This document shows, one piece after another, positions 1-64,000 of a stretch of DNA of 64,000 nt. The position numbers and the translations under genes were made by a program. The DNA is from Candidatus Arcticimaribacter sp. Lineage in GTDB: Bacteria > Bacteroidota > Bacteroidia > Flavobacteriales > Flavobacteriaceae. The stretch lies in contig PAOB01000034.1 in assembly GCA_002708445.1 (NCBI GenBank), positions 1 through 64,000 of the forward strand, given 5' to 3'. Within the stretch, counting starts at the first letter, position 1. Every line of letters starts with the position of its first letter. Under the pieces are notes generated by a model that saw only the letters and a list, made by a program, of their open reading frames with translations, had not been told where the DNA came from and ran no database searches.

Positions 1-169
1 CTCCTGCATCATAAGTCCCATTAGCATCTGGTGTTACAAAACCTCCTTCTGAAGTAGTAACGGTTAATGTATATTGAGCAGGAGCTTGTTCTTCTGGAAC
101 TGAAGCGTCCTTTGAACAAGCTAAAAGCAGAAAAAGAATGAATATGGAAGTTTTACTCAATTTAAACAT
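1..169 (-). CDS. Small InlB-repeat-like lipoprotein, truncated by window edge
   Basis: Only the first 56 codons are inside the window; the 3' part lies beyond position 1. The ATG is at 167-169. The N-terminus is a lipoprotein signal (hydrophobic ILFLLL followed by ACSKD, lipobox Cys near residue 18), then a linker rich in Glu, Ala and Pro and the start of a YTLTVTTSEGG segment. This closely matches the complete paralogue at 3389-3733 (YTLTVMASEGG), so the missing part is probably one divergent InlB B-repeat-like module. Likely anchored in a membrane facing the periplasm or the cell surface. Function unknown; the family assignment is by similarity to the paralogue. Confidence 0.75.
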   Translation of the reverse strand, partial: MFKLSKTSIFILFLLLACSKDASVPEEQAPAQYTLTVTTSEGGFVTPDANGTYDAG

Positions 170-407
170 CAGTTTGCACCTCCGTAAAAATAAGAAAATT
201 TAATAAAGATTCAAATCCTGTAATTCATATCAAAACCACAACACTGTGGGAACTTAATTTTTCCATCAAATTTTGATCATTTTATATTTGAACATTTGTA
301 ATATCATTCAAAACTAAAGCACCATCTATTAATGTTAGCGTGAGATGTATTTTCAGCCATCCCACACTCTTTACATTCATAACTGATTTATCTTACTTTA
401 TTGATAT

Positions 408-917
408 TTAAATTATGTCCTGAGCAAGATCAAGATTTACCCGAGATCTTAGTACGTTCATCCTATTTTTCATGTAATCTAATTGTTGATTGTTACCATG
501 CTCTTTGATGAGATAAACAAACCTTTTAAAAAGTCCATGAATAAACTTAGAATCACCATAAAATGGATTTAATTGATTAAGGAAGCTACTTATAAAATTT
601 TTCCAACCTAAACTTGATATTTCTTTGTCTGTCAAGATCTTTACGAATCTATCATCAAATATTTTTGTATTTCTTGAGAGGGTAAAATGACTTTCTGACA
701 ATAAATGGTCGATTAAGTAATTCATAACCAGATTAATAATCACAGAATTGAGATTTTCTTTAGTAGAAAAAAAATAAACTCCTGAAGTTGTGTTAAATAC
801 AAACAACTTTTCGTTTACTTTTTCACCAATTAATTTTGATAGATATTTAGATTGATTTCTATTTAAAATTAAACCACTTCTCAGTTTATTAGGAAGTAAC
901 GCACATACACATATCAT
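408..917 (-). CDS. Hypothetical protein, 169 aa
   Basis: Open frame of 169 codons starting 10 bp downstream of the katG stop, on the same strand. I do not recognise the family. The product is basic, rich in Leu, Asn and Lys, with no convincing signal peptide, membrane segment or repeat. The proximity to katG would fit cotranscription, but the region is very AT-rich and codon use is weak, so this could also be a decayed gene. The ATG at 915-917 is the only obvious start. Nothing in the sequence suggests a catalytic motif. Confidence 0.45.
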   Translation of the reverse strand: MICVCALLPNKLRSGLILNRNQSKYLSKLIGEKVNEKLFVFNTTSGVYFFSTKENLNSVIINLVMNYLIDHLLSESHFTLSRNTKIFDDRFVKILTDKEISSLGWKNFISSFLNQLNPFYGDSKFIHGLFKRFVYLIKEHGNNQQLDYMKNRMNVLRSRVNLDLAQDII

Positions 918-927
918 TGAAGGAAGA

Positions 928-3114
<2,187 letters not shown>

Positions 3115-3118
3115 TCAA

Positions 3119-3156
3119 TTATAATTATGCAACAATAAATTCAGCTTATAATTATG
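3119..3156. promoter_or_regulatory. Direct TTATAATTATG repeats upstream of katG (possible PerR/Fur-type sites)
   Basis: TTATAATTATG occurs at 3119-3129 and again at 3146-3156, 27 bp apart start to start, 68-105 bp upstream of the katG start. The left half equals the half site of the PerR consensus (TTATAAT-N-ATTATAA), a peroxide-sensing repressor known to control catalases in other bacteria. The right halves fit poorly. In DNA this AT-rich, chance matches are likely, so this is only a candidate. Confidence 0.3.
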
Positions 3157-3220
3157 GTATTCTTAAATTTTAATAAAGGCTTTTCGATTTTCATCAAACT
3201 CGGAGCTTTTGTCTCGATGT

Positions 3221-3341
3221 CTCCCTGGGGATTGGATGTGTAGCTTTCAAGAGTTCCATTAGTCATCAAAAGGGTTAAATGTTCGTTCTAATAGTAATAC
3301 TAAAAACGATACACCCCTAGATTCTTTGATTCCCTTATGTG
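3221..3341. repeat. Diverged direct repeat, copy A
   Basis: Noncoding stretch between katG and the 3389-3733 lipoprotein that aligns in the same orientation with 3844-3931. Shared blocks are CCTGgGG, then TTTCAAGA...CCATTA...AAAAG (3245-3272 against 3864-3890), then ATTC..TTTGATT followed by ATG. Identity is partial with small gaps. It may record an old segmental duplication linked to the paralogous small lipoproteins here. Eye alignment only. Confidence 0.35.
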
Positions 3342-3388
3342 AGTTTATTAAACAATACAATCCTAATAATAATTTAGATAGAAAAATC

Positions 3389-3733
3389 TTACTCTGCCTT
3401 ACTTTGAAAAAAAGCTAGAACATCTCTGTTCGAATACAAGGTTACGGCAGTACGACAGTAACGTGCAAAGGCGCATCCACTATTATCAAAATCACTCCCT
3501 GACCATCTGGCAAACTCAAATCCATTGTCTGGAGTTGCTGAAATTGTTATTGTAGTTCCTTCATCATAAGTTCCAGTAGCTTCCGGTGATACTGACCCCC
3601 CTTCTGAAGCCATAACAGTCAAGGTGTATTGAGTAGGTGCAGAGGTTTCTTGAACCTCAGTATCCTTTGAACAAGAGTTCATCAATAGAAACAAAAATGA
3701 AATGAATACAGTACCTCTTTGAAAGTAATTCAC
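3389..3733 (-). CDS. Small lipoprotein with divergent InlB B-repeat-like domain
   Basis: 114 aa. Residues 8-18 are hydrophobic and are followed by a lipobox with Cys21 (MNSCSKD), so the protein is probably lipidated. After a short linker, residues about 36-112 form one module with the pattern YTLTV..EGG.V.P..G.YDEGT.ITI.A.P..GFEF.RWSG, which is typical of divergent InlB B-repeat domains found in surface proteins of Bacteroidota. Two cysteines (CAFARYC) may form a disulfide. It is a full-length paralogue of the truncated gene at the left edge. The role is unknown; surface display or adhesion is an inference from the domain family. Confidence 0.8.
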   Translation of the reverse strand: MNYFQRGTVFISFLFLLMNSCSKDTEVQETSAPTQYTLTVMASEGGSVSPEATGTYDEGTTITISATPDNGFEFARWSGSDFDNSGCAFARYCRTAVTLYSNRDVLAFFQSKAE

Positions 3734-4163
3734 ATGATTAATTATCTAATCAAAAAAAATTTAATTAAGTAACTTTTAATTGATAACTAAAGGTAGATCT
3801 GAGTTTTTATCTGCTTCTTACTTCAATTGTTATTTTATTCGAACTTCCTGTGGGTTATACATATTTCAAGATACCATTATTCAGTAAAAGTATGTTGACA
3901 TATTCATTTAAAACCATTCCTTTTGATTTTTAATGAATCAAGGAATCTCAAAATTCACCATATGAAAATGAGTTTTAATAAGCTAAGCGAATCAGAACTT
4001 GATCACAAAGAGACATGTTCATTACTCATGCTTTTTTCAAAAAGGTAAAGTGTAATAAATATTAGGTTCAATACAAGATTGTTAACAGGAGTTGACTTAC
4101 TATTTGATAGTTCATTCAATAAATTTCTATCAGGATAAAAAGCTAAATGTCTAGAATTACATT
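3734..4163. other. 430-bp intergenic gap with repeat copy B
   Basis: No coding sequence is supportable. It contains copy B of the diverged direct repeat (3844-3931, partner of 3221-3341) and a bulged inverted repeat, ATTCCTT..GATT against AATCAAGGAAT, at about 3916-3946. The stretch next to 3733 would hold the promoter of the lipoprotein gene, but no clear TAnnTTTG box is obvious on the minus strand. Confidence 0.4.
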
Positions 4164-4664
4164 TTAATTCCCTAGTCTTTTAAACGATGTGTACTCGGTA
4201 GTAATGTTTCTTCTAGTTTTAGATAACCTGTAACTTATCCATTTTCTGTAACCAACCATTACAGGTTGACCATCTTTTATTGCTGGCTTGAATCTCTGTA
4301 AATTCTTGATTATGAACTTTGCATTAAAGCGCATATCCAATGTCCCACCAACTGCTCTAATATTTTGAACAAATCCATATTCGTTTATGTTGAAGCTAAC
4401 TTCCACAACACCTTGTCTGCCAGCTTCTTGATCTCCTAAAGGGTATCTAAAAAAATTTCTTATGTGACGATTAAAATTAATGTCAAAACAAGTTCTTAGT
4501 GCTTGTCTTGAAGATTTATCTGAACAAGCTATGAAAGCTGGAACTGAATCAAAATCAAACTCGTTGTCAAAAGAAGTTTGAGCATGAAGTTTGGCAATAA
4601 AAAGAAAAAGAATCAGAAGTGTTATTTTTTTCAATACACATGATTTATTTCTTACAATATACAA
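4164..4664 (-). CDS. Secreted TonB C-terminal domain protein
   Basis: 166 aa. It has a short basic N-terminus, a hydrophobic signal sequence (residues about 14-25) ending in AKLHAQ, and then a mature domain resembling the TonB C-terminal fold: PLGDQEAGRQGVVEVSFNIN, a GFVQNIRAVGG strand, then LQRFKPAIKDGQPVMVGY. In Bacteroidota such stand-alone periplasmic TonB-C proteins are common and lack the membrane anchor plus Pro-rich linker of true TonB. The role is unknown; interaction with an outer-membrane receptor is possible. A TTG at 4632-4634 is an alternative start that would leave a more standard signal peptide. No operon partner: it diverges from the nuclease gene. Confidence 0.75.
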   Translation of the reverse strand: MYIVRNKSCVLKKITLLILFLFIAKLHAQTSFDNEFDFDSVPAFIACSDKSSRQALRTCFDINFNRHIRNFFRYPLGDQEAGRQGVVEVSFNINEYGFVQNIRAVGGTLDMRFNAKFIIKNLQRFKPAIKDGQPVMVGYRKWISYRLSKTRRNITTEYTSFKRLGN

Positions 4665-4780
4665 AATTGAATTCTACTTGAGATCAATTTCCTTTATTTA
4701 AAACCCTAATTAAATGCATTGACATTTTTCGGTATTAAATCGACCAAAGATTTTTAATGGAGTTTTGCGTATTTTATTTT

Positions 4781-4788
4781 TAAATTTG
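4781..4788 (+). promoter_or_regulatory. -7 box TAAATTTG of the nuclease gene
   Basis: Perfect match to the Bacteroidota -7 motif TAnnTTTG, ending only 4 bp before the GTG start at 4793. Transcription would begin at or next to the start codon, implying a leaderless message. No well-spaced -33 TTTG is evident. Confidence 0.45.
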
Positions 4789-4792
4789 ATTT

Positions 4793-5509
4793 GTGAAAAA
4801 TCTAATTATTTTTATGGTTTTTGTTCCCTCCATTTCTTTGGCACAAATTAAATTCTTGCCAAAATCACAGGGAGAAATTGTAAAACATGCTTATTATTCC
4901 CTATCCTATCTAGAAGAACATGAACAAGCAGAATGGGTGCATTACAAACTTAATATTGAAATGTTAAAAGGGAAAACACCAAGAAAAAATAGTTTTAAAT
5001 CAGATAAATTAGTTTCAACAAAATCTGCAGCACTTTATGACTACAAAAATTCAGACTATGACAGAGGACATCTTGTACCTGCTGGGGATATGAAGCTGTC
5101 AAAAGTGTCAATGAGTGAGTCATTCTGCATGTCAAATATGTCTCCTCAAAAAGCATCATTTAACAGAGGTATTTGGAACACTCTTGAAAATCAAGTCAGA
5201 TTAAGGGCTAAAAAATCAGAATTGTACATTTCTACTGGTGGGGTTTTAAATTCAAAAAAACTGAAAAGAATAGGGAGCAACAAAGTGTCTGTGCCTGATC
5301 AGTTTTACAAAATAATTTATGATGCTAAAAATCAAAAGATGTTTGCTTATTTAATGCCAAACAGAAAACTTGAGTTTCTTGAAAAGTATGTTGTAACAGT
5401 TGATTTAATAGAAGCATTGACTGGGATTGATTTTTATCATCAATTAGATGATGACTTGGAAAACAAGCTTGAATCTACAAAAAACAATTTATCTTCTAAA
5501 CTAAATTAG
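4793..5509 (+). CDS. Secreted DNA/RNA non-specific endonuclease (NUC1 family)
   Basis: 238 aa, GTG start. A signal peptide (residues 1-17, ISLAQ cleavage) indicates export. The core shows the betabetaalpha-Me nuclease signature DYDRGHLVPAGDM with the general-base His, and further on NMSPQKASFNRGIWNTLE, which supplies the metal-binding Asn. This is the Serratia nuclease / NUC1 fold, which cleaves DNA and RNA with Mg2+. Length is usual for the family. Likely role: extracellular or periplasmic nucleic-acid degradation for nutrient recovery. The last 25 residues, rich in Leu, Asp, Asn and Lys, look disordered. Confidence 0.93.
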   Translation: MKNLIIFMVFVPSISLAQIKFLPKSQGEIVKHAYYSLSYLEEHEQAEWVHYKLNIEMLKGKTPRKNSFKSDKLVSTKSAALYDYKNSDYDRGHLVPAGDMKLSKVSMSESFCMSNMSPQKASFNRGIWNTLENQVRLRAKKSELYISTGGVLNSKKLKRIGSNKVSVPDQFYKIIYDAKNQKMFAYLMPNRKLEFLEKYVVTVDLIEALTGIDFYHQLDDDLENKLESTKNNLSSKLN

Positions 5510-5609
5510 AGGGTTGTACAATATATAAAATACAGGGAAGAGACGAAGAAAAAATTTTTAAGGTTAGTTTTTTTGTCATTTATCTCTTCCATAGAAAATA
5601 TCTAATCAA

Positions 5610-6303
5610 ATGGATGAATTTAATTAAGATGCAGCGAGTCATTACAAAGCTTATCGCCCTCCTATTCACGATGACATTTTGAATAAATATTTGGGATCTA
5701 GAAGCTTTGATCTTGCTCTGGATGTGGGTTGTGGAGTGGGTAATTCAAGTGTTGCACTAACAGCATTTAGCAATAAGGTAATTGGCATTGATAACAGTGA
5801 GCATACGCTTCAAAACGCAATCAGCAAGGATCAAGTAAGCTATTTTTCAGAATCCTTGCGTCTAGATTTTACCTATAATTTATTGTCTTTTTTTGGTTCT
5901 TTATCTTATTTGAATCAAGCCTCAATCGAGCAATACACGAATCGTTTAGACCCAGAAGGAACCATCATTTGTTGTGACTTTAAAGTACTCTACCAACCCA
6001 TTTTGGATTGTTTCAAATTAAAGCAAAACAACACAACTTTCAATCATCAAAAGAACCTTTTTTGAGTACCAGATCGATAGGATCGAATTGGTTGAGGAAG
6101 TGAGTTTTAATACAAGTTTACTTCTAACAGCAATCAACTCGCTCATTTACTTTTATCGGAGGTTGGTGTTACTAATCAAATCACACATATTTTGGATTCA
6201 AAAGACCCCATAATTCTTTAGTAGAGAGGTTGCTAGTCATTTCTCCGCCGGACGATTTTGTGCTGACTGTCGAATGTTATTACAGCCTTTATCAAAAAAT
6301 TTG
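5610..6303 (+). pseudogene. Decayed class I SAM-dependent methyltransferase
   Basis: The frame opens with ATG at 5610 (MDEFN), hits TAA at 5625-5627, and continues in the same frame with DAASHYKAYRPPIHDDIL and the SAM-binding motif I LALDVGCGVGNSSVAL, then a VIGIDNS acidic strand. After about 6065 the frame is lost, but fragments in other frames continue to look like protein (NQLAHLLLSEVGVTNQITHIL near 6125-6195, VISPPDDFVLTVECYYSLYQ near 6236-6300). So there is one early nonsense codon and at least two frameshifts or stops downstream. An internal ATG/TTG start could express residues of motif I only. Substrate of the ancestral enzyme is unknown. Confidence 0.8.
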
Positions 6304-6352
6304 ATCAATAATTATAACAACACAAATCATTTTTTTGATTTGAAGTTAGAAT

Positions 6353-7042
6353 TTAGAACGAAATTCCAAACCCAAAATTTCCAACCAAAACTCCACCTGG
6401 ACTGACTCCTGGAATGGGTGGGAATTCCTCTGTCTCTGTTCCATTATCTGTTTGTGTTACACCGTTTGAATCTTCGTAAGTAAAAGTCCCCTCAACCTCT
6501 AAAGTGTCAGGAATAGACCCAATACCATAACCCAATTCTAAACGGAAATAGACTTTTCCTCCAGTTTTTATTCCCAGTTTGAGGTTTGTTGTTTTGACAT
6601 TGTATGAAATTTTCCCTTCTCCACTACCTTGGTTTCCATTTTCTTCAAAAGTTACATCTTTAAAAACAATATCCGTATTCAAAGCTCCAAAACCAATTCC
6701 AAAATACACTCCCATACCTTGATCTCCAAAATAAAAATTAGACCCAAATTCAGAGTATTTGAGATCAATGTCGGTTTCATCGCTATTAACTGGAAAGAAA
6801 CTGTAGTCAAAAAAGGGAGCTACTCTATTCCCCAAGATGGGAGTAATACCCTCCATGGATATTCCTGCAATGTTGGGAATACCGAGTTTGATTCCCAATG
6901 AAACTCTTTTTACTTTGTAGGCTTCAAGAGAATCAAGATTTTGAATTTGATCGTACGTTTCATCAAAAACTTCAGTTTCCAATTCTTGACCGTAGACTTG
7001 ACTTACAAAAAGGCATAATGTAAATAGGATCAGCTGTTTCAT
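6353..7042 (-). CDS. Predicted outer-membrane beta-barrel protein
   Basis: 229 aa. Signal peptide MKQLILFTLCLFVSQVYG followed by QELE. The mature part has alternating hydrophobic strands rich in Gly, Phe and Tyr (LGIKLGIPNIAGISMEGI, MGVYFGIGFGALNTDI, LKLGIKTGGKVYFRLELGYGIG) and ends in VGNFGFGISF with a C-terminal Phe, as expected for BAM substrates. No enzymatic motif. Probably a small barrel of about eight strands. The gene directly downstream of the M28 peptidase on the same strand (23 bp gap) may be cotranscribed with it. Function not recognised. Confidence 0.75.
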   Translation of the reverse strand: MKQLILFTLCLFVSQVYGQELETEVFDETYDQIQNLDSLEAYKVKRVSLGIKLGIPNIAGISMEGITPILGNRVAPFFDYSFFPVNSDETDIDLKYSEFGSNFYFGDQGMGVYFGIGFGALNTDIVFKDVTFEENGNQGSGEGKISYNVKTTNLKLGIKTGGKVYFRLELGYGIGSIPDTLEVEGTFTYEDSNGVTQTDNGTETEEFPPIPGVSPGGVLVGNFGFGISF

Positions 7043-7065
7043 AAAAGTTGTATTGAGTTTAAAAG

Positions 7066-8058
7066 CTATTTATTGATCAATTGAATGCGGTTTTTTCTGT
7101 TTGCCAATTCCCATGCAGTTGCAAAAATTAACTGGGTTCTAGTTTTCATCAAATCAAATTCAATTTTTTCAACTGTATCTGTGGGCTTATGATAATCCGC
7201 ATGGGTACCGTTGAAATAAAAAATTACAGGGATGTTGTTTTTACCAAAGTTGTAATGATCGCTTCTAAAATAGAATCGATTAGGATCATCATGTGCATTG
7301 TAGGTGTAGTCCAGTTCAATATTCACAGTAGCCTTGTTAACTTCCTCAGATAATTCATGCAATTCAGTACTTAAGCGATCTGAACCAATCAGATAAATGT
7401 AATCAGGGTTACTGCTTTCTCTTTTTGGATCGGTTCTCCCAACCATATCAATGTTGAGGTTAGCAATTGTATTAGCTAGGGGATAAAGGGGATTGTCAGT
7501 GTAGTATTTGGATCCCAATAATCCTTTTTCCTCTCCAGTGACATGTAAGAAAACGATCGATCTCTTAGGACCTTTTCCATCTTCAACAGCTTTTTGAAAC
7601 GCTTCAGCGATTTCGAGCATGGATACGGTACCCGATCCATCGTCATCTGCACCGTTATTGATTTCACCATCGTGAATTCCTATGTGATCTAAATGTGAAG
7701 AAATGACAATATATTCATCGGGTTTTTCTGCACCTTCAATAATGGCAACTACATTTTCAGTGGCTACTTCCTTTTTGTTGATGGTTAAAAACATTTTTTG
7801 AAAATAATCTTCAGTTCCCTTAGCAGCTTTGATGCCTCTACTTTTGTAAAATTCTCTCAAGAAATCAACAGCTCTTTTTTGACCAAGAGCTCCCGTTTCT
7901 CTACCCTGGAAATAATCCGAAGCATACACGTACAACAATTGTCGTAAATCCTCAGATTCAATGGTCGAAAAATAGGTTTCAGAATCAGTTTTTTGAGCAT
8001 AGAATAGGTTCGCTGTGAGAAGGAATACACAGAATAAAAGTGTTTTTATGGTTTTCAT
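7066..8058 (-). CDS. Secreted M28-family zinc aminopeptidase
   Basis: 330 aa from the ATG at 8056-8058; a signal peptide (residues 1-21) ends at FYAQ. Metal and catalytic residues of peptidase family M28 are visible: H122 and D124 (SHLDHIG), bridging Asp in NNGADDDGSG (138-140), catalytic Glu pair E176-E177 (TGEEKGLLGS), D204 (NIDMVGR) and H268 (FRSDHYNF). Such di-zinc exopeptidases release N-terminal residues from peptides in the periplasm or outside the cell. The start codon overlaps the stop of the DUF3050 gene by ATGA, implying translational coupling. The longer upstream frame would destroy the signal peptide. Confidence 0.92.
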   Translation of the reverse strand: MKTIKTLLFCVFLLTANLFYAQKTDSETYFSTIESEDLRQLLYVYASDYFQGRETGALGQKRAVDFLREFYKSRGIKAAKGTEDYFQKMFLTINKKEVATENVVAIIEGAEKPDEYIVISSHLDHIGIHDGEINNGADDDGSGTVSMLEIAEAFQKAVEDGKGPKRSIVFLHVTGEEKGLLGSKYYTDNPLYPLANTIANLNIDMVGRTDPKRESSNPDYIYLIGSDRLSTELHELSEEVNKATVNIELDYTYNAHDDPNRFYFRSDHYNFGKNNIPVIFYFNGTHADYHKPTDTVEKIEFDLMKTRTQLIFATAWELANRKNRIQLINK

Positions 8059-8828
8059 TTGGTTATTGGTTTTAAAATTAAATTTGCAATCCCATCCCAC
8101 AGGGCAATTCTATGAGAGAGTGCAGTTTTTGAAGCCTCTAAAGCTTCGTTCCATTTATCTTGATCCTCTCCACACAAATCTTGAATCATTTTCAATGCCA
8201 TGGGACCATGTTCTCCAGAATCCACTTCAATATGGCGCTCAAAATAATAAATCAAATGACTCAGATTAGCATCCGATTCTTTATTTATGTTTTTTACTAC
8301 TTCGATGAACATGTCTGGAATCAAGTCTTCTCTACCAAAAGTAAAAACAGCAGCTATGACATGGGTTTTGTTGCTACCTATGACTTCGAATGTAAATTTT
8401 AAAAATTCTTTTATAAAATGAGGAAGTTCAGTGCTTTCAATCTGATCGATTATGGATTTTGATGACTCCAGATTTTTTATGAATTGATTTATCTCAGAGG
8501 TAGAGGCACCAACTTGATCCATGGCTTGAAGATACATTTCAAAATGACTCATTGGTAAACCATCTTTGTTTACATCGGTTTCTTCACCCCAAACAATTTC
8601 ATTTATCAATCTTCCAGCTGAGGGAGAGCTTGAGGGTACCCATGGAAGCTTTGTTGATGTAAGATCTAGCTGGAGTTTTTTTACTAAGGACATAAAATCC
8701 CATACAGCAAAAACATGGTGTTCCATAAACACTTGAAGATCCTCTTTTTGTTCCATCATTTTGTACAATGGATGGTAAATGAGTTGGTTTTTTAGTGAAT
8801 CAATTTCATTTTCAATTTGATCAATCAT
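8055..8828 (-). CDS. DUF3050 protein, haem-oxygenase-like fold candidate
   Basis: 257 aa, cytosolic, mostly alpha-helical. It matches the DUF3050 pattern: EHHVFAVWDFMSLVKKLQ (36-53), P.SSPSAGRLINEIVWGEETD (66-85), and ERHIEVDSGEHGPMA (197-211). The family is placed in the haem-oxygenase/TenA-like helical fold. The acidic residues and histidines in these helices (E36, E97, E176, H199, D203, H207) resemble ligands of haem-oxygenase-like diiron oxidases, but I cannot confirm the ligand set. Stop and downstream M28 start overlap as ATGA. Substrate unknown. Confidence 0.82.
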   Translation of the reverse strand: MIDQIENEIDSLKNQLIYHPLYKMMEQKEDLQVFMEHHVFAVWDFMSLVKKLQLDLTSTKLPWVPSSSPSAGRLINEIVWGEETDVNKDGLPMSHFEMYLQAMDQVGASTSEINQFIKNLESSKSIIDQIESTELPHFIKEFLKFTFEVIGSNKTHVIAAVFTFGREDLIPDMFIEVVKNINKESDANLSHLIYYFERHIEVDSGEHGPMALKMIQDLCGEDQDKWNEALEASKTALSHRIALWDGIANLILKPITK

Positions 8829-8840
8829 AATCTCTTTTAA

Positions 8841-8848
8841 TAATTTTG
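8841..8848 (+). promoter_or_regulatory. -7 box TAATTTTG upstream of the LysE exporter
   Basis: Matches TAnnTTTG on the plus strand in the divergent region between the DUF3050 and LysE genes, 58 bp before the ATG at 8906. On the opposite strand a weaker TATCTTTA is present for the DUF3050 gene. Confidence 0.4.
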
Positions 8849-8905
8849 TAAAGATACTCGTTATGCTTTTATTTGAGAAATTATTATTCCAAAGAAGATA
8901 AAGCT

Positions 8906-9505
8906 ATGGAAGTTCTACTGTCTTTTTTATTGGCATCCATCTTATTGACCTTAGCACCTGGACCTGATGTTCTTTTGGTTCTCAGTGAAAGTGTGATTCG
9001 AGGGTCAAAGGCGGGTCTTTTGCTCGCTTTTGGATTGGTTTGCGGTTTGGTGTTTCATACCTCGATTATCGTATTGGGATGGGGTCAGTTTTTGGGAGCA
9101 TATCCGCAGATAACACAAGGAGCCAAAATAGTGGGGTCAATTTATTTTATATACTTATCAATCCAAATCTTTAGAAATTTAGATCAAAAAAATCTTCCAA
9201 CAGAACCCAATTCTCATAAAAACTTCAAAAAGGGGTTGATAATGAATTTATTGAATCCTAAAGTAAGTTTGTTTTTTTGGTTATTTTTCCCGGGATTTCT
9301 TTTTAGTGAGGAATTATCTCTAGGAGTTCAATACACAATTTTAGGAGGTATTTTTATGTTGCAGGCAAGTATTGTGTTCTATTTAATTTCTGTAACTGCT
9401 TCAAAAATTTCACCCTTTATTTTGTCTCGTTCAAATTTTATGTATTGGGCTAATTTTGGTCAAGGGGTGCTCTTGATTTGTATTGCGATTTATTTCCTTG
9501 TTTAG
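8906..9505 (+). CDS. LysE/RhtB-family amino-acid exporter
   Basis: 199 aa inner-membrane protein with about six hydrophobic segments. The family hallmark LAPGPDVLLVLSESVIRGSKAG lies after the first helix (residues about 17-38), and the second conserved region NLLNPKVSLFFWLFFPGF is near the middle. Members of the LysE superfamily export amino acids or small metabolites using the proton gradient; the substrate cannot be read from sequence. Start chosen at 8906 because the family begins a few residues before the first helix; a TTG at 8873 would add 11 polar residues. Confidence 0.9.
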   Translation: MEVLLSFLLASILLTLAPGPDVLLVLSESVIRGSKAGLLLAFGLVCGLVFHTSIIVLGWGQFLGAYPQITQGAKIVGSIYFIYLSIQIFRNLDQKNLPTEPNSHKNFKKGLIMNLLNPKVSLFFWLFFPGFLFSEELSLGVQYTILGGIFMLQASIVFYLISVTASKISPFILSRSNFMYWANFGQGVLLICIAIYFLV

Positions 9506-9527
9506 ATAAATCAAATATCTTTAAACC

Positions 9528-10382
9528 ATGAAAAATCCTGTTCTTATCGAATGCCCTCGTGATGCCATGCAAGGCATGAAAAAATGGATCCCTACTCAAA
9601 AAAAAATAGGATACATACAATCATTACTTGAAGTAGGTTTTGATGTTTTGGATGTAGGAAGTTTTGTTTCCCCAAAAGCTATTCCTCAAATGAGGGACAC
9701 AGCAGAGGTGCTTCAAAGCATTGATCTTACTCATTCCAAAACTGAATTATTGGTTATTGTAGCCAATCTCAGAGGGTGTAAAGAAGCGGTTTTACACAAG
9801 AAAATCACTTACATTGGATTCCCTTTCTCAGTCTCAGAGAATTTTCAAATGAGAAATACACATAAAACTCAAAAAGAATCATTATTACTTTTAAACCAAC
9901 TTATCGAACTTTGTGAGAGTCACGGGAAAAAGCTAGTTGTTTATTTATCTATGGGCTTTGGAAATCCATATGGAGACCCCTGGTCAGTACCCATTGTCAT
10001 GAATTGGCTAGACCTACTCATTGACAAGGGAGTTCAATTCATTTCCCTTTCCGATACTGTTGGAAAAGCAAAAGTTGAAGACATATCCTCACTATTTGAA
10101 GCCTCAATTGCTCAATACCCAGAGATAGAAATAGGAGCTCATTTTCACGCTCAACCCCAAAACTCATTCATAAAAATCAAAGCAGCTTATGATTCAGGAT
10201 GCAATCGTTTTGATGGAGCAATCAAAGGATTTGGAGGCTGCCCCATGGCAGCGGATGATTTGACGGGAAACCTACCAACTGAAAAACTTATTTCATTTTT
10301 CAACCAGCAAAACACACCCCTTAAGATTGATCCTTTAAAATTTGAATACTCTTACAATAAATCACTTACTATTTTCACTTAA
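9528..10382 (+). CDS. Hydroxymethylglutaryl-CoA lyase
   Basis: 284 aa DRE-TIM metallolyase that splits HMG-CoA into acetoacetate and acetyl-CoA, the last step of leucine catabolism. The N-terminal strand carries IECPRDAMQG with the catalytic Arg-Asp, the barrel carries GAHFHAQPQNS with metal-binding His-x-His, and the flexible-loop cysteine is in GFGGCPMA. These separate HMG-CoA lyase from homocitrate and isopropylmalate synthases. It follows the LysE gene by 22 bp on the same strand and could share its transcript. No other leucine-degradation genes are in the window. Confidence 0.92.
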   Translation: MKNPVLIECPRDAMQGMKKWIPTQKKIGYIQSLLEVGFDVLDVGSFVSPKAIPQMRDTAEVLQSIDLTHSKTELLVIVANLRGCKEAVLHKKITYIGFPFSVSENFQMRNTHKTQKESLLLLNQLIELCESHGKKLVVYLSMGFGNPYGDPWSVPIVMNWLDLLIDKGVQFISLSDTVGKAKVEDISSLFEASIAQYPEIEIGAHFHAQPQNSFIKIKAAYDSGCNRFDGAIKGFGGCPMAADDLTGNLPTEKLISFFNQQNTPLKIDPLKFEYSYNKSLTIFT

Positions 10383-10398
10383 AGTTAGCCTAACAAAA

Positions 10399-10428
10399 TT
10401 TGAGCTTGAGGTTTAGATCGTATATTTG
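10399..10428 (+). promoter_or_regulatory. Distal promoter: TTTG-N18-TATATTTG upstream of guaB
   Basis: -33 element TTTG at 10399-10402, an 18-bp spacer and -7 element TATATTTG at 10421-10428: the best full match to the Bacteroidota sigma-A consensus that I see here. A transcript from it would carry about 150 nt before guaB, including a 6-bp hairpin TGGTTT-TGG-AAACCA. It may serve guaB or an independent small RNA. Confidence 0.55.
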
Positions 10429-10549
10429 TACTTTATTTTTTGATTAGAATCTTGGTTTTGGAAACCATCTTTATTGATTTTAAAAGACCTTTTAAGATTT
10501 GATAATTAAAATTTACCATTTTAAAGGCGGTTAAAAGGGCATAATTCCT

Positions 10550-10557
10550 TAATTTTG
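10550..10557 (+). promoter_or_regulatory. Proximal -7 box TAATTTTG of guaB
   Basis: Exact TAnnTTTG, 27 bp before the guaB ATG. Near the start, GCAAC and GTTGC could form a small stem in the leader. No clear -33 partner. Confidence 0.5.
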
Positions 10558-10575
10558 CTTGCAACTAATTTCTAA

Positions 10576-12057
<1,482 letters not shown>

Positions 12058-12084
12058 TAGCGCTTAGAAAATTAGATAATTTTG

Positions 12085-12426
12085 TTAGAATTGTTTAGTT
12101 ACAAACTTGTAAGTTTTTATTGTTCCCATAGTTTCTATTTGAACAATGTACAAGCTTCTAGGTTTGAGTTGAATCGGTTTCTTGAAAACTTCAAGTGATT
12201 CATTGTAAAATCTCCCTTCAGGATTGCCGATAATGCTGTAGATGTAAACATTTCCAATCCCAGTCAACCCTTCGATATTGATTTCACCATTGTTGTAAAT
12301 TAGTTGTACAATTTCTTGATTTGAATACAAGGAAATATTATTTTCGTCAGATGGGGTCGGGATACTGTTCGCTTGAGATGAAGCGAGGAATAAAAAAAAT
12401 AATAAAAAAGAGTTTTTTATTTTCAT
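12085..12426 (-). CDS. Small secreted protein with T9SS C-terminal-domain-like fold
   Basis: 113 aa from ATG 12424-12426. Signal peptide of about 20 residues (FLLFFLFLASSQAN). The mature part is short and reads like the beta-sandwich sorting domain used by type IX secretion cargo: a strand with INIEGL, VYIYSIIGN, then IQLKPRSLYIVQIETMGTIKTYKFVTKQ. Normally this module is the last 80 residues of a large exported protein; here it stands alone. Lipoprotein signals and a cargo domain are absent. An upstream ATG would add 41 residues and hide the signal peptide. Convergent with guaB, 27 bp apart. Confidence 0.6.
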   Translation of the reverse strand: MKIKNSFLLFFLFLASSQANSIPTPSDENNISLYSNQEIVQLIYNNGEINIEGLTGIGNVYIYSIIGNPEGRFYNESLEVFKKPIQLKPRSLYIVQIETMGTIKTYKFVTKQF

Positions 12427-12630
12427 TCCGTTCAATAATAGTTGCAAGTTATTAATATTGTTGTTAATAAAAAAATATTTATGAACAAATAAAACATTGT
12501 TAATCAAACAATTGATAAAGTTATTAAGAATTTTATTCATAAAAACCACCTTTTAACACAATAAACAAATATTTTTTCGTTAACGCTCAAGTAACACCAA
12601 TGAAACAAAACCAGTATCAATATTAATTTT

Positions 12631-13485
12631 ATGAGAAACAATTTCATATTACATTTTTTTCTATTGATTTCATTTTTTAGTTGTGATCAAATCTACAATG
12701 TAAATCAGGATCCTGTGGTTGCACGAGCTGGTAATACTTATTTGTACACTTCAGAACTTGCAAAAAACTTGCCAATTTTTTCATCCGATACCGACAGTGT
12801 TATTCAAGCAGAAAATTACATCAATAATTGGGCTAGAAAGCAATTGTTAATTGATCAAGCGATTATCAATTTAAATTTCGAAGACCAAGAGCGCCTTGAA
12901 GAACTTGTTCAATCCTATCGTTCTGATTTGTGGAGTAGGGCATACAAAGAATTTGTTGTAAAATCAAATATTGACACCATAATAAGCAAAGAAGAAGTGG
13001 AGTCTTATTATCTAGAAAATCAGAATAATTTCAAGTTGAATGAGGTTATGGTAAATTTTCGTTTCATAGCGCTACCATCGGAGAATATCGACTTACTAGA
13101 AATTAAAGATAAACTAATTCGTTTTCAAGAGGAAGATAAACGATTTTTAGACTCTCTTTCTTTTCAATTCAATTCCTATCAACTAAAGGATACTTTTTGG
13201 ATTAAAAAAAGAAGAATGATCAAAACACTTCCTTTTCTTAAAGAAACAAACTTTGAAGAGTACTTAAAAAAAACACAATTTTTTCTTGTAGAGGATGCAT
13301 TCGAGGTATATTTGCTTTTCGTTAATGATTTTATTTTAAGAAATGAGGTAGCTCCTCTAGTATCTATTGAAAATACAATTCGTAAAATAGTTTTTAATAA
13401 AAGAAAGTTAGATTTTATAAAACAATTTGATAAAGAAATATTACAAGATGCAATACAAACAAAGAAATTTGAATTATACCGCTAG
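12631..13485 (+). CDS. Peptidyl-prolyl isomerase-like lipoprotein (SurA-related)
   Basis: 284 aa. Hydrophobic leader followed by the lipobox FFSC (Cys18), so a lipid-anchored periplasmic protein is likely. Residues about 30-130 resemble the alpha-helical SurA/SurA-N region (VARAGNTYLYTSEL, paired helices, ESYYLENQNNFKLNEVMVNFRFIALP), but the parvulin core is poorly conserved and no complete rotamase motif is seen, suggesting a chaperone rather than an active isomerase. It overlaps the next SurA-like gene by 38 bp in a different frame, which implies a shared operon and related substrates, presumably outer-membrane proteins. Confidence 0.75.
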   Translation: MRNNFILHFFLLISFFSCDQIYNVNQDPVVARAGNTYLYTSELAKNLPIFSSDTDSVIQAENYINNWARKQLLIDQAIINLNFEDQERLEELVQSYRSDLWSRAYKEFVVKSNIDTIISKEEVESYYLENQNNFKLNEVMVNFRFIALPSENIDLLEIKDKLIRFQEEDKRFLDSLSFQFNSYQLKDTFWIKKRRMIKTLPFLKETNFEEYLKKTQFFLVEDAFEVYLLFVNDFILRNEVAPLVSIENTIRKIVFNKRKLDFIKQFDKEILQDAIQTKKFELYR

Positions 13486-14857
13486 CCAAATATTATTCTT
13501 TTTTACAGTTTTTACTTTTGGTCTCCAATCTTTTGCACAAGGACCATCAGAATCTTCCTCTGATTCTAAGCGAATAAAAATTGATGGCGTTTCTGCTGTT
13601 GTAGGAGATTATGTTATTTTGGATTCAGATATTGACAAAACCATAGCCGACATGCAATCACAGGGGATTCCTACTAAAGGTATCGAGCGTTGTCAATTAC
13701 TGGGTAAATTAATGGAGGATAAATTGTATGCACATCATGCAGTTCAAGACAGTTTAGAAATTAGCGACTCAGAAGTTTACAGTTATGTTGATCAAAGCAT
13801 AGAATACTTTACAGAACAGCTGGGTAGTATCGAAAAAGTATTGGAGTTTTACAACAAACCTGATGAATTTTCATTCAGAGAACAATTGTTTGAAATCAAT
13901 AAGCTTCAAAAACTAGCTTCTTTAATGCAATCCGATATTGTTTCTAAAATTGAAATTACGCCCGAGGAGGTTCGAGCTTTTTTTGATCAGATTCCTAGCG
14001 ATGAACTTCCAGTTTTTGGAACAGAAATAGAATTGGCACAAATCGTAATAGAACCCGAGGTTAAAGAAGAAGAAACTCAACGGGTTGTAGAAAAATTAAA
14101 AGATTTTAAAAATGATGTTGAAGAAAAAGGGTTAAGTTTTGCATCCAAAGCCATTCTTTATTCTCAAGATCCTGGATCCCGTTCCTCTGGCGGAAAATAC
14201 ACTCTTCATAGAAAGCGCCCAAGAATGGTAAAGGAGTTTAGAGATGCTGCTTTTAGTCTTGAAGAAGGGGAAATATCAAGACCTTTCAAATCAGATTTTG
14301 GATGGCATATTTTGACAGTAGATAAAATTAGAGGACAACAAGTAGATGTTCGTCACATTTTATTAACTCCAAAAGTTGATCCTCAACAATTGGAAGAATC
14401 CAAAAAAACATTAGACTCTTTACGAAAGCGTATTATTGACGAAGAATTTACCTTTAAAAATGCTGCATACAATTTCTCTGACGATAAAAAAACAAGGAAT
14501 AGTGGTGGTGTACTTATCAATCCTGTAACTGGTGACACGCGTTTTGAGCTTACAAAAATGGACCCTGTTTTGTACAATCAAGTTAATAAACTAAAGGAAG
14601 GGGAAATTTCTTTACCCTTGCTGGAGGAAGATCGATCGGGTTCAAAAAAGTACAAAATCATCAAAATCTCTAATCGATACGAAGAGCATATTGCTGATTA
14701 TTCACAAGATTACATTCGAATAAAAGAACTTGCATTAAAAGACAAGCAGTTAAAAGCCATTACCAAATGGACTAAAGAAAAAATTGAGGATACATACGTC
14801 AGCATAAGTAAAGATTATAAAAACTGTGAGTTCTCAAACAATTGGCTAAAAAAATAA
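13448..14857 (+). CDS. SurA-like periplasmic chaperone with two parvulin domains
   Basis: 469 aa from ATG 13448. Signal peptide (FFFTVFTFGLQSFAQ). A SurA N-terminal helical domain with VSAVVGDYVILDSDIDKTI is followed by two parvulin-type PPIase domains: the first around ELAQIV...SQDPGSRSSGGKY...AAFSLEEGEISRPFKSDFGWHIL, the second around VRHILLTPK...FSDDKKTRNSGGVL. The arrangement N-domain, P1, P2 matches SurA, which escorts unfolded barrel proteins to the BAM complex. The gene overlaps the upstream lipoprotein. An ATT/ATG-like extension to 13427 is possible but places charged residues before the signal. Confidence 0.88.
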   Translation: MQYKQRNLNYTASQILFFFTVFTFGLQSFAQGPSESSSDSKRIKIDGVSAVVGDYVILDSDIDKTIADMQSQGIPTKGIERCQLLGKLMEDKLYAHHAVQDSLEISDSEVYSYVDQSIEYFTEQLGSIEKVLEFYNKPDEFSFREQLFEINKLQKLASLMQSDIVSKIEITPEEVRAFFDQIPSDELPVFGTEIELAQIVIEPEVKEEETQRVVEKLKDFKNDVEEKGLSFASKAILYSQDPGSRSSGGKYTLHRKRPRMVKEFRDAAFSLEEGEISRPFKSDFGWHILTVDKIRGQQVDVRHILLTPKVDPQQLEESKKTLDSLRKRIIDEEFTFKNAAYNFSDDKKTRNSGGVLINPVTGDTRFELTKMDPVLYNQVNKLKEGEISLPLLEEDRSGSKKYKIIKISNRYEEHIADYSQDYIRIKELALKDKQLKAITKWTKEKIEDTYVSISKDYKNCEFSNNWLKK

Positions 14858-14863
14858 ACAGCT

Positions 14864-15310
14864 TCACTTAAAATATTTTAGAGGAACCCAAAGCATTCCA
14901 AAGCATTCTCCCCCACCTTTGTGGATGTTTTTGTGGTGTATTTTATGTGCTCTACGAAGACCCTTAGCGTATTTGGAATTTGTAGATCTAAAAATTTTAA
15001 ACCGTTGATGAATAAAAATATCATGCACAATAAAATAAGTCACCCCATAAGTAAATATTCCAAGCGCCATAGGTAAACCCGCCCAAAAACCATATTCGCC
15101 CCAAAGGATTACCAACGCCATACTTACTACAGCATAAAAGATGAAGAACAAATCATTGCGTTCGAACCATGAGCTGTGGTCTTTTTTATGATGATCTTTG
15201 TGAAGACTCCACAAAAAACCGTGCATAATGTATTTATGTGAAAACCAAGCCATAAATTCCATAACCAAGAAAGTTGTAAGGTAAATTAAGATCCAAAAAA
15301 ATGTATTCAT
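14864..15310 (-). CDS. crtZ: Beta-carotene hydroxylase
   Basis: 148 aa membrane diiron hydroxylase that adds 3-OH groups to beta-ionone rings (beta-carotene to zeaxanthin). All four His clusters of the family are present: HKYIMH, HKDHH, HDIFIH and HKIHH, between four hydrophobic segments. Length fits CrtZ. It lies 1 bp downstream of crtB on the same strand, so the two are almost certainly cotranscribed. Zeaxanthin or derivatives are the expected pigments. The genes for desaturation and cyclisation are not in this window. Confidence 0.95.
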   Translation of the reverse strand: MNTFFWILIYLTTFLVMEFMAWFSHKYIMHGFLWSLHKDHHKKDHSSWFERNDLFFIFYAVVSMALVILWGEYGFWAGLPMALGIFTYGVTYFIVHDIFIHQRFKIFRSTNSKYAKGLRRAHKIHHKNIHKGGGECFGMLWVPLKYFK

Positions 15311-15311
15311 T

Positions 15312-16151
15312 TTACAGAAAATTAAAACGGTAATTTAAGTAAGATTGAGCTAAAACACTGATTTTTTGATAATTGGGAACACGAACACGAGATTCCTTTA
15401 TGTGATTCGATGGAATTCGTTTTAGTTTCTTGAGTAATTTATAATAATATTTGTAGGCGGTGTAAACACCAAATCGAGCTTCTTTCGGCAGATTTAGTAT
15501 TCCATCATAGCTGGCTTTAAAATCCTCTTCAATTTCACGGATTATCTTTAATTTTGATTGTTCATCTAATTCTTTTAAATCAATTTCAGGAAAATAAGAT
15601 CTTTCTAAACCTTCTTGATCTGCTTTCAAATCTCTTAAGAAATTAACCTTTTGGAAAGCAGAACCCAATGCCATTGCCGAATCTTCGAGAGATTCATATT
15701 TTTCCTGGTCTCCTTGGACAAAAACTTTTAAACACATCAAACCTACAACATCAGCAGAACCGTAGATGTATTCTTTGTAATCCTCTTGTTTGAGGTAGTT
15801 TTTTTTGTATAGATCCCAACGCATGCTTTTGAGAAAAGCTTCTACATGTTCGAGTTCGAGTTTATGGAGGTGATATGTTGATTGAAATGAATTTAAAATT
15901 GGATTCAAACTTATTTTATGCTCTAGGGCATGATACAGATCACTTTCAAAACGATCCAACAATACTTCTTTGTCAAAAGAATGAAAACTGTCTACAATTT
16001 CATCTGCAAAACGAACAAAGCCGTAAATGTTGTAAATGTCTTTTCGAATAGAAATATCCAACATTTTTGTCGCCAAAGAAAAAGAGGTACTGTATGAAAC
16101 AGTTACAAGTTTACTACATTCATTAGACACATAATCAAATAAAGCTTTCAT
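15312..16151 (-). CDS. crtB: Phytoene synthase
   Basis: 279 aa. Condenses two geranylgeranyl-PP to phytoene. Both Asp-rich substrate motifs are present: D50EIVD54 in the first helix pair and the second, NFLRDLKADQEG, followed by RSYFP. Belongs to the squalene/phytoene synthase fold; pairing with crtZ and a CarH-type regulator supports phytoene rather than squalene. A candidate -7 box lies at 16217-16224, just after the regulator gene, so it may have its own promoter. In many flavobacteria crtI lies between the regulator and crtB; here only 80 bp separate them. Confidence 0.95.
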   Translation of the reverse strand: MKALFDYVSNECSKLVTVSYSTSFSLATKMLDISIRKDIYNIYGFVRFADEIVDSFHSFDKEVLLDRFESDLYHALEHKISLNPILNSFQSTYHLHKLELEHVEAFLKSMRWDLYKKNYLKQEDYKEYIYGSADVVGLMCLKVFVQGDQEKYESLEDSAMALGSAFQKVNFLRDLKADQEGLERSYFPEIDLKELDEQSKLKIIREIEEDFKASYDGILNLPKEARFGVYTAYKYYYKLLKKLKRIPSNHIKESRVRVPNYQKISVLAQSYLNYRFNFL

Positions 16152-16216
16152 TTCTTTCTTTTAGCTTGCAAAAAATAGTTTGGGTTCAAGAGCACTAAAA
16201 ATGATTTGAACATAAT

Positions 16217-16224
16217 CAAATTTA
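16217..16224 (-). promoter_or_regulatory. -7 box TAAATTTG upstream of crtB
   Basis: Read on the minus strand, TAAATTTG sits 7 bp after the regulator's stop and 65 bp before the crtB ATG. An imperfectly placed GTTCAA/TTGAAC inverted repeat follows in the leader. This would let crtBZ be transcribed separately from the regulator. Confidence 0.4.
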
Positions 16225-16231
16225 CATAAAA

Positions 16232-17155
16232 TTAAGCAAAAACTTTGGGAGATAGGTAACGAAATTTAAATTCATCTAGTCCTTCGAACACAGTTATGTT
16301 TGATGGAAGATTATTTTGGTTTATGCTTTTGGTTCTGGGTCCGAACATTGATAAGCGGGAGTTGCTAAGGTCTAATATTTCTTTTTCAAAATTGAGGATA
16401 AAATCACTCATATTACTTTGATTGGGCTCTACAGTGCAAAAAGTAACAAAATGAAGGTTTGAATTTGTTGACAGGATTGTTCTTAAACTTTCACTTGGAA
16501 CCGATTGTCCTAAGAAAATTGTTTTGTAGCCTTTGGATAAGATCAACTGATTTAAGAATAAAATACTCAATTCATGTATTTCATTTTCGGGTAAAAATAA
16601 AACAAAACAAGGGTCGTTTGGTTGGTGTATTTGGTTTAACTGAACAATTTCAGTTTGGACGTGAATTTTTTGTTTTATCAGATTTGTTATGAAATGCTCG
16701 TGAGAAGGACTTATTGCTTTGGTTTGCCATAGTATTCCTAGTTCGTGCATCAATACAGTGAAAATATTCATGTAGATAAATTCAAAATCTTTTTTTTGAA
16801 TTAGCTCTTTAAAAGTCAGATCAAACAAAGCAGTATCAAAGTTGACCATTGATAACTTTAAAGCATTGATCGAAATCTGTTCTGAGTTAGATTTCAGAGC
16901 AACATTACGAACGAGATCGGGAATATCTCTTTCATCGTATCTAGCAATTTTAGAAATTTTAAAACCGTGATTGTACAAAAGGGTAATGTTCAATAATTTC
17001 CTTAGACTTTCTAGAGAATATCTGCGGATGTTGGTTTCAGTTCTTTCTGGAGAGAGTAGATTGTATCTTTTTTCCCAAATACGAATCGTGTGGGCTTTTA
17101 TGCCAGAAATATTTTCAAGATTTTTGATGCTAAAACTACTCTTTACCCTATCCAT
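16232..17155 (-). CDS. CarH/LitR-type MerR regulator with B12-binding domain
   Basis: 307 aa. Residues 8-75 form a MerR-type winged-helix (FSIKNLENISGIKAHTIRIWEKRYNLLSPERT). A helical cap follows with W143-x9-E153-H154 (LWQTKAISPSHEH), the W-x9-EH signature that senses the adenosyl group in CarH. The Rossmann-like part shows E192-x-H194-x-x-S197, close to the E-x-H-x-x-G motif whose His ligates cobalt; the Gly is Ser here. In characterised relatives this is a light-sensitive adenosylcobalamin repressor of carotenoid genes. Position upstream of crtBZ supports that role. A perfect palindrome covers its own start region. Confidence 0.88.
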   Translation of the reverse strand: MDRVKSSFSIKNLENISGIKAHTIRIWEKRYNLLSPERTETNIRRYSLESLRKLLNITLLYNHGFKISKIARYDERDIPDLVRNVALKSNSEQISINALKLSMVNFDTALFDLTFKELIQKKDFEFIYMNIFTVLMHELGILWQTKAISPSHEHFITNLIKQKIHVQTEIVQLNQIHQPNDPCFVLFLPENEIHELSILFLNQLILSKGYKTIFLGQSVPSESLRTILSTNSNLHFVTFCTVEPNQSNMSDFILNFEKEILDLSNSRLSMFGPRTKSINQNNLPSNITVFEGLDEFKFRYLSPKVFA

Positions 17156-17157
17156 TA

Positions 17158-17185
17158 GTTTAAAGTTAAGTTATAAACTTTAAAC
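17158..17185. promoter_or_regulatory. Perfect 10-bp palindrome, probable operator of the CarH-like gene
   Basis: GTTTAAAGTT at 17158-17167 and AACTTTAAAC at 17176-17185 are exact inverted repeats with an 8-bp centre. The element starts 3 bp upstream of the regulator's ATG and abuts its -7 box, so a bound dimer would block the transcription start. Geometry suits autorepression by a MerR-family protein. Confidence 0.6.
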
Positions 17186-17192
17186 AAAATTA
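17185..17192 (-). promoter_or_regulatory. -7 box TAATTTTG of the CarH-like gene
   Basis: Minus-strand TAATTTTG (TAnnTTTG), overlapping the outer base of the palindrome at 17158-17185. Transcription would start inside the palindrome, leaving a leader of about 25 nt. Confidence 0.5.
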
Positions 17193-17237
17193 CAAAATAA
17201 TATTTAATAAGATGAAAATGAGGTGCAAAAGATGAAG

Positions 17238-17320
17238 TGCGCACGAGAAGACTCGAACTTCCACGGGAAAAATCCCACTAGCCCCTCAAGCTAGCGCGTC
17301 TACCATTCCGCCACGTGCGC
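17238..17320 (-). tRNA. tRNA-Leu (anticodon GAG)
   Basis: 83-nt class II tRNA. Acceptor stem GCGCACG pairs with CGTGCGC, discriminator A, no encoded CCA. Anticodon stem CTAGC/GCTAG encloses loop TTGAGGG, anticodon GAG. A long variable arm (GGGATTTTTCCC) and a TTCGAGT T-loop complete it. First of three tRNA genes in a row. Confidence 0.95.
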
Positions 17321-17325
17321 TAAAG

Positions 17326-17398
17326 TGACCTGGCTGGGGCTCGAACCCAGGACCCTCTCCTTAAAAGGGAGATGCTCTACCAACTGAGCTACCAGGTC
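17326..17398 (-). tRNA. tRNA-Lys (anticodon TTT), copy 1
   Basis: 73 nt. Acceptor GACCTGG/CCAGGTC with discriminator A; D-arm GCTCAGTTGGTAGAGC; anticodon stem TCTCC/GGAGA with loop CTTTTAA, anticodon TTT; T-arm CTGGG-TTCGAGC-CCCAG. No CCA encoded. Near-identical to the copy 12 bp further on. Confidence 0.97.
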
Positions 17399-17410
17399 TT
17401 AAAATAATCG

Positions 17411-17483
17411 TGATCTGGCTGGGGCTCGAACCCAGGACCCTCTCCTTAAAAGGGAGATGCTCTACCAACTGAGCTACCAGATC
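17411..17483 (-). tRNA. tRNA-Lys (anticodon TTT), copy 2
   Basis: 73 nt, identical to copy 1 except for the third acceptor base pair: GATCTGG/CCAGATC replaces GACCTGG/CCAGGTC. Both bases of the pair changed, so the stem is kept. A tandem duplication with compensatory change, expressed first in the Lys-Lys-Leu cluster. Confidence 0.97.
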
Positions 17484-17576
17484 GTTTTGGTATTTTAAGG
17501 CTGCAAATATACGTGCAAATATTAATAATTCATATTCTAAATGGCTAAATTTGTTTCTCAATTCTAAAATGATGTT

Positions 17577-18113
17577 TTGAAGAAAAAAATTGTTCTTTTG
17601 GGGTACATGGGTAGTGGGAAGTCCAGAGTAGGTAAAGCCCTTTCGCAATGTATTGATATTCCATACATTGACCTTGACTCCTATATTGAGATCCAAGAAA
17701 AATCATCTATTAAAAACATATTCAGTCATAGGGGTGAGGTGTATTTTAGAAAAAAAGAACGTCAGTATTTAGAGCAACTTTTATCTCAAAAAGAGCCTAT
17801 CATTTTAGCTCTAGGAGGGGGAACACCTTGTTATTATGATACAATGGACTTTATCGTAAATTCTGGAGCAGTTAGCTTTTATTTAAAAGCAAGCATAAAG
17901 ACATTAGCAACACGTTTAGGTAATGAAAAAAAACAAAGACCTTTGATAAGCCATTTAGAAAATGAAGCAGATTTACAAGAGTTTATTGGTAAACATTTGT
18001 TTGAGCGCCTAGCTTTTTACTCAAAAGCTTCTCATATCATCGATGTTGATGAGCTAACTCCTGAAGTAATATCTCAAAAAATAGATGAGCTAACTCAGAT
18101 AAACCCCATTTGA
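17577..18113 (+). CDS. aroK: Shikimate kinase
   Basis: 178 aa. Phosphorylates shikimate with ATP in aromatic amino-acid synthesis. Walker A is GYMGSGKSRVG near the N-terminus; the shikimate-binding Asp is in DLDSYIE, the Arg in FRKKERQYL and the GGGTP motif follows; the LID Arg is in KKQRPLI. Start is TTG at 17577 (reads as MKKKIVLLGYMG); the nearby ATG at 17572 is out of frame. The 3' end overlaps the convergent phosphoribosyltransferase by 24 bp. Confidence 0.95.
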   Translation: MKKKIVLLGYMGSGKSRVGKALSQCIDIPYIDLDSYIEIQEKSSIKNIFSHRGEVYFRKKERQYLEQLLSQKEPIILALGGGTPCYYDTMDFIVNSGAVSFYLKASIKTLATRLGNEKKQRPLISHLENEADLQEFIGKHLFERLAFYSKASHIIDVDELTPEVISQKIDELTQINPI

Positions 18114-18593
18114 TTTCGAATCCAAGTTTACTTGAATGTGTTCGTTTATTGAAGTTGAAAGAGAGATTCCTTTGTAATCGGCTTTTATGGGATAATTTTT
18201 GTGATTTCTGTTAACTAAAACTGCTGTTTTTAATTGTTTCAACGGGACTTCAAGTAAATGCTTTGTTGCATAAATTAATGTGCTTCCAGTATTGAGAACA
18301 TCATCAACCAAAACTACAGATTTATTTTTGAGAATATTTACTTCATCTGAAGTTTTTATAGGTAAATGAGGATTTTTTTTATTGATTTCCAACTGGATAA
18401 AATGAATTTCAAGATCAGAAATTTGTTTTAAAAATGAAATGATATTTTGAGCAAATAGCACTCCACTTTTAGCTATTCCAACAATGTAGATGATTTTGTT
18501 GTCAAAATTTGCCTCATAAATCTGGTAAGCAATCCTCCGAGTGCTGTGTTTTAATGTTTGACCATCTATTATTAGAGTAGTATCCTTTTTCAT
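18090..18593 (-). CDS. Type I phosphoribosyltransferase family protein
   Basis: 167 aa. The PRPP-binding loop VVLVDDVLNTGSTLIYA is canonical for type I PRTases, and IVGIAKSGVLFAQ provides the pyrophosphate loop. Size and layout are similar to PyrR/uracil PRTase or hypoxanthine PRTase, but the base-specificity hood is not diagnostic, so the substrate is left open. Transcribed towards aroK, overlapping its end. Confidence 0.8.
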   Translation of the reverse strand: MKKDTTLIIDGQTLKHSTRRIAYQIYEANFDNKIIYIVGIAKSGVLFAQNIISFLKQISDLEIHFIQLEINKKNPHLPIKTSDEVNILKNKSVVLVDDVLNTGSTLIYATKHLLEVPLKQLKTAVLVNRNHKNYPIKADYKGISLSTSINEHIQVNLDSKSNGVYLS

Positions 18594-18716
18594 TTCAAAT
18601 GATATTTGAGATACAAATTGAATTGTACAGTTACAAAGTTATGAAGTTTTACATACTCAAAATGCTTTTGCGTTTGCTTTTTTGCTCTATTCAAAAAAAG
18701 CAGCTGAACGGATTAG

Positions 18717-19100
18717 CTAATCTTCTTGTTCTCCATTGCTTTCTGTGTAATCTTCTAATTCTCTTCGGTCTTTTTTTGTATGTCTTCCTTCTCCTTTTTC
18801 TCGATAGTAATCTTGGGCTAAACTCTGAAGTTCATTCTGTTTAAATGCATCTTTTGGGGTTGTATTTAAACGATAAATATCCACCAATTTCGCACCGACT
18901 CGACTTTTGGGAATATCCAATACGTTAAAGCTATGATTTATTTGCTCTTTTCGAATAATAATTTTATCCATTGGAAAAATCTCTCGAGAGGGTTTTGCAA
19001 CTTGATCGTTGACACGCACGTGACCCTTTTTACAAGCTTTAGCAGCTATGCTTCTTGATTTGAAATATCGTACTGCCCATAAATATTGATCGATTCTCAT
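18717..19100 (-). CDS. S4-domain RNA-binding protein (Hsp15-like)
   Basis: 127 aa. Residues 1-60 are an S4 domain: MRIDQYLWAVRYFKSRSIAAKACKKG, then VRVNDQVAKPSREI. The basic, acidic-tailed C-terminus (EKGEGRHTKKDRRELEDYTE) matches the Hsp15 family, which in E. coli binds stalled 50S subunits carrying nascent tRNA and rescues them. Convergent spacing to the phosphoribosyltransferase is 123 bp with nothing notable. Divergent from the FKBP lipoprotein gene. Confidence 0.9.
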   Translation of the reverse strand: MRIDQYLWAVRYFKSRSIAAKACKKGHVRVNDQVAKPSREIFPMDKIIIRKEQINHSFNVLDIPKSRVGAKLVDIYRLNTTPKDAFKQNELQSLAQDYYREKGEGRHTKKDRRELEDYTESNGEQED

Positions 19101-19170
19101 TCTCTAAAACTACGTTAAATTTGGCAAATAAATAAAGTAAAATTGTATCTTGCGCTGCAAAATTACCCTT

Positions 19171-20067
19171 ATGTTTAGTTTTTCAAAACCTTATCTTATT
19201 TTAATTCTACTAGTTGTTTTTTTTAGTTCATGTGATTCTGATAATAATGGTTTAACCGTTGAATTAAATGACTATGCTGAGCAATTTGCATCAGACGATG
19301 CTTTACTGGTTGATTATTTGTCAACACATTTTTACAATTACGAAGATTTTCCTCGTTCTGAAAATGAAATAATATCGATCGAAATTGATACAATTTCTGG
19401 GGGAAATGCAAATAAAACTCCTTTAATAGACCAAGTAAAACAAATATCTGTTCCGGTAACGGATGCAAATAATACGATCATCAATCATACCTTGTATTAC
19501 ATTATTGCTCAACAGGGATCAAGATTAGAAAGCAAACCTTCTATTGTTGATTCTACATATGTTGCATACAAAGGCGAATTACTTTCAGGATTCAAATTTG
19601 ACGAAAGAGTAAATCCAATTTGGTTTGATAACCTTACTGTAATTTCTGGCTTCAGACACGGTTTACAACATTTTGCACCAGGAACTTACTCAACAGATCA
19701 ATTCGGAATTGTAAGTTTTCAAGATTTTGGACAAGGAATCATATTTATGCCCTCTGGCATAGGATACTATTCTGCTGGACAGGCTACAATACCTCAATAT
19801 TCGCCCTTGGTTTTTTCTTTTTCTGTGTATACTACAAATGAGTCTGATCATGACAATGACGGTATTTTGTCTAAAAATGAAGATCCTGACGGAGATGGAA
19901 ATCCATTGAATGATGATACAGATTCTGATGGTATTTTGAATCTCAATGATATTGATGATGATGGCGATGGAATACTCACTTACAACGAATTTGATAAAGA
20001 CAAAGACGGTATTGCTGATGACACTGATGGTGACGGTATTCCAGATTACTTGGATTCGGATAACTAA
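19171..20067 (+). CDS. FKBP-type isomerase lipoprotein with calcium-binding Asp-rich tail
   Basis: 298 aa from ATG 19171. Lipobox FFSSC gives Cys21. Residues about 110-225 resemble an FKBP domain as found in Bacteroidota lipoproteins (VDSTYVAYKGELLSGFKFDE, GFRHGLQHFAPGT, IIFMPSGIGYY). The last 65 residues are a run of DxDxDG motifs (DHDNDGILS, DPDGDGNP, DTDSDGILN, DIDDDGDGIL, DKDKDGIAD, DTDGDGIPD), i.e. thrombospondin type 3-like calcium-binding repeats usual in surface proteins. So an outer-membrane-anchored, possibly surface-exposed foldase. Start downstream of a longer frame because the signal peptide begins here. Confidence 0.85.
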   Translation: MFSFSKPYLILILLVVFFSSCDSDNNGLTVELNDYAEQFASDDALLVDYLSTHFYNYEDFPRSENEIISIEIDTISGGNANKTPLIDQVKQISVPVTDANNTIINHTLYYIIAQQGSRLESKPSIVDSTYVAYKGELLSGFKFDERVNPIWFDNLTVISGFRHGLQHFAPGTYSTDQFGIVSFQDFGQGIIFMPSGIGYYSAGQATIPQYSPLVFSFSVYTTNESDHDNDGILSKNEDPDGDGNPLNDDTDSDGILNLNDIDDDGDGILTYNEFDKDKDGIADDTDGDGIPDYLDSDN

Positions 20068-20100
20068 TACACATCAATAACTTTTTAATCTTTTAGTGGG

Positions 20101-20637
20101 ATGGGATTTGAGCAAAGTATTCAAGTTTTTGTTACGGGAGGAACCTTTGATAAAACGTACGATCACATTAAGGGTACTTTAAATTTCCAAAAAACTCATT
20201 TACCTCAAATGTTAGTTCGAAGTAAATGCAGGTTAGACGTTGATGTAAAAACACTCATGCTTTTGGATAGTTTAGAAATGACTTCAACTCATTTTGAAAC
20301 CATAATTAAGGCCTGTGAAACTTCTAAAAAGAATAAGATTGTAATTACTCACGGCACTGATTGTATGGTGGATACAGCTAAAAAAATAGCAGAAGAGGCA
20401 GTCGGAATACAAGACAAAACCATCATCCTAACGGGGGCAATGATTCCTTACACCTTTGGAAGTTCTTCCGACGGTTTTTTTAATTTAGGCTCTGCAATGG
20501 CTTATGTAAGAGTACTTGATCCCGGAGTTTACATTGCAATGAATGGCATGCTTTTTAATTGGGATGAAGTTCAAAAAAATAAAATCAAAGGAGTTTTTGA
20601 ACAAATCAATCCCACAAATCCTATGCAAAAAAATTAG
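20101..20637 (+). CDS. Single-domain asparaginase-like protein
   Basis: 178 aa covering only the N-terminal domain of the L-asparaginase fold. Active-site elements are kept: TGGTFDKTY with Thr15, THGTDCMVDTAKK with Thr86-Asp87 and Lys94, and LTGAMIPY. Classical asparaginases are about 330 aa; a short single-domain group exists in several phyla, and the frame here ends cleanly, so this is probably not a truncation. No signal peptide. The reaction, hydrolysis of asparagine or a related amide, is inferred. Convergent overlap of 4 bp with the next gene. Confidence 0.8.
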   Translation: MGFEQSIQVFVTGGTFDKTYDHIKGTLNFQKTHLPQMLVRSKCRLDVDVKTLMLLDSLEMTSTHFETIIKACETSKKNKIVITHGTDCMVDTAKKIAEEAVGIQDKTIILTGAMIPYTFGSSSDGFFNLGSAMAYVRVLDPGVYIAMNGMLFNWDEVQKNKIKGVFEQINPTNPMQKN

Positions 20638-21260
20638 TTTTTATCTGAAGACTTTGACTTTACCTTTAATTTAAAGGAAGCACTCAGAATAACTTGATTG
20701 GGACGAGCATTGATCCGACCAGCAGCATTTACCCCATCAATACCAATTATCTTGAGATCATTATCCGTAAAACCACGCTCATATCTAATGCCCACTCCAA
20801 ACCTTCCCAGAGAGAGGCGAGTACCAATTTGAGCGCCGACTGTAAAATTATTTTTTATTTCAGTTAGGGTAATTCCTTTAACTTTTTCATCTAATATGTA
20901 CTGAAAACTGGGACCAATAAAAACACTTAAAGGACCTAATATTTTGTATCCCAAAAGAATAGGAACTTCTATTTTACTTAATCCAACATTCAAGCTCTCA
21001 ACACTGGTATTAATTTTGGTAAATTGAATTTCTGGTCTAATGTAAAAAAGCACTAGGTTTAAATTCCCATAAAATCCAACATGATAACCAGTTTCTGATC
21101 CCTTTGAATCTATTGTGGTTGTGATGCTTTGATCCTTCAGGTCACCCAACGATTCGTAATTTAGACCTGCTTTAATACCAAATTCAAACTGTGCTTCAAG
21201 AGAAAAAGAAGTAACAAGAAAAATAATTAAGGTTAATATTTTACTGGATTTGGAGGGCAT
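20634..21260 (-). CDS. Outer-membrane beta-barrel protein (PorT-like)
   Basis: 208 aa. Signal peptide (TLIIFLVTSFSLEAQ) followed by FEFGIKAGLNYESLGDL, typical for the OMP_b-brl_2/PorT-type barrels of Bacteroidota. Alternating strands (VGFYGNLNLVLFYIRPEIQFT, IEVPILLGYKILGPLSVFIGPSF, VGAQIGTRLSLGRFGVGIRYERG) end with a Lys/Ser-rich tail, so there is no C-terminal aromatic. Three bp separate it from the transketolase genes on the same strand. Function unknown. Confidence 0.82.
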   Translation of the reverse strand: MPSKSSKILTLIIFLVTSFSLEAQFEFGIKAGLNYESLGDLKDQSITTTIDSKGSETGYHVGFYGNLNLVLFYIRPEIQFTKINTSVESLNVGLSKIEVPILLGYKILGPLSVFIGPSFQYILDEKVKGITLTEIKNNFTVGAQIGTRLSLGRFGVGIRYERGFTDNDLKIIGIDGVNAAGRINARPNQVILSASFKLKVKSKSSDKN

Positions 21261-21263
21261 TTT

Positions 21264-22217
21264 TTATTTACGTTTAATTACTTTTTTTACGGCAGACACA
21301 ACTGCATCTTTGTTCAATCCATATTTATCCAACAACTGAGCGGGTGTTCCAGACTCACCGAAAGTATCTTTGGTAGCTACAAATTCTTGTGGTGTAGGGT
21401 GGTTTAGAACCAGAGCACCAGCAACACTTTCTCCCAACCCTCCAAGGTAGTTGTGTTCTTCTGCAGTCACAATACATTTGGTTTTCGCAACTGATTTTAA
21501 AATAATATTATCATCGAGAGGTTTTATGGTATGGATGTTTATGACTTCGGCACTAATCCCTTGTTTATGAAGTATTTTTGCTGCTTCAAGTGCCTCCCAT
21601 ACCAAATGTCCAGTTGCTACAATAGTAACGTCTTTTCCTTCCTGTAAAAGGATTCCTTTTCCAACCTCAAATTTTTGATCAACAGCAGTAAAGTTTGCAA
21701 CAGAAGGTCTACCAAACCTCAGATAAACGGGGCCTTCGTAATCAGCAATAGCGATTGTTGCAGCTTTTGTTTGGTTGTAATCGCAGGTATTGATAACGGT
21801 CATTCCAGGAAGCATTTTCATCAAACCGATGTCCTCTAAAATTTGATGAGTTGCTCCGTCCTCACCCAATGTTATCCCTGCGTGAGAAGCGCATATTTTC
21901 ACATTTTTATCTGAATATGCAACCGATTGGCGAATTTGATCATAAACTCTTCCTGTTGAAAAATTTGCAAAAGTCCCTGTAAAGGGAATTTTTCCACCAA
22001 TAGTTAAACCTGCCGCAATTCCAATCATGTTTGCTTCCGCAATTCCAACTTGAAAAAAGCGCTCGGGATTCTCTTTTATGAATTGATTCATTTTAAGGGA
22101 TCCAATTAGATCTGCACAAAGTGCAACTACATTAGGGTTTGTTCTTCCAAGCTCTGTAAGTCCATCGCCAAATCCTGAGCGGGTGTCTTTAGAACCTTGA
22201 TTGATGTATTCTTCCAT
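21264..22217 (-). CDS. Transketolase, C-terminal subunit
   Basis: 317 aa. Holds the pyrimidine-binding half and the C-terminal domain of transketolase: FFQVGIAEANMIGIAAGL with the conserved Glu for ThDP, then the HAGITLGEDGATHQ loop and VYLRFGRPSV. It pairs with the adjacent N-terminal subunit (35 bp upstream) to make the two-subunit enzyme found in many Bacteroidota and archaea. Moves two-carbon units between sugar phosphates in the pentose-phosphate pathway. No fusion or gap. Confidence 0.95.
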   Translation of the reverse strand: MEEYINQGSKDTRSGFGDGLTELGRTNPNVVALCADLIGSLKMNQFIKENPERFFQVGIAEANMIGIAAGLTIGGKIPFTGTFANFSTGRVYDQIRQSVAYSDKNVKICASHAGITLGEDGATHQILEDIGLMKMLPGMTVINTCDYNQTKAATIAIADYEGPVYLRFGRPSVANFTAVDQKFEVGKGILLQEGKDVTIVATGHLVWEALEAAKILHKQGISAEVINIHTIKPLDDNIILKSVAKTKCIVTAEEHNYLGGLGESVAGALVLNHPTPQEFVATKDTFGESGTPAQLLDKYGLNKDAVVSAVKKVIKRK

Positions 22218-22252
22218 AATAATTTCTTTGGTATTTCTGCAATGCAGAAGTT

Positions 22253-23098
22253 TTAATAATCTCCTAATGTTTCGGGATTTTGAGCTAAAGCACTTTCTAG
22301 TTGTTCGTCGTTTGGTGCTTTACCGTGCCATGCGTGGGTGTTCATCATAAAGTCAACTCCGTTACCCATTTCGGTTTTTAATAAAACGCAAATTGGCTTA
22401 CCTTTTCCCGTCATTGATTTAGCTTTTTTGAGTGTATCGATAATTTTTGTAAGATCATTTCCATTTTCTACGGTTAGAACTTTCCACCCAAATGCAAGGA
22501 ATTTATTTGACAAATCTCCCATGGGCATGACTTCATCTGTAGGACCGTCAATTTGTTTTTCGTTCAAATCTATTGTTGCAATAAGATTGTCTACTTTTTT
22601 GCCCGCAGCATACATGATTGCTTCCCAATTTTGACCTTCCTGAAGCTCACCATCACCAAGTAAGGTGTAAACTAAATGTCGATCATGATTTAGTTTTTTG
22701 GTTTGTGCAGCGCCTATTGCAACTGATAATCCTTGACCTAGAGATCCAGAAGCCATACGAATACCAGGCAAACCTTCGTGAGTTGTAGGATGTCCTTGCA
22801 ATCTCGAATTGATCAGTCGAAAAGTATTGAGTTCTTCAACTGGAAAATATCCTCGATGTGCCAAAACACTGTAAAATACGGGCGAAATATGGCCGTTGGA
22901 AAGAAAAAAAACATCTTCGTTTTTACCATCCATGTCGAATCCTTCTTTCAACTCCATTATTTCATTGTAGAGACTAACTAAAAATTCTGTACAGCCCAGA
23001 GAACCTCCTGGATGTCCTGAATTTACCTTGTGAACCATTCTAAGAATATCCCTTCTTACCTGAGAAACGGTTTCTTTTAATGTTGTTTGTGTTTGCAT
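22253..23098 (-). CDS. Transketolase, N-terminal subunit
   Basis: 281 aa from ATG 23096-23098. Pyrophosphate/Mg-binding half of transketolase: HKVNSGHPGGSLGCTEFL, LSNGHISPVFYSVLAHRG, and the ThDP motif GDGELQEGQNWEA...NLIATIDLN. Ends cleanly with LGDY. The longer frame to 23149 would add a hydrophobic stretch not found in the family. Works with the downstream C-terminal subunit. Confidence 0.95.
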   Translation of the reverse strand: MQTQTTLKETVSQVRRDILRMVHKVNSGHPGGSLGCTEFLVSLYNEIMELKEGFDMDGKNEDVFFLSNGHISPVFYSVLAHRGYFPVEELNTFRLINSRLQGHPTTHEGLPGIRMASGSLGQGLSVAIGAAQTKKLNHDRHLVYTLLGDGELQEGQNWEAIMYAAGKKVDNLIATIDLNEKQIDGPTDEVMPMGDLSNKFLAFGWKVLTVENGNDLTKIIDTLKKAKSMTGKGKPICVLLKTEMGNGVDFMMNTHAWHGKAPNDEQLESALAQNPETLGDY

Positions 23099-23222
23099 GA
23101 ATGTGAATAATATGTAATACAAAAATACAGCTTTGTTATGCTTAGGCAAACTTATGGGGAATACTTATTAACGTCTTCTTTAACATTTTTATAAAAGCCA
23201 CAAACAGTAGGTTCAAGTTCGC

Positions 23223-23230
23223 TATATTTG
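23223..23230 (+). promoter_or_regulatory. -7 box TATATTTG of tgt
   Basis: Exact TAnnTTTG, 15 bp before the ATG at 23246. Its position rules out the upstream TTG at 23228 as start, because that codon lies inside the box. Confidence 0.5.
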
Positions 23231-23245
23231 GCAATATTTTTAGTT

Positions 23246-24376
23246 ATGATTTTTGAACGTATCGCAAATGATCCTCAAAGTAAAGCGCGGGCAGGATCAA
23301 TTACAACCGATCATGGTGTTATTGAGACTCCAATTTTTATGCCTGTTGGGACTGCGGCTACGGTAAAAGGTGTTCATCAAAGAGAATTGGAACAGGAGGT
23401 AAACCCTGATATTATACTAGGAAACACCTATCATTTATATTTACGCCCTAAGACAGAAATTATTGAACAAGCTGGAGGCCTTCATAAGTTTATGAATTGG
23501 AAACGCCCAATTTTGACAGATTCTGGGGGATATCAAGTCTATTCACTTTCAGCAAATAGAAAAATTAAAGAAGAAGGAGTCAAGTTTAAATCTCATGTAG
23601 ATGGATCACTACATTTTTTTACTCCAGAAAACGTAATTGACATTCAACGTAAAATAGGAGCAGACATTATCATGGCTTTTGATGAATGTACACCTTATCC
23701 CTGTGATTATCGTTATGCAAAGACTTCGATGCATATGACCCATCGATGGCTCCAGCGTTGTTTAATTCAAAATGAAAAAAGTCCTTTTTTATACGATTAT
23801 TCACAAACTTTTTTTCCAATCGTTCAAGGTAGTGTCTACAAGGATTTGAGGAAACAATCAGCAGAATACATAGCCAGTAAAGGAGCTGAAGGGAATGCTA
23901 TTGGAGGTCTTTCTGTAGGAGAAGCTGCCGAGGAAATGTATGCAATGACTGAGGTAGTTTGCGATATTTTACCAGAGGATAAGCCTCGTTATTTAATGGG
24001 AGTTGGAACACCAATCAATTTATTGGAAAATGTCGCTCTTGGAGTAGACATGTTCGATTGTGTTATGCCTACTCGTAATGCTAGAAATGGAATGTTGTTT
24101 ACAGCCAATGGAACCATTAATATTAAAAACAAAAAATGGGAGAGTGATTTCTCTTCAATTGATGAATCAGGATACACTTTTGTTGATACAGAATATTCAA
24201 AGGCTTATCTTAGACATTTGTTTAAGGTAAACGAAATGTTAGGAAAGCAAATCGCAACAATCCATAATTTAGGCTTTTATTTATGGTTAATGCGTGAAGC
24301 AAGAAAAAGAATAATAGCCGGAGACTTTCATGATTGGAAAGAAAAAATGGTTAAAAACATGGATAAACGTTTATAG
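23246..24376 (+). CDS. tgt: tRNA-guanine transglycosylase
   Basis: 376 aa. Exchanges guanine 34 for preQ1 in tRNAs with GUN anticodons. Active-site elements are intact: DSGGYQVYSLS with the general acid/base Asp, FDECTPYPCD, GGLSVGE, and the nucleophile region DCVMPTRNARNG. The zinc site is altered: where the family has DxxCxCxxC, this protein reads DESGYTFVD (306-314), so all three cysteines are lost, while the His in TIHNLGFY remains. The start at 23246 was chosen because the promoter box overlaps the earlier TTG. Confidence 0.96.
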   Translation: MIFERIANDPQSKARAGSITTDHGVIETPIFMPVGTAATVKGVHQRELEQEVNPDIILGNTYHLYLRPKTEIIEQAGGLHKFMNWKRPILTDSGGYQVYSLSANRKIKEEGVKFKSHVDGSLHFFTPENVIDIQRKIGADIIMAFDECTPYPCDYRYAKTSMHMTHRWLQRCLIQNEKSPFLYDYSQTFFPIVQGSVYKDLRKQSAEYIASKGAEGNAIGGLSVGEAAEEMYAMTEVVCDILPEDKPRYLMGVGTPINLLENVALGVDMFDCVMPTRNARNGMLFTANGTINIKNKKWESDFSSIDESGYTFVDTEYSKAYLRHLFKVNEMLGKQIATIHNLGFYLWLMREARKRIIAGDFHDWKEKMVKNMDKRL

Positions 24377-24378
24377 TT

Positions 24379-25458
24379 TTGTTAAAAAAAATTGATCTCT
24401 ACATCATTAAAAGATACCTAGCAACATTTTTCGTAATGATGCTTTTGTTTATTCCGATCGGAATCATGGTTGATGTAGCTGAAAAAATTGATAAATTCAA
24501 AGAAAAAGAAGTTCCTTTAAATGCTATTGTCGATTATTATTTCGATTTCATGTGGTATTTTGGAAACCTGCTCTATCCAATATTTTTATTTTTAGCGATC
24601 ATATGGTTTACCTCTAAGTTGGCAAATAACTCTGAGATTATTGCAGTATTGAGTTCTGGAATTTCTTTTAATAGATACTTGAGGCCCTTTATTGTAGCAG
24701 CTGCATGTATTTCTACTTTGGCTTTTTTAGCAGGTATGTTTATTGTTCCCAAAGCCAGTAAAGGATTTAACGAATTTACTTACAAATACATCAGCCGTTC
24801 AAAAAATGCTAGAACGACTTCAAACCTGTACAAGCAAATCAATGATAACGAGTTTATTTACGTAAGCGGTTACAATGAAATTCGAAAAAGAGCAAACGAT
24901 TTTACTCTTGAACATTTTGAGGGAGAAGAATTGAAATTCAAAATATTTGCCCAAACTATTCGCTGGGTGGAAAGTGATTCTTTTTTCCGTCTAATCAATT
25001 ATCGTAAGCGTATTTTTTTGGAAAATAAGGAATTGTATGAGCAAAATAATCTTAAGGACACTTTATTCGATTTTAAAATTCAAGACCTTGCTCCACTAAA
25101 TTACAAAGCTGAAACGCTTTCTTTGCCGAAACTCAATGAATTTATTGCAAAGGAAGAGCGAAGTGGATCACCATTAATTAATGTTCATTTATTGGTTCGA
25201 CATAAACGTTACAGCATTCCACTTTCTGTATTTATTTTGACAATAATTGCAGTAGCTGTTTCTTCCTTCAAAAGGAGAGGGGGTATGGGAGTCAATCTAG
25301 CCTTTGGTATTGTTGCTGGTTTCACCTTTATTTTTTTCGATAAAATCTTTGGAGTTTTGGTAGATAAGACTGATTTATCTCCTGCTATTGGGGCTTGGTT
25401 ACCACTGGGAATTTTTGGAACTCTTGCAATTGTATTGTTATCTTATGCTAAACGCTAG
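24379..25458 (+). CDS. LptF/LptG-family permease
   Basis: 359 aa with about six membrane helices split by a large periplasmic domain (about 135-270). N-terminus IDLYIIKRYLATFFVMMLLFIPIGIMVDVAEKIDKF is typical of YjgP/YjgQ proteins, which with LptB2 extract lipopolysaccharide from the inner membrane. TTG start 2 bp after tgt's stop indicates cotranscription; the next gene overlaps by 14 bp. Whether it is LptF or LptG cannot be decided. Confidence 0.92.
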   Translation: MLKKIDLYIIKRYLATFFVMMLLFIPIGIMVDVAEKIDKFKEKEVPLNAIVDYYFDFMWYFGNLLYPIFLFLAIIWFTSKLANNSEIIAVLSSGISFNRYLRPFIVAAACISTLAFLAGMFIVPKASKGFNEFTYKYISRSKNARTTSNLYKQINDNEFIYVSGYNEIRKRANDFTLEHFEGEELKFKIFAQTIRWVESDSFFRLINYRKRIFLENKELYEQNNLKDTLFDFKIQDLAPLNYKAETLSLPKLNEFIAKEERSGSPLINVHLLVRHKRYSIPLSVFILTIIAVAVSSFKRRGGMGVNLAFGIVAGFTFIFFDKIFGVLVDKTDLSPAIGAWLPLGIFGTLAIVLLSYAKR

Positions 25459-26335
25459 ATTTAAAAGTCTTCTTCACCTGCATTTCTTGGTTTTTATTTG
25501 GGGATTTACCTCAATTTTAGGTGCCTTAATGAATAAAAATTCCTTTGAAATAGTTTGGTTTCGAGTAGTAATTGCATCAAGCTTAATTGCAGTGTACTTT
25601 CTTTTTTTCAAAAGGAAGTTATTCAAAGTCCCTACCAAAGCTTTGGTTTATTTTGCTTTAGGAGGATTACTCATTTCAGTACATTGGATTTTATTTTTTC
25701 ACGCAATTAAAATATCCTCGGTATCCATAACCCTTTCAGTTCTATCTTCGGCCTCTTTGATGACCTCATTTTTAGAGCCTCTTTTGTACAAAAGAAAAAT
25801 TAGAACCTATGAAGTGTTTTTTGGTTTTTTTGTTGTGATTGGATTGAGTATGATTTTTAAAGCAGAAAAAGATTCATCAATTGGTATTTATGTAGCTTTA
25901 TTGTCCACATTACTATCCGTTTTGTTTACCCTTCTCAACGGAAAATTGATTGAACATTACCAATCCAGTTCAATTTCATTTTATCAGCTGTTATTCGGAA
26001 CTTTGTTTTTGAGTTTGTGGTTAATTTTTGTTTTAGAAATACCATCAAACTTTTTTGTTCTTAAAGGATATGACCCCTTGTGGATATTTCTTTTAGCTTC
26101 TATTTGTACTGCCTATGCTTTTATTGCCTCGGTTGAGATCATGAAGCAACTTTCTCCTTACACCATTATGATTTCATTGAACATGGAACCCATTTACGCA
26201 ATTTTATTCTCCATTTATATTTTTGGCGAAAAAGAAATTATGAGTGTAAACTTTTATTTCGGAGTACTGATCATTTTGGTTTCAGTAATTGGTAATGGAA
26301 TTTACAAAGCACGTAAATTAAAAAAGACGAAATAA
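25445..26335 (+). CDS. EamA-family (DMT) transporter
   Basis: 297 aa from ATG 25445, overlapping the permease by 14 bp. Ten hydrophobic segments in two EamA halves: LHFLVFIWGFTSILGALMNKNSF...VVIASSLIAVYF and SLLSVLFTLLNGKLIE...AYAFIASVEIMKQLSPYTIMISLNMEPIYA. Drug/metabolite transporter superfamily; inner membrane. The substrate is unknown. Likely in a tgt-lptF/G-eamA transcription unit. Confidence 0.9.
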   Translation: MLNARFKSLLHLHFLVFIWGFTSILGALMNKNSFEIVWFRVVIASSLIAVYFLFFKRKLFKVPTKALVYFALGGLLISVHWILFFHAIKISSVSITLSVLSSASLMTSFLEPLLYKRKIRTYEVFFGFFVVIGLSMIFKAEKDSSIGIYVALLSTLLSVLFTLLNGKLIEHYQSSSISFYQLLFGTLFLSLWLIFVLEIPSNFFVLKGYDPLWIFLLASICTAYAFIASVEIMKQLSPYTIMISLNMEPIYAILFSIYIFGEKEIMSVNFYFGVLIILVSVIGNGIYKARKLKKTK

Positions 26336-26374
26336 ATAATTAAAAATTTATATTTTTACCCTCAATAAAATATT

Positions 26375-27328
26375 ATGGAATATTTAGATTTTGAACTTCC
26401 GATTAAAGACATTATTGAACAACTTGATAAATGTAAAATTATTGGAAACAAAAGTGAGATTGACGTAACAGATACTTGTGATCAGTTAGAAAATAAATTA
26501 CTAACCACAAAAAAAGAGATATACGGTAATCTAACTGCATGGCAACGAGTACAATTATCTCGTCATCCATCAAGGCCATACACCTTAGACTACATCAAAG
26601 CAATTTGTGGGGATACCTTTTTAGAGTTGCACGGAGATCGAAATGTCAAAGATGATAAAGCAATGATCGGTGGTCTTGGAAAAATAGAGAATCAATCCTT
26701 TATGTTTATTGGAACTCAAAAGGGTTACAATACAGCGACCCGTAAATATAGAAATTTTGGAATGGCAAATCCAGAGGGATATCGAAAAGCACTCCGCTTA
26801 ATGAAGTCAGCCGAAAAATTTGGGATTCCAATTGTAACCTTGATAGATACTCCCGGAGCATACCCAGGACTTGAAGCCGAAGAGCGGGGTCAAGGTGAAG
26901 CTATTGCTCGTAACATTTATGAAATGCTTTCCATTAAGGTTCCAATTATCACTGTAATAATAGGAGAGGGAGCATCTGGAGGAGCTCTTGGTATTGGGGT
27001 TGGAGATCGAGTATTTATGCTTGAAAACACATGGTATTCTGTAATTTCTCCAGAATCTTGTTCTTCCATCTTATGGAGGAGCTGGGAATACAAAGAACAG
27101 GCAGCTGATTCTCTCAAGTTGACTGCAACCGATATGAAGAAGGCTAAGTTGATCGATAAAATAATAAAAGAACCACTTGGAGGGGCTCATTATGATCGTC
27201 AACAAGTATTTGATTCTGTTCAGGATGAGGTTCTAAAAACATTTAAGGTTTTAGATAAGTTAGAACCCCTTGAATTGATAAAAAATCGCAGAGCAAAGTT
27301 CAATGATATGGGTGTTTTCAAAGATTAA
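26375..27328 (+). CDS. accA: Acetyl-CoA carboxylase carboxyltransferase subunit alpha
   Basis: 317 aa. Transfers the carboxyl group from biotin to acetyl-CoA, first step of fatty-acid synthesis, together with AccD (not in window). Family motifs: [48 protein letters not shown], and the oxyanion region [18 protein letters not shown], followed by [20 protein letters not shown]. Complete and normal length. Stand-alone gene with 39 bp to the upstream transporter. Confidence 0.97.
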
Positions 27329-27442
27329 TTTTAGCTTATCAACAAAAAAAAATAGTTATAAACGGTCTTTTGTTTACACTTGGGGTATATCTCAAGCTTG
27401 GTTTACAGCAAAGAATTCTAGTATTATAATTAAATTCGATTA

Positions 27443-28957
27443 ATGGAAAAAAGAAAGCCTATCATTGCTCCAGCTGTTGCTGCTGGAAACCTTGTTAATC
27501 TTGAAAGGGGGAAAATACCTCCGCAAGCTATTGATTTAGAGGAAGCTGTGATAGGGGCAATGCTCATTGATAAAAAAGGAGTTGATGAAGTAATTGATAT
27601 TCTTCAGCCCGAAGCATTTTACAAAGAAGCCAATCAACACGTCTTTTCTGCGATTCATGAACTTTTCAAAACTTCTGAACCTATCGATCTATTGACAGTT
27701 TCTGCTCGTTTACGTAAAATGGGCTTACTCGAAAAAGTAGGAGGGGATTTTTATTTAGTTCAGCTTTCTAAAAAGGTTTCAACGTCTGCACACATTGAAT
27801 TTCATGCACGAATTATTTTACAAAAATACATTCAAAGAAGTTTGATTAAAATTTCGAACGAAATCATCGACAATGCTTACAAAGAATCTATTGATGTTTT
27901 TGATTTACTTGATGAGGCTGAATCTAAACTTTACGATGTAACACAAGGGAACATAAAGAAATCTTCAGAATCTGCTCAAAATCTTGTAATACAAGCCAAG
28001 AAAAGGATCGAAGACATTGCTAAACGTGATGGACTTAGTGGAGTTGCTACAGGTTTTGAAAAATTAGATGCTTTAACTTCAGGTTGGCAACCATCGGATT
28101 TGATTATTATTGCAGCTCGACCGGGTATGGGAAAAACTGCTTTGACATTATCCATGGCTCGAAACATAGCGGTAACAAAAAATATTCCCGTAGCTTTTTT
28201 CTCTCTTGAAATGTCATCAGTACAGTTGATTACTCGACTGATCTCCTCAGAAACGGGTCTTTCCTCTGAAAAATTGAGAACAGGAAAACTTGCCAGTCAT
28301 GAATGGGAACAATTGAATGTAAAAGTAGGTGACTTAGAGCGAGCTCCATCGTTTATTGATGACACACCATCCTTATCCATTTTTGATTTGCGTGCAAAAG
28401 TAAGACGTTTATCATCTCAGCATGGAATTAAGTTAATCATAGTAGATTACTTGCAGTTAATGACCGCCGGAACATCAAACAAAACAGGCAATAGAGAACA
28501 AGAAATCTCTACAATCTCCAGAAACCTTAAGGCACTTGCAAAAGAATTGGATATTCCAGTGATTGCACTTTCACAACTTTCAAGGGCTGTAGAAACCCGA
28601 GGAGGAACCAAGAGACCTTTGCTTTCTGATCTTCGTGAATCGGGAGCAATTGAACAAGATGCCGACATTGTATCATTTATTTATCGACCTGAATATTACG
28701 GAATAGATGAATGGGATGATGATGAACGAACATCTTCAGAAGGACAAGCCGAGTTTATTGTTGCAAAACATCGTAACGGAGGTTTGGATAACATACGTCT
28801 CAAATTTATTGGTCACCTTGGTAAATTCGACAACCTAGAGAATTTTGAATCTCCATTCGAGTTTCAGTCCAAAATGAATGAAGCTCCAATCAATCCAACT
28901 TCCCTCCCGAATCCCAATGATGCTTTTGGAGAGGAAGACGACGATATGCCTTTTTAA
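27443..28957 (+). CDS. dnaB: Replicative DNA helicase DnaB
   Basis: 504 aa. N-terminal primase-binding domain (PPQAIDLEEAVIGAMLIDKKG...), linker helix, and RecA-like motor with Walker A ARPGMGKTAL, H1a FFSLEMS, Walker B IIVDYLQLM, and the DLRESGAIEQDAD arginine-finger region. The C-terminal tail is acidic (EEDDDMPF). No intein or insertion. A TAAATTCG box ends a few bases before the ATG and a DnaA-box-like TTATCAACA lies at about 27336-27344. A hairpin terminator follows the gene. Confidence 0.98.
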   Translation: MEKRKPIIAPAVAAGNLVNLERGKIPPQAIDLEEAVIGAMLIDKKGVDEVIDILQPEAFYKEANQHVFSAIHELFKTSEPIDLLTVSARLRKMGLLEKVGGDFYLVQLSKKVSTSAHIEFHARIILQKYIQRSLIKISNEIIDNAYKESIDVFDLLDEAESKLYDVTQGNIKKSSESAQNLVIQAKKRIEDIAKRDGLSGVATGFEKLDALTSGWQPSDLIIIAARPGMGKTALTLSMARNIAVTKNIPVAFFSLEMSSVQLITRLISSETGLSSEKLRTGKLASHEWEQLNVKVGDLERAPSFIDDTPSLSIFDLRAKVRRLSSQHGIKLIIVDYLQLMTAGTSNKTGNREQEISTISRNLKALAKELDIPVIALSQLSRAVETRGGTKRPLLSDLRESGAIEQDADIVSFIYRPEYYGIDEWDDDERTSSEGQAEFIVAKHRNGGLDNIRLKFIGHLGKFDNLENFESPFEFQSKMNEAPINPTSLPNPNDAFGEEDDDMPF

Positions 28958-29015
28958 TTAGCCGAAGGCTGATGTTAGCGTTTCTAAAACTCGATTTTTT
29001 TAAATTTAGATAAAA

Positions 29016-29040
29016 AAAAATCAGCTAAAAGCTGATTTTT
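29016..29040. terminator. Bidirectional hairpin terminator between dnaB and rplT
   Basis: TCAGC (29021-29025), loop TAAAA, GCTGA (29031-29035), flanked by A9 on the left and T8 on the right, so it can end transcription from either strand at this convergent junction. Confidence 0.85.
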
Positions 29041-29062
29041 TTGAGTACTAAAGAATGAATAT

Positions 29063-29407
29063 TTATTTGATTTTATCAACTACAGCTTTGAATGCATCAG
29101 GATGGTTCATAGCCAAATCAGCTAAAACCTTTCGGTTCAATTCGATTTCATTGGCTTTTACTTTACCCATAAACTGGCTGTAAGATAGCCCATGAAGACG
29201 GGCTGCAGCATTGATACGAGTAATCCAAAGGGATCTGAAGTTTCTTTTGTTGGTTTTTCTATCGCGGTAAGCATAAAGCATTGCTTTATCTACTGCGTTT
29301 TTTGCTACCGTCCATACATTTTTACGGCGACCGAAATATCCTTTTGCTTGTTTAAGGACTTTTTTTCTGCGTGCTCTTTTGGCAACTGCGTTTACTGATC
29401 TTGGCAT
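29063..29407 (-). CDS. rplT: 50S ribosomal protein L20
   Basis: 114 aa. Very basic N-terminal helix ([19 protein letters not shown]) and conserved [13 protein letters not shown] and [15 protein letters not shown] segments. Binds 23S rRNA early in 50S assembly and in other bacteria represses its own operon. In the 88-bp gap to rpmI lies an inverted repeat GTAGG-TTGA-CCTAC (29432-29445) in the leader, a possible regulatory hairpin. Last gene of thrS-infC-rpmI-rplT. Confidence 0.98.
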
Positions 29408-29495
29408 AATTTTTCTTTTTTGTTAAAGGCGGTAGGTTGACCTACACTTTTTTTGCCCATAACAGGGTTTACATTTTTTGAACCTAAGCTAAACG

Positions 29496-29693
29496 TTATT
29501 CTAAACGTAATTGTTGCTTGATACTTTTCACATCGTTTTCATGAACCAAACCGGAATGAGTCAATTTAAGCTTTCGCTTTTTTGACTTCTTCGTTAAGAT
29601 ATGGCTCTTAAACGCATGCTTTCTTTTGATTTTACCAGTTCCTGTAAGCTTGAAACGCTTTTTGGCACTGGATTTAGTTTTCATTTTAGGCAT
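29496..29693 (-). CDS. rpmI: 50S ribosomal protein L35
   Basis: 65 aa, highly basic: [40 protein letters not shown]. Full-length family member lying between infC and rplT as in most bacteria. The 28-bp spacing to infC implies cotranscription. Confidence 0.98.
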
Positions 29694-29721
29694 TCTTGTC
29701 GTATTAAATTAGTACTCTTTT

Positions 29722-30276
29722 CTATTTTTTCTTTGGACTGATAAACATGGTCATCCGTTTTCCTTCTAACTTTGGAAGCTGTTCTACTTTCCCGAGTTCC
29801 TCTAAATCTTGAGCTAAGCGAAGAAGTAGAATTTGTCCTTGTTCTTTAAATACAATAGATCTTCCTTTGAAGAATACAAAAGCCTTGAGCTTTGCTCCAT
29901 CTTTAAGGAATTTTTCGGCATGTTTCTTTTTAAAATCATAATCGTGTTCATCGGTTTGTGGACCAAAACGAATTTCTTTGATGATAACTTTTGTAGCTTT
30001 TGATTTAAGCGCCTTGTCTCTTTTCTTTTGTTCGTACAAGAACTTTTTGTATTCAAGAATTTTACAAACAGGAGGGTTAGCATTAGGAGATATTTCAACC
30101 AAATCCAATTCAAGCTCACGAGCCAATTGAAGTGCTTTACTCAAACTGTAAACACCTACTTCAACATTATCCCCGACGAGGCGAAGTTCTTGTGCAGTGA
30201 TTTTTTGATTGATCTTGTGAGGATCAACTTTGATTACACGTCCTGGGCGATTGCTCCTTTTTCTCCGTATTGCTAT
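29722..30276 (-). CDS. infC: Translation initiation factor IF-3, probable ATA start
   Basis: 184 aa if translation begins at the ATA at 30274-30276 (reads [22 protein letters not shown]). The N-terminal domain carries [24 protein letters not shown], the C-terminal [25 protein letters not shown] and GKRMTMF. Between the last in-frame stop (TAA, in the gap after thrS) and the conserved N-terminal domain there is no ATG, GTG or TTG; the first such codon is a TTG deep inside (about codon 45), which would delete the N-domain. Known infC genes often use AUU-type starts that IF-3 itself discriminates, giving autoregulation. 16 bp after thrS. Confidence 0.93.
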
Positions 30277-30292
30277 GACTTTCTTTTTTTAG

Positions 30293-32239
30293 TTAAACTT
30301 CAAACTTTGAAATAGATTTAGCTATTTCGACACTTATGTTATTGATGAAGGAAGCAATGCCGATGCTACCTTGATCTCCTTTTTTCCGATCCCGAACAGA
30401 TACTGTTCTTTCAGCGGCTTCTTTTTCTCCTACAATGAGCATGTATGGGAATTTATTCAATTGTGCTTCGCGGATTTTTTTACCAATAGTCTCATTTCTA
30501 TTGTCCACGCGGGCGCGAATTTCGTGATTTTCCAGTTCATTTGAAACTTTTTCAGCGTATTTTTCATATTTCTCACTTACAGACAAGATAATTACCTGCT
30601 CAGGAGTTAACCAAAGTGGAAAATTTCCTCCTGTATGTTCCAATAAAATAGCCACAAAACGTTCCAAACTTCCGAATGGAGCTCTGTGAATCATCACGGG
30701 TCTATGCAATTCATTATCACTGCCCTTGTAAGTCAGTTCAAAGCGTTCCGGAAGGTTGTAGTCCACCTGAATAGTTCCCAGCTGCCATTTTCTTCCCAAG
30801 GCATCTTTTACCATGAAATCCAATTTAGGACCATAGAAAGCAGCCTCTCCATATTCGATTACATAATTGAGCTCTTTTTCATTTGCTGCATCTATGATCG
30901 CATTCTCTGCTAGGTCCCAATTTTGTTCTGACCCGATGTATTTTTCAGGTTTTTTTGGATCACGAAGCGAAACTTGTGCGGTAAAATCTTCAAAACCTAA
31001 AGAACTAAAAACATAAAGCACTAAGTCGATAACTCTTTTAAATTCTTCATCCAACTGACTGGGCATACAAAATATGTGAGCGTCATCTTGAGTGAAACCA
31101 CGCACTCTGGTTAGCCCGTGAAGCTCTCCACTTTGTTCGTACCGATAAACTGTTCCAAATTCTGCATATCGCTTTGGAAGGTCTTTGTAACTCCATTGTC
31201 GAGCATTGTAGATTTCACAGTGATGAGGACAATTCATAGGTTTTAATAAAAAACTTTCTCCTTCTGCTGGTGTTTCTATGGGTTGAAAGCTATCTGCTCC
31301 ATATTTTTCAAAGTGACCAGAAGTCTTGTAAAGTTCTTTGTTACCAATATGAGGAGAAATTACTTGTTCATAACCTGCTTTCTTTTGTGCAGCTTTCAAA
31401 AAGTTTTCTAAACGCTCTCTCAGTGCAGTTCCTTTTGGAAGCCATAAAGGTAATCCTTGACCAACTTTTTGAGAAAAAGTGAAAAGGTCAAGTTCTTTCC
31501 CAAGCTTTCTATGATCTCTTTTTTTTGCTTCTTCAAGAAGTTCCAAATAAGCGGTAAGTTCTTTTTGTTTGGGAAAAGAAATTCCGTAGATGCGGGTAAG
31601 TTGTGGTTTGTTTTCATCACCCCTCCAGTATGCACCAGCAACACTCAATAACTTCACAGCTTTGATGAATCCTGTGTTGGGTAGGTGACCACCACGGCAC
31701 AAGTCAGAAAAATCTGCATGATCACAAAAAGTAATTGTTCCATCTTCTAAATTTTCAATCAACTCAACTTTAAAAGGGTTATTTTCTTTTTGATAAAAGG
31801 ATAATGCTTCTGCTTTAGAGCAGGATCGCATTTTGAATTCAAATTTTTGGCGACTAAAAGTCAAGAACTGTTCTTCAAGTTTTTGTAAATCTTTTTCTGA
31901 GAATGAAGCCTCTCCAAAGTCTACATCGTAATAAAATCCATTTTCAATGGATGGACCGATAGTAAGTTTTGCTTGAGGAAATAATGCTAAAATGGATTGC
32001 GCCAAAACATGGGCTGACGAGTGCCAAAAAGCTGCTTTTCCTTCATCATCATTCCAAGTAAAGAGTTGTAAATTTCCACTTTTTGAAAGAAGTGTACTGG
32101 TTTCAACAATCGTATCATTAAAACGAGCCGAAAGTACATTCCGAGCTAATCCTTCACTAATATCTTTTGCTACATCTAAAACGGTTAATTCGTTTTCAAA
32201 TTCACGAACAGAACCATCTGGAAGCGTAATTGCAATCAT
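30293..32239 (-). CDS. thrS: Threonyl-tRNA synthetase
   Basis: 648 aa. TGS domain (1-60), editing domain with HSSAHVLAQ and CDHADFSDLCRGGHL, class II catalytic core (MNCPHHCEIYNARQWSYKDLPKRYAEFG, then GLTRVRGFTQDDAHIFC), and an anticodon-binding domain ending near GIASFINN. All catalytic and zinc-site residues appear present. First gene of the thrS-infC-rpmI-rplT operon. Confidence 0.98.
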   Translation of the reverse strand: MIAITLPDGSVREFENELTVLDVAKDISEGLARNVLSARFNDTIVETSTLLSKSGNLQLFTWNDDEGKAAFWHSSAHVLAQSILALFPQAKLTIGPSIENGFYYDVDFGEASFSEKDLQKLEEQFLTFSRQKFEFKMRSCSKAEALSFYQKENNPFKVELIENLEDGTITFCDHADFSDLCRGGHLPNTGFIKAVKLLSVAGAYWRGDENKPQLTRIYGISFPKQKELTAYLELLEEAKKRDHRKLGKELDLFTFSQKVGQGLPLWLPKGTALRERLENFLKAAQKKAGYEQVISPHIGNKELYKTSGHFEKYGADSFQPIETPAEGESFLLKPMNCPHHCEIYNARQWSYKDLPKRYAEFGTVYRYEQSGELHGLTRVRGFTQDDAHIFCMPSQLDEEFKRVIDLVLYVFSSLGFEDFTAQVSLRDPKKPEKYIGSEQNWDLAENAIIDAANEKELNYVIEYGEAAFYGPKLDFMVKDALGRKWQLGTIQVDYNLPERFELTYKGSDNELHRPVMIHRAPFGSLERFVAILLEHTGGNFPLWLTPEQVIILSVSEKYEKYAEKVSNELENHEIRARVDNRNETIGKKIREAQLNKFPYMLIVGEKEAAERTVSVRDRKKGDQGSIGIASFINNISVEIAKSISKFEV

Positions 32240-32257
32240 ATGTTATTTAATAAGGTG

Positions 32258-32265
32258 TAAAGATA
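32258..32265 (-). promoter_or_regulatory. -7-like box TATCTTTA upstream of thrS
   Basis: Minus-strand TATCTTTA differs from TAnnTTTG only in the last base, 18 bp before the thrS ATG. A TTTG lies 15 bp further upstream, slightly close for the consensus spacing. Confidence 0.35.
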
Positions 32266-32300
32266 ACGAGTTGAAGTTCTCAAAACAAAAACCAATATCA

Positions 32301-32534
32301 TTAATCCTGTTTTTTTTTCTTTTCGTCAAAAAGTCCTCCAACGAGAGTAGAAACACCAATAAAACCCGAGCCTATGGCAAGGAATAAAAGGATCAAGCCA
32401 ATAATAAGAACGGGCCAATACATTGGATGGTCTTGGTTTTTAAAGGCTTGCATGATGACAACTGGAGCCACAAAACAAATTCCAATTCCCCAAAAAACTT
32501 TTTTAAACCCTTTGATTACCTCTTTTTTGTTCAT
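32301..32534 (-). CDS. Small two-helix membrane protein (DUF6095-like)
   Basis: 77 aa with two hydrophobic segments (VFWGIGICFVAPVVIMQAF and PVLIIGLILLFLAIGSGFIGVSTLVGG) and a Lys-rich tail. It resembles small flavobacterial DUF6095 proteins. The ATG overlaps the murQ stop as ATGA, indicating translational coupling to MurQ and perhaps a link to cell-wall recycling. Function unknown. Confidence 0.65.
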   Translation of the reverse strand: MNKKEVIKGFKKVFWGIGICFVAPVVIMQAFKNQDHPMYWPVLIIGLILLFLAIGSGFIGVSTLVGGLFDEKKKKQD

Positions 32535-33346
32535 TTGGAGTTAAATTGATCTATTGCTTTACGGATACTTTTATGTTCATGCAGTAGGGCAGAGGCAATC
32601 TCCGAGGATACCAATAGTTGTTCTTGTATGATTTTAATAGCTCGTTTTTTTAACTTAACATTGGTCATTTGCATGTCTACCATTTTGTTTCCGCGAACAT
32701 GACCTAAGCGAACCATGGTTGCGGTAGAGATCATGTTTAAAATCATTTTTTGTGCTGTTCCAGCTTTCATGCGAGAGGATCCTGTAATAAATTCTGGCCC
32801 TACGACTACTTCAACAGGAAAATCAGCAACTGCGGCTAGGGGACTATTTTTATTACAGCAAATACAAGCAGTAGGGATGTTATTATTTTGAGCTTCCCGC
32901 AGAGCTTCAACAACATATGGTGTAGTTCCAGAAGCTGCTATTCCAACAATCATATCTCGGGTTGATATTTTATGATCTTGCAAATCGATCCAACCTTGAT
33001 TGGTATTGTCTTCTGCGTTCTCAACGGCTCTGTAAACTGCTGTTTTACCCCCAGCAATGATTCCAATTACTTGCTCTGGATCACTACCAAAAGTTGGAGG
33101 ACACTCTGAAGCATCCAAAATCCCAAGACGTCCGCTAGTTCCAGCACCGATGTAAAACAATCGCCCACCCTTTTGAAGTTGGGCTACTGTTTTGATGATT
33201 ATTTGCTCTACTTTAGGTAAAACAGTTTGTACGGCTTTTGAAACCTTTTGATCTTCTTGATGAATACCCTCTAACAATTCTTGAATGGATTTATCCTCCA
33301 GTTTGTCGTGTAAAGAATCTTGTTCTGTAATTTTTAAAAAATTCAT
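32531..33346 (-). CDS. murQ: N-acetylmuramic acid 6-phosphate etherase
   Basis: 271 aa SIS-fold enzyme that removes lactate from MurNAc-6-P, giving GlcNAc-6-P in peptidoglycan recycling. Substrate loop GAGTSGRLGILDASECPPTFG and catalytic Glu (in the AVENAEDN region), then GIAASGTTPYVVEAL and TGSSRMKAGTAQKMILNM. Somewhat shorter than E. coli MurQ (298) because the C-terminal UBA-like part is reduced. Stop overlaps the start of the small membrane protein. Confidence 0.95.
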   Translation of the reverse strand: MNFLKITEQDSLHDKLEDKSIQELLEGIHQEDQKVSKAVQTVLPKVEQIIIKTVAQLQKGGRLFYIGAGTSGRLGILDASECPPTFGSDPEQVIGIIAGGKTAVYRAVENAEDNTNQGWIDLQDHKISTRDMIVGIAASGTTPYVVEALREAQNNNIPTACICCNKNSPLAAVADFPVEVVVGPEFITGSSRMKAGTAQKMILNMISTATMVRLGHVRGNKMVDMQMTNVKLKKRAIKIIQEQLLVSSEIASALLHEHKSIRKAIDQFNSK

Positions 33347-33383
33347 TATTTAAAAGTAGCGCATATTTTTAGATCAAAGCAAA

Positions 33384-33407
33384 AAAAAACTCCACATTGT
33401 GGAGTTT
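33384..33407 (-). terminator. Hairpin terminator of icd
   Basis: Inverted repeat AACTCCACA / TGTGGAGTT (33388-33396 and 33398-33406). On the minus strand the stem is followed by a run of T, a typical intrinsic terminator just after icd. Confidence 0.85.
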
Positions 33408-33414
33408 ATGCAAA

Positions 33415-34641
33415 TTAAGAAAGTTTCTTATCAAGATTTTCTTTAAGAGCTCCAAGAAAGCCTTGGGTAGTTAAATAATCAGTTTCTCTTAGTGCGATTC
33501 CATGAATAAGAATTGCTAAATCTTTGGTCATTTTTCCACTTTCTACAGTTTCTACACATACTTCTTCTAGAGTTGTACAGAAATCGATCAATTCTTGGTT
33601 GTTGTCTAGTTTTCCACGATGGGCTAGGCCACGTGTCCATGCAAAAATAGATGCGATCGGATTTGTTGAAGTTTCTTTACCCTTTTGATGTTGTCTGTAG
33701 TGACGGGTTACTGTACCATGAGCAGCTTCTGCTTCCATGGTTTTTCCGTCAGGAGTAACAAGGGTAGAAGTCATCAATCCTAAAGATCCAAAGCCTTGAG
33801 CAACTGTATCGGATTGAACGTCTCCGTCGTAATTTTTACATGCCCAAACAAATCCTCCATTCCATTTCATTGCAGCAGCTACCATGTCATCAATTAAGCG
33901 ATGTTCGTAAGTAAGCCTAGCAGCTTCAAATCGCTCTTTAAATTCATTGTCAAACACTTCTTGAAAAATGTCCTTGAAACGCCCATCATAAGCTTTCATG
34001 ATTGTGTTTTTGGTAGAAAGATACAAAGGCCATCCTTTGTCTAGCGCACGATTCATACAAGAACGAGCAAATCCATAGATCGAACTGTCGATATTGTACA
34101 TACTCATGGCTACCCCATTTTCTTCAAAATTGTACACTTCCCAAGTTTTGGCTTCGCCTCCATCTTCTGGAGTGAAAGTCATGGTTAGTTTACCTTTACC
34201 CTCAATGACAGTATCTGTAGCTTTGTACTGGTCACCAAAAGCATGACGTCCAATACAAATTGGTTTTGTCCAACCTTGAACATAACGAGGTACATTGTTC
34301 ATGATAATAGGCTCTCTGAAAACAGTACCTCCAACAATGTTACGAATTGTTCCATTGGGAGAACGATACATTCTTTTTAAATCAAATTCAGTTACTCGGT
34401 CTTCATCGGGAGTAATTGTAGCACATTTTACACCTACATTGTATTTTTTAATAGCTTCTGCAGCATCAACGGTTATTTGATCATCAGTTTCATCGCGTTT
34501 TTCAATTCCCAGATCGTAATAAAGCAATTCAACATCGATGTAAGGTAAGATCAATTGTTCTTTGATGAATTTCCAGATTATACGAGTCATTTCATCACCA
34601 TCCATTTCTACTACTGGGTTTGCAACTTTTATTTTTGACAT
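33415..34641 (-). CDS. icd: NADP-dependent isocitrate dehydrogenase
   Basis: 408 aa, of the eukaryote-like dimeric type II group common in Bacteroidota: [63 protein letters not shown], and [11 protein letters not shown]. Converts isocitrate to 2-oxoglutarate in the TCA cycle, forming NADPH. Complete. Single-gene unit with its own terminator. Confidence 0.97.
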
Positions 34642-34705
34642 AGGATATTTTTAAGGTTTTATCTTGAGATAGACTTCGTAAGATAAAGATGTTTAAATTT
34701 AATTA

Positions 34706-34732
34706 ACAAAAAAGGTCGCGATAGCGACCTTT
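34706..34732 (-). terminator. Hairpin terminator of rplS
   Basis: 9-bp perfect stem AAAGGTCGC-GATA-GCGACCTTT (34711-34732). Read on the minus strand it is followed by TTTTTTG, directly after the rplS stop. Confidence 0.88.
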
Positions 34733-34738
34733 AAAATT

Positions 34739-35092
34739 TTATCTGTATTGACGCTCTTTAATACGTGCTTTTTTACCACGTAGTTCTCTAAAGTAATAGA
34801 TTCGAGCTCTTCGAACGCTTCCACGTTTGTTAACTTCTATTTTTTGAAGTGCCGGAAGGTTGATAGGGAAGATACGTTCAACTCCTATTTCTCCTGACAT
34901 TTTTCTAATGGTAAAAGTTTTGGATAAACCAACTCCTTTAATTTGAATAACTACACCTCTGTAAAACTGGGTTCTTACTTTTTCTCCTTCTCGGATTTCG
35001 TAATAAACAGTGATAGTGTCTCCAGCAGCAAATTCAGGGAATTCTTTTTTTTCGATGAATTGATCCTGAACAAAATTGATTAATGTTTCCAT
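34739..35092 (-). CDS. rplS: 50S ribosomal protein L19
   Basis: 117 aa. Shows the SH3-like core GDTITVYYEIREGEKVRTQFYRGVVIQIKG, FTIRKMSGEIGVERIFPINLP, and C-terminal RRARIYYFRELRGKKARI. Sits at the subunit interface of the ribosome. In many bacteria rplS follows trmD in one operon; here trmD is 415 bp upstream on the same strand and rplS has its own promoter and terminator. Confidence 0.98.
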   Translation of the reverse strand: METLINFVQDQFIEKKEFPEFAAGDTITVYYEIREGEKVRTQFYRGVVIQIKGVGLSKTFTIRKMSGEIGVERIFPINLPALQKIEVNKRGSVRRARIYYFRELRGKKARIKERQYR

Positions 35093-35158
35093 TATGTTTA
35101 CTTAAAAATTTTTTACAAGCAACATGCACGATTTTCGTCAGAGGTTACATTGCGAGTG

Positions 35159-35166
35159 CAAAAGTA
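35159..35166 (-). promoter_or_regulatory. -7 box TACTTTTG of rplS
   Basis: Minus-strand TACTTTTG (TAnnTTTG) 66 bp before the rplS ATG, followed by GCACTCGCAA, a context common at flavobacterial transcription starts. Implies a leader of about 60 nt. Confidence 0.55.
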
Positions 35167-35507
35167 CCAAATATTTTATTTTTTTGTTCTTTTTTACAAT
35201 AAAATTTTAAAAAACATTTTTTTAAAATTTGAGCACATCAAACCTCCTTTTTCTTTTATGTTGTAACAACCGTCTGAACTGAAAACATAAAGTGGTTTTT
35301 GAATTTAGTAAGCGTATTTGACCACAAGTTCTGTATGTTTCTCAGTGCCTTATTTGATGAAAAAACTTTCATTTAGGATAGGGTAGAAGGTATCAGTTTC
35401 ACCATATTCTTCAAAACGCAAATTATCTACATTAGAAGTTTGTGTACTGTAAAAATTATCAAAAGCAGATAGTTTAATTAAGTATTACTTTCAAAATTCC
35501 TTTTAAA
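35167..35507. other. Intergenic gap between rplS and trmD, possible gene remnant
   Basis: No complete gene. On the minus strand a 42-codon open stretch ends at TAA 35350-35352 and reads LSAFDNFYSTQTSNVDNLRF and onward, with no plausible start codon; a frame shift then leads into another short stretch (KALRNIQNLWSNTLTKF). It could be a degraded gene or chance. The part next to rplS is very A/T-rich. Confidence 0.3.
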
Positions 35508-36185
35508 TTAATCGTTTAAAAGATCAGGTCGCAAATGTTTTGTTCTTTTTAAAGCTTGTTCCTCTCTCCATTGTTCAACTTTTGGTGTATTTCCAGAGGT
35601 AAGAATAGAAGGAACTTCCCAACCTTTGTAATTAGCTGGGCGAGTGTAAATGGGAGGAGCCAAAAGATTGTCCTGGTAGCTGTCGCTTAGGGCAGAAGAT
35701 TCGTCCCCTAAAACTCCAGGGATTAGTCGAATGATACTGTCACAAAAAACAGCCGCAGCAAGTTCTCCTCCTGATAAGACAAACTCTCCAATAGAAATTT
35801 CTCTTGTGATGAAATGGTCTCTTACCCGATGATCTACTCCTTTGTAATGACCACAAAGAATTATTAGGTTTTCTTTTAGAGAACATTCATTTGAAATTTT
35901 TTGATTCAACTGTTCCCCGTCGGGAGTCATGTAAATGATGTCATCGTATTTACGCTCCTCTTTGAGTTTTGAAATACATTTATCAATGGGTTCAATCATC
36001 ATTACCATACCCGCTCCCCCTCCAAAGGGTGCATCATCAACCTGTTTGTGTTTTGTTGTCGTGTAGTCTCTTAAGTCATGAAAAAAAACATTTACTTTTT
36101 TACCCTCAATAGCCCGCTTTACGATAGAAACCTCAAAAGGACTTTTTAGGAGTTCAGGAAAAAGGGTAATAATATCAATTCGCAT
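35508..36185 (-). CDS. trmD: tRNA (guanine-N1-)-methyltransferase
   Basis: 225 aa SPOUT enzyme making m1G37 in tRNA, needed for reading-frame maintenance. N-terminus [25 protein letters not shown]; and the trefoil-knot SAM site with [13 protein letters not shown] and [14 protein letters not shown]. Complete. Confidence 0.97.
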
Positions 36186-36263
36186 GATTGTGTTTTAGAA
36201 AACAAAGATGCAATTTTTAATTTCTTTTAGAACAATTTATTTCTATTGCACTAAGAAACAGGT

Positions 36264-37628
36264 TTATCTTCGGAACGAAATACGTTCTTTTTCTCCCTCT
36301 GGATTTAGGTATTCAATATTACGAATGTTATTGTAGTTGTACTGTCTTAAATCATCAATTGAGTACAAGGGATTATCGTTAACCTCAAGAAGTACAGATT
36401 CTGGGTTTAGTTCTGTCATGTAATCACCTGAATCTACTACACGCAAGCCATATTTCAAATTCATTTTCTTTTTTTCTTCTTTACTGATATTCTGTAAAGT
36501 CATTCGGAGAAAATCTGTTTGATTGATTACATTCAAAGTGATCACAGTGTTATTAACTTTTCCATTTCTGTAGTATTCTACAGTAACTTTATCTCCTGGA
36601 TGTTTGCTTTCAAGGTAACCAGTTAGGTCCGAAAAACTTTTAATTTTAATATCATCTACTACAGTGATAATATCTTCTTCCTTTAAACCAGCTTTTTCTG
36701 CACCCATGCCTTTTTGAATGTCAATGATGAATACTCCCTCTAAAATATCTAAACCTTCTGAATTTACTAGGTCTGGAGTAACTGGTGTTCCAAAAATACC
36801 AATCAATCCTTTTTGGACACTTCCGTATTCTACAAGATCTTCAAAAACTTTTCGAGCAATATTACTTGGTACAGCAAAGGAGTAGCCTTGAAATCCGCCA
36901 CTCATTGAGGTAATAGCCGTGTTGATCCCTATGAGTTCTCCCTTTGTATTAACCAGGGCCCCGCCACTGTTTCCCATGTTTACTGCAGCATCGGTTTGAA
37001 TGAAGGATTGATTTTTTTGATCTCCTTTATTCAAATCTCTTGATTTTGCACTAATAATTCCTGCGGTTACTGTTGAATTTAAATTAAATGGATTTCCAAT
37101 TGCTAATACCCATTCTCCAATTTTAGTTTGATCAGAATCTCCAAAGTAAAGATAAGGAAGCGGTTTGTTGGTTTCTATTTTTAAAACAGCGATATCTGTG
37201 GTTGGGTCAGTTGCAATCAGAGTAGCTTGAAATCGTTTGTTGTCATTTGTTGTCACTTCTAGAGTTGTCGCATTTTCTATTACATGATTGTTAGTCATGA
37301 TGTAGCCATCTGGTGATACGATTACACCAGATCCAGTTCCGACCCGCGGACGATCATCAACTCCCAAGAAATAATTTAAATAATCGTTCCCATAGTCACC
37401 TTTTGAAGTGTTTTTGACATGAACTACTGCTTCAATGCTGTTATTAGCTGCAACTACAAAATCTGTTGGAGCGATTGAAGAATTCCCAATATTTGATGAA
37501 AAGGTCACAGGGATTACAGGTGTAGTTTCAGATTCAACTGGCTTTGTGTCATAAAAAGAAATGAATAACACAATCGTAAATCCTGAACTTATTAAAGATA
37601 CTAAACTGAGTTTTAAGATTGTTTTCAT
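36264..37628 (-). CDS. HtrA/Deg-family periplasmic serine protease
   Basis: 454 aa. An N-terminal hydrophobic segment (9-25) acts as signal or anchor. Trypsin-like domain with catalytic triad H115 (TNNHVIE), D145 (TTDIAVLK) and S221 (MGNSGGALVN). One clear PDZ domain follows (about 265-370, GVFIIDIQKGMGAEKAGLKEEDIITVVDD) and a degenerate second PDZ-like region at the end. Role: removal or refolding of damaged envelope proteins. Divergent from dapF. Confidence 0.95.
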   Translation of the reverse strand: MKTILKLSLVSLISSGFTIVLFISFYDTKPVESETTPVIPVTFSSNIGNSSIAPTDFVVAANNSIEAVVHVKNTSKGDYGNDYLNYFLGVDDRPRVGTGSGVIVSPDGYIMTNNHVIENATTLEVTTNDNKRFQATLIATDPTTDIAVLKIETNKPLPYLYFGDSDQTKIGEWVLAIGNPFNLNSTVTAGIISAKSRDLNKGDQKNQSFIQTDAAVNMGNSGGALVNTKGELIGINTAITSMSGGFQGYSFAVPSNIARKVFEDLVEYGSVQKGLIGIFGTPVTPDLVNSEGLDILEGVFIIDIQKGMGAEKAGLKEEDIITVVDDIKIKSFSDLTGYLESKHPGDKVTVEYYRNGKVNNTVITLNVINQTDFLRMTLQNISKEEKKKMNLKYGLRVVDSGDYMTELNPESVLLEVNDNPLYSIDDLRQYNYNNIRNIEYLNPEGEKERISFRR

Positions 37629-37721
37629 AAGTTTTATTTTTTTTCATAATTAAAAAAGTGTTTCTATTGTCTAAAGTGGTTTAACGTGTTTTTAACATCA
37701 ATTTTTACAAAAAATATTGTG

Positions 37722-37729
37722 TAGATTTG
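37722..37729 (+). promoter_or_regulatory. -7 box TAGATTTG of dapF, overlapping a perfect DnaA box
   Basis: TAGATTTG ends 8 bp before the dapF ATG. Overlapping it, 37728-37736 reads TGTGGATAA, the exact complement of the DnaA box TTATCCACA. The box could be chance or could tie dapF expression to DnaA. Confidence 0.4.
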
Positions 37730-37737
37730 TGGATAAT

Positions 37738-38517
37738 ATGGAACAGTTTTTTTTTAAGTATCAAGGAACAGGAAATGATTTTATTTTTATAGACGATCGT
37801 TCTAACACCTTTCCTAAGGAGAATATTTCATTGATCAAAAGACTTTGTGATCGAAGATTTGGAATTGGATCAGATGGTTTGATTTTATTGCAAAATAGTT
37901 CCAGCAGCGATTTTAAAATGGTTTATTTTAATGCAGACGGGAATTTAGGTTCTTTCTGTGGTAACGGAGCTCGATGCACTGTAGCTTTTGCTAAACACCT
38001 CGGATGTATTATGGATAATACAACATTTGAAGCTTCTGATGGACTTCATTATGCTCGAATTGAATCTGGTATTATCTCCTTACAAATGCATGATGTATTT
38101 GATATTAAAAATTTTAAAACACACAGTTTTTTGGATACGGGATCTCCTCATCATGTTCAAATGGTAAACGATTTGAAACAATACAATGTTTATGAAAATG
38201 GAAAGCGAATTCGTGAGGGAGAACCTTATTATGAAGCTGGATCTAATGTTAATTTTGTAGAACAAATTTCAGAAAATAAATTTGCAATAAGAACTTATGA
38301 ACGCGGGGTTGAAAACGAAACACTTTCGTGCGGTACGGGTGCAACAGCAGTTGCTGTTGTGATGCATTTTAATAAAAAAACTACTGCAACTCAAGTTGTT
38401 GTTGAAGTTGAAGGCGGAACCTTGGGAATTGAGTTTGAACCCACAGAAAAGGGTTACCAAAATATTTTTCTTTCGGGCCCTGCTGAGCAAGTGTATTCAG
38501 GAACTTTAAATTTTTAA
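37738..38517 (+). CDS. dapF: Diaminopimelate epimerase
   Basis: 259 aa from ATG 37738. Converts LL- to meso-diaminopimelate for lysine and peptidoglycan. Both catalytic cysteines are present in their motifs: FCGNGARC and LSCGTGATA. KYQGTGNDFIFIDDR is the usual start. Upstream in-frame residues are excluded because they overlap the promoter box. Together with dapA (48268) it shows DAP-type peptidoglycan. Confidence 0.97.
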   Translation: MEQFFFKYQGTGNDFIFIDDRSNTFPKENISLIKRLCDRRFGIGSDGLILLQNSSSSDFKMVYFNADGNLGSFCGNGARCTVAFAKHLGCIMDNTTFEASDGLHYARIESGIISLQMHDVFDIKNFKTHSFLDTGSPHHVQMVNDLKQYNVYENGKRIREGEPYYEAGSNVNFVEQISENKFAIRTYERGVENETLSCGTGATAVAVVMHFNKKTTATQVVVEVEGGTLGIEFEPTEKGYQNIFLSGPAEQVYSGTLNF

Positions 38518-38519
38518 CA

Positions 38520-39029
38520 TTGAATCCAACTTTAAGTCTTCGATCTCTGGAGCCTAGTGATATTGATTTTTTATTTAGAATAGAGAATGATGAGAGTTTG
38601 TGGAAATATTCAAATACCAAAGAACCTTATTCTAAAGCTGTTCTACAAGCTCACATAGAAAATTCAAGAGAAGATATTTTTGAGGTCAAGCAGCAACGTT
38701 TTGTTTTGGTTGATAGTGAAACCAATATTTATGGTTTGATTGATTTGTTTGATTATGATCATCAGAATGCAACCGCAAGTATAGGTATTGTGATTGCAAA
38801 TGAGTGGAGGAGAAAAGGCTTCGGTAAAATAGGATTAAAATTACTTCAAAAATATGCAGTTAATCAATTAAATTTGTGCCAACTTTATGCCCGTGTTGGC
38901 AAAGAAAATGTTCCAAGTAGAGCTTTATTTAAAGCAGCTAGTTTTGAAGAAGAAATTGATGAAAAGAAAAAACTTCAAGAAAGTGATCACACCGATACGA
39001 TCTTACTTCAAAAAAAAATAAATGAATAG
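38520..39029 (+). CDS. GNAT acetyltransferase (RimJ/RimL-like)
   Basis: 169 aa. TTG start 2 bp after dapF's stop. Family features: LSLRSLEPSDIDFLFRIEND at the start, IGIVIANEWRRKGFGKIGLKLL for the acetyl-CoA loop, and LYARVGKENVPSRALFKAASF. Protein N-terminal or small-molecule acetyltransferase; substrate unknown. Overlaps mltG by 8 bp, so dapF, this gene and mltG probably form one operon. Confidence 0.9.
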   Translation: MNPTLSLRSLEPSDIDFLFRIENDESLWKYSNTKEPYSKAVLQAHIENSREDIFEVKQQRFVLVDSETNIYGLIDLFDYDHQNATASIGIVIANEWRRKGFGKIGLKLLQKYAVNQLNLCQLYARVGKENVPSRALFKAASFEEEIDEKKKLQESDHTDTILLQKKINE

Positions 39030-40065
39030 AAAAAGAATAATCACTTTTATTGTAATCCTTGGAATGGGTATTGGTTTATTCTTTACCTATTCTTTCTACC
39101 GGATTTTTTTTAAACCCAACACAGCTTTTTCTAATGAGGAATCCTATGTTTTTATCGAAAATGAATTTCGTTTTCAAGATGTTGTAAATGAATTGGAAAA
39201 TTTACTAATTTCAGTAGATGACTTCAAGATTGCTGCACAAAAAAAAGGTTATAATCTCAGAATCAAAGGAGGTAAGTTTGTTTTGAAAAAAGGATTGAAC
39301 AACCATGAAATAGTAAATGTTTTAAGAGGTGACAGTGCACCCGTTAGAGTCATTTTTAACAACCAAGAGCGGCTAGAAAATTTGGCTGGAAGAGTTGCCC
39401 AACAAATAGCTCCAGACAGCTTATCATTATTGAATGCTTTTCGAGACACTAAATTTCTCAAGTCAAATGGTTTTAATGAAAAGTCTGCACTTTCAATGTA
39501 TCTTCCAAATTCATACGATTTTTTTTGGAACACAAGCCCTGAAGGTTTTAGAGATAGAATGTTGAAAGAGTACAAACGTTTTTGGAATTTGGAGCGAATA
39601 GAAAAGGCCAAAGCGTTAAACCTTAGTCCAATAGAAGTAATTTCTTTGGCAGCGATTGTTCAAAAAGAAACGGCAAAGGTCGATGAGCGAAAAAAAATTG
39701 CTGGAGTTTACCTCAATCGTCTGAAAAAAAGAATGAATCTGGATGCAGATCCTACTGTCGTTTATTCCTTAAGGGAAAAATATCAAAATTTTGACACCAT
39801 AATTAGAAGAGTTTTAAGGAAAGATTTAAAAATAGTTTCTCCCTACAATACATACAAAAATAAAGGTGTTCCACCAGGGCCTATTACTATGCCCGATTTT
39901 TCATCCATAAAAGCTGTTTTGAATCCCGAAACACATAATTATTTGTATTTTGTTGCTAACCCAAAAGAACCGGGTTACCATACCTTTGCCAGAACGTACA
40001 CAGCGCATATTCGCAACAGTAGAATTTACCACAGGTGGATCAATAGTCAAAGATTATTCCGATAG
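39022..40065 (+). CDS. mltG: Endolytic murein transglycosylase MltG
   Basis: 347 aa. One N-terminal membrane helix (6-24), then a periplasmic YceG domain. The catalytic Glu is in LAAIVQKETAK, and the family signatures AGVYLNRLKKRMNLDADPTVVYSL, SPYNTYKNKGVPPGPI and NPETHNYLYFVANP are all present. Cuts nascent glycan strands and is thought to end their polymerisation. The 3' end overlaps the convergent methylase gene by 12 bp. Confidence 0.96.
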   Translation: MNRKRIITFIVILGMGIGLFFTYSFYRIFFKPNTAFSNEESYVFIENEFRFQDVVNELENLLISVDDFKIAAQKKGYNLRIKGGKFVLKKGLNNHEIVNVLRGDSAPVRVIFNNQERLENLAGRVAQQIAPDSLSLLNAFRDTKFLKSNGFNEKSALSMYLPNSYDFFWNTSPEGFRDRMLKEYKRFWNLERIEKAKALNLSPIEVISLAAIVQKETAKVDERKKIAGVYLNRLKKRMNLDADPTVVYSLREKYQNFDTIIRRVLRKDLKIVSPYNTYKNKGVPPGPITMPDFSSIKAVLNPETHNYLYFVANPKEPGYHTFARTYTAHIRNSRIYHRWINSQRLFR

Positions 40066-40797
40066 CGGGTCTTTGCTGATAATAAAAATTGCTGGTCGTT
40101 TATGCAAGGATATTTTTAATTTTTCCCACTCTTTTACCGTATGTGTTTTTATGTATTCTGTTGGAAGTGAGAGGTCACAGGCAATGCAAATTTCGGTATT
40201 CCTGTCTAGGGTTTTGAGTAAATCAGAAAATAATTGATCGTTTCTGTAAGGGGTTTCTATGAAAAGCTGTGATTGATTGTAGTCAAAAGATTTTTTTTCT
40301 AAGCTCTTTATCTCTTTTTTTCTTTTTAACTTATCAATAGGTAAATATCCATTGAAAGCAAAGTTTTGACCATTTAGTCCTGAGCTCATTAGCGCCAATA
40401 GAATAGAGGTAGGACCCACCAAAGGTTGGACAGTAACGTTTTTGCGATGAGCCATTTTTACAATTTCTGCCCCTGGGTCTGCAATTCCTGGGCATCCTGC
40501 GTCAGAAATCACCCCCATTGAAATACCTTCTATTGTGGGTTCAAGGTAGGTTAGGATTTCTTCGATTGGGGTAAATTTGTTTAAGGGGTAGAGATGAAGA
40601 CCTCCTTGATCTTTTTTCGGACAAATTCTTTTAATAAAACGTCTAGCATCCTTTTCATTTTCAACAATAAAGTGATCGATGTTTTCAATTACCTTTCTTA
40701 CTGTTAAGGGGAGTACCTCCATAGGAGCATTATCGCCTAATGGAGATGGTATTAGGTACAAAATTCCTCGATCAGAGGGTTCATCTATTGTTTCCAT
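40054..40797 (-). CDS. Tetrapyrrole-methylase-family SAM methyltransferase (RsmI-like)
   Basis: 247 aa. Fold signature YLIPSPLGDN at the N-terminus and ISDAGCPGIADPGAEIVKMAH in the centre, VGPTSILLALMSSGLNGQNFAFNGYLP, as in RsmI, which 2'-O-methylates C1402 of 16S rRNA. Bacteroidota often carry both RsmI and this somewhat divergent paralogue, so exact target is uncertain. Overlaps the phosphatase gene start by 13 bp. Confidence 0.8.
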   Translation of the reverse strand: METIDEPSDRGILYLIPSPLGDNAPMEVLPLTVRKVIENIDHFIVENEKDARRFIKRICPKKDQGGLHLYPLNKFTPIEEILTYLEPTIEGISMGVISDAGCPGIADPGAEIVKMAHRKNVTVQPLVGPTSILLALMSSGLNGQNFAFNGYLPIDKLKRKKEIKSLEKKSFDYNQSQLFIETPYRNDQLFSDLLKTLDRNTEICIACDLSLPTEYIKTHTVKEWEKLKISLHKRPAIFIISKDPLSE

Positions 40798-41228
40798 AAA
40801 TCTAAAATATCTTTTGAGGCTTTTTCGATTTTATTAAAAACAATTTCAAAACCCTCATCACCTCCGTAATAAGGATCTTCAACCTCTTCATTTTTCAATA
40901 ACAATTTCACCTTATTTCTCTCTACTTCTAATTGTGATAACTTTAAAACATCTCTTAGGTTTTGTCGATCCATTACAAAAATGTGGTCAAATGCATCAAA
41001 ATCTGATTTGGTAAATTGTCTTGCTCTTTGATTACTGATGTCGATACCGTGTTTCATAGCGGTTTTGATACTTCTTGGATCAGGCGAACTTCCAATATGG
41101 TAACTAGCTGTACCTGCAGAATCAACAGTAATAGAAAATTCTTTTGAGAGTTGTTCAAAAATTCCATGAGCTAAAGGAGACCTGCAAATATTCCCTAGGC
41201 AAACCATAAGAACATTTCCTTTCGCCAT
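40785..41228 (-). CDS. Low-molecular-weight protein-tyrosine phosphatase
   Basis: 147 aa from ATG 41226-41228. P-loop CLGNICRSPLAHG with catalytic Cys and Arg near the N-terminus; general-acid Asp in VEDPYYGGDEGF. A complete LMW-PTP, often involved in polysaccharide or signalling dephosphorylation. It lies 7 bp after dnaA and overlaps the downstream methylase. Confidence 0.95.
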   Translation of the reverse strand: MAKGNVLMVCLGNICRSPLAHGIFEQLSKEFSITVDSAGTASYHIGSSPDPRSIKTAMKHGIDISNQRARQFTKSDFDAFDHIFVMDRQNLRDVLKLSQLEVERNKVKLLLKNEEVEDPYYGGDEGFEIVFNKIEKASKDILDLWKQ

Positions 41229-41238
41229 CAACCAGAAC

Positions 41239-42666
41239 TTACAAGGTTAGTTTTTGATTGAGGTCTTCTACGTACTTCCTGAATTGTTTATCAGTAAAGG
41301 TAAGGTTGTCTACTGTTTTACAAGCGTGCAAAACAGTTGCGTGATCTCTTTTACCGATTTGACTCCCTATGCTTGCTAAAGAAGCTTTGGTGTATTTTTT
41401 TGCAAAATACATTGCCAGTTGTCTGGCTTGAACAATGTGTCGTTTTCTTGTTTTTGATTGAAGGGTTTCAACATCCATTTGGAAGTATTCTGAAACTACT
41501 TTTTGTATGTAATCAATAGAAACTTCACGTTTGGTGTGTTTTACAAACTTTTCGACAATCTCTTTTGCTAATTCAATTGTGATTTCCACTTTGTTGAAAG
41601 ACGATTGTGCAATGAGTGAAATGATAGCACCTTCAAGTTCTCTAATATTTGATTTGATGTTTTTTGCAACATACTCAATAATTGGTTCCTCAATTACTAC
41701 GCCATCACGGTAGAGTTTGTTCTTAAGTATGGATATGCGAGTTTCAAAATCAGGGGGTTGTAGTTCGGCAGAAAGTCCCCATTTAAACCTCGAAAGTAAG
41801 CGCTGCTCAATATCCTGCATATCAACGGGTGCTTTGTCTGAGGTAAGAATTACTTGCTTGCCGTTTTGATGTAAGTGATTGAAAATGTGAAAAAAAACAT
41901 CTTGTGTTCCTGTTTTTCCTGAAAGGAACTGTACATCGTCAATAATTAATACGTCGATAATTTGATAAAAATGAATAAAATCATTTCGATTATTCTTTTT
42001 TACCGATTCAATGTATTGCTGAGTAAACTTTTCAGCTGAAATGTAAAGTACTGTTTTGTTAGCGTATTTTTCTTTTATCTGAACACCTATGGCATGAGCT
42101 AAGTGTGTTTTACCCAAGCCTACGTTTCCAAATATTAGAAGGGGATTGAACGAAGTCCCTCCCGGTTTGTTTGCGACTGCAAATCCAGCAGATCGGGCTA
42201 AGCGATTCGAATCTCCCTCAAGAAAATTGTTGAAATTGTAGTTTGGATTTAGTTGAGATTCGATTTGTAAATTTCGAATACCAGGAATAACGAAGGGATT
42301 TTTCAGTTCTGTACTCAATGTGCTCAACGGTGCTTCTACATTTTGAGCGAGGACATGAGATTGTTGAGAACTAGGAATACTTTCTGTGAAGGGTTGTTTG
42401 CTGCCTGTGGTGTTTTCCATTTTGATTACATAAACCAAACGAGCATCTTCTCCAAGTTCTTGAGTTAAGGCTATTTTGAGTAGTTTAACATAATGCTCTT
42501 CAAGCCACTCGTAAAAAAATTTACTAGGAACTTGAATACTCAATGCTTTTTCGCTGAGCTTTAGAGGTACTATGGGTTCAAACCAAGTTTTGTAAGCTTG
42601 TGGTTGAATGTTGTCCTTTATGAAGGACAAACAATTATTCCATGAAGAAAGTGCAGTCTTTTGCAT
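41239..42666 (-). CDS. dnaA: Chromosomal replication initiator DnaA
   Basis: 475 aa from ATG 42664-42666. Domain I (WNNCLSFIKDNIQPQAYKTWFEPI), AAA+ domain with Walker A FGNVGLGKTHLAHAIG and Walker B VLIIDDVQFL, and domain IV DNA-binding helices RQLAMYFAKKYTKASLASIGSQIGKRDHATVLHACK. Initiates replication at DnaA boxes. No cluster of DnaA boxes was seen in the adjacent 168-bp gap, so oriC is probably elsewhere. Confidence 0.98.
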   Translation of the reverse strand: MQKTALSSWNNCLSFIKDNIQPQAYKTWFEPIVPLKLSEKALSIQVPSKFFYEWLEEHYVKLLKIALTQELGEDARLVYVIKMENTTGSKQPFTESIPSSQQSHVLAQNVEAPLSTLSTELKNPFVIPGIRNLQIESQLNPNYNFNNFLEGDSNRLARSAGFAVANKPGGTSFNPLLIFGNVGLGKTHLAHAIGVQIKEKYANKTVLYISAEKFTQQYIESVKKNNRNDFIHFYQIIDVLIIDDVQFLSGKTGTQDVFFHIFNHLHQNGKQVILTSDKAPVDMQDIEQRLLSRFKWGLSAELQPPDFETRISILKNKLYRDGVVIEEPIIEYVAKNIKSNIRELEGAIISLIAQSSFNKVEITIELAKEIVEKFVKHTKREVSIDYIQKVVSEYFQMDVETLQSKTRKRHIVQARQLAMYFAKKYTKASLASIGSQIGKRDHATVLHACKTVDNLTFTDKQFRKYVEDLNQKLTL

Positions 42667-42834
42667 CAATATTGGTACTCAAAAAAAAAGGTTTAATGTT
42701 GTAATTTCTAACTAGACAACTACATTACAAATATTAATCCTTTTTTTTAAAAAAAAAAGTAGTTTTGCTATTGATTTTTAATTTCTTTTTTCGCAACTTA
42801 TAGAATGAAAATAGAGCGCATTAAAATTTGACTA

Positions 42835-43242
42835 GTGAATAAATTTGTTTCAAAACCAATCCTTGTACGGTACGGGGAAACCGATCAGATGGGGATCGTT
42901 CATCACAGCAACTACTTACGATATTTCGAAGTCGCTAGACTTGAGTGGCTTAGCCAACTTGGGGTGTCATACAAGCTGATGGAGCAAGAAGGAATTATTA
43001 TGCCTGTTATTGAGGTAAACTTATCCTACAAGACACCAGCACTTTTTGAAGACAAACTTATTGTGGAAGTTAATTTGGAGGAAGTTCCAAAAGTAAAGAT
43101 GAAATTTTCTTATTTGATAAAAAACCAAAACAATCAGATTGTGTGTTTAGGAGAAACAACTTTGGCATTTTTAAATTCAAAAACCAGAAAACCCATGCGC
43201 TGTCCAGAAAAGGTTAAAATTCTTTTTTTCGGGAAGGAGTAG
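42835..43242 (+). CDS. YbgC-family acyl-CoA thioesterase
   Basis: 135 aa, GTG start. Hotdog-fold 4HBT signature: RYGETDQMGIVHHSNYLRYFEVARLEWL with the catalytic Asp in TDQMG. Hydrolyses acyl-CoA or acyl-ACP thioesters, cytosolic. A near -7 box (TAAAATTTG) ends 4 bp before the GTG, so the message may be leaderless. 3' end overlaps ribD by 29 bp, convergent. Confidence 0.92.
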   Translation: MNKFVSKPILVRYGETDQMGIVHHSNYLRYFEVARLEWLSQLGVSYKLMEQEGIIMPVIEVNLSYKTPALFEDKLIVEVNLEEVPKVKMKFSYLIKNQNNQIVCLGETTLAFLNSKTRKPMRCPEKVKILFFGKE

Positions 43243-44275
43243 AAATTTGTAATTCATCTTTTTCAAGATGAATTCTATTTTCAATAACATTATTTAAAAG
43301 AGGACTTTTAACCCCATCATTAATTTTTTTTGTGGAAATGAAAGTTCGGGCTTCATCCCAAAGATTTTGATCAATAAATTTTTGAATGGTTTTTGTCCCT
43401 CCCTCAACAATTAAAGATTGAATGTTCCTCTCAAACAATACAGACATTATTTTTTGCAATACATTTTTGGGATCAGAAACTACAATTTCTTTATTTGAAA
43501 CCTTTTTTTTAGATGAAAATATCAGAGTAGGGTTTTCATCATTGAGCAGAATTGAATTTTTTGGTGTTCTGTCATTTAAGTCAATTACAATCCTTAGTGG
43601 TGAGCTTCCTTTTACTTTTCTATTGGTTAGTTTGGGATCGTCATCAATTACAGTCTGCACTCCAACAAGGATACTTTGTTCCTGAGACCTCCACAAATGA
43701 GAATGTAATTTTGAAGTTTCATTGGAGAGCCAAAAGGGTTCTTTGGGCATTCGATTTATTTTAAGTGGAGCTATGAAACCATCTGAACTTTCTGCCCATT
43801 TGAGTATTATGTACGGTCTTTTTTTGAGATGATAGGTAAAAAAACGTTTGTTCAACTCCTTTGCTTCTTTCTCAAGTACTCCAAAAATCACCTCACATCC
43901 ATTAGCTTTTAATCTTTCAATTCCTTTACCATTGACCTTCTCAAAAGGATCAGAACATCCGACAACAACTTTTGGGATCTTTGATGAGATAATCAAATCA
44001 CTACAAGGAGGAGTTGCTCCATAGTGATTGCAGGGCTCCAAATTTACATACAAAGTGCATTGATTGAGTATGGATTTGTCTTTAAGATTTTGGATCGCAT
44101 GAACCTCAGCATGGGCTTCCCCTTTTTTTTGGTGCCAACCTTCACTTACTATTTTTTCTTTGTGTACAAGAACACAACCCACAAGAGGGTTGGGATAGGT
44201 TTGTCCAAGACCTAATGAAGCAAGATCCAAACAGCGTTGCATAAATTTTATGTGAATCGGATCTTTTTTATTCAT
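43214..44275 (-). CDS. ribD: Bifunctional riboflavin biosynthesis deaminase/reductase
   Basis: 353 aa. Deaminase domain with zinc ligands HAEVHAI and PCNHYGATPPCSDLI, then reductase domain with WAESSDGFIAP, ILVGVQTVIDDDPKLTNR and SLIVEGG. Performs two successive steps of riboflavin synthesis from GTP. Complete; end overlaps ybgC. Confidence 0.96.
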   Translation of the reverse strand: MNKKDPIHIKFMQRCLDLASLGLGQTYPNPLVGCVLVHKEKIVSEGWHQKKGEAHAEVHAIQNLKDKSILNQCTLYVNLEPCNHYGATPPCSDLIISSKIPKVVVGCSDPFEKVNGKGIERLKANGCEVIFGVLEKEAKELNKRFFTYHLKKRPYIILKWAESSDGFIAPLKINRMPKEPFWLSNETSKLHSHLWRSQEQSILVGVQTVIDDDPKLTNRKVKGSSPLRIVIDLNDRTPKNSILLNDENPTLIFSSKKKVSNKEIVVSDPKNVLQKIMSVLFERNIQSLIVEGGTKTIQKFIDQNLWDEARTFISTKKINDGVKSPLLNNVIENRIHLEKDELQISTPSRKKEF

Positions 44276-44330
44276 GTCAAGAAATGAAATAGTATTATTT
44301 TTAGAAAGTGTAAAAATACTAAAGTATTAA

Positions 44331-44815
44331 ATGAAGGATACAATAATAAGAGAAGTTTTAGAAAAAGACAATTCATCACTGGCCAAGGTAATTCGGCTAG
44401 TTCTTCTCGAAATTGGTGTTCCCAAAGTAGGAACAGCTTATGCGGATCCTGAACTTGACTTTATGTATCAAGCTTATTTGAAAGAAAAGTCCGCTTATTT
44501 TGTGTTAGAAGAAAATGGATGCGTTACTGGAGGGGCAGGAATATCGCCCTTACAAGGTGGAAAGAGAAGTGTATGTGAATTACAGAAGATGTATTTTTTA
44601 CCTGAAGCTAGAGGAAAGGCTCTCGGTGAAAAAATGATAGATCATTGTTTGAATTACGCTAAAGAACAAGATTTTGACATGTGTTACATTGAAACACTGC
44701 CTTACATGAAAGCTGCTCAAAAGCTTTACTTAAAAAAAGGATTTGAATACATTGATCATCCTATGGGTTCAACAGGGCACACTTCTTGTAATGTTTGGTT
44801 AATTAAAAAGCTTAA

Positions 44816-44819
<4 letters not shown>
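44331..44819 (+). CDS. GNAT acetyltransferase
   Basis: 162 aa. Typical GNAT core: YFVLEENGCVTGGAGISPL, LQKMYFLPEARGKALGEKMIDHCL (acetyl-CoA loop) and YIETLPYMKAAQKLYLKKGFEYIDHPMG. Small-molecule or protein acetyltransferase of unknown substrate. Stop TGA overlaps the prmC start (ATGA), indicating translational coupling. Confidence 0.9.
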
Positions 44820-47670
<2,851 letters not shown>

Positions 47671-47757
47671 CAATTAAGTTTCTTTTTAACAAAAACACTT
47701 TTTTATTATGATGGTTCTCGAGTTTTGGTATTTTTGTAATTCAAAATATTATAGGGT

Positions 47758-48267
47758 TTGATTCAAAATTTTTGGCGTAAACGAGTTTTTGAAAAAGAGT
47801 TGAACAGGAGGTTATCCTCACGTAAACTTAAGGAATTATTTAAGGTTCAAAAAATTGCCATTCTCATTGATGCAAGTATTGGAATTGAAAGTGAATTTTT
47901 TCTTAGACTTTCAAATGATTTTAATATTCCAGAGTTTCAACTGAGTTTATTTTTATTTGGTAATAACTCTCAATTAGATAATCAATACAACCAAATCCTC
48001 AACACAAAAGAAGTAAACTATTGGAGTGGCTTTAAAGGAGAACTATTGGACTTTTGCAAAGGGGATTATGATTTGATAATCAATTATTACAATACAACAA
48101 ACCTTCTTTTTTCGCTTGTAAGCATCCGAACAGATCATAGGTTAAGTGTCGGTTTTAGGGGGGCAGACCCCAGGGTTAATGATGTCGTTTTTGATATTGA
48201 TCCTACTGATAAGATTACCTTTAAAAAGGAGTTGATAAAGTACATGACGATTTTAAATAAAATTTAG
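47758..48267 (+). CDS. DUF6913-like conserved flavobacterial protein
   Basis: 169 aa; TTG start at 47758. No catalytic motif. Shape: a basic helix (WRKRVFEKELNRRLSSRKL), an IAILIDASIG strand-loop, YDLIINYYNT, then SVGFRGADPRVNDVVFDID near the end. The pattern matches DUF6913, regularly found directly before dapA in Flavobacteriaceae, as here: no bases separate its stop from the dapA start. Function unknown. Confidence 0.75.
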   Translation: MIQNFWRKRVFEKELNRRLSSRKLKELFKVQKIAILIDASIGIESEFFLRLSNDFNIPEFQLSLFLFGNNSQLDNQYNQILNTKEVNYWSGFKGELLDFCKGDYDLIINYYNTTNLLFSLVSIRTDHRLSVGFRGADPRVNDVVFDIDPTDKITFKKELIKYMTILNKI

Positions 48268-49155
48268 GTGAAATTTTTAAAAGGTTCCGGAGTTGCCATG
48301 ATTACGCCCTTTAGGGAAGATGGCGAAGTTGATTTAGAAGCCGTGGTTAATGTTTTTGAGTACATTATCAGAGGAGGAATAGATTATGTAGTCGTAATGG
48401 GAACAACTGCAGAAACGGCTACCTTAAGTGATCAAGAACGCAAACAAGTTGTGGAGACAATAATAAAAACCAATAACAACAGAGTTCCATTGGTTTTGGG
48501 AATTGGAGGGAACAATACTACTGCTGTTGTTTCTTCAGTAAAAAATACAGACTTAACAGCATTTGAGGCTGTTTTGTCCGTTTGTCCATACTACTCACGC
48601 CCAAGTCAAGAAGGGATTTATCAGCATTTTAAGCACATAGCAGAAGCCTCACCCAAACCAATAATTTTGTACAACGTTCCTCCTCGGACAGGGGTTTCTA
48701 TCAGTAACGAAACCACTATTCGTTTGGCAAAGAATTTTTCAAACATCGTTGGGATTAAAGATGCTACTGGTAATTTAGAGTCTGTAATTTCTCTCATAAA
48801 CACTGCCCCACAGGGACTTCATATAATTTCTGGAGATGATGCATTAGCCTTACCCGTAGTTTTATCAGGAGGTTCTGGAGTGATTTCAGTTATTGGAGGT
48901 GCTCTTCCAAATCAAGTTTCTCAAATGATTCGGTTGGCATTGGAAGGAAAAGTTGATGCCGCCACAGTCTACCAAAATCAAATGAAAAGTTTGATTGAGT
49001 TGATTTTTGAAGAGGGAAATCCCTCTGGGGTTAAAAAATTATCCGAACATCTTGGGCTTTGCTCATGTTCCGTAAGACTTCCCTTGATCGAAGCTTCTTC
49101 TAAATTGAGTCATTCAATTTTGGAGGCCCACAAAACATTGGCTCAGTCCATGTAG
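48268..49155 (+). CDS. dapA: 4-hydroxy-tetrahydrodipicolinate synthase
   Basis: 295 aa, GTG start directly after the previous stop. TIM barrel with Schiff-base Lys in VGIKDATG and Tyr in ILYNVPPRTG, GTTAET substrate loop. Condenses pyruvate with aspartate semialdehyde in the DAP/lysine pathway. Full length. Confidence 0.97.
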   Translation: MKFLKGSGVAMITPFREDGEVDLEAVVNVFEYIIRGGIDYVVVMGTTAETATLSDQERKQVVETIIKTNNNRVPLVLGIGGNNTTAVVSSVKNTDLTAFEAVLSVCPYYSRPSQEGIYQHFKHIAEASPKPIILYNVPPRTGVSISNETTIRLAKNFSNIVGIKDATGNLESVISLINTAPQGLHIISGDDALALPVVLSGGSGVISVIGGALPNQVSQMIRLALEGKVDAATVYQNQMKSLIELIFEEGNPSGVKKLSEHLGLCSCSVRLPLIEASSKLSHSILEAHKTLAQSM

Positions 49156-49237
49156 TTAAAGTTTTGATAAAAACACGGACTCTTTTTTTTTAGAGGTTAC
49201 ATTTGAATTTCACTAGCTCACATTGATTAAATTTTAG

Positions 49238-49245
49238 TATTTTTG
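49238..49245 (+). promoter_or_regulatory. -7 box TATTTTTG of bamD
   Basis: TAnnTTTG match ending 4 bp before the bamD ATG at 49250; again very close to the start codon. Confidence 0.5.
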
Positions 49246-49249
49246 CATC

Positions 49250-50074
49250 ATGTTTTTAAAAACCATCAAATCGGCCTTAGTTTTTGTGTTATTGATTTCA
49301 TTTACGAGTTGTAGTGAATACCAAAAATTATTGAACAATACCGATGTGAACACCAAGTACAAAGCTGCTGAAAAATACTACGATTCAGGAGATTATCGAA
49401 AAGCAAATCGTCTTTTCGAACAAATAACGCCCTCATTTAGAGGGAAACCTCAAGCTCAGAGAATTGTTTTCTTTTATGCAAACACTTATTTCCAGCTAAA
49501 GGACTACAATCTTGCTGCATATCAATTTGAAAGCTTTGTAAAGTCTTACCCCAAAAGCGACCGAATCCAAGAAGCAACTTTTTTAGCAGCCAAGTCGTAC
49601 TACATGCTCTCACCGAAGTATAGTTTGGATCAGCAAGACACTAATAAGGCCATAGACAAACTTCAGATATTTCTTGACAATTATCCCACAAGTGAGTTTA
49701 GTGAGGAGGCAAACACCTTGATAGCTGAGTTACAAGTGAAACTAGAGAAAAAGTTTTTTGAAATCTCAAAACAATATTACACAATTCGAGATTACAAAGC
49801 AGCAATGAACTCCTTTGATAATTTACTTAACGATTACCCCGGAACTCAATTCAAAGAAGACGCATTGTATCATAAATTCCTTTCCAATTACGAATTAGCA
49901 GTAAATAGTATCTTTACTAAAAAGAAAGAACGCCTTGATGGTGCGCAAGAAATTGGGAATACTCTCTTGCGATATTTTCCAGAGACCTTATTCATGGAAG
50001 AATTAGACGAAAAATTTAAAAAAATAGAAAAAGAGTTGAATCAAGTTGATCAATCCACAATCACCACTAAATAA
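49250..50074 (+). CDS. bamD: Outer-membrane assembly lipoprotein BamD
   Basis: 274 aa. Lipobox LISFTSC with Cys21. Consecutive TPR-like helical repeats: YKAAEKYYDSGDYRKANRLFEQI, YFQLKDYNLAAYQFESFVKSYPKSDRIQEA, YPTSEFSEEANTLI. This is the conserved BamD pattern; with BamA it inserts barrel proteins into the outer membrane. First gene of a tight block bamD-rpoZ-coaBC-porD. Confidence 0.95.
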   Translation: MFLKTIKSALVFVLLISFTSCSEYQKLLNNTDVNTKYKAAEKYYDSGDYRKANRLFEQITPSFRGKPQAQRIVFFYANTYFQLKDYNLAAYQFESFVKSYPKSDRIQEATFLAAKSYYMLSPKYSLDQQDTNKAIDKLQIFLDNYPTSEFSEEANTLIAELQVKLEKKFFEISKQYYTIRDYKAAMNSFDNLLNDYPGTQFKEDALYHKFLSNYELAVNSIFTKKKERLDGAQEIGNTLLRYFPETLFMEELDEKFKKIEKELNQVDQSTITTK

Positions 50075-50080
50075 GTTAAG

Positions 50081-50401
50081 ATGACAAAGTACAGAAAATC
50101 ACATGCGCCAATTTCTACTACAACTTATGATAAGAATGAAGTTGAAGCGGAAACAAAAAACATCTATGAGGCTTTATCGATAATCGCTAAACGTTCAATG
50201 CAAATCAATTTAGACATCAAAAAAGAATTGCACGAAAAACTTGAGGAATTTGCAACTCATAATGATAGTCTAGAAGAGATTTTTGAAAACAAGGAACAAA
50301 TCGAAGTTTCAAAGTTTTATGAAAGCCTACCCAAACCACATGCACTAGCAGTGGAAGAGTGGCTTCAAAACCGTGTTTACCACCGCAATACAGAAGAATA
50401 A
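50081..50401 (+). CDS. RNA polymerase omega-like subunit
   Basis: 106 aa. Central YEALSIIAKRSMQINLDIKKELHEKLEEF is the Rpb6/omega-like helix pair of Bacteroidota; the rest is poorly conserved. It helps assemble beta-prime. Position between bamD and coaBC is typical of the family. 6 bp from either neighbour. Confidence 0.85.
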   Translation: MTKYRKSHAPISTTTYDKNEVEAETKNIYEALSIIAKRSMQINLDIKKELHEKLEEFATHNDSLEEIFENKEQIEVSKFYESLPKPHALAVEEWLQNRVYHRNTEE

Positions 50402-50406
50402 AGCTT

Positions 50407-51624
50407 ATGTCTTTGTTCAGAGGGAAGAAGATTCTCTTGGGAATCTCAGGAGGAATAGCTGCCTACAAAACTCCTGAGCTCGTACGAGCTTTTATCAAAC
50501 AAGGAGCAGAAGTTAGAATTGTTATGACTCCAGCATCAAAAGACTTTGTTACTCCTCTGACTTTAGCTACTGTTTCTCGAAACCCTGTACACTCCTCCTT
50601 AATTGCTGAAGATCATGATAATCCAACCTGGAATAATCATGTAGAACTGGCGTTATGGGCAGATTATTTTTTAATTGCCCCAGCTACATCCAATACACTT
50701 TCTTCAATGGCTCATGCTCGTTGCAACAATATTGTATTGGCAACTTACTTGTCCTCTCAATGTCCAGTTTTTGTTGCTCCTGCAATGGATTTGGATATGT
50801 TTTCGCATCCAGCAAATCAAAAGAACCTTAGTACTCTTTCCAAAAATAATGTAATTGTACTTCCTACAGAGGAAGGCTTTTTGGCAAGTGGTCTAGAAGG
50901 TAAAGGGCGTATGCCAGAGCCTACAGATATTCTTGCTTACATGGAAAACCACATAAGCAAGACACTTCCTTTATTTGGAAAAAAAGTAGTTCTTACCGCT
51001 GGACCAACTTATGAACCGATTGACCCCGTTCGATTCATAGGAAACAATTCATCAGGTAAAATGGGATTTGAACTTGCTAAAAGAGCTGTTGAACTGGGAG
51101 CTAACGTTATTCTCATATCGGGTCCTTCGGCTATCAACATAAAAAATACAAGTGTAAAGCTACTTTCTGTTGTTACTGCAGATCAGATGTTTGAAAATGC
51201 TAAACTGCATTTTGAGGATGCAGATATTTTTATTGCATCTGCAGCCGTTGCTGACTTTAAGCCAGAAACAAATGCCCGTCAAAAAATAAAAAAGGGAACA
51301 GGTTTTAATCTGATAAACTTGGTGCCTACCCCCGATATTTTAGCTCATCTGGGATCTACTAAAAAGAACCAGTTTTTAGTTGGTTTTGCTTTAGAAACAG
51401 AAAATGAATTAGAAAATGCATCTGAAAAATTAAAGAAAAAAAATCTAGATGCGATCGTATTGAATTCTTTAAATGATGCGCATGCAGGTTTTGGAGGTGA
51501 TCAGAATAAAATTACCTACATTCAACCCAATAAAGCACCTCTTTCATTTGAATTGAAATCAAAAACTGAGGTTGCAATCGATATTTTTGATCAAATCCTT
51601 GAAGCTCATGAAAAACTATTTTAA
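50407..51624 (+). CDS. coaBC: Bifunctional phosphopantothenoylcysteine decarboxylase/synthetase
   Basis: 405 aa from ATG 50407. Flavoprotein decarboxylase part (ILLGISGGIAAYKTPELVRAF, PAMDLDMFSHPANQKN) fused to the synthetase part (GPTYEPIDPVRFIGNNSSGKMGFELA, NDAHAGFGGDQNKI). Two steps of coenzyme A synthesis. Its end overlaps porD by 17 bp in another frame. Confidence 0.97.
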   Translation: MSLFRGKKILLGISGGIAAYKTPELVRAFIKQGAEVRIVMTPASKDFVTPLTLATVSRNPVHSSLIAEDHDNPTWNNHVELALWADYFLIAPATSNTLSSMAHARCNNIVLATYLSSQCPVFVAPAMDLDMFSHPANQKNLSTLSKNNVIVLPTEEGFLASGLEGKGRMPEPTDILAYMENHISKTLPLFGKKVVLTAGPTYEPIDPVRFIGNNSSGKMGFELAKRAVELGANVILISGPSAINIKNTSVKLLSVVTADQMFENAKLHFEDADIFIASAAVADFKPETNARQKIKKGTGFNLINLVPTPDILAHLGSTKKNQFLVGFALETENELENASEKLKKKNLDAIVLNSLNDAHAGFGGDQNKITYIQPNKAPLSFELKSKTEVAIDIFDQILEAHEKLF

Positions 51625-52498
51625 TTTCGCCTTCTTTTTTTTAATTGGTTTTATTGGTGTAGCTCAGGAAATTAATTTCCAGCTTACTGTCAATTCCGAT
51701 TTGGTGAATCAGACCAACCAACAAATATTCAAGACCTTAGAACAAAGTATCAATGAGTTCATGAACAACAGAGCATGGACAAATCAAGAGCGATCAAATG
51801 AAGAAAAGCTAGATTGCAGTATGGTATTGAACCTTACGGGTTACAACAATACTCAATTCGAAGGAACCCTTCAAGTGCAGATTCAGCGCCCCGTTTACAA
51901 TACCAATTTCAAAACCCCAATTTTAAATTATCTGGACAAAGACATTAGTTTCAGTTATCAAGAATATCAGCCCCTTTTTTACAATACATCAACCTACGAA
52001 TCAAACTTAATTTCTTTGTTAAGTTTTTATGCTTTCATCAGTTTGGGTATGGAAGCAGATACTTTTGAAGAAAAAGGAGGAAGTGTTTTTTATGGAGTAG
52101 CCCAACAAATTCTCAACTTGACAAATCAAAACCAAAAAAAAGGATGGAATCAAGCTGATGGAAATCGTAATCGATATTGGTTAATAGACAACCTATCATC
52201 AAATACTTTCAAAGAATACAGAACAGCTATGTATGGGTATCATCGCTTGGGGCTTGACATGATGACAGAAGACCCTGTTACAGCAAAGCAAAATATTATG
52301 AGTTCAATTGAAAGTCTCAATCGTTTGTTCTCCAGGCGTCCCAATGCTTTTTTAAATCAAATATTTTTTGATGCGAAGTCAGATGAAATTGTAGATATTT
52401 TTTCGGACGGACCTGAGGTTGATTTTCAAAAAACCTTGAATTTACTTAATAAAATTGCTCCTTTTTTTGGTCCAAAGTGGAAACGCATCAAATACTAA
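51608..52498 (+). CDS. DUF4835 / PorD-family protein
   Basis: 296 aa from ATG 51608. Signal peptide (FAFFFLIGFIGVAQ) then INFQLTVNSDLVNQTNQQIFKTLEQSI, RPVYNTNFKTPILNYLDKDISFSYQEYQPL, SLLSFYAFISLGMEADTF. The DUF4835 family includes PorD, linked genetically to type IX secretion. Conserved neighbours coaBC and recN match other Flavobacteria. Confidence 0.88.
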   Translation: MKNYFNFAFFFLIGFIGVAQEINFQLTVNSDLVNQTNQQIFKTLEQSINEFMNNRAWTNQERSNEEKLDCSMVLNLTGYNNTQFEGTLQVQIQRPVYNTNFKTPILNYLDKDISFSYQEYQPLFYNTSTYESNLISLLSFYAFISLGMEADTFEEKGGSVFYGVAQQILNLTNQNQKKGWNQADGNRNRYWLIDNLSSNTFKEYRTAMYGYHRLGLDMMTEDPVTAKQNIMSSIESLNRLFSRRPNAFLNQIFFDAKSDEIVDIFSDGPEVDFQKTLNLLNKIAPFFGPKWKRIKY

Positions 52499-52507
52499 GC
52501 AATTTAC

Positions 52508-52538
52508 TTGAAATTAGGGAGGATGTAATTTATATTTG
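52508..52538 (+). promoter_or_regulatory. Promoter of recN: TTG-N20-TATATTTG
   Basis: -33 TTG at 52508-52510 and -7 TATATTTG at 52531-52538 with a 20-bp spacer, 22 bp before the recN GTG. Good match to the Bacteroidota consensus. Confidence 0.55.
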
Positions 52539-52560
52539 AACTTCACAAACTGCAATTGAA

Positions 52561-54213
52561 GTGATCACTGGACTGGTAATAAAAAATTTCGCATTAATAG
52601 ATCATCTGGAGGTAAATTTCTCAGAAGGAATGACTAGTATTACTGGAGAGACTGGAGCTGGAAAGTCAATCTTGTTGGGTGGGCTTGGACTAATTTTAGG
52701 TAAAAGGGCGGATTTATCCACACTTAAAAACCCTGATGAGAAGTGTTTTGTGGAAGCAACCTTTTCTATCAAAGAATATCAACTTGAACAATTGTTTGAA
52801 GAATTGGACTTGGACTATGATTCGATTTCGTTTATTCGAAGAGAGATATTGCCCTCAGGGAAGTCTAGAGCATTCATCAACGACAGTCCAGTAAACTTAG
52901 ATGTACTTCAGCGTTTGGGGCAAGAATTGATTGATGTTCACTCCCAACATCAAACCTTATCGCTCACACAGTCGGACTATCAATTGGAAGTTTTAGATGC
53001 TTTGGCTGAAAATAAAGAGCTTTTAAAAACGTACCAAATCAAGTTGAATACCTACAAAAACTTGCAGAAGCGGTTAGTTGAACTAAATGCTTTACAAGAT
53101 TCTCAGAAACAAGATTTAGATTACACAAGTTTTCTTTTGGAAGAGCTGAACGATGCTGCTCTTGAAGTAGGCATGTTAGCTCCACTAGAAGAAGAAGAGC
53201 AAGAATTGGTTAATGCTGAGGAAATAATCACCAATTTGGTTAAGGCCAATCAAATAATTGAAGAAGAACAGATGGGTGTTGAAGTTCAGGTGAATGAAAT
53301 TCGGTCAGCCTTGCTCAAAGTATCTTCTTTATCAGAGAAACTTTTGCCTTTGTTTGATCGTTTGGAAAGTTTAAAAATAGAACTAACTGACTTGAACCAA
53401 GACATTCAGTTTAAATCGGAGCAAATAGAGGCCAACCCTGAACGCTTAGAGCTTGTTCAAAGTTCTTTAAAAAAAATTTATGATCTTCAATCGAAGCATC
53501 AATGTCAATCCATAGAAGAACTTATTTCCATAAAAGAGAATTTGGAAAAAAAAGTTGATTCAACAGCCACACTCGAACAAGACTTAATTGTATTAGATAA
53601 AGAGATCAATCAGTTGGAACAAGAACTTCATGAATTAACTGAGAGTCTGTCAAATAATAGAAAAAGTACCCTACCTTCTTTTACTGAAGAACTTGAATCT
53701 CTTTTGGAGCACTTGGGAATGCCTAATGCACGTTTCAAGATTAATCTTTCTCCAAGTGATCGCTTTTTGTCTCACGGAAAAGACGAGCTTATTCTTGAGT
53801 TTTCAGCAAATCAAGGATCCAATTTTGGGACGTTAAAGAAAATAGCGTCTGGAGGAGAATTATCACGTATTATGCTTTCAATCAAGGCGATATTGTCTCG
53901 TTTCAAAACATTACCTACCATAATATTTGATGAAATTGACACTGGTGTTTCTGGGGAGATTTCTTACAAAATTGCTGAGGTAATGCATCAAATGAGTCAG
54001 TACATGCAGGTCGTGACTATTTCTCATTTACCTCAAGTTGCTGCTAAGGGATCACATCATTTTAAGGTTTTTAAAGAATTTAAAAATGAAAGTACTTTTA
54101 CCCAGCTAAAAAAATTAAACCCTACCGAACGCATTCAGGAAGTTGCCCAAATGCTTGGAGGTGAAGAAATTTCTGAAACTGCAATTCAACACGCCAAAGA
54201 ATTATTGAATTAA
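52561..54213 (+). CDS. recN: DNA repair ATPase RecN
   Basis: 550 aa, GTG start. SMC-like: Walker A TGETGAGKSILLGGLG at the N-terminus, long coiled coil in the middle (about 155-370), then the ABC signature ASGGELSRIMLSIKA and Walker B TIIFDEIDTGVSGE. Holds broken chromosome ends together during recombination repair. A TTATCCACA sequence inside (52714-52722) is probably fortuitous. Confidence 0.97.
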   Translation: MITGLVIKNFALIDHLEVNFSEGMTSITGETGAGKSILLGGLGLILGKRADLSTLKNPDEKCFVEATFSIKEYQLEQLFEELDLDYDSISFIRREILPSGKSRAFINDSPVNLDVLQRLGQELIDVHSQHQTLSLTQSDYQLEVLDALAENKELLKTYQIKLNTYKNLQKRLVELNALQDSQKQDLDYTSFLLEELNDAALEVGMLAPLEEEEQELVNAEEIITNLVKANQIIEEEQMGVEVQVNEIRSALLKVSSLSEKLLPLFDRLESLKIELTDLNQDIQFKSEQIEANPERLELVQSSLKKIYDLQSKHQCQSIEELISIKENLEKKVDSTATLEQDLIVLDKEINQLEQELHELTESLSNNRKSTLPSFTEELESLLEHLGMPNARFKINLSPSDRFLSHGKDELILEFSANQGSNFGTLKKIASGGELSRIMLSIKAILSRFKTLPTIIFDEIDTGVSGEISYKIAEVMHQMSQYMQVVTISHLPQVAAKGSHHFKVFKEFKNESTFTQLKKLNPTERIQEVAQMLGGEEISETAIQHAKELLN

Positions 54214-54215
54214 CC

Positions 54216-54223
54216 TATCTTTG
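54216..54223 (+). promoter_or_regulatory. -7 box TATCTTTG of fabI
   Basis: Perfect TAnnTTTG, 27 bp before the fabI ATG and just downstream of recN's stop. Confidence 0.55.
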
Positions 54224-54250
54224 CTTTTTTATAAATCAAAACAATTAAAT

Positions 54251-55066
54251 ATGTCTCATCAACTTCTAGCTGGGAAAAAAGGAATCATTTTTGGAGCACT
54301 AGACAACCAATCAATCGCATGGAAAACTGCCGAAAGTGTTCACGAACAAGGAGGACAAATCGTGTTGACTAATGCCCCCGTTGCGCTTCGAATGGGAACA
54401 ATCAATAACTTAGCAGCGAAAATTGACGCACCAGTAATACCTGCAGATGCAACATCAATCAAAGATCTTGAAGATTTGATCGATCAAGCTGTGACTCATT
54501 TAGGAGGGCCTTTAGATTTTGTATTGCATTCTATTTGAATGTCTGTAAATGTTAGAAAAGGAAAGCAGTACACCGATCTAAACCACGATTGGATGACCAA
54601 AGGATGGGATGTTTCTGCAGTTTCTTTTCATAAATTGCTACAAACATTGTACAAAAAGGATGCTATGAAACCTGGAGGAAGTATTGTTGCTCTAACTTAC
54701 ATTGCAGCTCAAAGAACGTTTCCTAACTACAATGATATGGCAGACAATAAGGCTTATCTTGAATCTATTGCGAGAAGCTTTGGCTATTTTATGGGTAAAG
54801 ACAAACAAGTTCGTGTGAATACCATTTCTCAGTCTCCTACCTTAACCACAGCAGGGCAGGGGGTCGAAGGTTTAGATGGATTTCTAAACTATGCAGAAAA
54901 GATGTCTCCTCTGGGCAATGCATCAGCAAAAGAATGTGCTGATTACACTGTAATGATGTTTTCTGATTTTACTCGAAAAGTTACTATGCAAAATTTATTT
55001 CATGATGGTGGATTTTCAAATACAGGGGTAAGTCAAGATATTATTGATATGCTTCAAAAAGAATAG
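54251..55066 (+). pseudogene. fabI: Enoyl-ACP reductase FabI, interrupted by an in-frame TGA
   Basis: 271-codon reading frame starting ATG 54251 (MSHQLLAGKKGIIFGAL). Codon 96 (54536-54538) is TGA; the frame then goes on unbroken with MSVNVRKGKQYTD...YNDMADNKAYLESIARSFGYF...RVNTISQSP to 55066. The context reads LHSI-stop-MSVNV, where FabI has a conserved Gly (SIG, Gly93 in E. coli, part of the NAD/triclosan site). GGA to TGA is one substitution. All other family motifs are intact, so inactivation is very recent, or a sequencing error, or the TGA is read through. Two separate proteins would split the Rossmann fold and are unlikely to work unless they assemble. Confidence 0.85.
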
Positions 55067-55075
55067 TTTTAAATT

Positions 55076-56044
55076 ATGGAACAGCGATTTCCTTTTCTCC
55101 ATGCACTTCAAGATTTTTCTTTGGAAAGAGGCAGGTCACGTTCTTTTTTAATTTTTCTGTCGCTTTCATTCATATTTTGGTTAACTACTAAGTTTTCTAA
55201 TCAATACACAGAGGTACTTCCTTTAGAGGTAAGCTTTAATGAATATCCAGCTGGGGTAGTACCTACATCAGACACTTCCTCGGAGATTCAATTAACCTTG
55301 ACAGCTTCAGGTTTTCAACTGTTTTTTTATAAAATTTTGGGAACTAAATTAGTTTTAGACTCAAGAAAAGGTGCTTTTGATGATGGAATTGCTACTCTTT
55401 CATTGGAGTTAAGTCAACAAGAAATTCAAGATCAGCTTTTTGGGTCTTTGGTTATCAATTCTATTTTTCCTAATACTGTAAGTTTTGAATACACCCAACT
55501 GAGCAACAAACGTTTAGCTGTTGCTCTTCAAAACAATCTAGATTTATCGGCAGGCTTTGGAATTTCCGAACCTCTTCAATTTATTCCCGATAGCATTAAT
55601 GTCATCGGAGCCTCTATTATCTTGGATGCTTTAAAAGAAGTTTATCTCAACACGGAGCAAAAATCAAAAATTAAAAAATCTTTTACAGATCAATTCAAAC
55701 TCGTAAATCCACTGTCAAATCAGTTGGAGTTTTCAGAATCCACCGTTACTCTCAAAGCTATTGTTGATCGATTTTCAGAAACCTCCCTTAAGGTTCCCAT
55801 TCGATTATTAAATGTTCCTGACTCCATAGCTTTGAAATTGTTTCCTGCAGATGTTGAAGTTGTTTTTTCTGCTAGTCTTTCAAAAATTAAGACTATCGAT
55901 GCCAATGACTTCGTTATTTCTTCCGATTTCAACAATTTAAGAAAAGAAGATTTAAAGATGAATTTGCAATTGATTCAAGCTCCAGATCTTCTCCAAAACA
56001 TTCGATGGAGTCCAAAAGAAGTAGAATACTTAATTCGCAAATAG
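55076..56044 (+). CDS. YbbR-domain protein (CdaR-like)
   Basis: 322 aa. One membrane helix near the N-terminus (residues 25-38, LIFLSLSFIFWLTTKF) and repeats of YbbR type, e.g. LPLEVSFNEYPAGVVP, PDSINVIGASIILDALKEVYLNTE and KVPIRLLNVPDSIALKLFPADVEVVFSA. In Firmicutes YbbR proteins regulate diadenylate cyclase; no cdaA is in the window. The gene precedes coaE, an arrangement common in Bacteroidota, with a 2-bp gap. Confidence 0.85.
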   Translation: MEQRFPFLHALQDFSLERGRSRSFLIFLSLSFIFWLTTKFSNQYTEVLPLEVSFNEYPAGVVPTSDTSSEIQLTLTASGFQLFFYKILGTKLVLDSRKGAFDDGIATLSLELSQQEIQDQLFGSLVINSIFPNTVSFEYTQLSNKRLAVALQNNLDLSAGFGISEPLQFIPDSINVIGASIILDALKEVYLNTEQKSKIKKSFTDQFKLVNPLSNQLEFSESTVTLKAIVDRFSETSLKVPIRLLNVPDSIALKLFPADVEVVFSASLSKIKTIDANDFVISSDFNNLRKEDLKMNLQLIQAPDLLQNIRWSPKEVEYLIRK

Positions 56045-56046
56045 TT

Positions 56047-56634
56047 ATGCCTAGAATTGTTGGATTAACGGGAGGTATTGGTAGTGGAAAATCGCGGATA
56101 GCGGGGCGTTTTGCTGAACTTGGAGTGCCATGTTACATTGCAGATGATCGAGCTAAAGAATTGATGAATTCTAGTACAAGTCTTCGAAATGCAATTCTTG
56201 AAAATTTTGGACCACAAAGTTATGCAGATGATAAGCTTAATAGAGAGTTTATTTCTAACCTTGTTTTTAAGGATATGGATCGTTTAGTCTTGCTTAACGC
56301 TCTTGTCCACCCAGCTGTTGCACAAGACTTCTCGGAATGGATTAGCGAGCAAAATTCCTCATATGTCATAAAGGAAGCAGCTATTTTGTTTGAAAGTGGT
56401 GGAGCAGAGCAATGTGATGAAGTGATCTTGGTTACTGCTCCCATGGAAACTCGAATAGAACGTGTTTTGGCACGAGATCATTCTACGGTAGATGCGATAA
56501 AAAGTCGCATGTCAAAACAATGGGCAGATGAAAAGAAAATTCCTTTAGCAGACTACCACATTGAAAACATTAAATGGGAGGATACTTTAACTAAAATTGA
56601 TGTGTTGCATCAAAAATTACTTCAAAACCTTTAA
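56047..56634 (+). CDS. coaE: Dephospho-CoA kinase
   Basis: 195 aa from ATG 56047. Walker A GLTGGIGSGKSRIAG; the DDRAKELM substrate region; LVHPAV; KEAAILFESGGAEQCDEVILV; lid RVLARDHSTVDAIKSRM. Final step of CoA synthesis. An earlier frame start inside ybbR is excluded. Confidence 0.96.
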   Translation: MPRIVGLTGGIGSGKSRIAGRFAELGVPCYIADDRAKELMNSSTSLRNAILENFGPQSYADDKLNREFISNLVFKDMDRLVLLNALVHPAVAQDFSEWISEQNSSYVIKEAAILFESGGAEQCDEVILVTAPMETRIERVLARDHSTVDAIKSRMSKQWADEKKIPLADYHIENIKWEDTLTKIDVLHQKLLQNL

Positions 56635-56669
56635 CTGCTTTGTTTCAGCTATTTTTCATTAAATTGAGT

Positions 56670-56677
56670 TAAATTTG
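56670..56677 (+). promoter_or_regulatory. -7 box TAAATTTG of the histidine-kinase gene
   Basis: TAnnTTTG match 24 bp before the ATG at 56702; an apparent TTG start at 56675 lies within it and is rejected. Confidence 0.5.
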
Positions 56678-56701
56678 TGGTGTGCAAAACAATTTTTTCA
56701 A

Positions 56702-58297
56702 ATGAAAAAAAAACAATTTTTATCTCTGGTAATATTCATGCTTTTTTCCCTTTCTGGGATTATTTTTATTCAAGGGTATTGGATTTACACTTCAATGAAA
56801 AATATTGAAGAAGAGTTTTCTCTTACGGTAAGACAGGCGCTTAGTTCTGTTGCGGAAGAAGTTCAAGTGCGTGAGCTTCGTTATTATTTTGATCAGTTCG
56901 AAACCGTAATTGATTCTGCTGGTTCTCCCGAGACCTCAGAGTTTAGAGATGTATTTTTGTTTTATGATAATGATGCACCATCAAATTTATCAGCTCTTCA
57001 CGCATTTGGAATTTTAGAAGAGGAGTACAACGTTCCCGTAAATAGTTTAGATAATGTTTCAAAATCGAATAAAAAATTAAAAGACTTTAAAGGGGTAAGG
57101 ACTACCACCATCTTAAAAGAAACCTTTGATCGAGAAAATCGAGTTTCTTTGTCGATTAAAAAATTAAAAGACATTGAACGGATCAACGCTTTTGAACAAG
57201 CGACCTACAAAGCTTTTTTTTCAGACTTAGCAAATACATTCCCTATTCATAAACGATTAAATTCTTATGAATTGGAAGTGATTTTGCAAAGGTCTTTTAT
57301 CGAAAGAAACATTATTACTCCATTTGAGTTTGGAGTTTTTAGTGATGGTTTAGCAACCAAAGTCAGTTCAAATAATTACATCGAAAATCAGATAGGGCCT
57401 CAATATTCAGTCCCGTTATTCCTTGAAAATGAAGGAGTAAACACTTATGATTTGGTAGTTTCATTCCCTAAAAAAAACAGTTATTTAACTTCTTCAATAA
57501 TTGGAATTACGCTCCTTTCATTAGCTTTAACACTATTAATTATTATTGTTTGTGCTTATTCGATTTACGAAATTGTACAACAAAAAAAGATTTCTGAAAT
57601 TAAGTCGGATTTCATCAATAATATGTCTCACGAATTCAAAACTCCAATTGCCACAATCAATTTGGCAATTGATGCTTTGACAAACAAAAGCGTAAAAAAT
57701 GATCCCGAAAAGGTAGATCGTTATCTGACCATGCTTAGAGAGGAAAATAAAAGAATGCAAGATCAGGTTGAAAATGTTTTGATGATTTCTCAGTTGGACC
57801 GCGGTTCAACTCCTCTTGAAGTTCAATCTCATGCAATTAATACTCTTGTTGAAGAGGCAATGAGCCATGTTGCATTGATTATCAAAAGTAAAAATGGAAC
57901 TTTAAAAAGTATGTTGATGGCTGAAGATCAGAATGTTGCTGTTGATAAAAATCATTTTATGAATGTATTTGTCAACCTCTTAGACAACGCGATAAAGTAT
58001 TCTTTAGAAGCTCCACTTGTTGAAGTTAAAACTTTTAATGAAGAAGAAAGCTGGGTTTTTGAAATAAAAGATTATGGAATAGGGATGGATTCTGACACAA
58101 TGAAATTGATTTTCAAGAAATTTTATCGTCAACAAGGAGGGAATATTCACAACATAAAAGGACACGGTTTGGGTCTTTCTTACGTAAAAAAAATAGTTGA
58201 ATTGCATAATGGCACGATTCATGTACAAAGTGAGAAAGGTAGGGGTACAACCTTCCAGGTGCGTTTACCCCTTGTAAACGATAAAATCAGTGTTTAA
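56702..58297 (+). CDS. Sensor histidine kinase
   Basis: 531 aa from ATG 56702. Two membrane helices (about 8-28 and 265-290) enclose a periplasmic sensor region of about 235 residues with no recognisable domain. No HAMP; the HisKA phospho-acceptor H310 is in NNMSHEFKTPIATINLAIDAL, and HATPase boxes N (VFVNLLDNAIKYS), G1 (EIKDYGIGMD) and G2 (GHGLGLSYVKKIVELHNG) are intact. Forms a two-component pair with the next gene (20 bp). Layout resembles RprX/RprY-type systems. Confidence 0.93.
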   Translation: MKKKQFLSLVIFMLFSLSGIIFIQGYWIYTSMKNIEEEFSLTVRQALSSVAEEVQVRELRYYFDQFETVIDSAGSPETSEFRDVFLFYDNDAPSNLSALHAFGILEEEYNVPVNSLDNVSKSNKKLKDFKGVRTTTILKETFDRENRVSLSIKKLKDIERINAFEQATYKAFFSDLANTFPIHKRLNSYELEVILQRSFIERNIITPFEFGVFSDGLATKVSSNNYIENQIGPQYSVPLFLENEGVNTYDLVVSFPKKNSYLTSSIIGITLLSLALTLLIIIVCAYSIYEIVQQKKISEIKSDFINNMSHEFKTPIATINLAIDALTNKSVKNDPEKVDRYLTMLREENKRMQDQVENVLMISQLDRGSTPLEVQSHAINTLVEEAMSHVALIIKSKNGTLKSMLMAEDQNVAVDKNHFMNVFVNLLDNAIKYSLEAPLVEVKTFNEEESWVFEIKDYGIGMDSDTMKLIFKKFYRQQGGNIHNIKGHGLGLSYVKKIVELHNGTIHVQSEKGRGTTFQVRLPLVNDKISV

Positions 58298-58317
58298 TTT
58301 GAATTAACCTTCTAATT

Positions 58318-59031
58318 ATGAAAGTAGAAAACAAAAAAATACTCTTAGTAGAAGATGATCCAAACTTTGGTAACATCCTCAAAGAGTACTTATCCATAAA
58401 TGGATATGAAGTTACTTTGGCTAAAAACGGAATCGAAGGTTTCGAGAAGTTCAAAAAAGACCTGTTTGACCTTTGCCTCCTTGATGTTATGATGCCCTAC
58501 AAAGATGGTTTTACACTGGCGAAAGAGATCCGAGAAAAGAACGATCAAGTACCATTAATCTTTCTGACAGCAAAATCCTTAAAAGAAGATGTTTTGAAAG
58601 GTTTTAAATTGGGAGCTGACGATTATGTTTCAAAACCATTTGATTCTGAAGTTTTGCTTGCGAAAATCAAATCCATTCTGTCTAGAAGAGTAACACAGTC
58701 TCATGTAGAATCTGAAGAAATTGATTTTAAAATTGGATCATTTGACTTCAATTCTAAGTTGAGAATGTTAACTTTCAAAGACGATGACCCCATTAAATTA
58801 TCCCCAAAAGAAAACCAGCTCTTACGTTTGTTAGCCTTACACGTGAATGATTTACTCTCGCGAGAAACCGCTTTGAACAGAATCTGGAATGATGATAATT
58901 ATTTCACATCCAGAAGTATGGACGTGTACATTGCCAAATTGAGAAAATATCTTCGACTGGATCCTAATGTTGAAATTCTAAACATTCATGGAGAAGGCTT
59001 TCGTTTGGTAGTAAATGTACTGGCAAAATAA
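58318..59031 (+). CDS. OmpR-family response regulator
   Basis: 237 aa. Receiver with acidic pocket E12-D13-D14, phospho-acceptor D56 (LLDVMMP) and Lys in YVSKPFDSE; C-terminal winged helix (IKLSPKENQLLRLLALHVNDLLSRETALNRIW). Partner of the upstream kinase. The 3' end meets xerD on the other strand with no spacer. Confidence 0.95.
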   Translation: MKVENKKILLVEDDPNFGNILKEYLSINGYEVTLAKNGIEGFEKFKKDLFDLCLLDVMMPYKDGFTLAKEIREKNDQVPLIFLTAKSLKEDVLKGFKLGADDYVSKPFDSEVLLAKIKSILSRRVTQSHVESEEIDFKIGSFDFNSKLRMLTFKDDDPIKLSPKENQLLRLLALHVNDLLSRETALNRIWNDDNYFTSRSMDVYIAKLRKYLRLDPNVEILNIHGEGFRLVVNVLAK

Positions 59032-59928
59032 TTAGTTATTTCTCGGATGAAAGTTTTCTAAAACTTGTGATAGCTGTTGGGTATCTAAATGCATGTAAAC
59101 CTCGGTTGTGGTAATGCTCTCGTGTCCCATAAGGGTTTGAATTGTCCTTAGATCAGCTCCATTTTCCAAAAGATGTGTTGCAAAAGAATGTCGAAAGGTA
59201 TGGGGACTTATTTTTTCATCAATGTTCGCTTTTTTGGCTAGTTGTTTTACAAGGGTAAAAATCATCGCACGAGTAAGTTTTTTGCCATTCCGATTGAGAA
59301 AAAGAGTGTCGCGATCTTCATTGTCAATTTTGTTAAGTACTCGAACTTCATTTTTGTAGTATTTAATGTATTTTTTGGCGTAAGCTCCCAGTGGAACCAA
59401 ACGTTGTTTGTCTCCTTTCCCAGTAATGAGCATCATATTTTCTTTGAAATAGAGATCCGATATTTTGAGTTCTACCAATTCACTTACACGCAAACCACTT
59501 CCGTAAAGGGTTTCAATGATGGCTCTATTTCGATGACCTAGAGGATTCCCCAAATCAATGATACTAAGAATTTTCTCGATTTCATCTAAAGATAATACTG
59601 TTGGTAGTTTGCGTCCCAATTTTGGGCTTTCGATTAGGTCTATGGGTGATGATTCTCGATATCCCTCAAAAATCAAAAAATTAAAAAAACTTTTTAAACC
59701 CGAAATGCGGCGTGCTTGAGAACTTGCCTCAACAATTTTAGCCTCTTCATATAAAAAGTGCTGTACATCCTCTTTTGAGCAATTTAGCGGGGTACAAGAG
59801 TTGTTTTCTGAATAAAAATTCATCAACGCCTGAACATCTAAAACATAACTTGCGATTGAGTTCTTCGATAAACCGCGTTCAATTTTGAGGTAGTGTTCGT
59901 AATGCTTGAGCGATTCTTTCCAGTTCAT
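59032..59928 (-). CDS. xerD: Tyrosine recombinase XerD
   Basis: 298 aa. Catalytic residues: Arg in YGSGLRVSELVEL, His/Arg in [15 protein letters not shown], His in MGHESITTTEVY and Tyr nucleophile just after. Resolves chromosome dimers at dif with XerC. N-terminal SAM-like domain LKHYEHYLKIERGLSKNSIASY is normal. Chromosomal housekeeping copy, distinct from the decayed recombinase at 61994-63150. The -7 box lies 4 bp before the ATG. Confidence 0.93.
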   Translation of the reverse strand: MNWKESLKHYEHYLKIERGLSKNSIASYVLDVQALMNFYSENNSCTPLNCSKEDVQHFLYEEAKIVEASSQARRISGLKSFFNFLIFEGYRESSPIDLIESPKLGRKLPTVLSLDEIEKILSIIDLGNPLGHRNRAIIETLYGSGLRVSELVELKISDLYFKENMMLITGKGDKQRLVPLGAYAKKYIKYYKNEVRVLNKIDNEDRDTLFLNRNGKKLTRAMIFTLVKQLAKKANIDEKISPHTFRHSFATHLLENGADLRTIQTLMGHESITTTEVYMHLDTQQLSQVLENFHPRNN

Positions 59929-59932
59929 AGCT

Positions 59933-59940
59933 CAAAAATA
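59933..59940 (-). promoter_or_regulatory. -7 box TATTTTTG of xerD
   Basis: TAnnTTTG on the minus strand, ending 4 bp before the xerD ATG; predicts a leaderless or nearly leaderless message. Confidence 0.45.
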
Positions 59941-59990
59941 AGCTTTTTGTTCTTCTTTGATCGTAGCCGAGCATTCTAAAAAACTTTGAC

Positions 59991-59998
59991 TATTTTTG
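59991..59998 (+). promoter_or_regulatory. -7 box TATTTTTG of aroQ
   Basis: TAnnTTTG match on the plus strand, 15 bp before the aroQ ATG at 60014. Confidence 0.45.
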
Positions 59999-60013
59999 TT
60001 TAAAATCTTGTAA

Positions 60014-60427
60014 ATGAAAATCAGCATCATCAACGGTCCTAACCTTAACTTATTGGGTCAACGCGAACCTGGTATTTACGGGAATCAAACTTTTGAGCAG
60101 TATTTTGCTGATCTTCAAGTAAAGTTTCCTCAAATCGAATTTGACTATTTTCAATCGAATATTGAGGGTGAACTCATTGATCAATTGCATCGGGTTGGAT
60201 TTTCTTCTGACGGGATCATACTCAATGCCGCTGCTTACACTCACACATCAGTAGGATTAGGTGATGCAATCAAAGCTATAGACACTAGTGTTATTGAAGT
60301 GCATATTTCAAACACATTTGCACGCGAGGATTTTAGACACACCTCTTTCATAACTCCAAATGCAAAAGGACTGATTCTCGGTTTTGGTTTGGATTCCTAT
60401 CGTTTGGCTGTTGAAAGTTTTTTGTAA
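60014..60427 (+). CDS. aroQ: Type II 3-dehydroquinate dehydratase
   Basis: 137 aa. GPNLNLLGQREPGIYG carries the catalytic Tyr; NAAAYTHTSVGLGDAI and EVHISNTFAREDFRHTSF complete the active site with His and Arg. Makes 3-dehydroshikimate, the step before shikimate dehydrogenase and aroK (17577). Full length for the dodecameric type. Confidence 0.97.
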   Translation: MKISIINGPNLNLLGQREPGIYGNQTFEQYFADLQVKFPQIEFDYFQSNIEGELIDQLHRVGFSSDGIILNAAAYTHTSVGLGDAIKAIDTSVIEVHISNTFAREDFRHTSFITPNAKGLILGFGLDSYRLAVESFL

Positions 60428-60432
60428 GCCTT

Positions 60433-60669
60433 CTAATCCTCTGGTAATGAATCAAACACTTTTTTTCTCTCCTCATACCATTTTTTCATACCGTCGGTGT
60501 CTTTCACCAAACTTCGCATTTGTTGCATTGCATTCAAATGCTCAGCATCTTTTTTTTGAAACATTTTTTTTCCGTGTTCTTTACTAAGTGCAGCGATTTC
60601 TTCAAAAGTATTAGCGCTAAATTTTTGGTAGCAAGCTCCACCGAGCTCTTTGCAGGACATTGTTTTCAT
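60433..60669 (-). CDS. Small DUF1059-like protein
   Basis: 78 aa: SCKELGGACYQKFSANTFEEIAALSKEHGKKMF matches the pattern of DUF1059 (Cys-Gly-Cys start, then a helix with EEI...HG), an uncharacterised small-protein family. C-terminal half is charged helix. Cytosolic, function unknown. Convergent with aroQ (5 bp). Confidence 0.65.
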   Translation of the reverse strand: MKTMSCKELGGACYQKFSANTFEEIAALSKEHGKKMFQKKDAEHLNAMQQMRSLVKDTDGMKKWYEERKKVFDSLPED

Positions 60670-60705
60670 GGTGTTTGGGTTTGTTTTTTTGGTTTGTATT
60701 TAATT

Positions 60706-61173
60706 TCAGTGCCTCAATCTCATTTTTAATAAATCGGGTTTAAATCCAATTTTCTCATAAGCACTGATTGCACTCTCATTCTCTGCGTAAACATCCAATT
60801 GAACTTCTGTCAATTTTTTTTCTTTTACCCACTTCAATAGTTCATTGATGATAAGTCTATTAATCCCTTTTCCACGCTGATTGGGAATTACGTACATAAA
60901 TCCAAGATAAGCATACTTTTCAGGTGTTTTGAATGTTTCAGAATCTTTGATCATGGCGTATCCAGACCCCACGGGCTTGCGTTCTAGGGTGGCAACTAAT
61001 ACCTGAACATCTGATCTTTCAATGTAATCTTCGAGCTCGTAATACACAATAGGATCTTGTTTTAAGTTTTTTGCAAAGGCTCGCTCATAACGAATTACTT
61101 CTTGCTCAAATTCTTTCAAGATTTTAAGATCATTTGGGACAGCTACTCTTATTTTTATGTTGGATTGTGACAT
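60706..61173 (-). CDS. GNAT acetyltransferase
   Basis: 155 aa from ATG 61171-61173. GNAT features: IKIRVAVPNDLKILKEFE, YLGFMYVIPNQRGKGINRLIINELL (acetyl-CoA loop) and VQLDVYAENESAISAYEKIGFKPDLLKMRL. Substrate unknown. Earlier ATG would add 10 residues rich in Cys with no family support. Confidence 0.88.
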   Translation of the reverse strand: MSQSNIKIRVAVPNDLKILKEFEQEVIRYERAFAKNLKQDPIVYYELEDYIERSDVQVLVATLERKPVGSGYAMIKDSETFKTPEKYAYLGFMYVIPNQRGKGINRLIINELLKWVKEKKLTEVQLDVYAENESAISAYEKIGFKPDLLKMRLRH

Positions 61174-61425
61174 ATGTTTCTTTAGACAGCAATTGGAGAA
61201 CACTACTTTTATTCCTTGTGAATTCTGGTTTTTTATTAACCAGTTCCAAAGCTGAGGAATATTAGCTTTAATGTTTCATGCTGAATTCTACATTTGTTAT
61301 TTTTCAATTTTCGAAACTCATTATACATGCACTTAATTCCTTTGATATCGAACACAACATTGGCGCACGTAGTTTGAAATTAGTCTACTTCTCTCTCCTG
61401 AAGGGCATGAAAATGGAATCTCTGT

Positions 61426-61629
61426 TTACTCCATCTTTTCGTCCTTTTCTGTAAACATAATGGTTCTATTGCTCTTAGGAAGCTGTGATGAATCCACTAA
61501 TTTAAAAAATGCATCGACATCTTCCAATTTGTCTACATAGTAAATTAAGGCGTCATAATTTTCTTTTGTATATGAAAGGATAAGTCCAGAGATAATAAGT
61601 AAGACTAACGTTTGCTCTAAAGTTTTCAT
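61426..61629 (-). CDS. Short membrane-anchored hypothetical protein
   Basis: 67 aa with one N-terminal hydrophobic segment (TLVLLIISGLILSY) and a charged remainder. Could be a genuine small protein or a cassette-type ORF next to the attC-like element, or chance. No family recognised. The 250 bp between it and the acetyltransferase hold nothing I can support. Confidence 0.4.
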   Translation of the reverse strand: MKTLEQTLVLLIISGLILSYTKENYDALIYYVDKLEDVDAFFKLVDSSQLPKSNRTIMFTEKDEKME

Positions 61630-61820
61630 TATTATTCAATTTAAAATCCGCACTTCAACATTTTTTCAGGAGTATTGAGACTTACAAAATGCCACTAAAG
61701 AAAAACGTATTTTTTTGGCTTAACCCACTACAGACAATCATTTTTGTTTTCTCTTCACTTTTTTCTCCCAAGCAGAAAATGTTTTCTCGGGTTCTATTAG
61801 ACTTAGGGTTTTAATTGCCC

Positions 61821-61951
61821 ATAACGTCCATTCCACACTAAAACGTTAATTTGGTTTAGTGTGACGTTGTAATCAATTTTCCTAGGGTCGGGGCTTTGCT
61901 TTAGCAAAGTATAGCAACTAGGATTCAGCTTTTGCTGAAATTGATTACAAC
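61821..61951. other. attC-like multi-hairpin DNA element
   Basis: Two overlapping palindromic structures in 131 bp. Site A: ATAACGTC (61821-61828) pairs with GACGTTGT (61863-61870); inside, CACACTAAA/TTTAGTGTG (61834-61842 and 61855-61863). Site B: perfect 14-bp ends GTTGTAATCAATTT (61866-61879) and AAATTGATTACAAC (61938-61951), within them CCTAG/CTAGG and two mini-hairpins, CTTTGC-TTTA-GCAAAG and TTCAGC-TTTT-GCTGAA. The GTTGT block is shared, so the two folds exclude each other. AAC...GTT ends, inner stems and bulges recall folded integron attC sites. Next to a tyrosine recombinase pseudogene. Function inferred only. Confidence 0.6.
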
Positions 61952-61993
61952 TTGTTTATATCCGCATATTGCGTTTATTTCCTTTATATGTTT

Positions 61994-63150
61994 TTATACT
62001 TTTTTTATCTTAATGCTCTCATTATCATTACCTTGATATTCAATGATATGGTCTAGTATACTTTTAATATTTGCAAGAGATTTTTGACTCACATGCGTAT
62101 AAAACTCTGTAGTTTTGGAATTTCCATGCTCCAACAACTCTTGAACATATCTTAAATCTGTTCCTTTTTCCAACAAATGAGTTGCGAAAGAGTGTCTCAA
62201 CATATGAGGATAAATTCTTTTTTGAAAACCTGCTTTTTTTGCTGATCGCCTCAAGATAACTCGTATGCTAGATGCTGAATATTGTTTTCTGTTTGGGCTT
62301 TCAATCAACCAATAATTGGGATTGTATTTGTGAATATATTTCCTCAACAGCAATGCAATATTATCAGCCAGTAGTGTAATTCTATCCTTTTTCCCTTTTC
62401 CACCCCGAAGAAGAGATAGTTCTTTTCTCACACGATATCTTGTTCTCTCAGCCCAATGAGATCGCCTACTCTCAACCCACTAGAATATATAAGCGACAAA
62501 ATGGTTTTGTGTTATAGGTTTGATGTTTATTTGAAGATCAATAAAACCTCTTGTTCTGTCAATATTTCTGGTAGCTTTTTAGTTTTGTTAGGTCGCTCTA
62601 GTGTAAAAACCATTTTAGTTTGCTTAAGCACTTTTTCATAATAAAACTTAATGGCATTGATATATTGATTTTGTGTCGAAGAACTAACCTTTTTTTCTTG
62701 AATTAAATACAACAGAAATACCTGTATATCTTTTTTGGAAAGACGGTCAATGGACTGACCCATAAAAAAATCAAAAATTTTAAAAATACGAACAATAGGT
62801 TTTTATTGTATTTTACTGTAACGTTTTAAAACCAATTGTTCTCTATATAAAGACGATAGTCTTGGGATGGATTTTGGCTCATAGGGAATGATCTTTTTCT
62901 TTATGATATGGTTTACAGGTGAGTGTTTTTTAAGTTGAGAATAATCTATTAGAACACTATCCTCAAACGTTTGATAAAAAACATCCAATTGAAATTCTTT
63001 TGCTGGGAAATACCATGATTGTTGCGTTTGACTCCATCTCGCTCTCTTTTGCGACTTTACAAGTGCAATCAATTCTCGATCAAAGGCAAAGTCTAGCCTG
63101 ACAATCTTTTGTTGTCGATGGAGGTCGGGTAAAAGCCGTAGGTTTTTCAT
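61994..63150 (-). pseudogene. Decayed tyrosine recombinase/integrase
   Basis: Fragments in order from 63150: an N-terminal piece (MKNLRLLPDLHRQQ, RARWSQTQQSWYFPAK, ending KRYSKIQ-stop at 62803), then in another frame NTIKTYCSYF and SIDRLSKKDIQVFLLYLIQEKK, then [16 protein letters not shown] with the first catalytic Arg, and in a third frame [11 protein letters not shown] and [29 protein letters not shown] with His, Arg and the Tyr nucleophile. Premature stops at 62803, 62779-62781, 62770-62772, 62527-62529, 62512-62514 and 62428-62430, plus at least two frameshifts. Homologous enzymes of about 370-390 aa are common in Flavobacteria. Certainly inactive. Confidence 0.88.
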
Positions 63151-63190
63151 GATTAAAGTACAGATTAGGGACTGTAACTACCTCAAATAT

Positions 63191-63223
63191 AGTAAAAAAG
63201 AAAAAAGCTCGCTAAAAGCGAGC
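63191..63223 (-). terminator. Hairpin terminator of lpdA
   Basis: GCTCGC (63207-63212), loop TAAAA, GCGAGC (63218-63223). On the minus strand the stem is followed by a run of T broken by one C. It ends lpdA transcription before the pseudogene. Confidence 0.88.
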
Positions 63224-63253
63224 CTTATTTATGCTAGTTATTTCAATGGGGAT

Positions 63254-64000
63254 TTACAAATGGATTACCTCGTCATAGGCATCGGCCACAGCCTCCATCA
63301 TGGCTTCGCTCATGGTGGGGTGGGGGTGAACGGCTTTGAGTACTTCGTGGCCGGTAGTTTCGAGTTTACGTCCAAGTACTGCCTCGGCGATCATGTCTGT
63401 AACACCGGCTCCAATCATGTGGCAGCCCAACCACTCTCCGTATTTGGCATCGAAGATCACTTTCACAAAACCTTCGGGAGTCCCACCAGCTTGTGCTTTT
63501 CCGGAGGCAGAAAACGGGAATTTTCCAACCTTGATGTCGTATCCTTGCTCTTTGGCTTGAGACTCGGTCAATCCAACAGAAGCAATTTCAGGCGTGCAGT
63601 AGGTACATCCCGGGATGTTACCATAATCTAAAGGCTCAACTGTATGTCCTGCAATTTTTTCTACGCAGAGTATTCCTTCTGCAGAGGCAACGTGTGCAAG
63701 AGCCTGTCCTGATGTAACGTCTCCAATGGCATAGTAGCCCGGAAGGTTGGTTTGGTAGAAGTCATTAACTAAAATTTTGTCACGGTCTATAGCAATTCCA
63801 ACCTCTTTTAAACCGATGTTTTCAATGTTGGTTTTGATTCCAACAGCAGATAAAACGATGTCAACCTTGAGCGTTTCTTCGCCCTTAACAGTTTTTATAG
63901 TTGCTGTAACTCCTTGTCTTTTGGTATCCACATGGGTAACTTCGGCTTGAGTCATAATATTGATTCCAGCTTTTTTGAAGGATCGCTCCAATTGTTTCGA
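63254..64000 (-). CDS. lpdA: Dihydrolipoyl dehydrogenase, C-terminal part (cut by window edge)
   Basis: The frame enters from beyond 64000 and ends at TAA 63254-63256; 248 codons are present. Contains the end of the NAD domain (VLSAVGIKTNIENIGL), FAD motif GYYAIGDVTSGQALAHVASAEG, and the dimerisation domain with catalytic HPHPTMSEAMMEA (His-Glu pair). E3 subunit of pyruvate, 2-oxoglutarate and branched-chain complexes. GC content here is about half, well above the roughly one third of neighbouring DNA. Confidence 0.96.
   Translation of the reverse strand, partial: SKQLERSFKKAGINIMTQAEVTHVDTKRQGVTATIKTVKGEETLKVDIVLSAVGIKTNIENIGLKEVGIAIDRDKILVNDFYQTNLPGYYAIGDVTSGQALAHVASAEGILCVEKIAGHTVEPLDYGNIPGCTYCTPEIASVGLTESQAKEQGYDIKVGKFPFSASGKAQAGGTPEGFVKVIFDAKYGEWLGCHMIGAGVTDMIAEAVLGRKLETTGHEVLKAVHPHPTMSEAMMEAVADAYDEVIHL

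Follow-up and report, generated by a model that had tools for sequence, protein, structure and literature searches.

We have found an in-frame TGA in the fabI gene of a Candidatus Arcticimaribacter sp. genome, at the codon that aligns with Gly93 of the Escherichia coli enzyme, and the best reading of this stop, to which we give a probability of about 60%, is a lone consensus error or a minor variant. An isolated one-base error, or a variant of a minor strain, would have become fixed in the draft consensus, while the living population would carry an uninterrupted fabI. This reading, already named as a sequencing error in the preliminary description, was put first because the only convincing enoyl reductase that we found is this very gene, which shows no decay; the interruption is most likely not a working feature. 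The window analyzed here is a stretch of 64,000 nucleotides (positions 1 to 64,000 of contig PAOB01000034.1, assembly GCA_002708445.1). Among named loci, those closest to the window belong to Candidatus Arcticimaribacter, which is the genus NS5_F of the NS5 marine group (PMC9122927). The organism is probably an uncultured marine bacterium and the assembly, with 1,557,090 bases in 55 contigs and 65.5% completeness, is probably a metagenome-assembled genome. About one third of the genome was not recovered and may encode a further reductase.

The fabI frame runs from 54251 to 55066 on the forward strand and its translation has a single internal stop, the TGA at codon 96 (Table 1). With the TGA taken as a residue, the read-through product matched PF13561 with 195.6 bits (gathering score 27), and the two halves correspond to consecutive parts of the profile, 1–79 and 86–236. 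In a MAFFT alignment codon 96 lies opposite Gly93 of E. coli K-12 FabI, and Tyr160 and Lys167 of the read-through product lie opposite E. coli Tyr156 and Lys163, which we take to be the catalytic residues. The closest solved structure was 6vlx, an enoyl-ACP reductase [NADH], with 372.8 bits over residues 1–265. The best NCBIfam model, NF006019, gave 135.9 bits, under its cut-off of 452, and none of the best 25 of the 67 families matching the read-through product reached its NCBIfam cut-off; the frame is filed as FabI because of the solved relative, the catalytic residues and orthology. The gene thus resembles the NADH-dependent FabI, presumably the form found in Bacteroidota, in its whole length, in the catalytic Tyr/Lys, in the selection acting on it and in the match to 6vlx, and differs from it in the TGA, which interrupts the reading frame. 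Judged from sequence, the interrupted frame appears to be the ordinary FabI gene of this organism, and the only one as far as found. The preliminary description had also pointed to triclosan resistance, for which Gly93 of E. coli FabI is a site; the alignment position is the same, but a stop there is no resistance change.

Table 1. Features of the fabI locus, in positions of the window. The names of the two flanking genes are our own assumption.
Feature	Position	Strand	Evidence
Upstream gene, presumably recN-like	52561..54213	+	homologue at the equivalent place on C37
fabI, N-terminal 95 codons	54251..54535	+	PF13561 profile 1–79, 55.5 bits
In-frame TGA, codon aligned with E. coli FabI Gly93	54536..54538	+	translation, MAFFT alignment, tblastn
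fabI, C-terminal 175 codons, with Tyr160/Lys167 and its own stop; begins with an ATG directly after the TGA	54539..55066	+	
Downstream gene, presumably YbbR-like, frame open	55076..56044	+	

The codon was covered by 114 tblastn hits, and only the window's own has TGA. The other 113, a number that includes the copy on contig C37 treated below and in which some genomes enter twice via different loci, all have glycine (GGA 63, GGG 26, GGT 15, GGC 9). The initial claim of a lone in-frame TGA that replaces a conserved fabI glycine between two clean halves is therefore borne out, for the sequence as given, by the translation, by PF13561 and by this comparison. Full-length FabI was found in 55 of the 59 relatives searched, with internal stops in none of the 55; there was no FabI match in the remaining four, G001, G016, G044 and G057. 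Within the genus, 16 of 18 relatives have an intact full-length FabI and in the other two, G001 and G016, the region was not found. A search for recN in G001 returned residues 2–57 only, the contig breaking off inside the gene, and recN was not found in G016 either, so these two are gaps and not clean deletions. Over the whole family, 385 of 397 genomes (our own counted) match FabI at E 1e-60, and four near-complete genomes among the 397 (G167, G171, G197 and G356) gave no match at that value. Among the matches listed, a stop is borne only by the genome of the window (G000) and by G433, where it falls outside the aligned core 1–266. The match in G120 is split in two (best E 1.1e-70), by either a contig break or an interruption.

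Selection on the gene bears directly on the age of the stop. In comparison with G007, the relative with the closest FabI, the gene has a dN of 0.021 and a dS of 0.87, and the resulting dN/dS of 0.024 indicates strong purifying selection. When frames overlapping a better pair were excluded, only 7 of the other 66 orthologue pairs had a lower ratio, and the median of all 67 was 0.058. Since fabI is under such purifying selection, the TGA should be very young or not real. We also counted the bases private to the window after codon 96 in comparison with five relatives (a sixth, G018, was excluded, its slice not starting at its ATG). Only 3 of the 21 private bases, located in codons 106 and 246, yield a residue found in none of the five, and for this reason the downstream half would have been translated for most of the branch; a stop that is neither very young nor unreal would so have to be no bar to translation. 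The change in codon 106, where all five relatives have His, is a second private residue-changing transversion only 32 bases downstream of the TGA, a weak hint at a locally poor consensus.

A second FabI is present in the same assembly, at positions 3–719 of contig C37 (locus L032, G000:C37:1-11685; 11,685 bp). This copy is stop-free, 83% identical to that of the window over 239 residues and truncated by the contig end. The gene order along C37, as far as the names that we presume for its genes go, repeats that of the window locus, and the two are collinear at ~64–75% DNA identity. The first 3,719 bases of C37 are 96% identical in DNA to L060 and are all that this locus held; it comes from the North Sea MAG HE361-02_B23, its FabI is 83% identical to that of the window, and it would represent a species other than that of the window genome. 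The idea of L060 as another genus was dropped, this 83% being just under the 84–96% of same-genus relatives. The collinearity of C37 with the window locus and its 96% identity to L060 make it very probable that this contig is foreign to the genome. Presence of the entire locus in two copies is much less plausible, and a transfer of the segment is less likely too. An ordinary pseudogene rescued by an intact second FabI would agree with a stop-free copy this similar in the same assembly, but given the probable foreign origin of the contig we consider it very unlikely, and the C37 gene was rejected as the predicted rescue copy.

An enoyl reductase should be needed by the organism. FabF (598 bits) and FabG (above the TIGR01830 cut-off) are both present, FabF also above its cut-off, and a fatty-acid cycle that needs this step is therefore present. 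FabV was not found in our assembly; none of 14 control genomes matched it either, though G024 and G034 did. The sole FabK-like protein of the assembly, on contig C13, scored 88 bits, and by score it is similar to FabK-like proteins of 81 to 95 bits present in 10 of the 16 relatives from the genus in which FabI is intact. For the remaining five stretches of the genome matching PF13561, the highest scores were those of FabG, a YdfG-like dehydrogenase or general SDRs. None of 60 genomes reached the 453 bits required for FabK, the FabI-less G044 and G057 included, so that this cut-off says little here; what counts is the ~300 bits in these two against a maximum of 124 in the genus. G044 and G057, near-complete genomes of the same order, have FabK-like proteins of 307 and 298 bits that may be their reductase. 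Proteins of this ~300-bit kind are common in other Flavobacteriales and were not found in the 19 Arcticimaribacter genomes searched. The best score in the genus belongs to G012, the row of which contains one TAA. A convincing second reductase was not found in the recovered part of the genome. The preliminary description had considered a fresh loss covered by another enoyl reductase, and the search of the genome did return a second FabI and an 88-bit FabK-like protein; with the former very probably foreign, the latter so weak and FabV not found, such cover is not supported in this genome, 65% complete.

The stop could also be a genuine and very recent nonsense mutation, so that a strain or sub-population would be without FabI and would depend on fatty acids taken up from outside or on a reductase encoded in the missing third, or would be a dying or minor lineage. 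We rank this second, as possible but rather unlikely. FabI loss does occur, as in the four family genomes without a match and in G044 and G057 with their ~300-bit FabK-like proteins, the sampled assembly is otherwise clean, and a FabK-like protein exists on C13. Proteins like that of C13 are, however, found in relatives that still keep FabI, the gene is intact wherever its region was found within the genus, and apart from the TGA the gene shows no sign of decay.

Lone nonsense errors and fresh nonsense alleles occur in draft genomes, and the case described here resembles them in having one stop, no decay, a single genome affected, an incomplete assembly and a probably foreign contig. The imperfection of the assembly (65% complete and with one very probably foreign contig) was counted for an error, and the apparent cleanliness of the sampled part against it. 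We have compared the 82.8 kb contig with G007 and judged by eye the eight frames that were flagged; a conserved gene with a clear interior stop was seen in fabI alone. The seven others were judged to be antisense frames, over-long starts, tandem paralogues or, once, the region at 29601–29938. In that region of the window a frame of 113 amino acids of G007 is not intact, being represented by two frames with stops, and perhaps there is no gene. A scan against G009 flagged seven frames, fabI included, and the reverse scan into G007 flagged 15 (also read by eye). A sample of 362,767 bases of the genome yielded 58 same-frame pairs, among which fabI ranked second; this ranking, which requires 60 open codons on either side of a stop, was used instead of a stricter nonsense screen that missed fabI itself. 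Inspection by eye covered the best 14 of the 58 pairs, and the 13 other than fabI mostly look like neighbouring genes, with one or two ambiguous (e.g., C8:61047). The assembly looks clean in this sample, which gives no sign of frequent errors in general. By our own estimate, if about 1 in 24 errors makes a stop, one stop per ~363 kb needs about one wrong base per 15 kb. One nonsense codon in ~363 kb is compatible with the error rate usual in drafts and, equally, with a single real mutation.

If the stop is real, FabI might still be made, either by readthrough of the UGA or as two re-associating chains produced by stop and restart at the adjoining ATG, which we consider improbable. The position of the ATG directly after the TGA speaks for it, a restarted chain starting at the natural next residue, and so do the few private residue changes of the downstream half. 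On the other hand, the upstream context of this ATG scored -1.5 against 2.0 at the start of fabI itself, which places it at the 57th percentile among 354 in-frame ATG codons inside genes and at the 17th among 63 gene starts (those of 67 genes, fabI and three others excluded). The context is that of an average internal Met codon, and restart is weakened by it, although a coupled restart may depend little on context. The 65 bases from the TGA onward fold with -9.6 kcal/mol (z -0.86), a value equalled or bettered by 43 of 200 shuffles, so that this stretch contains no unusually stable hairpin. A search for tRNA-Sec in the genome (65% complete) gave five hits, none over the cut-off, and ARAGORN identified them as Ser, Leu and Tyr tRNAs. 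The similarity to known UGA recoding, as in selenoproteins and readthrough, is an in-frame UGA inside a conserved gene; the differences are the lack of a tRNA-Sec over the cut-off and of an unusual hairpin after the UGA, the presence of glycine and not cysteine in the relatives, and the lack of conservation of the UGA, which none of the 113 other hits shares. Synthesis of the enzyme across a real UGA, or its restart at the natural Met that follows, with FabI at a throttled level or in two chains, is a slim prospect, and the efficient TGA readthrough proposed in the preliminary description received no supporting signal from the tRNA-Sec search, the hairpin folding or the ATG context.

Another point that could favour readthrough or restart, and recoding of TGA throughout the genome as well, is that prfB, the gene of RF2, was not found in our assembly, where a match on C42 is prfA. 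The gene was over the cut-off in all 20 relatives searched. The prfB neighbourhood of G007 (4 kb) had no DNA match in our assembly, a weak result since it is an empty DNA search without control. An assembly gap is likelier than a loss, and RF2 loss was set aside given that TGA stops are retained and that prfB is present in 20 of 20 relatives. Among 66 genes checked on the contig, TGA is the stop codon of 10, that at 44331 included, and each of the 10 aligns with its G007 orthologue to within 3 bases of the TGA. A genome-wide reassignment of TGA to glycine, tryptophan or selenocysteine, against which the tRNA-Sec result also counts, is thus extremely improbable. Both statements made at the outset, that TGA serves as a normal stop in neighbouring genes (murQ and DUF3050, also cited then, are outside the set that we named) and that code reassignment is improbable, agree with these 10 genes.

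Were the TGA real and FabI still made, a free-living bacterium would be synthesizing an essential enzyme across a stop codon or in split form. In the case of an error, a draft-genome stop in an essential gene, together with an apparent rescue paralogue, would be explicable by one wrong base and one foreign contig. In the accessible parts of the literature on Arcticimaribacter, on FabI and FabK, on triclosan and Gly93 and on readthrough in Flavobacteria we found no report of such a fabI stop. No relative was confirmed among viral contigs. Elsewhere in the window, at 17237–17483 on the minus strand, two tandem tRNA-Lys(ttt) genes adjoin a tRNA-Leu(gag).

Follow-up and report, generated by a model that had tools for sequence, protein, structure and literature searches.

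A probable 126-bp cassette without an ORF in the attI-like site of a decayed chromosomal integron of Candidatus Arcticimaribacter

The window, a stretch of 64,000 nt from a Candidatus Arcticimaribacter contig, carries on its minus strand a broken integrase gene followed by attI, a 126-bp cassette lacking an ORF (61950-61825) and older cassette DNA (Table 1). The tyrosine recombinase remnant that a first-pass annotation had placed beside the element is this integrase pseudogene. Two more homologous integrase relics were found in the same genome (G000:C14:5302-5703 and G000:C47:3728-4024). An attI of the same position and form (ATATAACCAGTTG) is present behind intact integrases, and the DNA similarity of genus-mates to the window ends at 61930-61957. 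The tag signature of the window consists of the cassette start GTTGTAATCAATTT at attI and the cassette end AAATTGATTACAACGTC; the cassette interior is possibly decayed. The 67-aa ORF after the conserved leader is a probable cassette ORF, for which no attC of its own was found.

Table 1. Features of the integrase-cassette region of the window
Feature	Coordinates	Strand	Remarks
Integrase pseudogene	61994-63150	-	Several in-frame stops and a frameshift (ORFs, family matches and frames read); intact orthologue 384 aa
Integrase pseudogene, catalytic part	61994-62431	-	
Integrase pseudogene, SAM-like part	62527-62763	-	
Integrase pseudogene, stretch in which the N-terminal domain lies	62803-63150	-	
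HARP/XPB-DRD-like N-terminal domain of the broken integrase	62911-63150	-	hhalign to domain profile A4, E 7.9e-17
attI-like site ...GCGGATATAAACAAG^TTGTAATC	61944-61975	-	3' of integrase; crossover after G at 61951
126-bp cassette, no ORF	61825-61950	-	Between attI and the next sequence
First 14-bp arm	61938-61951		Cassette start, R' side of the cassette's own attC
Second 14-bp arm	61866-61879		R'' side of the cassette's attC
Short attC-like site	61819-61872	-	R'' TTACAAC; 9-bp stem 61834-61842/61855-61863; R' GTTATGG; crossover G 61825
Cassette interior, two small hairpins	61880-61937	-	From fold
Start of next, older cassette: conserved leader, ~200 bp	61617-61824	-	Aligns to L098 and L102 from the attC crossover
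Small ORF after leader, 67 aa	61426-61629	-	No family match

The element had first been described as a perfect 14-bp repeat that encloses small hairpins, and this was confirmed: the arms at 61866-61879 and 61938-61951 are 100% complementary and were the sole inverted repeat of >=12 nt reported by an inverted-repeat search within 61500-62300. Folding of both strands, which had been proposed as a check, gave energies of -29.8 kcal/mol for the plus and -28.2 kcal/mol for the minus strand (z = -6.4 and -6.5, respectively), and none of 200 dinucleotide shuffles folded equally well. Of 2000 first-order Markov simulations of the surrounding 2.25 kb, 13 contained at any position a perfect 14-bp repeat within 160 nt, which makes the repeat by itself only moderately unlikely; its placement on the cassette boundaries is stronger evidence than the repeat itself. 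Adjacent to this repeat, a 9-bp stem is formed by 61834-61842 (CACACTAAA) and 61855-61863 (TTTAGTGTG), bordered by AACGTC/GACGTT, with the right half overlapping the 14-bp arm that starts at 61866. The second of two structures thought to be mutually exclusive does exist, but the exclusion is limited to the outer arm, and the minimum-energy fold holds the 9-bp stem and the 14-bp structure together. What did not stand was the reading of 61821-61951 as a single element, as this stretch comprises the short attC-like site (61819-61872) and the remaining cassette up to attI (G 61951). One cassette's attC has the 14-bp repeat as one half and the AAC/GTT hairpin as the other, a relation that had been overlooked. 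An assignment of the whole of 61821-61951 as one attC was rejected, the block within the 14-bp repeat ending in GTT...AAC, which is the wrong polarity for attC.

The active-site residues R, K, H, R, H and Y are conserved in the integrases of this type. They were matched by TIGR02249 below the cut-off and in two stretches that skip about positions 180-234, the IntI-specific insertion, and the spacing between their K-D-R and H-x-L-R-H motifs was 56-59 residues (63 in one) as compared with 100-105 in canonical IntI. The integrase lacks the roughly 40-residue IntI-specific insertion. Canonical IntI above the TIGR02249 cut-off was found in 0 of 150 Flavobacteriaceae genomes and in 21 of 61 genomes of a phylum sample; the latter count indicates that the search for IntI works, and both integrase types may coexist in other Bacteroidota. 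In their catalytic and SAM-like parts, the integrases were most similar in sequence to the Xer type (XerA), more so than to IntI, and the best-matching NCBIfam model is already named 'site-specific tyrosine recombinase/integron integrase'. Neither the Bacteroidota integrases as one clade (p 0.61) nor a clade of these with IntI (AU p 0.22) was rejected, and common descent with IntI is neither shown nor rejected by the tree.

The same integrase type was observed in Saccharibacillus kuerlensis DSM 22868 (Bacillota; L152, ORF 9926-11086), where the 2 kb past the integrase ORF contain three attC-like sites of 86 nt whose cassette tags match. The Spirochaetota MAGs L139 and L151 and the Undinarchaeales MAG L135 also encode integrases that have an N-terminal extension and no IntI insertion, although the archaeal record may be a binning error.

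The N-terminal domain comprises about 80 residues with a predicted beta-beta-alpha-beta-beta-alpha-beta order (mean confidence 88), and was modelled alone because Foldseek searches with the full-length protein were dominated by the catalytic part. Pfam HARP (PF07443) matched below cut-off in 3 of 23 sequences, with 18-19 bits in Bacteroidota versus 25 needed, and above cut-off (29.2 bits) in a spirochaete integrase of the same architecture, whose domain is homologous to that of Bacteroidota (hhalign E 3e-9). The N-terminal domain of the Saccharibacillus integrase was aligned to the Bacteroidota domain with an hhalign E of 4e-7. The HARP domain of SMARCAL1 (4o66) came first both in a PDB profile search (E 0.0039) and in Foldseek (probability 0.90, E 0.024), the following Foldseek matches including XPB N-terminal domains. 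The predicted fold and a sequence similarity that is weak but convergent suggest that the domain resembles HARP (SMARCAL1) and the XPB damage-recognition domain. HARP is known from ATP-driven annealing helicases working on replication forks. In SMARCAL1, it is the HARP domain that reportedly determines annealing helicase activity (Ghosal et al. 2011, cited in PMC9371921). No paper joining 'HARP domain' with 'tyrosine recombinase' was found in the literature covered, which was incomplete.

A search at E <= 1e-20 detected homologues of the recombinase in 106 of the 150 Flavobacteriaceae genomes. In closed genomes, an integrase of ~390 aa is followed by attI and then by an array of folded repeats separating ORFs of the same direction; in many draft genomes the 3' end of the integrase lies only a few hundred bases from the contig end, as expected where a repeat comes next. 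These homologous integrases and the arrays behind them bear out the earlier proposal that the site is attC-like and belongs to a lineage-specific, integron-like system of Flavobacteria. The attC sites in the arrays are mostly 120-125 nt long, some being about 45-65 or 185-215 nt, and share the plan [TC]AAC, 3-nt spacer, L stem, variable centre, L stem, ~6-nt spacer and GTT[AG]. A covariance model of the 125-nt form (R1) gave 166 matches across 20 loci and hits in 134 of 150 Flavobacteriaceae genomes (listed up to 23 per genome, a value of 23 standing for at least 23) and in 109 of 296 genomes of the phylum sample. The presence of integrase and attC was associated (104/2/30/14 genomes with both, integrase only, attC only and neither; OR 24, p 5e-7). 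At the window site itself R1 found no match with either default filters or filters off, and we assign it as a putative attC by anatomy and position; short attC sites of 45-63 nt do occur in related arrays.

If cassettes move as circles opened at G^TT, each cassette should begin with bases that agree with those preceding its own R'' core, not with those of its neighbours. Over 107 cassettes and seven positions beyond the core, 628 tag matches were counted; 10,000 permutations gave 328 on average and never more than 396. Position 10 matches almost never and positions 11-13 match again, from which an outer attC arm of ~14 positions follows. In 13 of 13 arrays, the tag of the first cassette was found at a GTT (attI) 35-177 nt past the integrase match, with 5-7 of 7 positions matching. 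The arrays also bear on whether the window site, instead of being part of a cassette platform, could be an attachment scar left by a phage or transposon through the action of this tyrosine recombinase. The integrase sequence, nearer to XerA than to IntI, would suit such an origin; however, intact homologues adjoin arrays of many cassettes with their own start and end tags and a single adjacent attI, a typical cassette has one ORF, and the cassettes read showed no evident phage or conjugation module; we consider this explanation very unlikely.

A search with the 131-bp block, also suggested in the first-pass annotation, found the block itself to be unique to the source genome among 19 genus members, being absent from the 18 genus-mates and present in no second copy in its own genome, but the block following it is shared and reveals the insertion. 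In L098 (genome G162), a window-like attI is joined directly to the post-crossover sequence TTATGGGCAATTAAAACCC..., and in L102 (G152) a different attI variant is likewise joined directly to TTATGGGCAATTAAAACCC...; in comparison with both, the window has exactly 126 bp extra, from G^TT to G^TT. These two empty sites are relic copies and not the lpd locus itself, L102 having another attI variant. A small MITE, or an IS derivative, ending in 14-bp inverted repeats would account for the perfect terminal repeat around a 58-bp interior, yet the DNA missing in relatives is 126 bp with G^TT/G^TT ends and not the repeat-bounded 86 bp, which excludes a simple transposon-like reading; as there is also no further copy in the source genome or its 18 genus-mates, we regard such an element as extremely improbable. 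A search of viral contigs with a 31-nt stretch of the cassette start returned none.

At the corresponding position in G152, next to the dihydrolipoamide dehydrogenase gene, lies an intact 384-aa orthologue of the integrase; the similarity of this locus to the window stops at attI. Other genus-mates retain at that locus just 35-68 residues of the integrase start, or 43 of its end; attC sites remain in L084 and L092, L084 consisting of an integrase stub and an attC at the locus. Among genus-mates, the flanking genes are joined almost directly at one extreme and lie about 17 kb apart at the other. From these comparisons, the most fitting reading of the locus is parallel decay of a chromosomal integron. 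The ~200-bp leader is common to the window (61617-61824), L098 (5565-5743) and L102 (99-313), the ORF past its ATG diverging, and was found joined to two different attI variants; it is possibly a cassette-borne expression or regulatory region.

Pairing in the attC family was assessed with A1, an alignment of 55 attC sites partly selected on the L stem. In A1, 94.5% of stem cells were paired and covariation was 0.428 versus 0.110 in shuffled alignments, the signal being lost when partners were slid. Helix 3 (columns 21-24/122-125) is the fairer test because it lies largely outside the L-stem selection; 95.4% of its cells were paired, and four of four pairs had changes on both sides. Only 4 G-U cells were seen in helices 2-3, the stems varying by Watson-Crick exchange, and this near-absence of G-U pairs fits a DNA rather than an RNA structure. 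An intrinsic terminator or RNA hairpin of neighbouring genes, which the strong folding of both strands would allow, can be given almost no weight, as Rfam gives no match at the site, no copies exist elsewhere in the genome, the location is between a pseudogene and cassette DNA, and homologous sites sit in cassette arrays with the DNA-like pattern of exchanges just described.

The element is, with a probability of about 0.9, a 126-bp cassette seated in the attI of a decayed chromosomal integron. The anatomy, the boundaries, the array context, the matching tags and the covariation are the observed part of this explanation. In the proposed mechanism, the integrase, a tyrosine recombinase of Xer-like type that lacks the IntI insertion but has a HARP/XPB-DRD-like N-terminal domain, would recombine the folded single strand of the cassette attC with double-stranded attI, cutting at G^TT, and the N-terminal domain would recognise the branched, folded attC. 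Insertion would split the cassette attC, bringing its R' half (TTGTAATCAATTT) to the cassette start beside attI and its R'' half (AAATTGATTACAACGTC) to the cassette end, beside the GTT from the neighbour. The two exclusive structures would arise because the attC of an integrated cassette is split in this manner, so that the shared R'' arm may pair either with its own cassette start (14 bp) or with the neighbour-supplied GTT half; in the excised circle, a presumed intermediate, the arms would pair over 17 bp. As the integrase is broken in the source genome, the site is probably silent and the window copy a relic.

By its anatomy the system is an integron and by its integrase it is not IntI, and we file it, on sequence grounds, as an integron variant outside the IntI family. 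It is like canonical IntI integrons (class 1, the Vibrio cholerae superintegron; VchIntIA 2a3v) in having an attI beside the integrase with a G^TT crossover, folded attC sites with R''/L''/L'/R' boxes and asymmetric spacers, and small same-direction cassettes in large chromosomal arrays. It differs from these in the integrase, with 58 versus 100 residues between K-D-R and H-x-L-R-H and an extra N-terminal domain, in the attI at the 3' end of the integrase gene, whereas the repeat signals near canonical IntI genes were mostly on the 5' side, and in the outer attC arm, which extends over ~14 positions and whose mismatch at position 10 is conserved. XerA/XerC/XerD (5hxy, 4a8e) are the top sequence match for the catalytic and SAM-like parts, but have no N-terminal domain, and the flavobacterial integrases, unlike them, adjoin attI and cassette arrays. 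The known role of Xer recombinases is to resolve chromosome dimers at dif. A broader reading, which we hold tentatively and at slightly less than even odds, is that of a second integron type, widespread among Bacteroidota and extending to Bacillota and perhaps spirochaetes, in which the integrase would be Xer-derived independently of IntI and a HARP-type fork-recognition domain would replace the IntI-specific helix for folded single-stranded attC.

Reviews name Bacteroidota among integron phyla without detail, and for Bacteroidetes proper the IntegronFinder 2.0 survey, which covered complete genomes, listed a single complete integron, that of Salinibacter (PMC9024848). In a survey of tyrosine recombinases (PMC8138268), conservation of the insertion was described as incomplete within an 'integron-like' subgroup; that survey deals with proteins, and no mention of the flavobacterial arrays or of the N-terminal domain was found in the passages covered. 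The arrays and the domain were nowhere found described in our coverage, outside which lie most subscription journals and all preprints, and a prior description elsewhere is possible. With cassette arrays in most sampled Flavobacteriaceae, a large gene-capture reservoir may be uncounted because searches look for canonical IntI. By a rule of long standing, integrases require the IntI-specific domain to be active (Messier and Roy 2001, cited in PMC4792948). The flavobacterial system offers a natural test of that rule, and if the HARP-like domain does the same job, two solutions for recognising folded single-stranded DNA could be compared.

The longest cassette ORF in relatives runs with rather than against the array direction in a ratio of 70:3, and 20 of 93 cassettes have no ORF of >=50 aa, the window cassette being likewise ORF-less. 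The co-inherited start and end tags, together with the clean 126-bp insertion, are a sequence signature of cassettes that would have been inserted and excised as units. In the L063 array, several different cassettes encode proteins that start with MIKFFRKIR and have a common GEI.LV..GILIA motif, and by their sequences these appear to be one family captured repeatedly.
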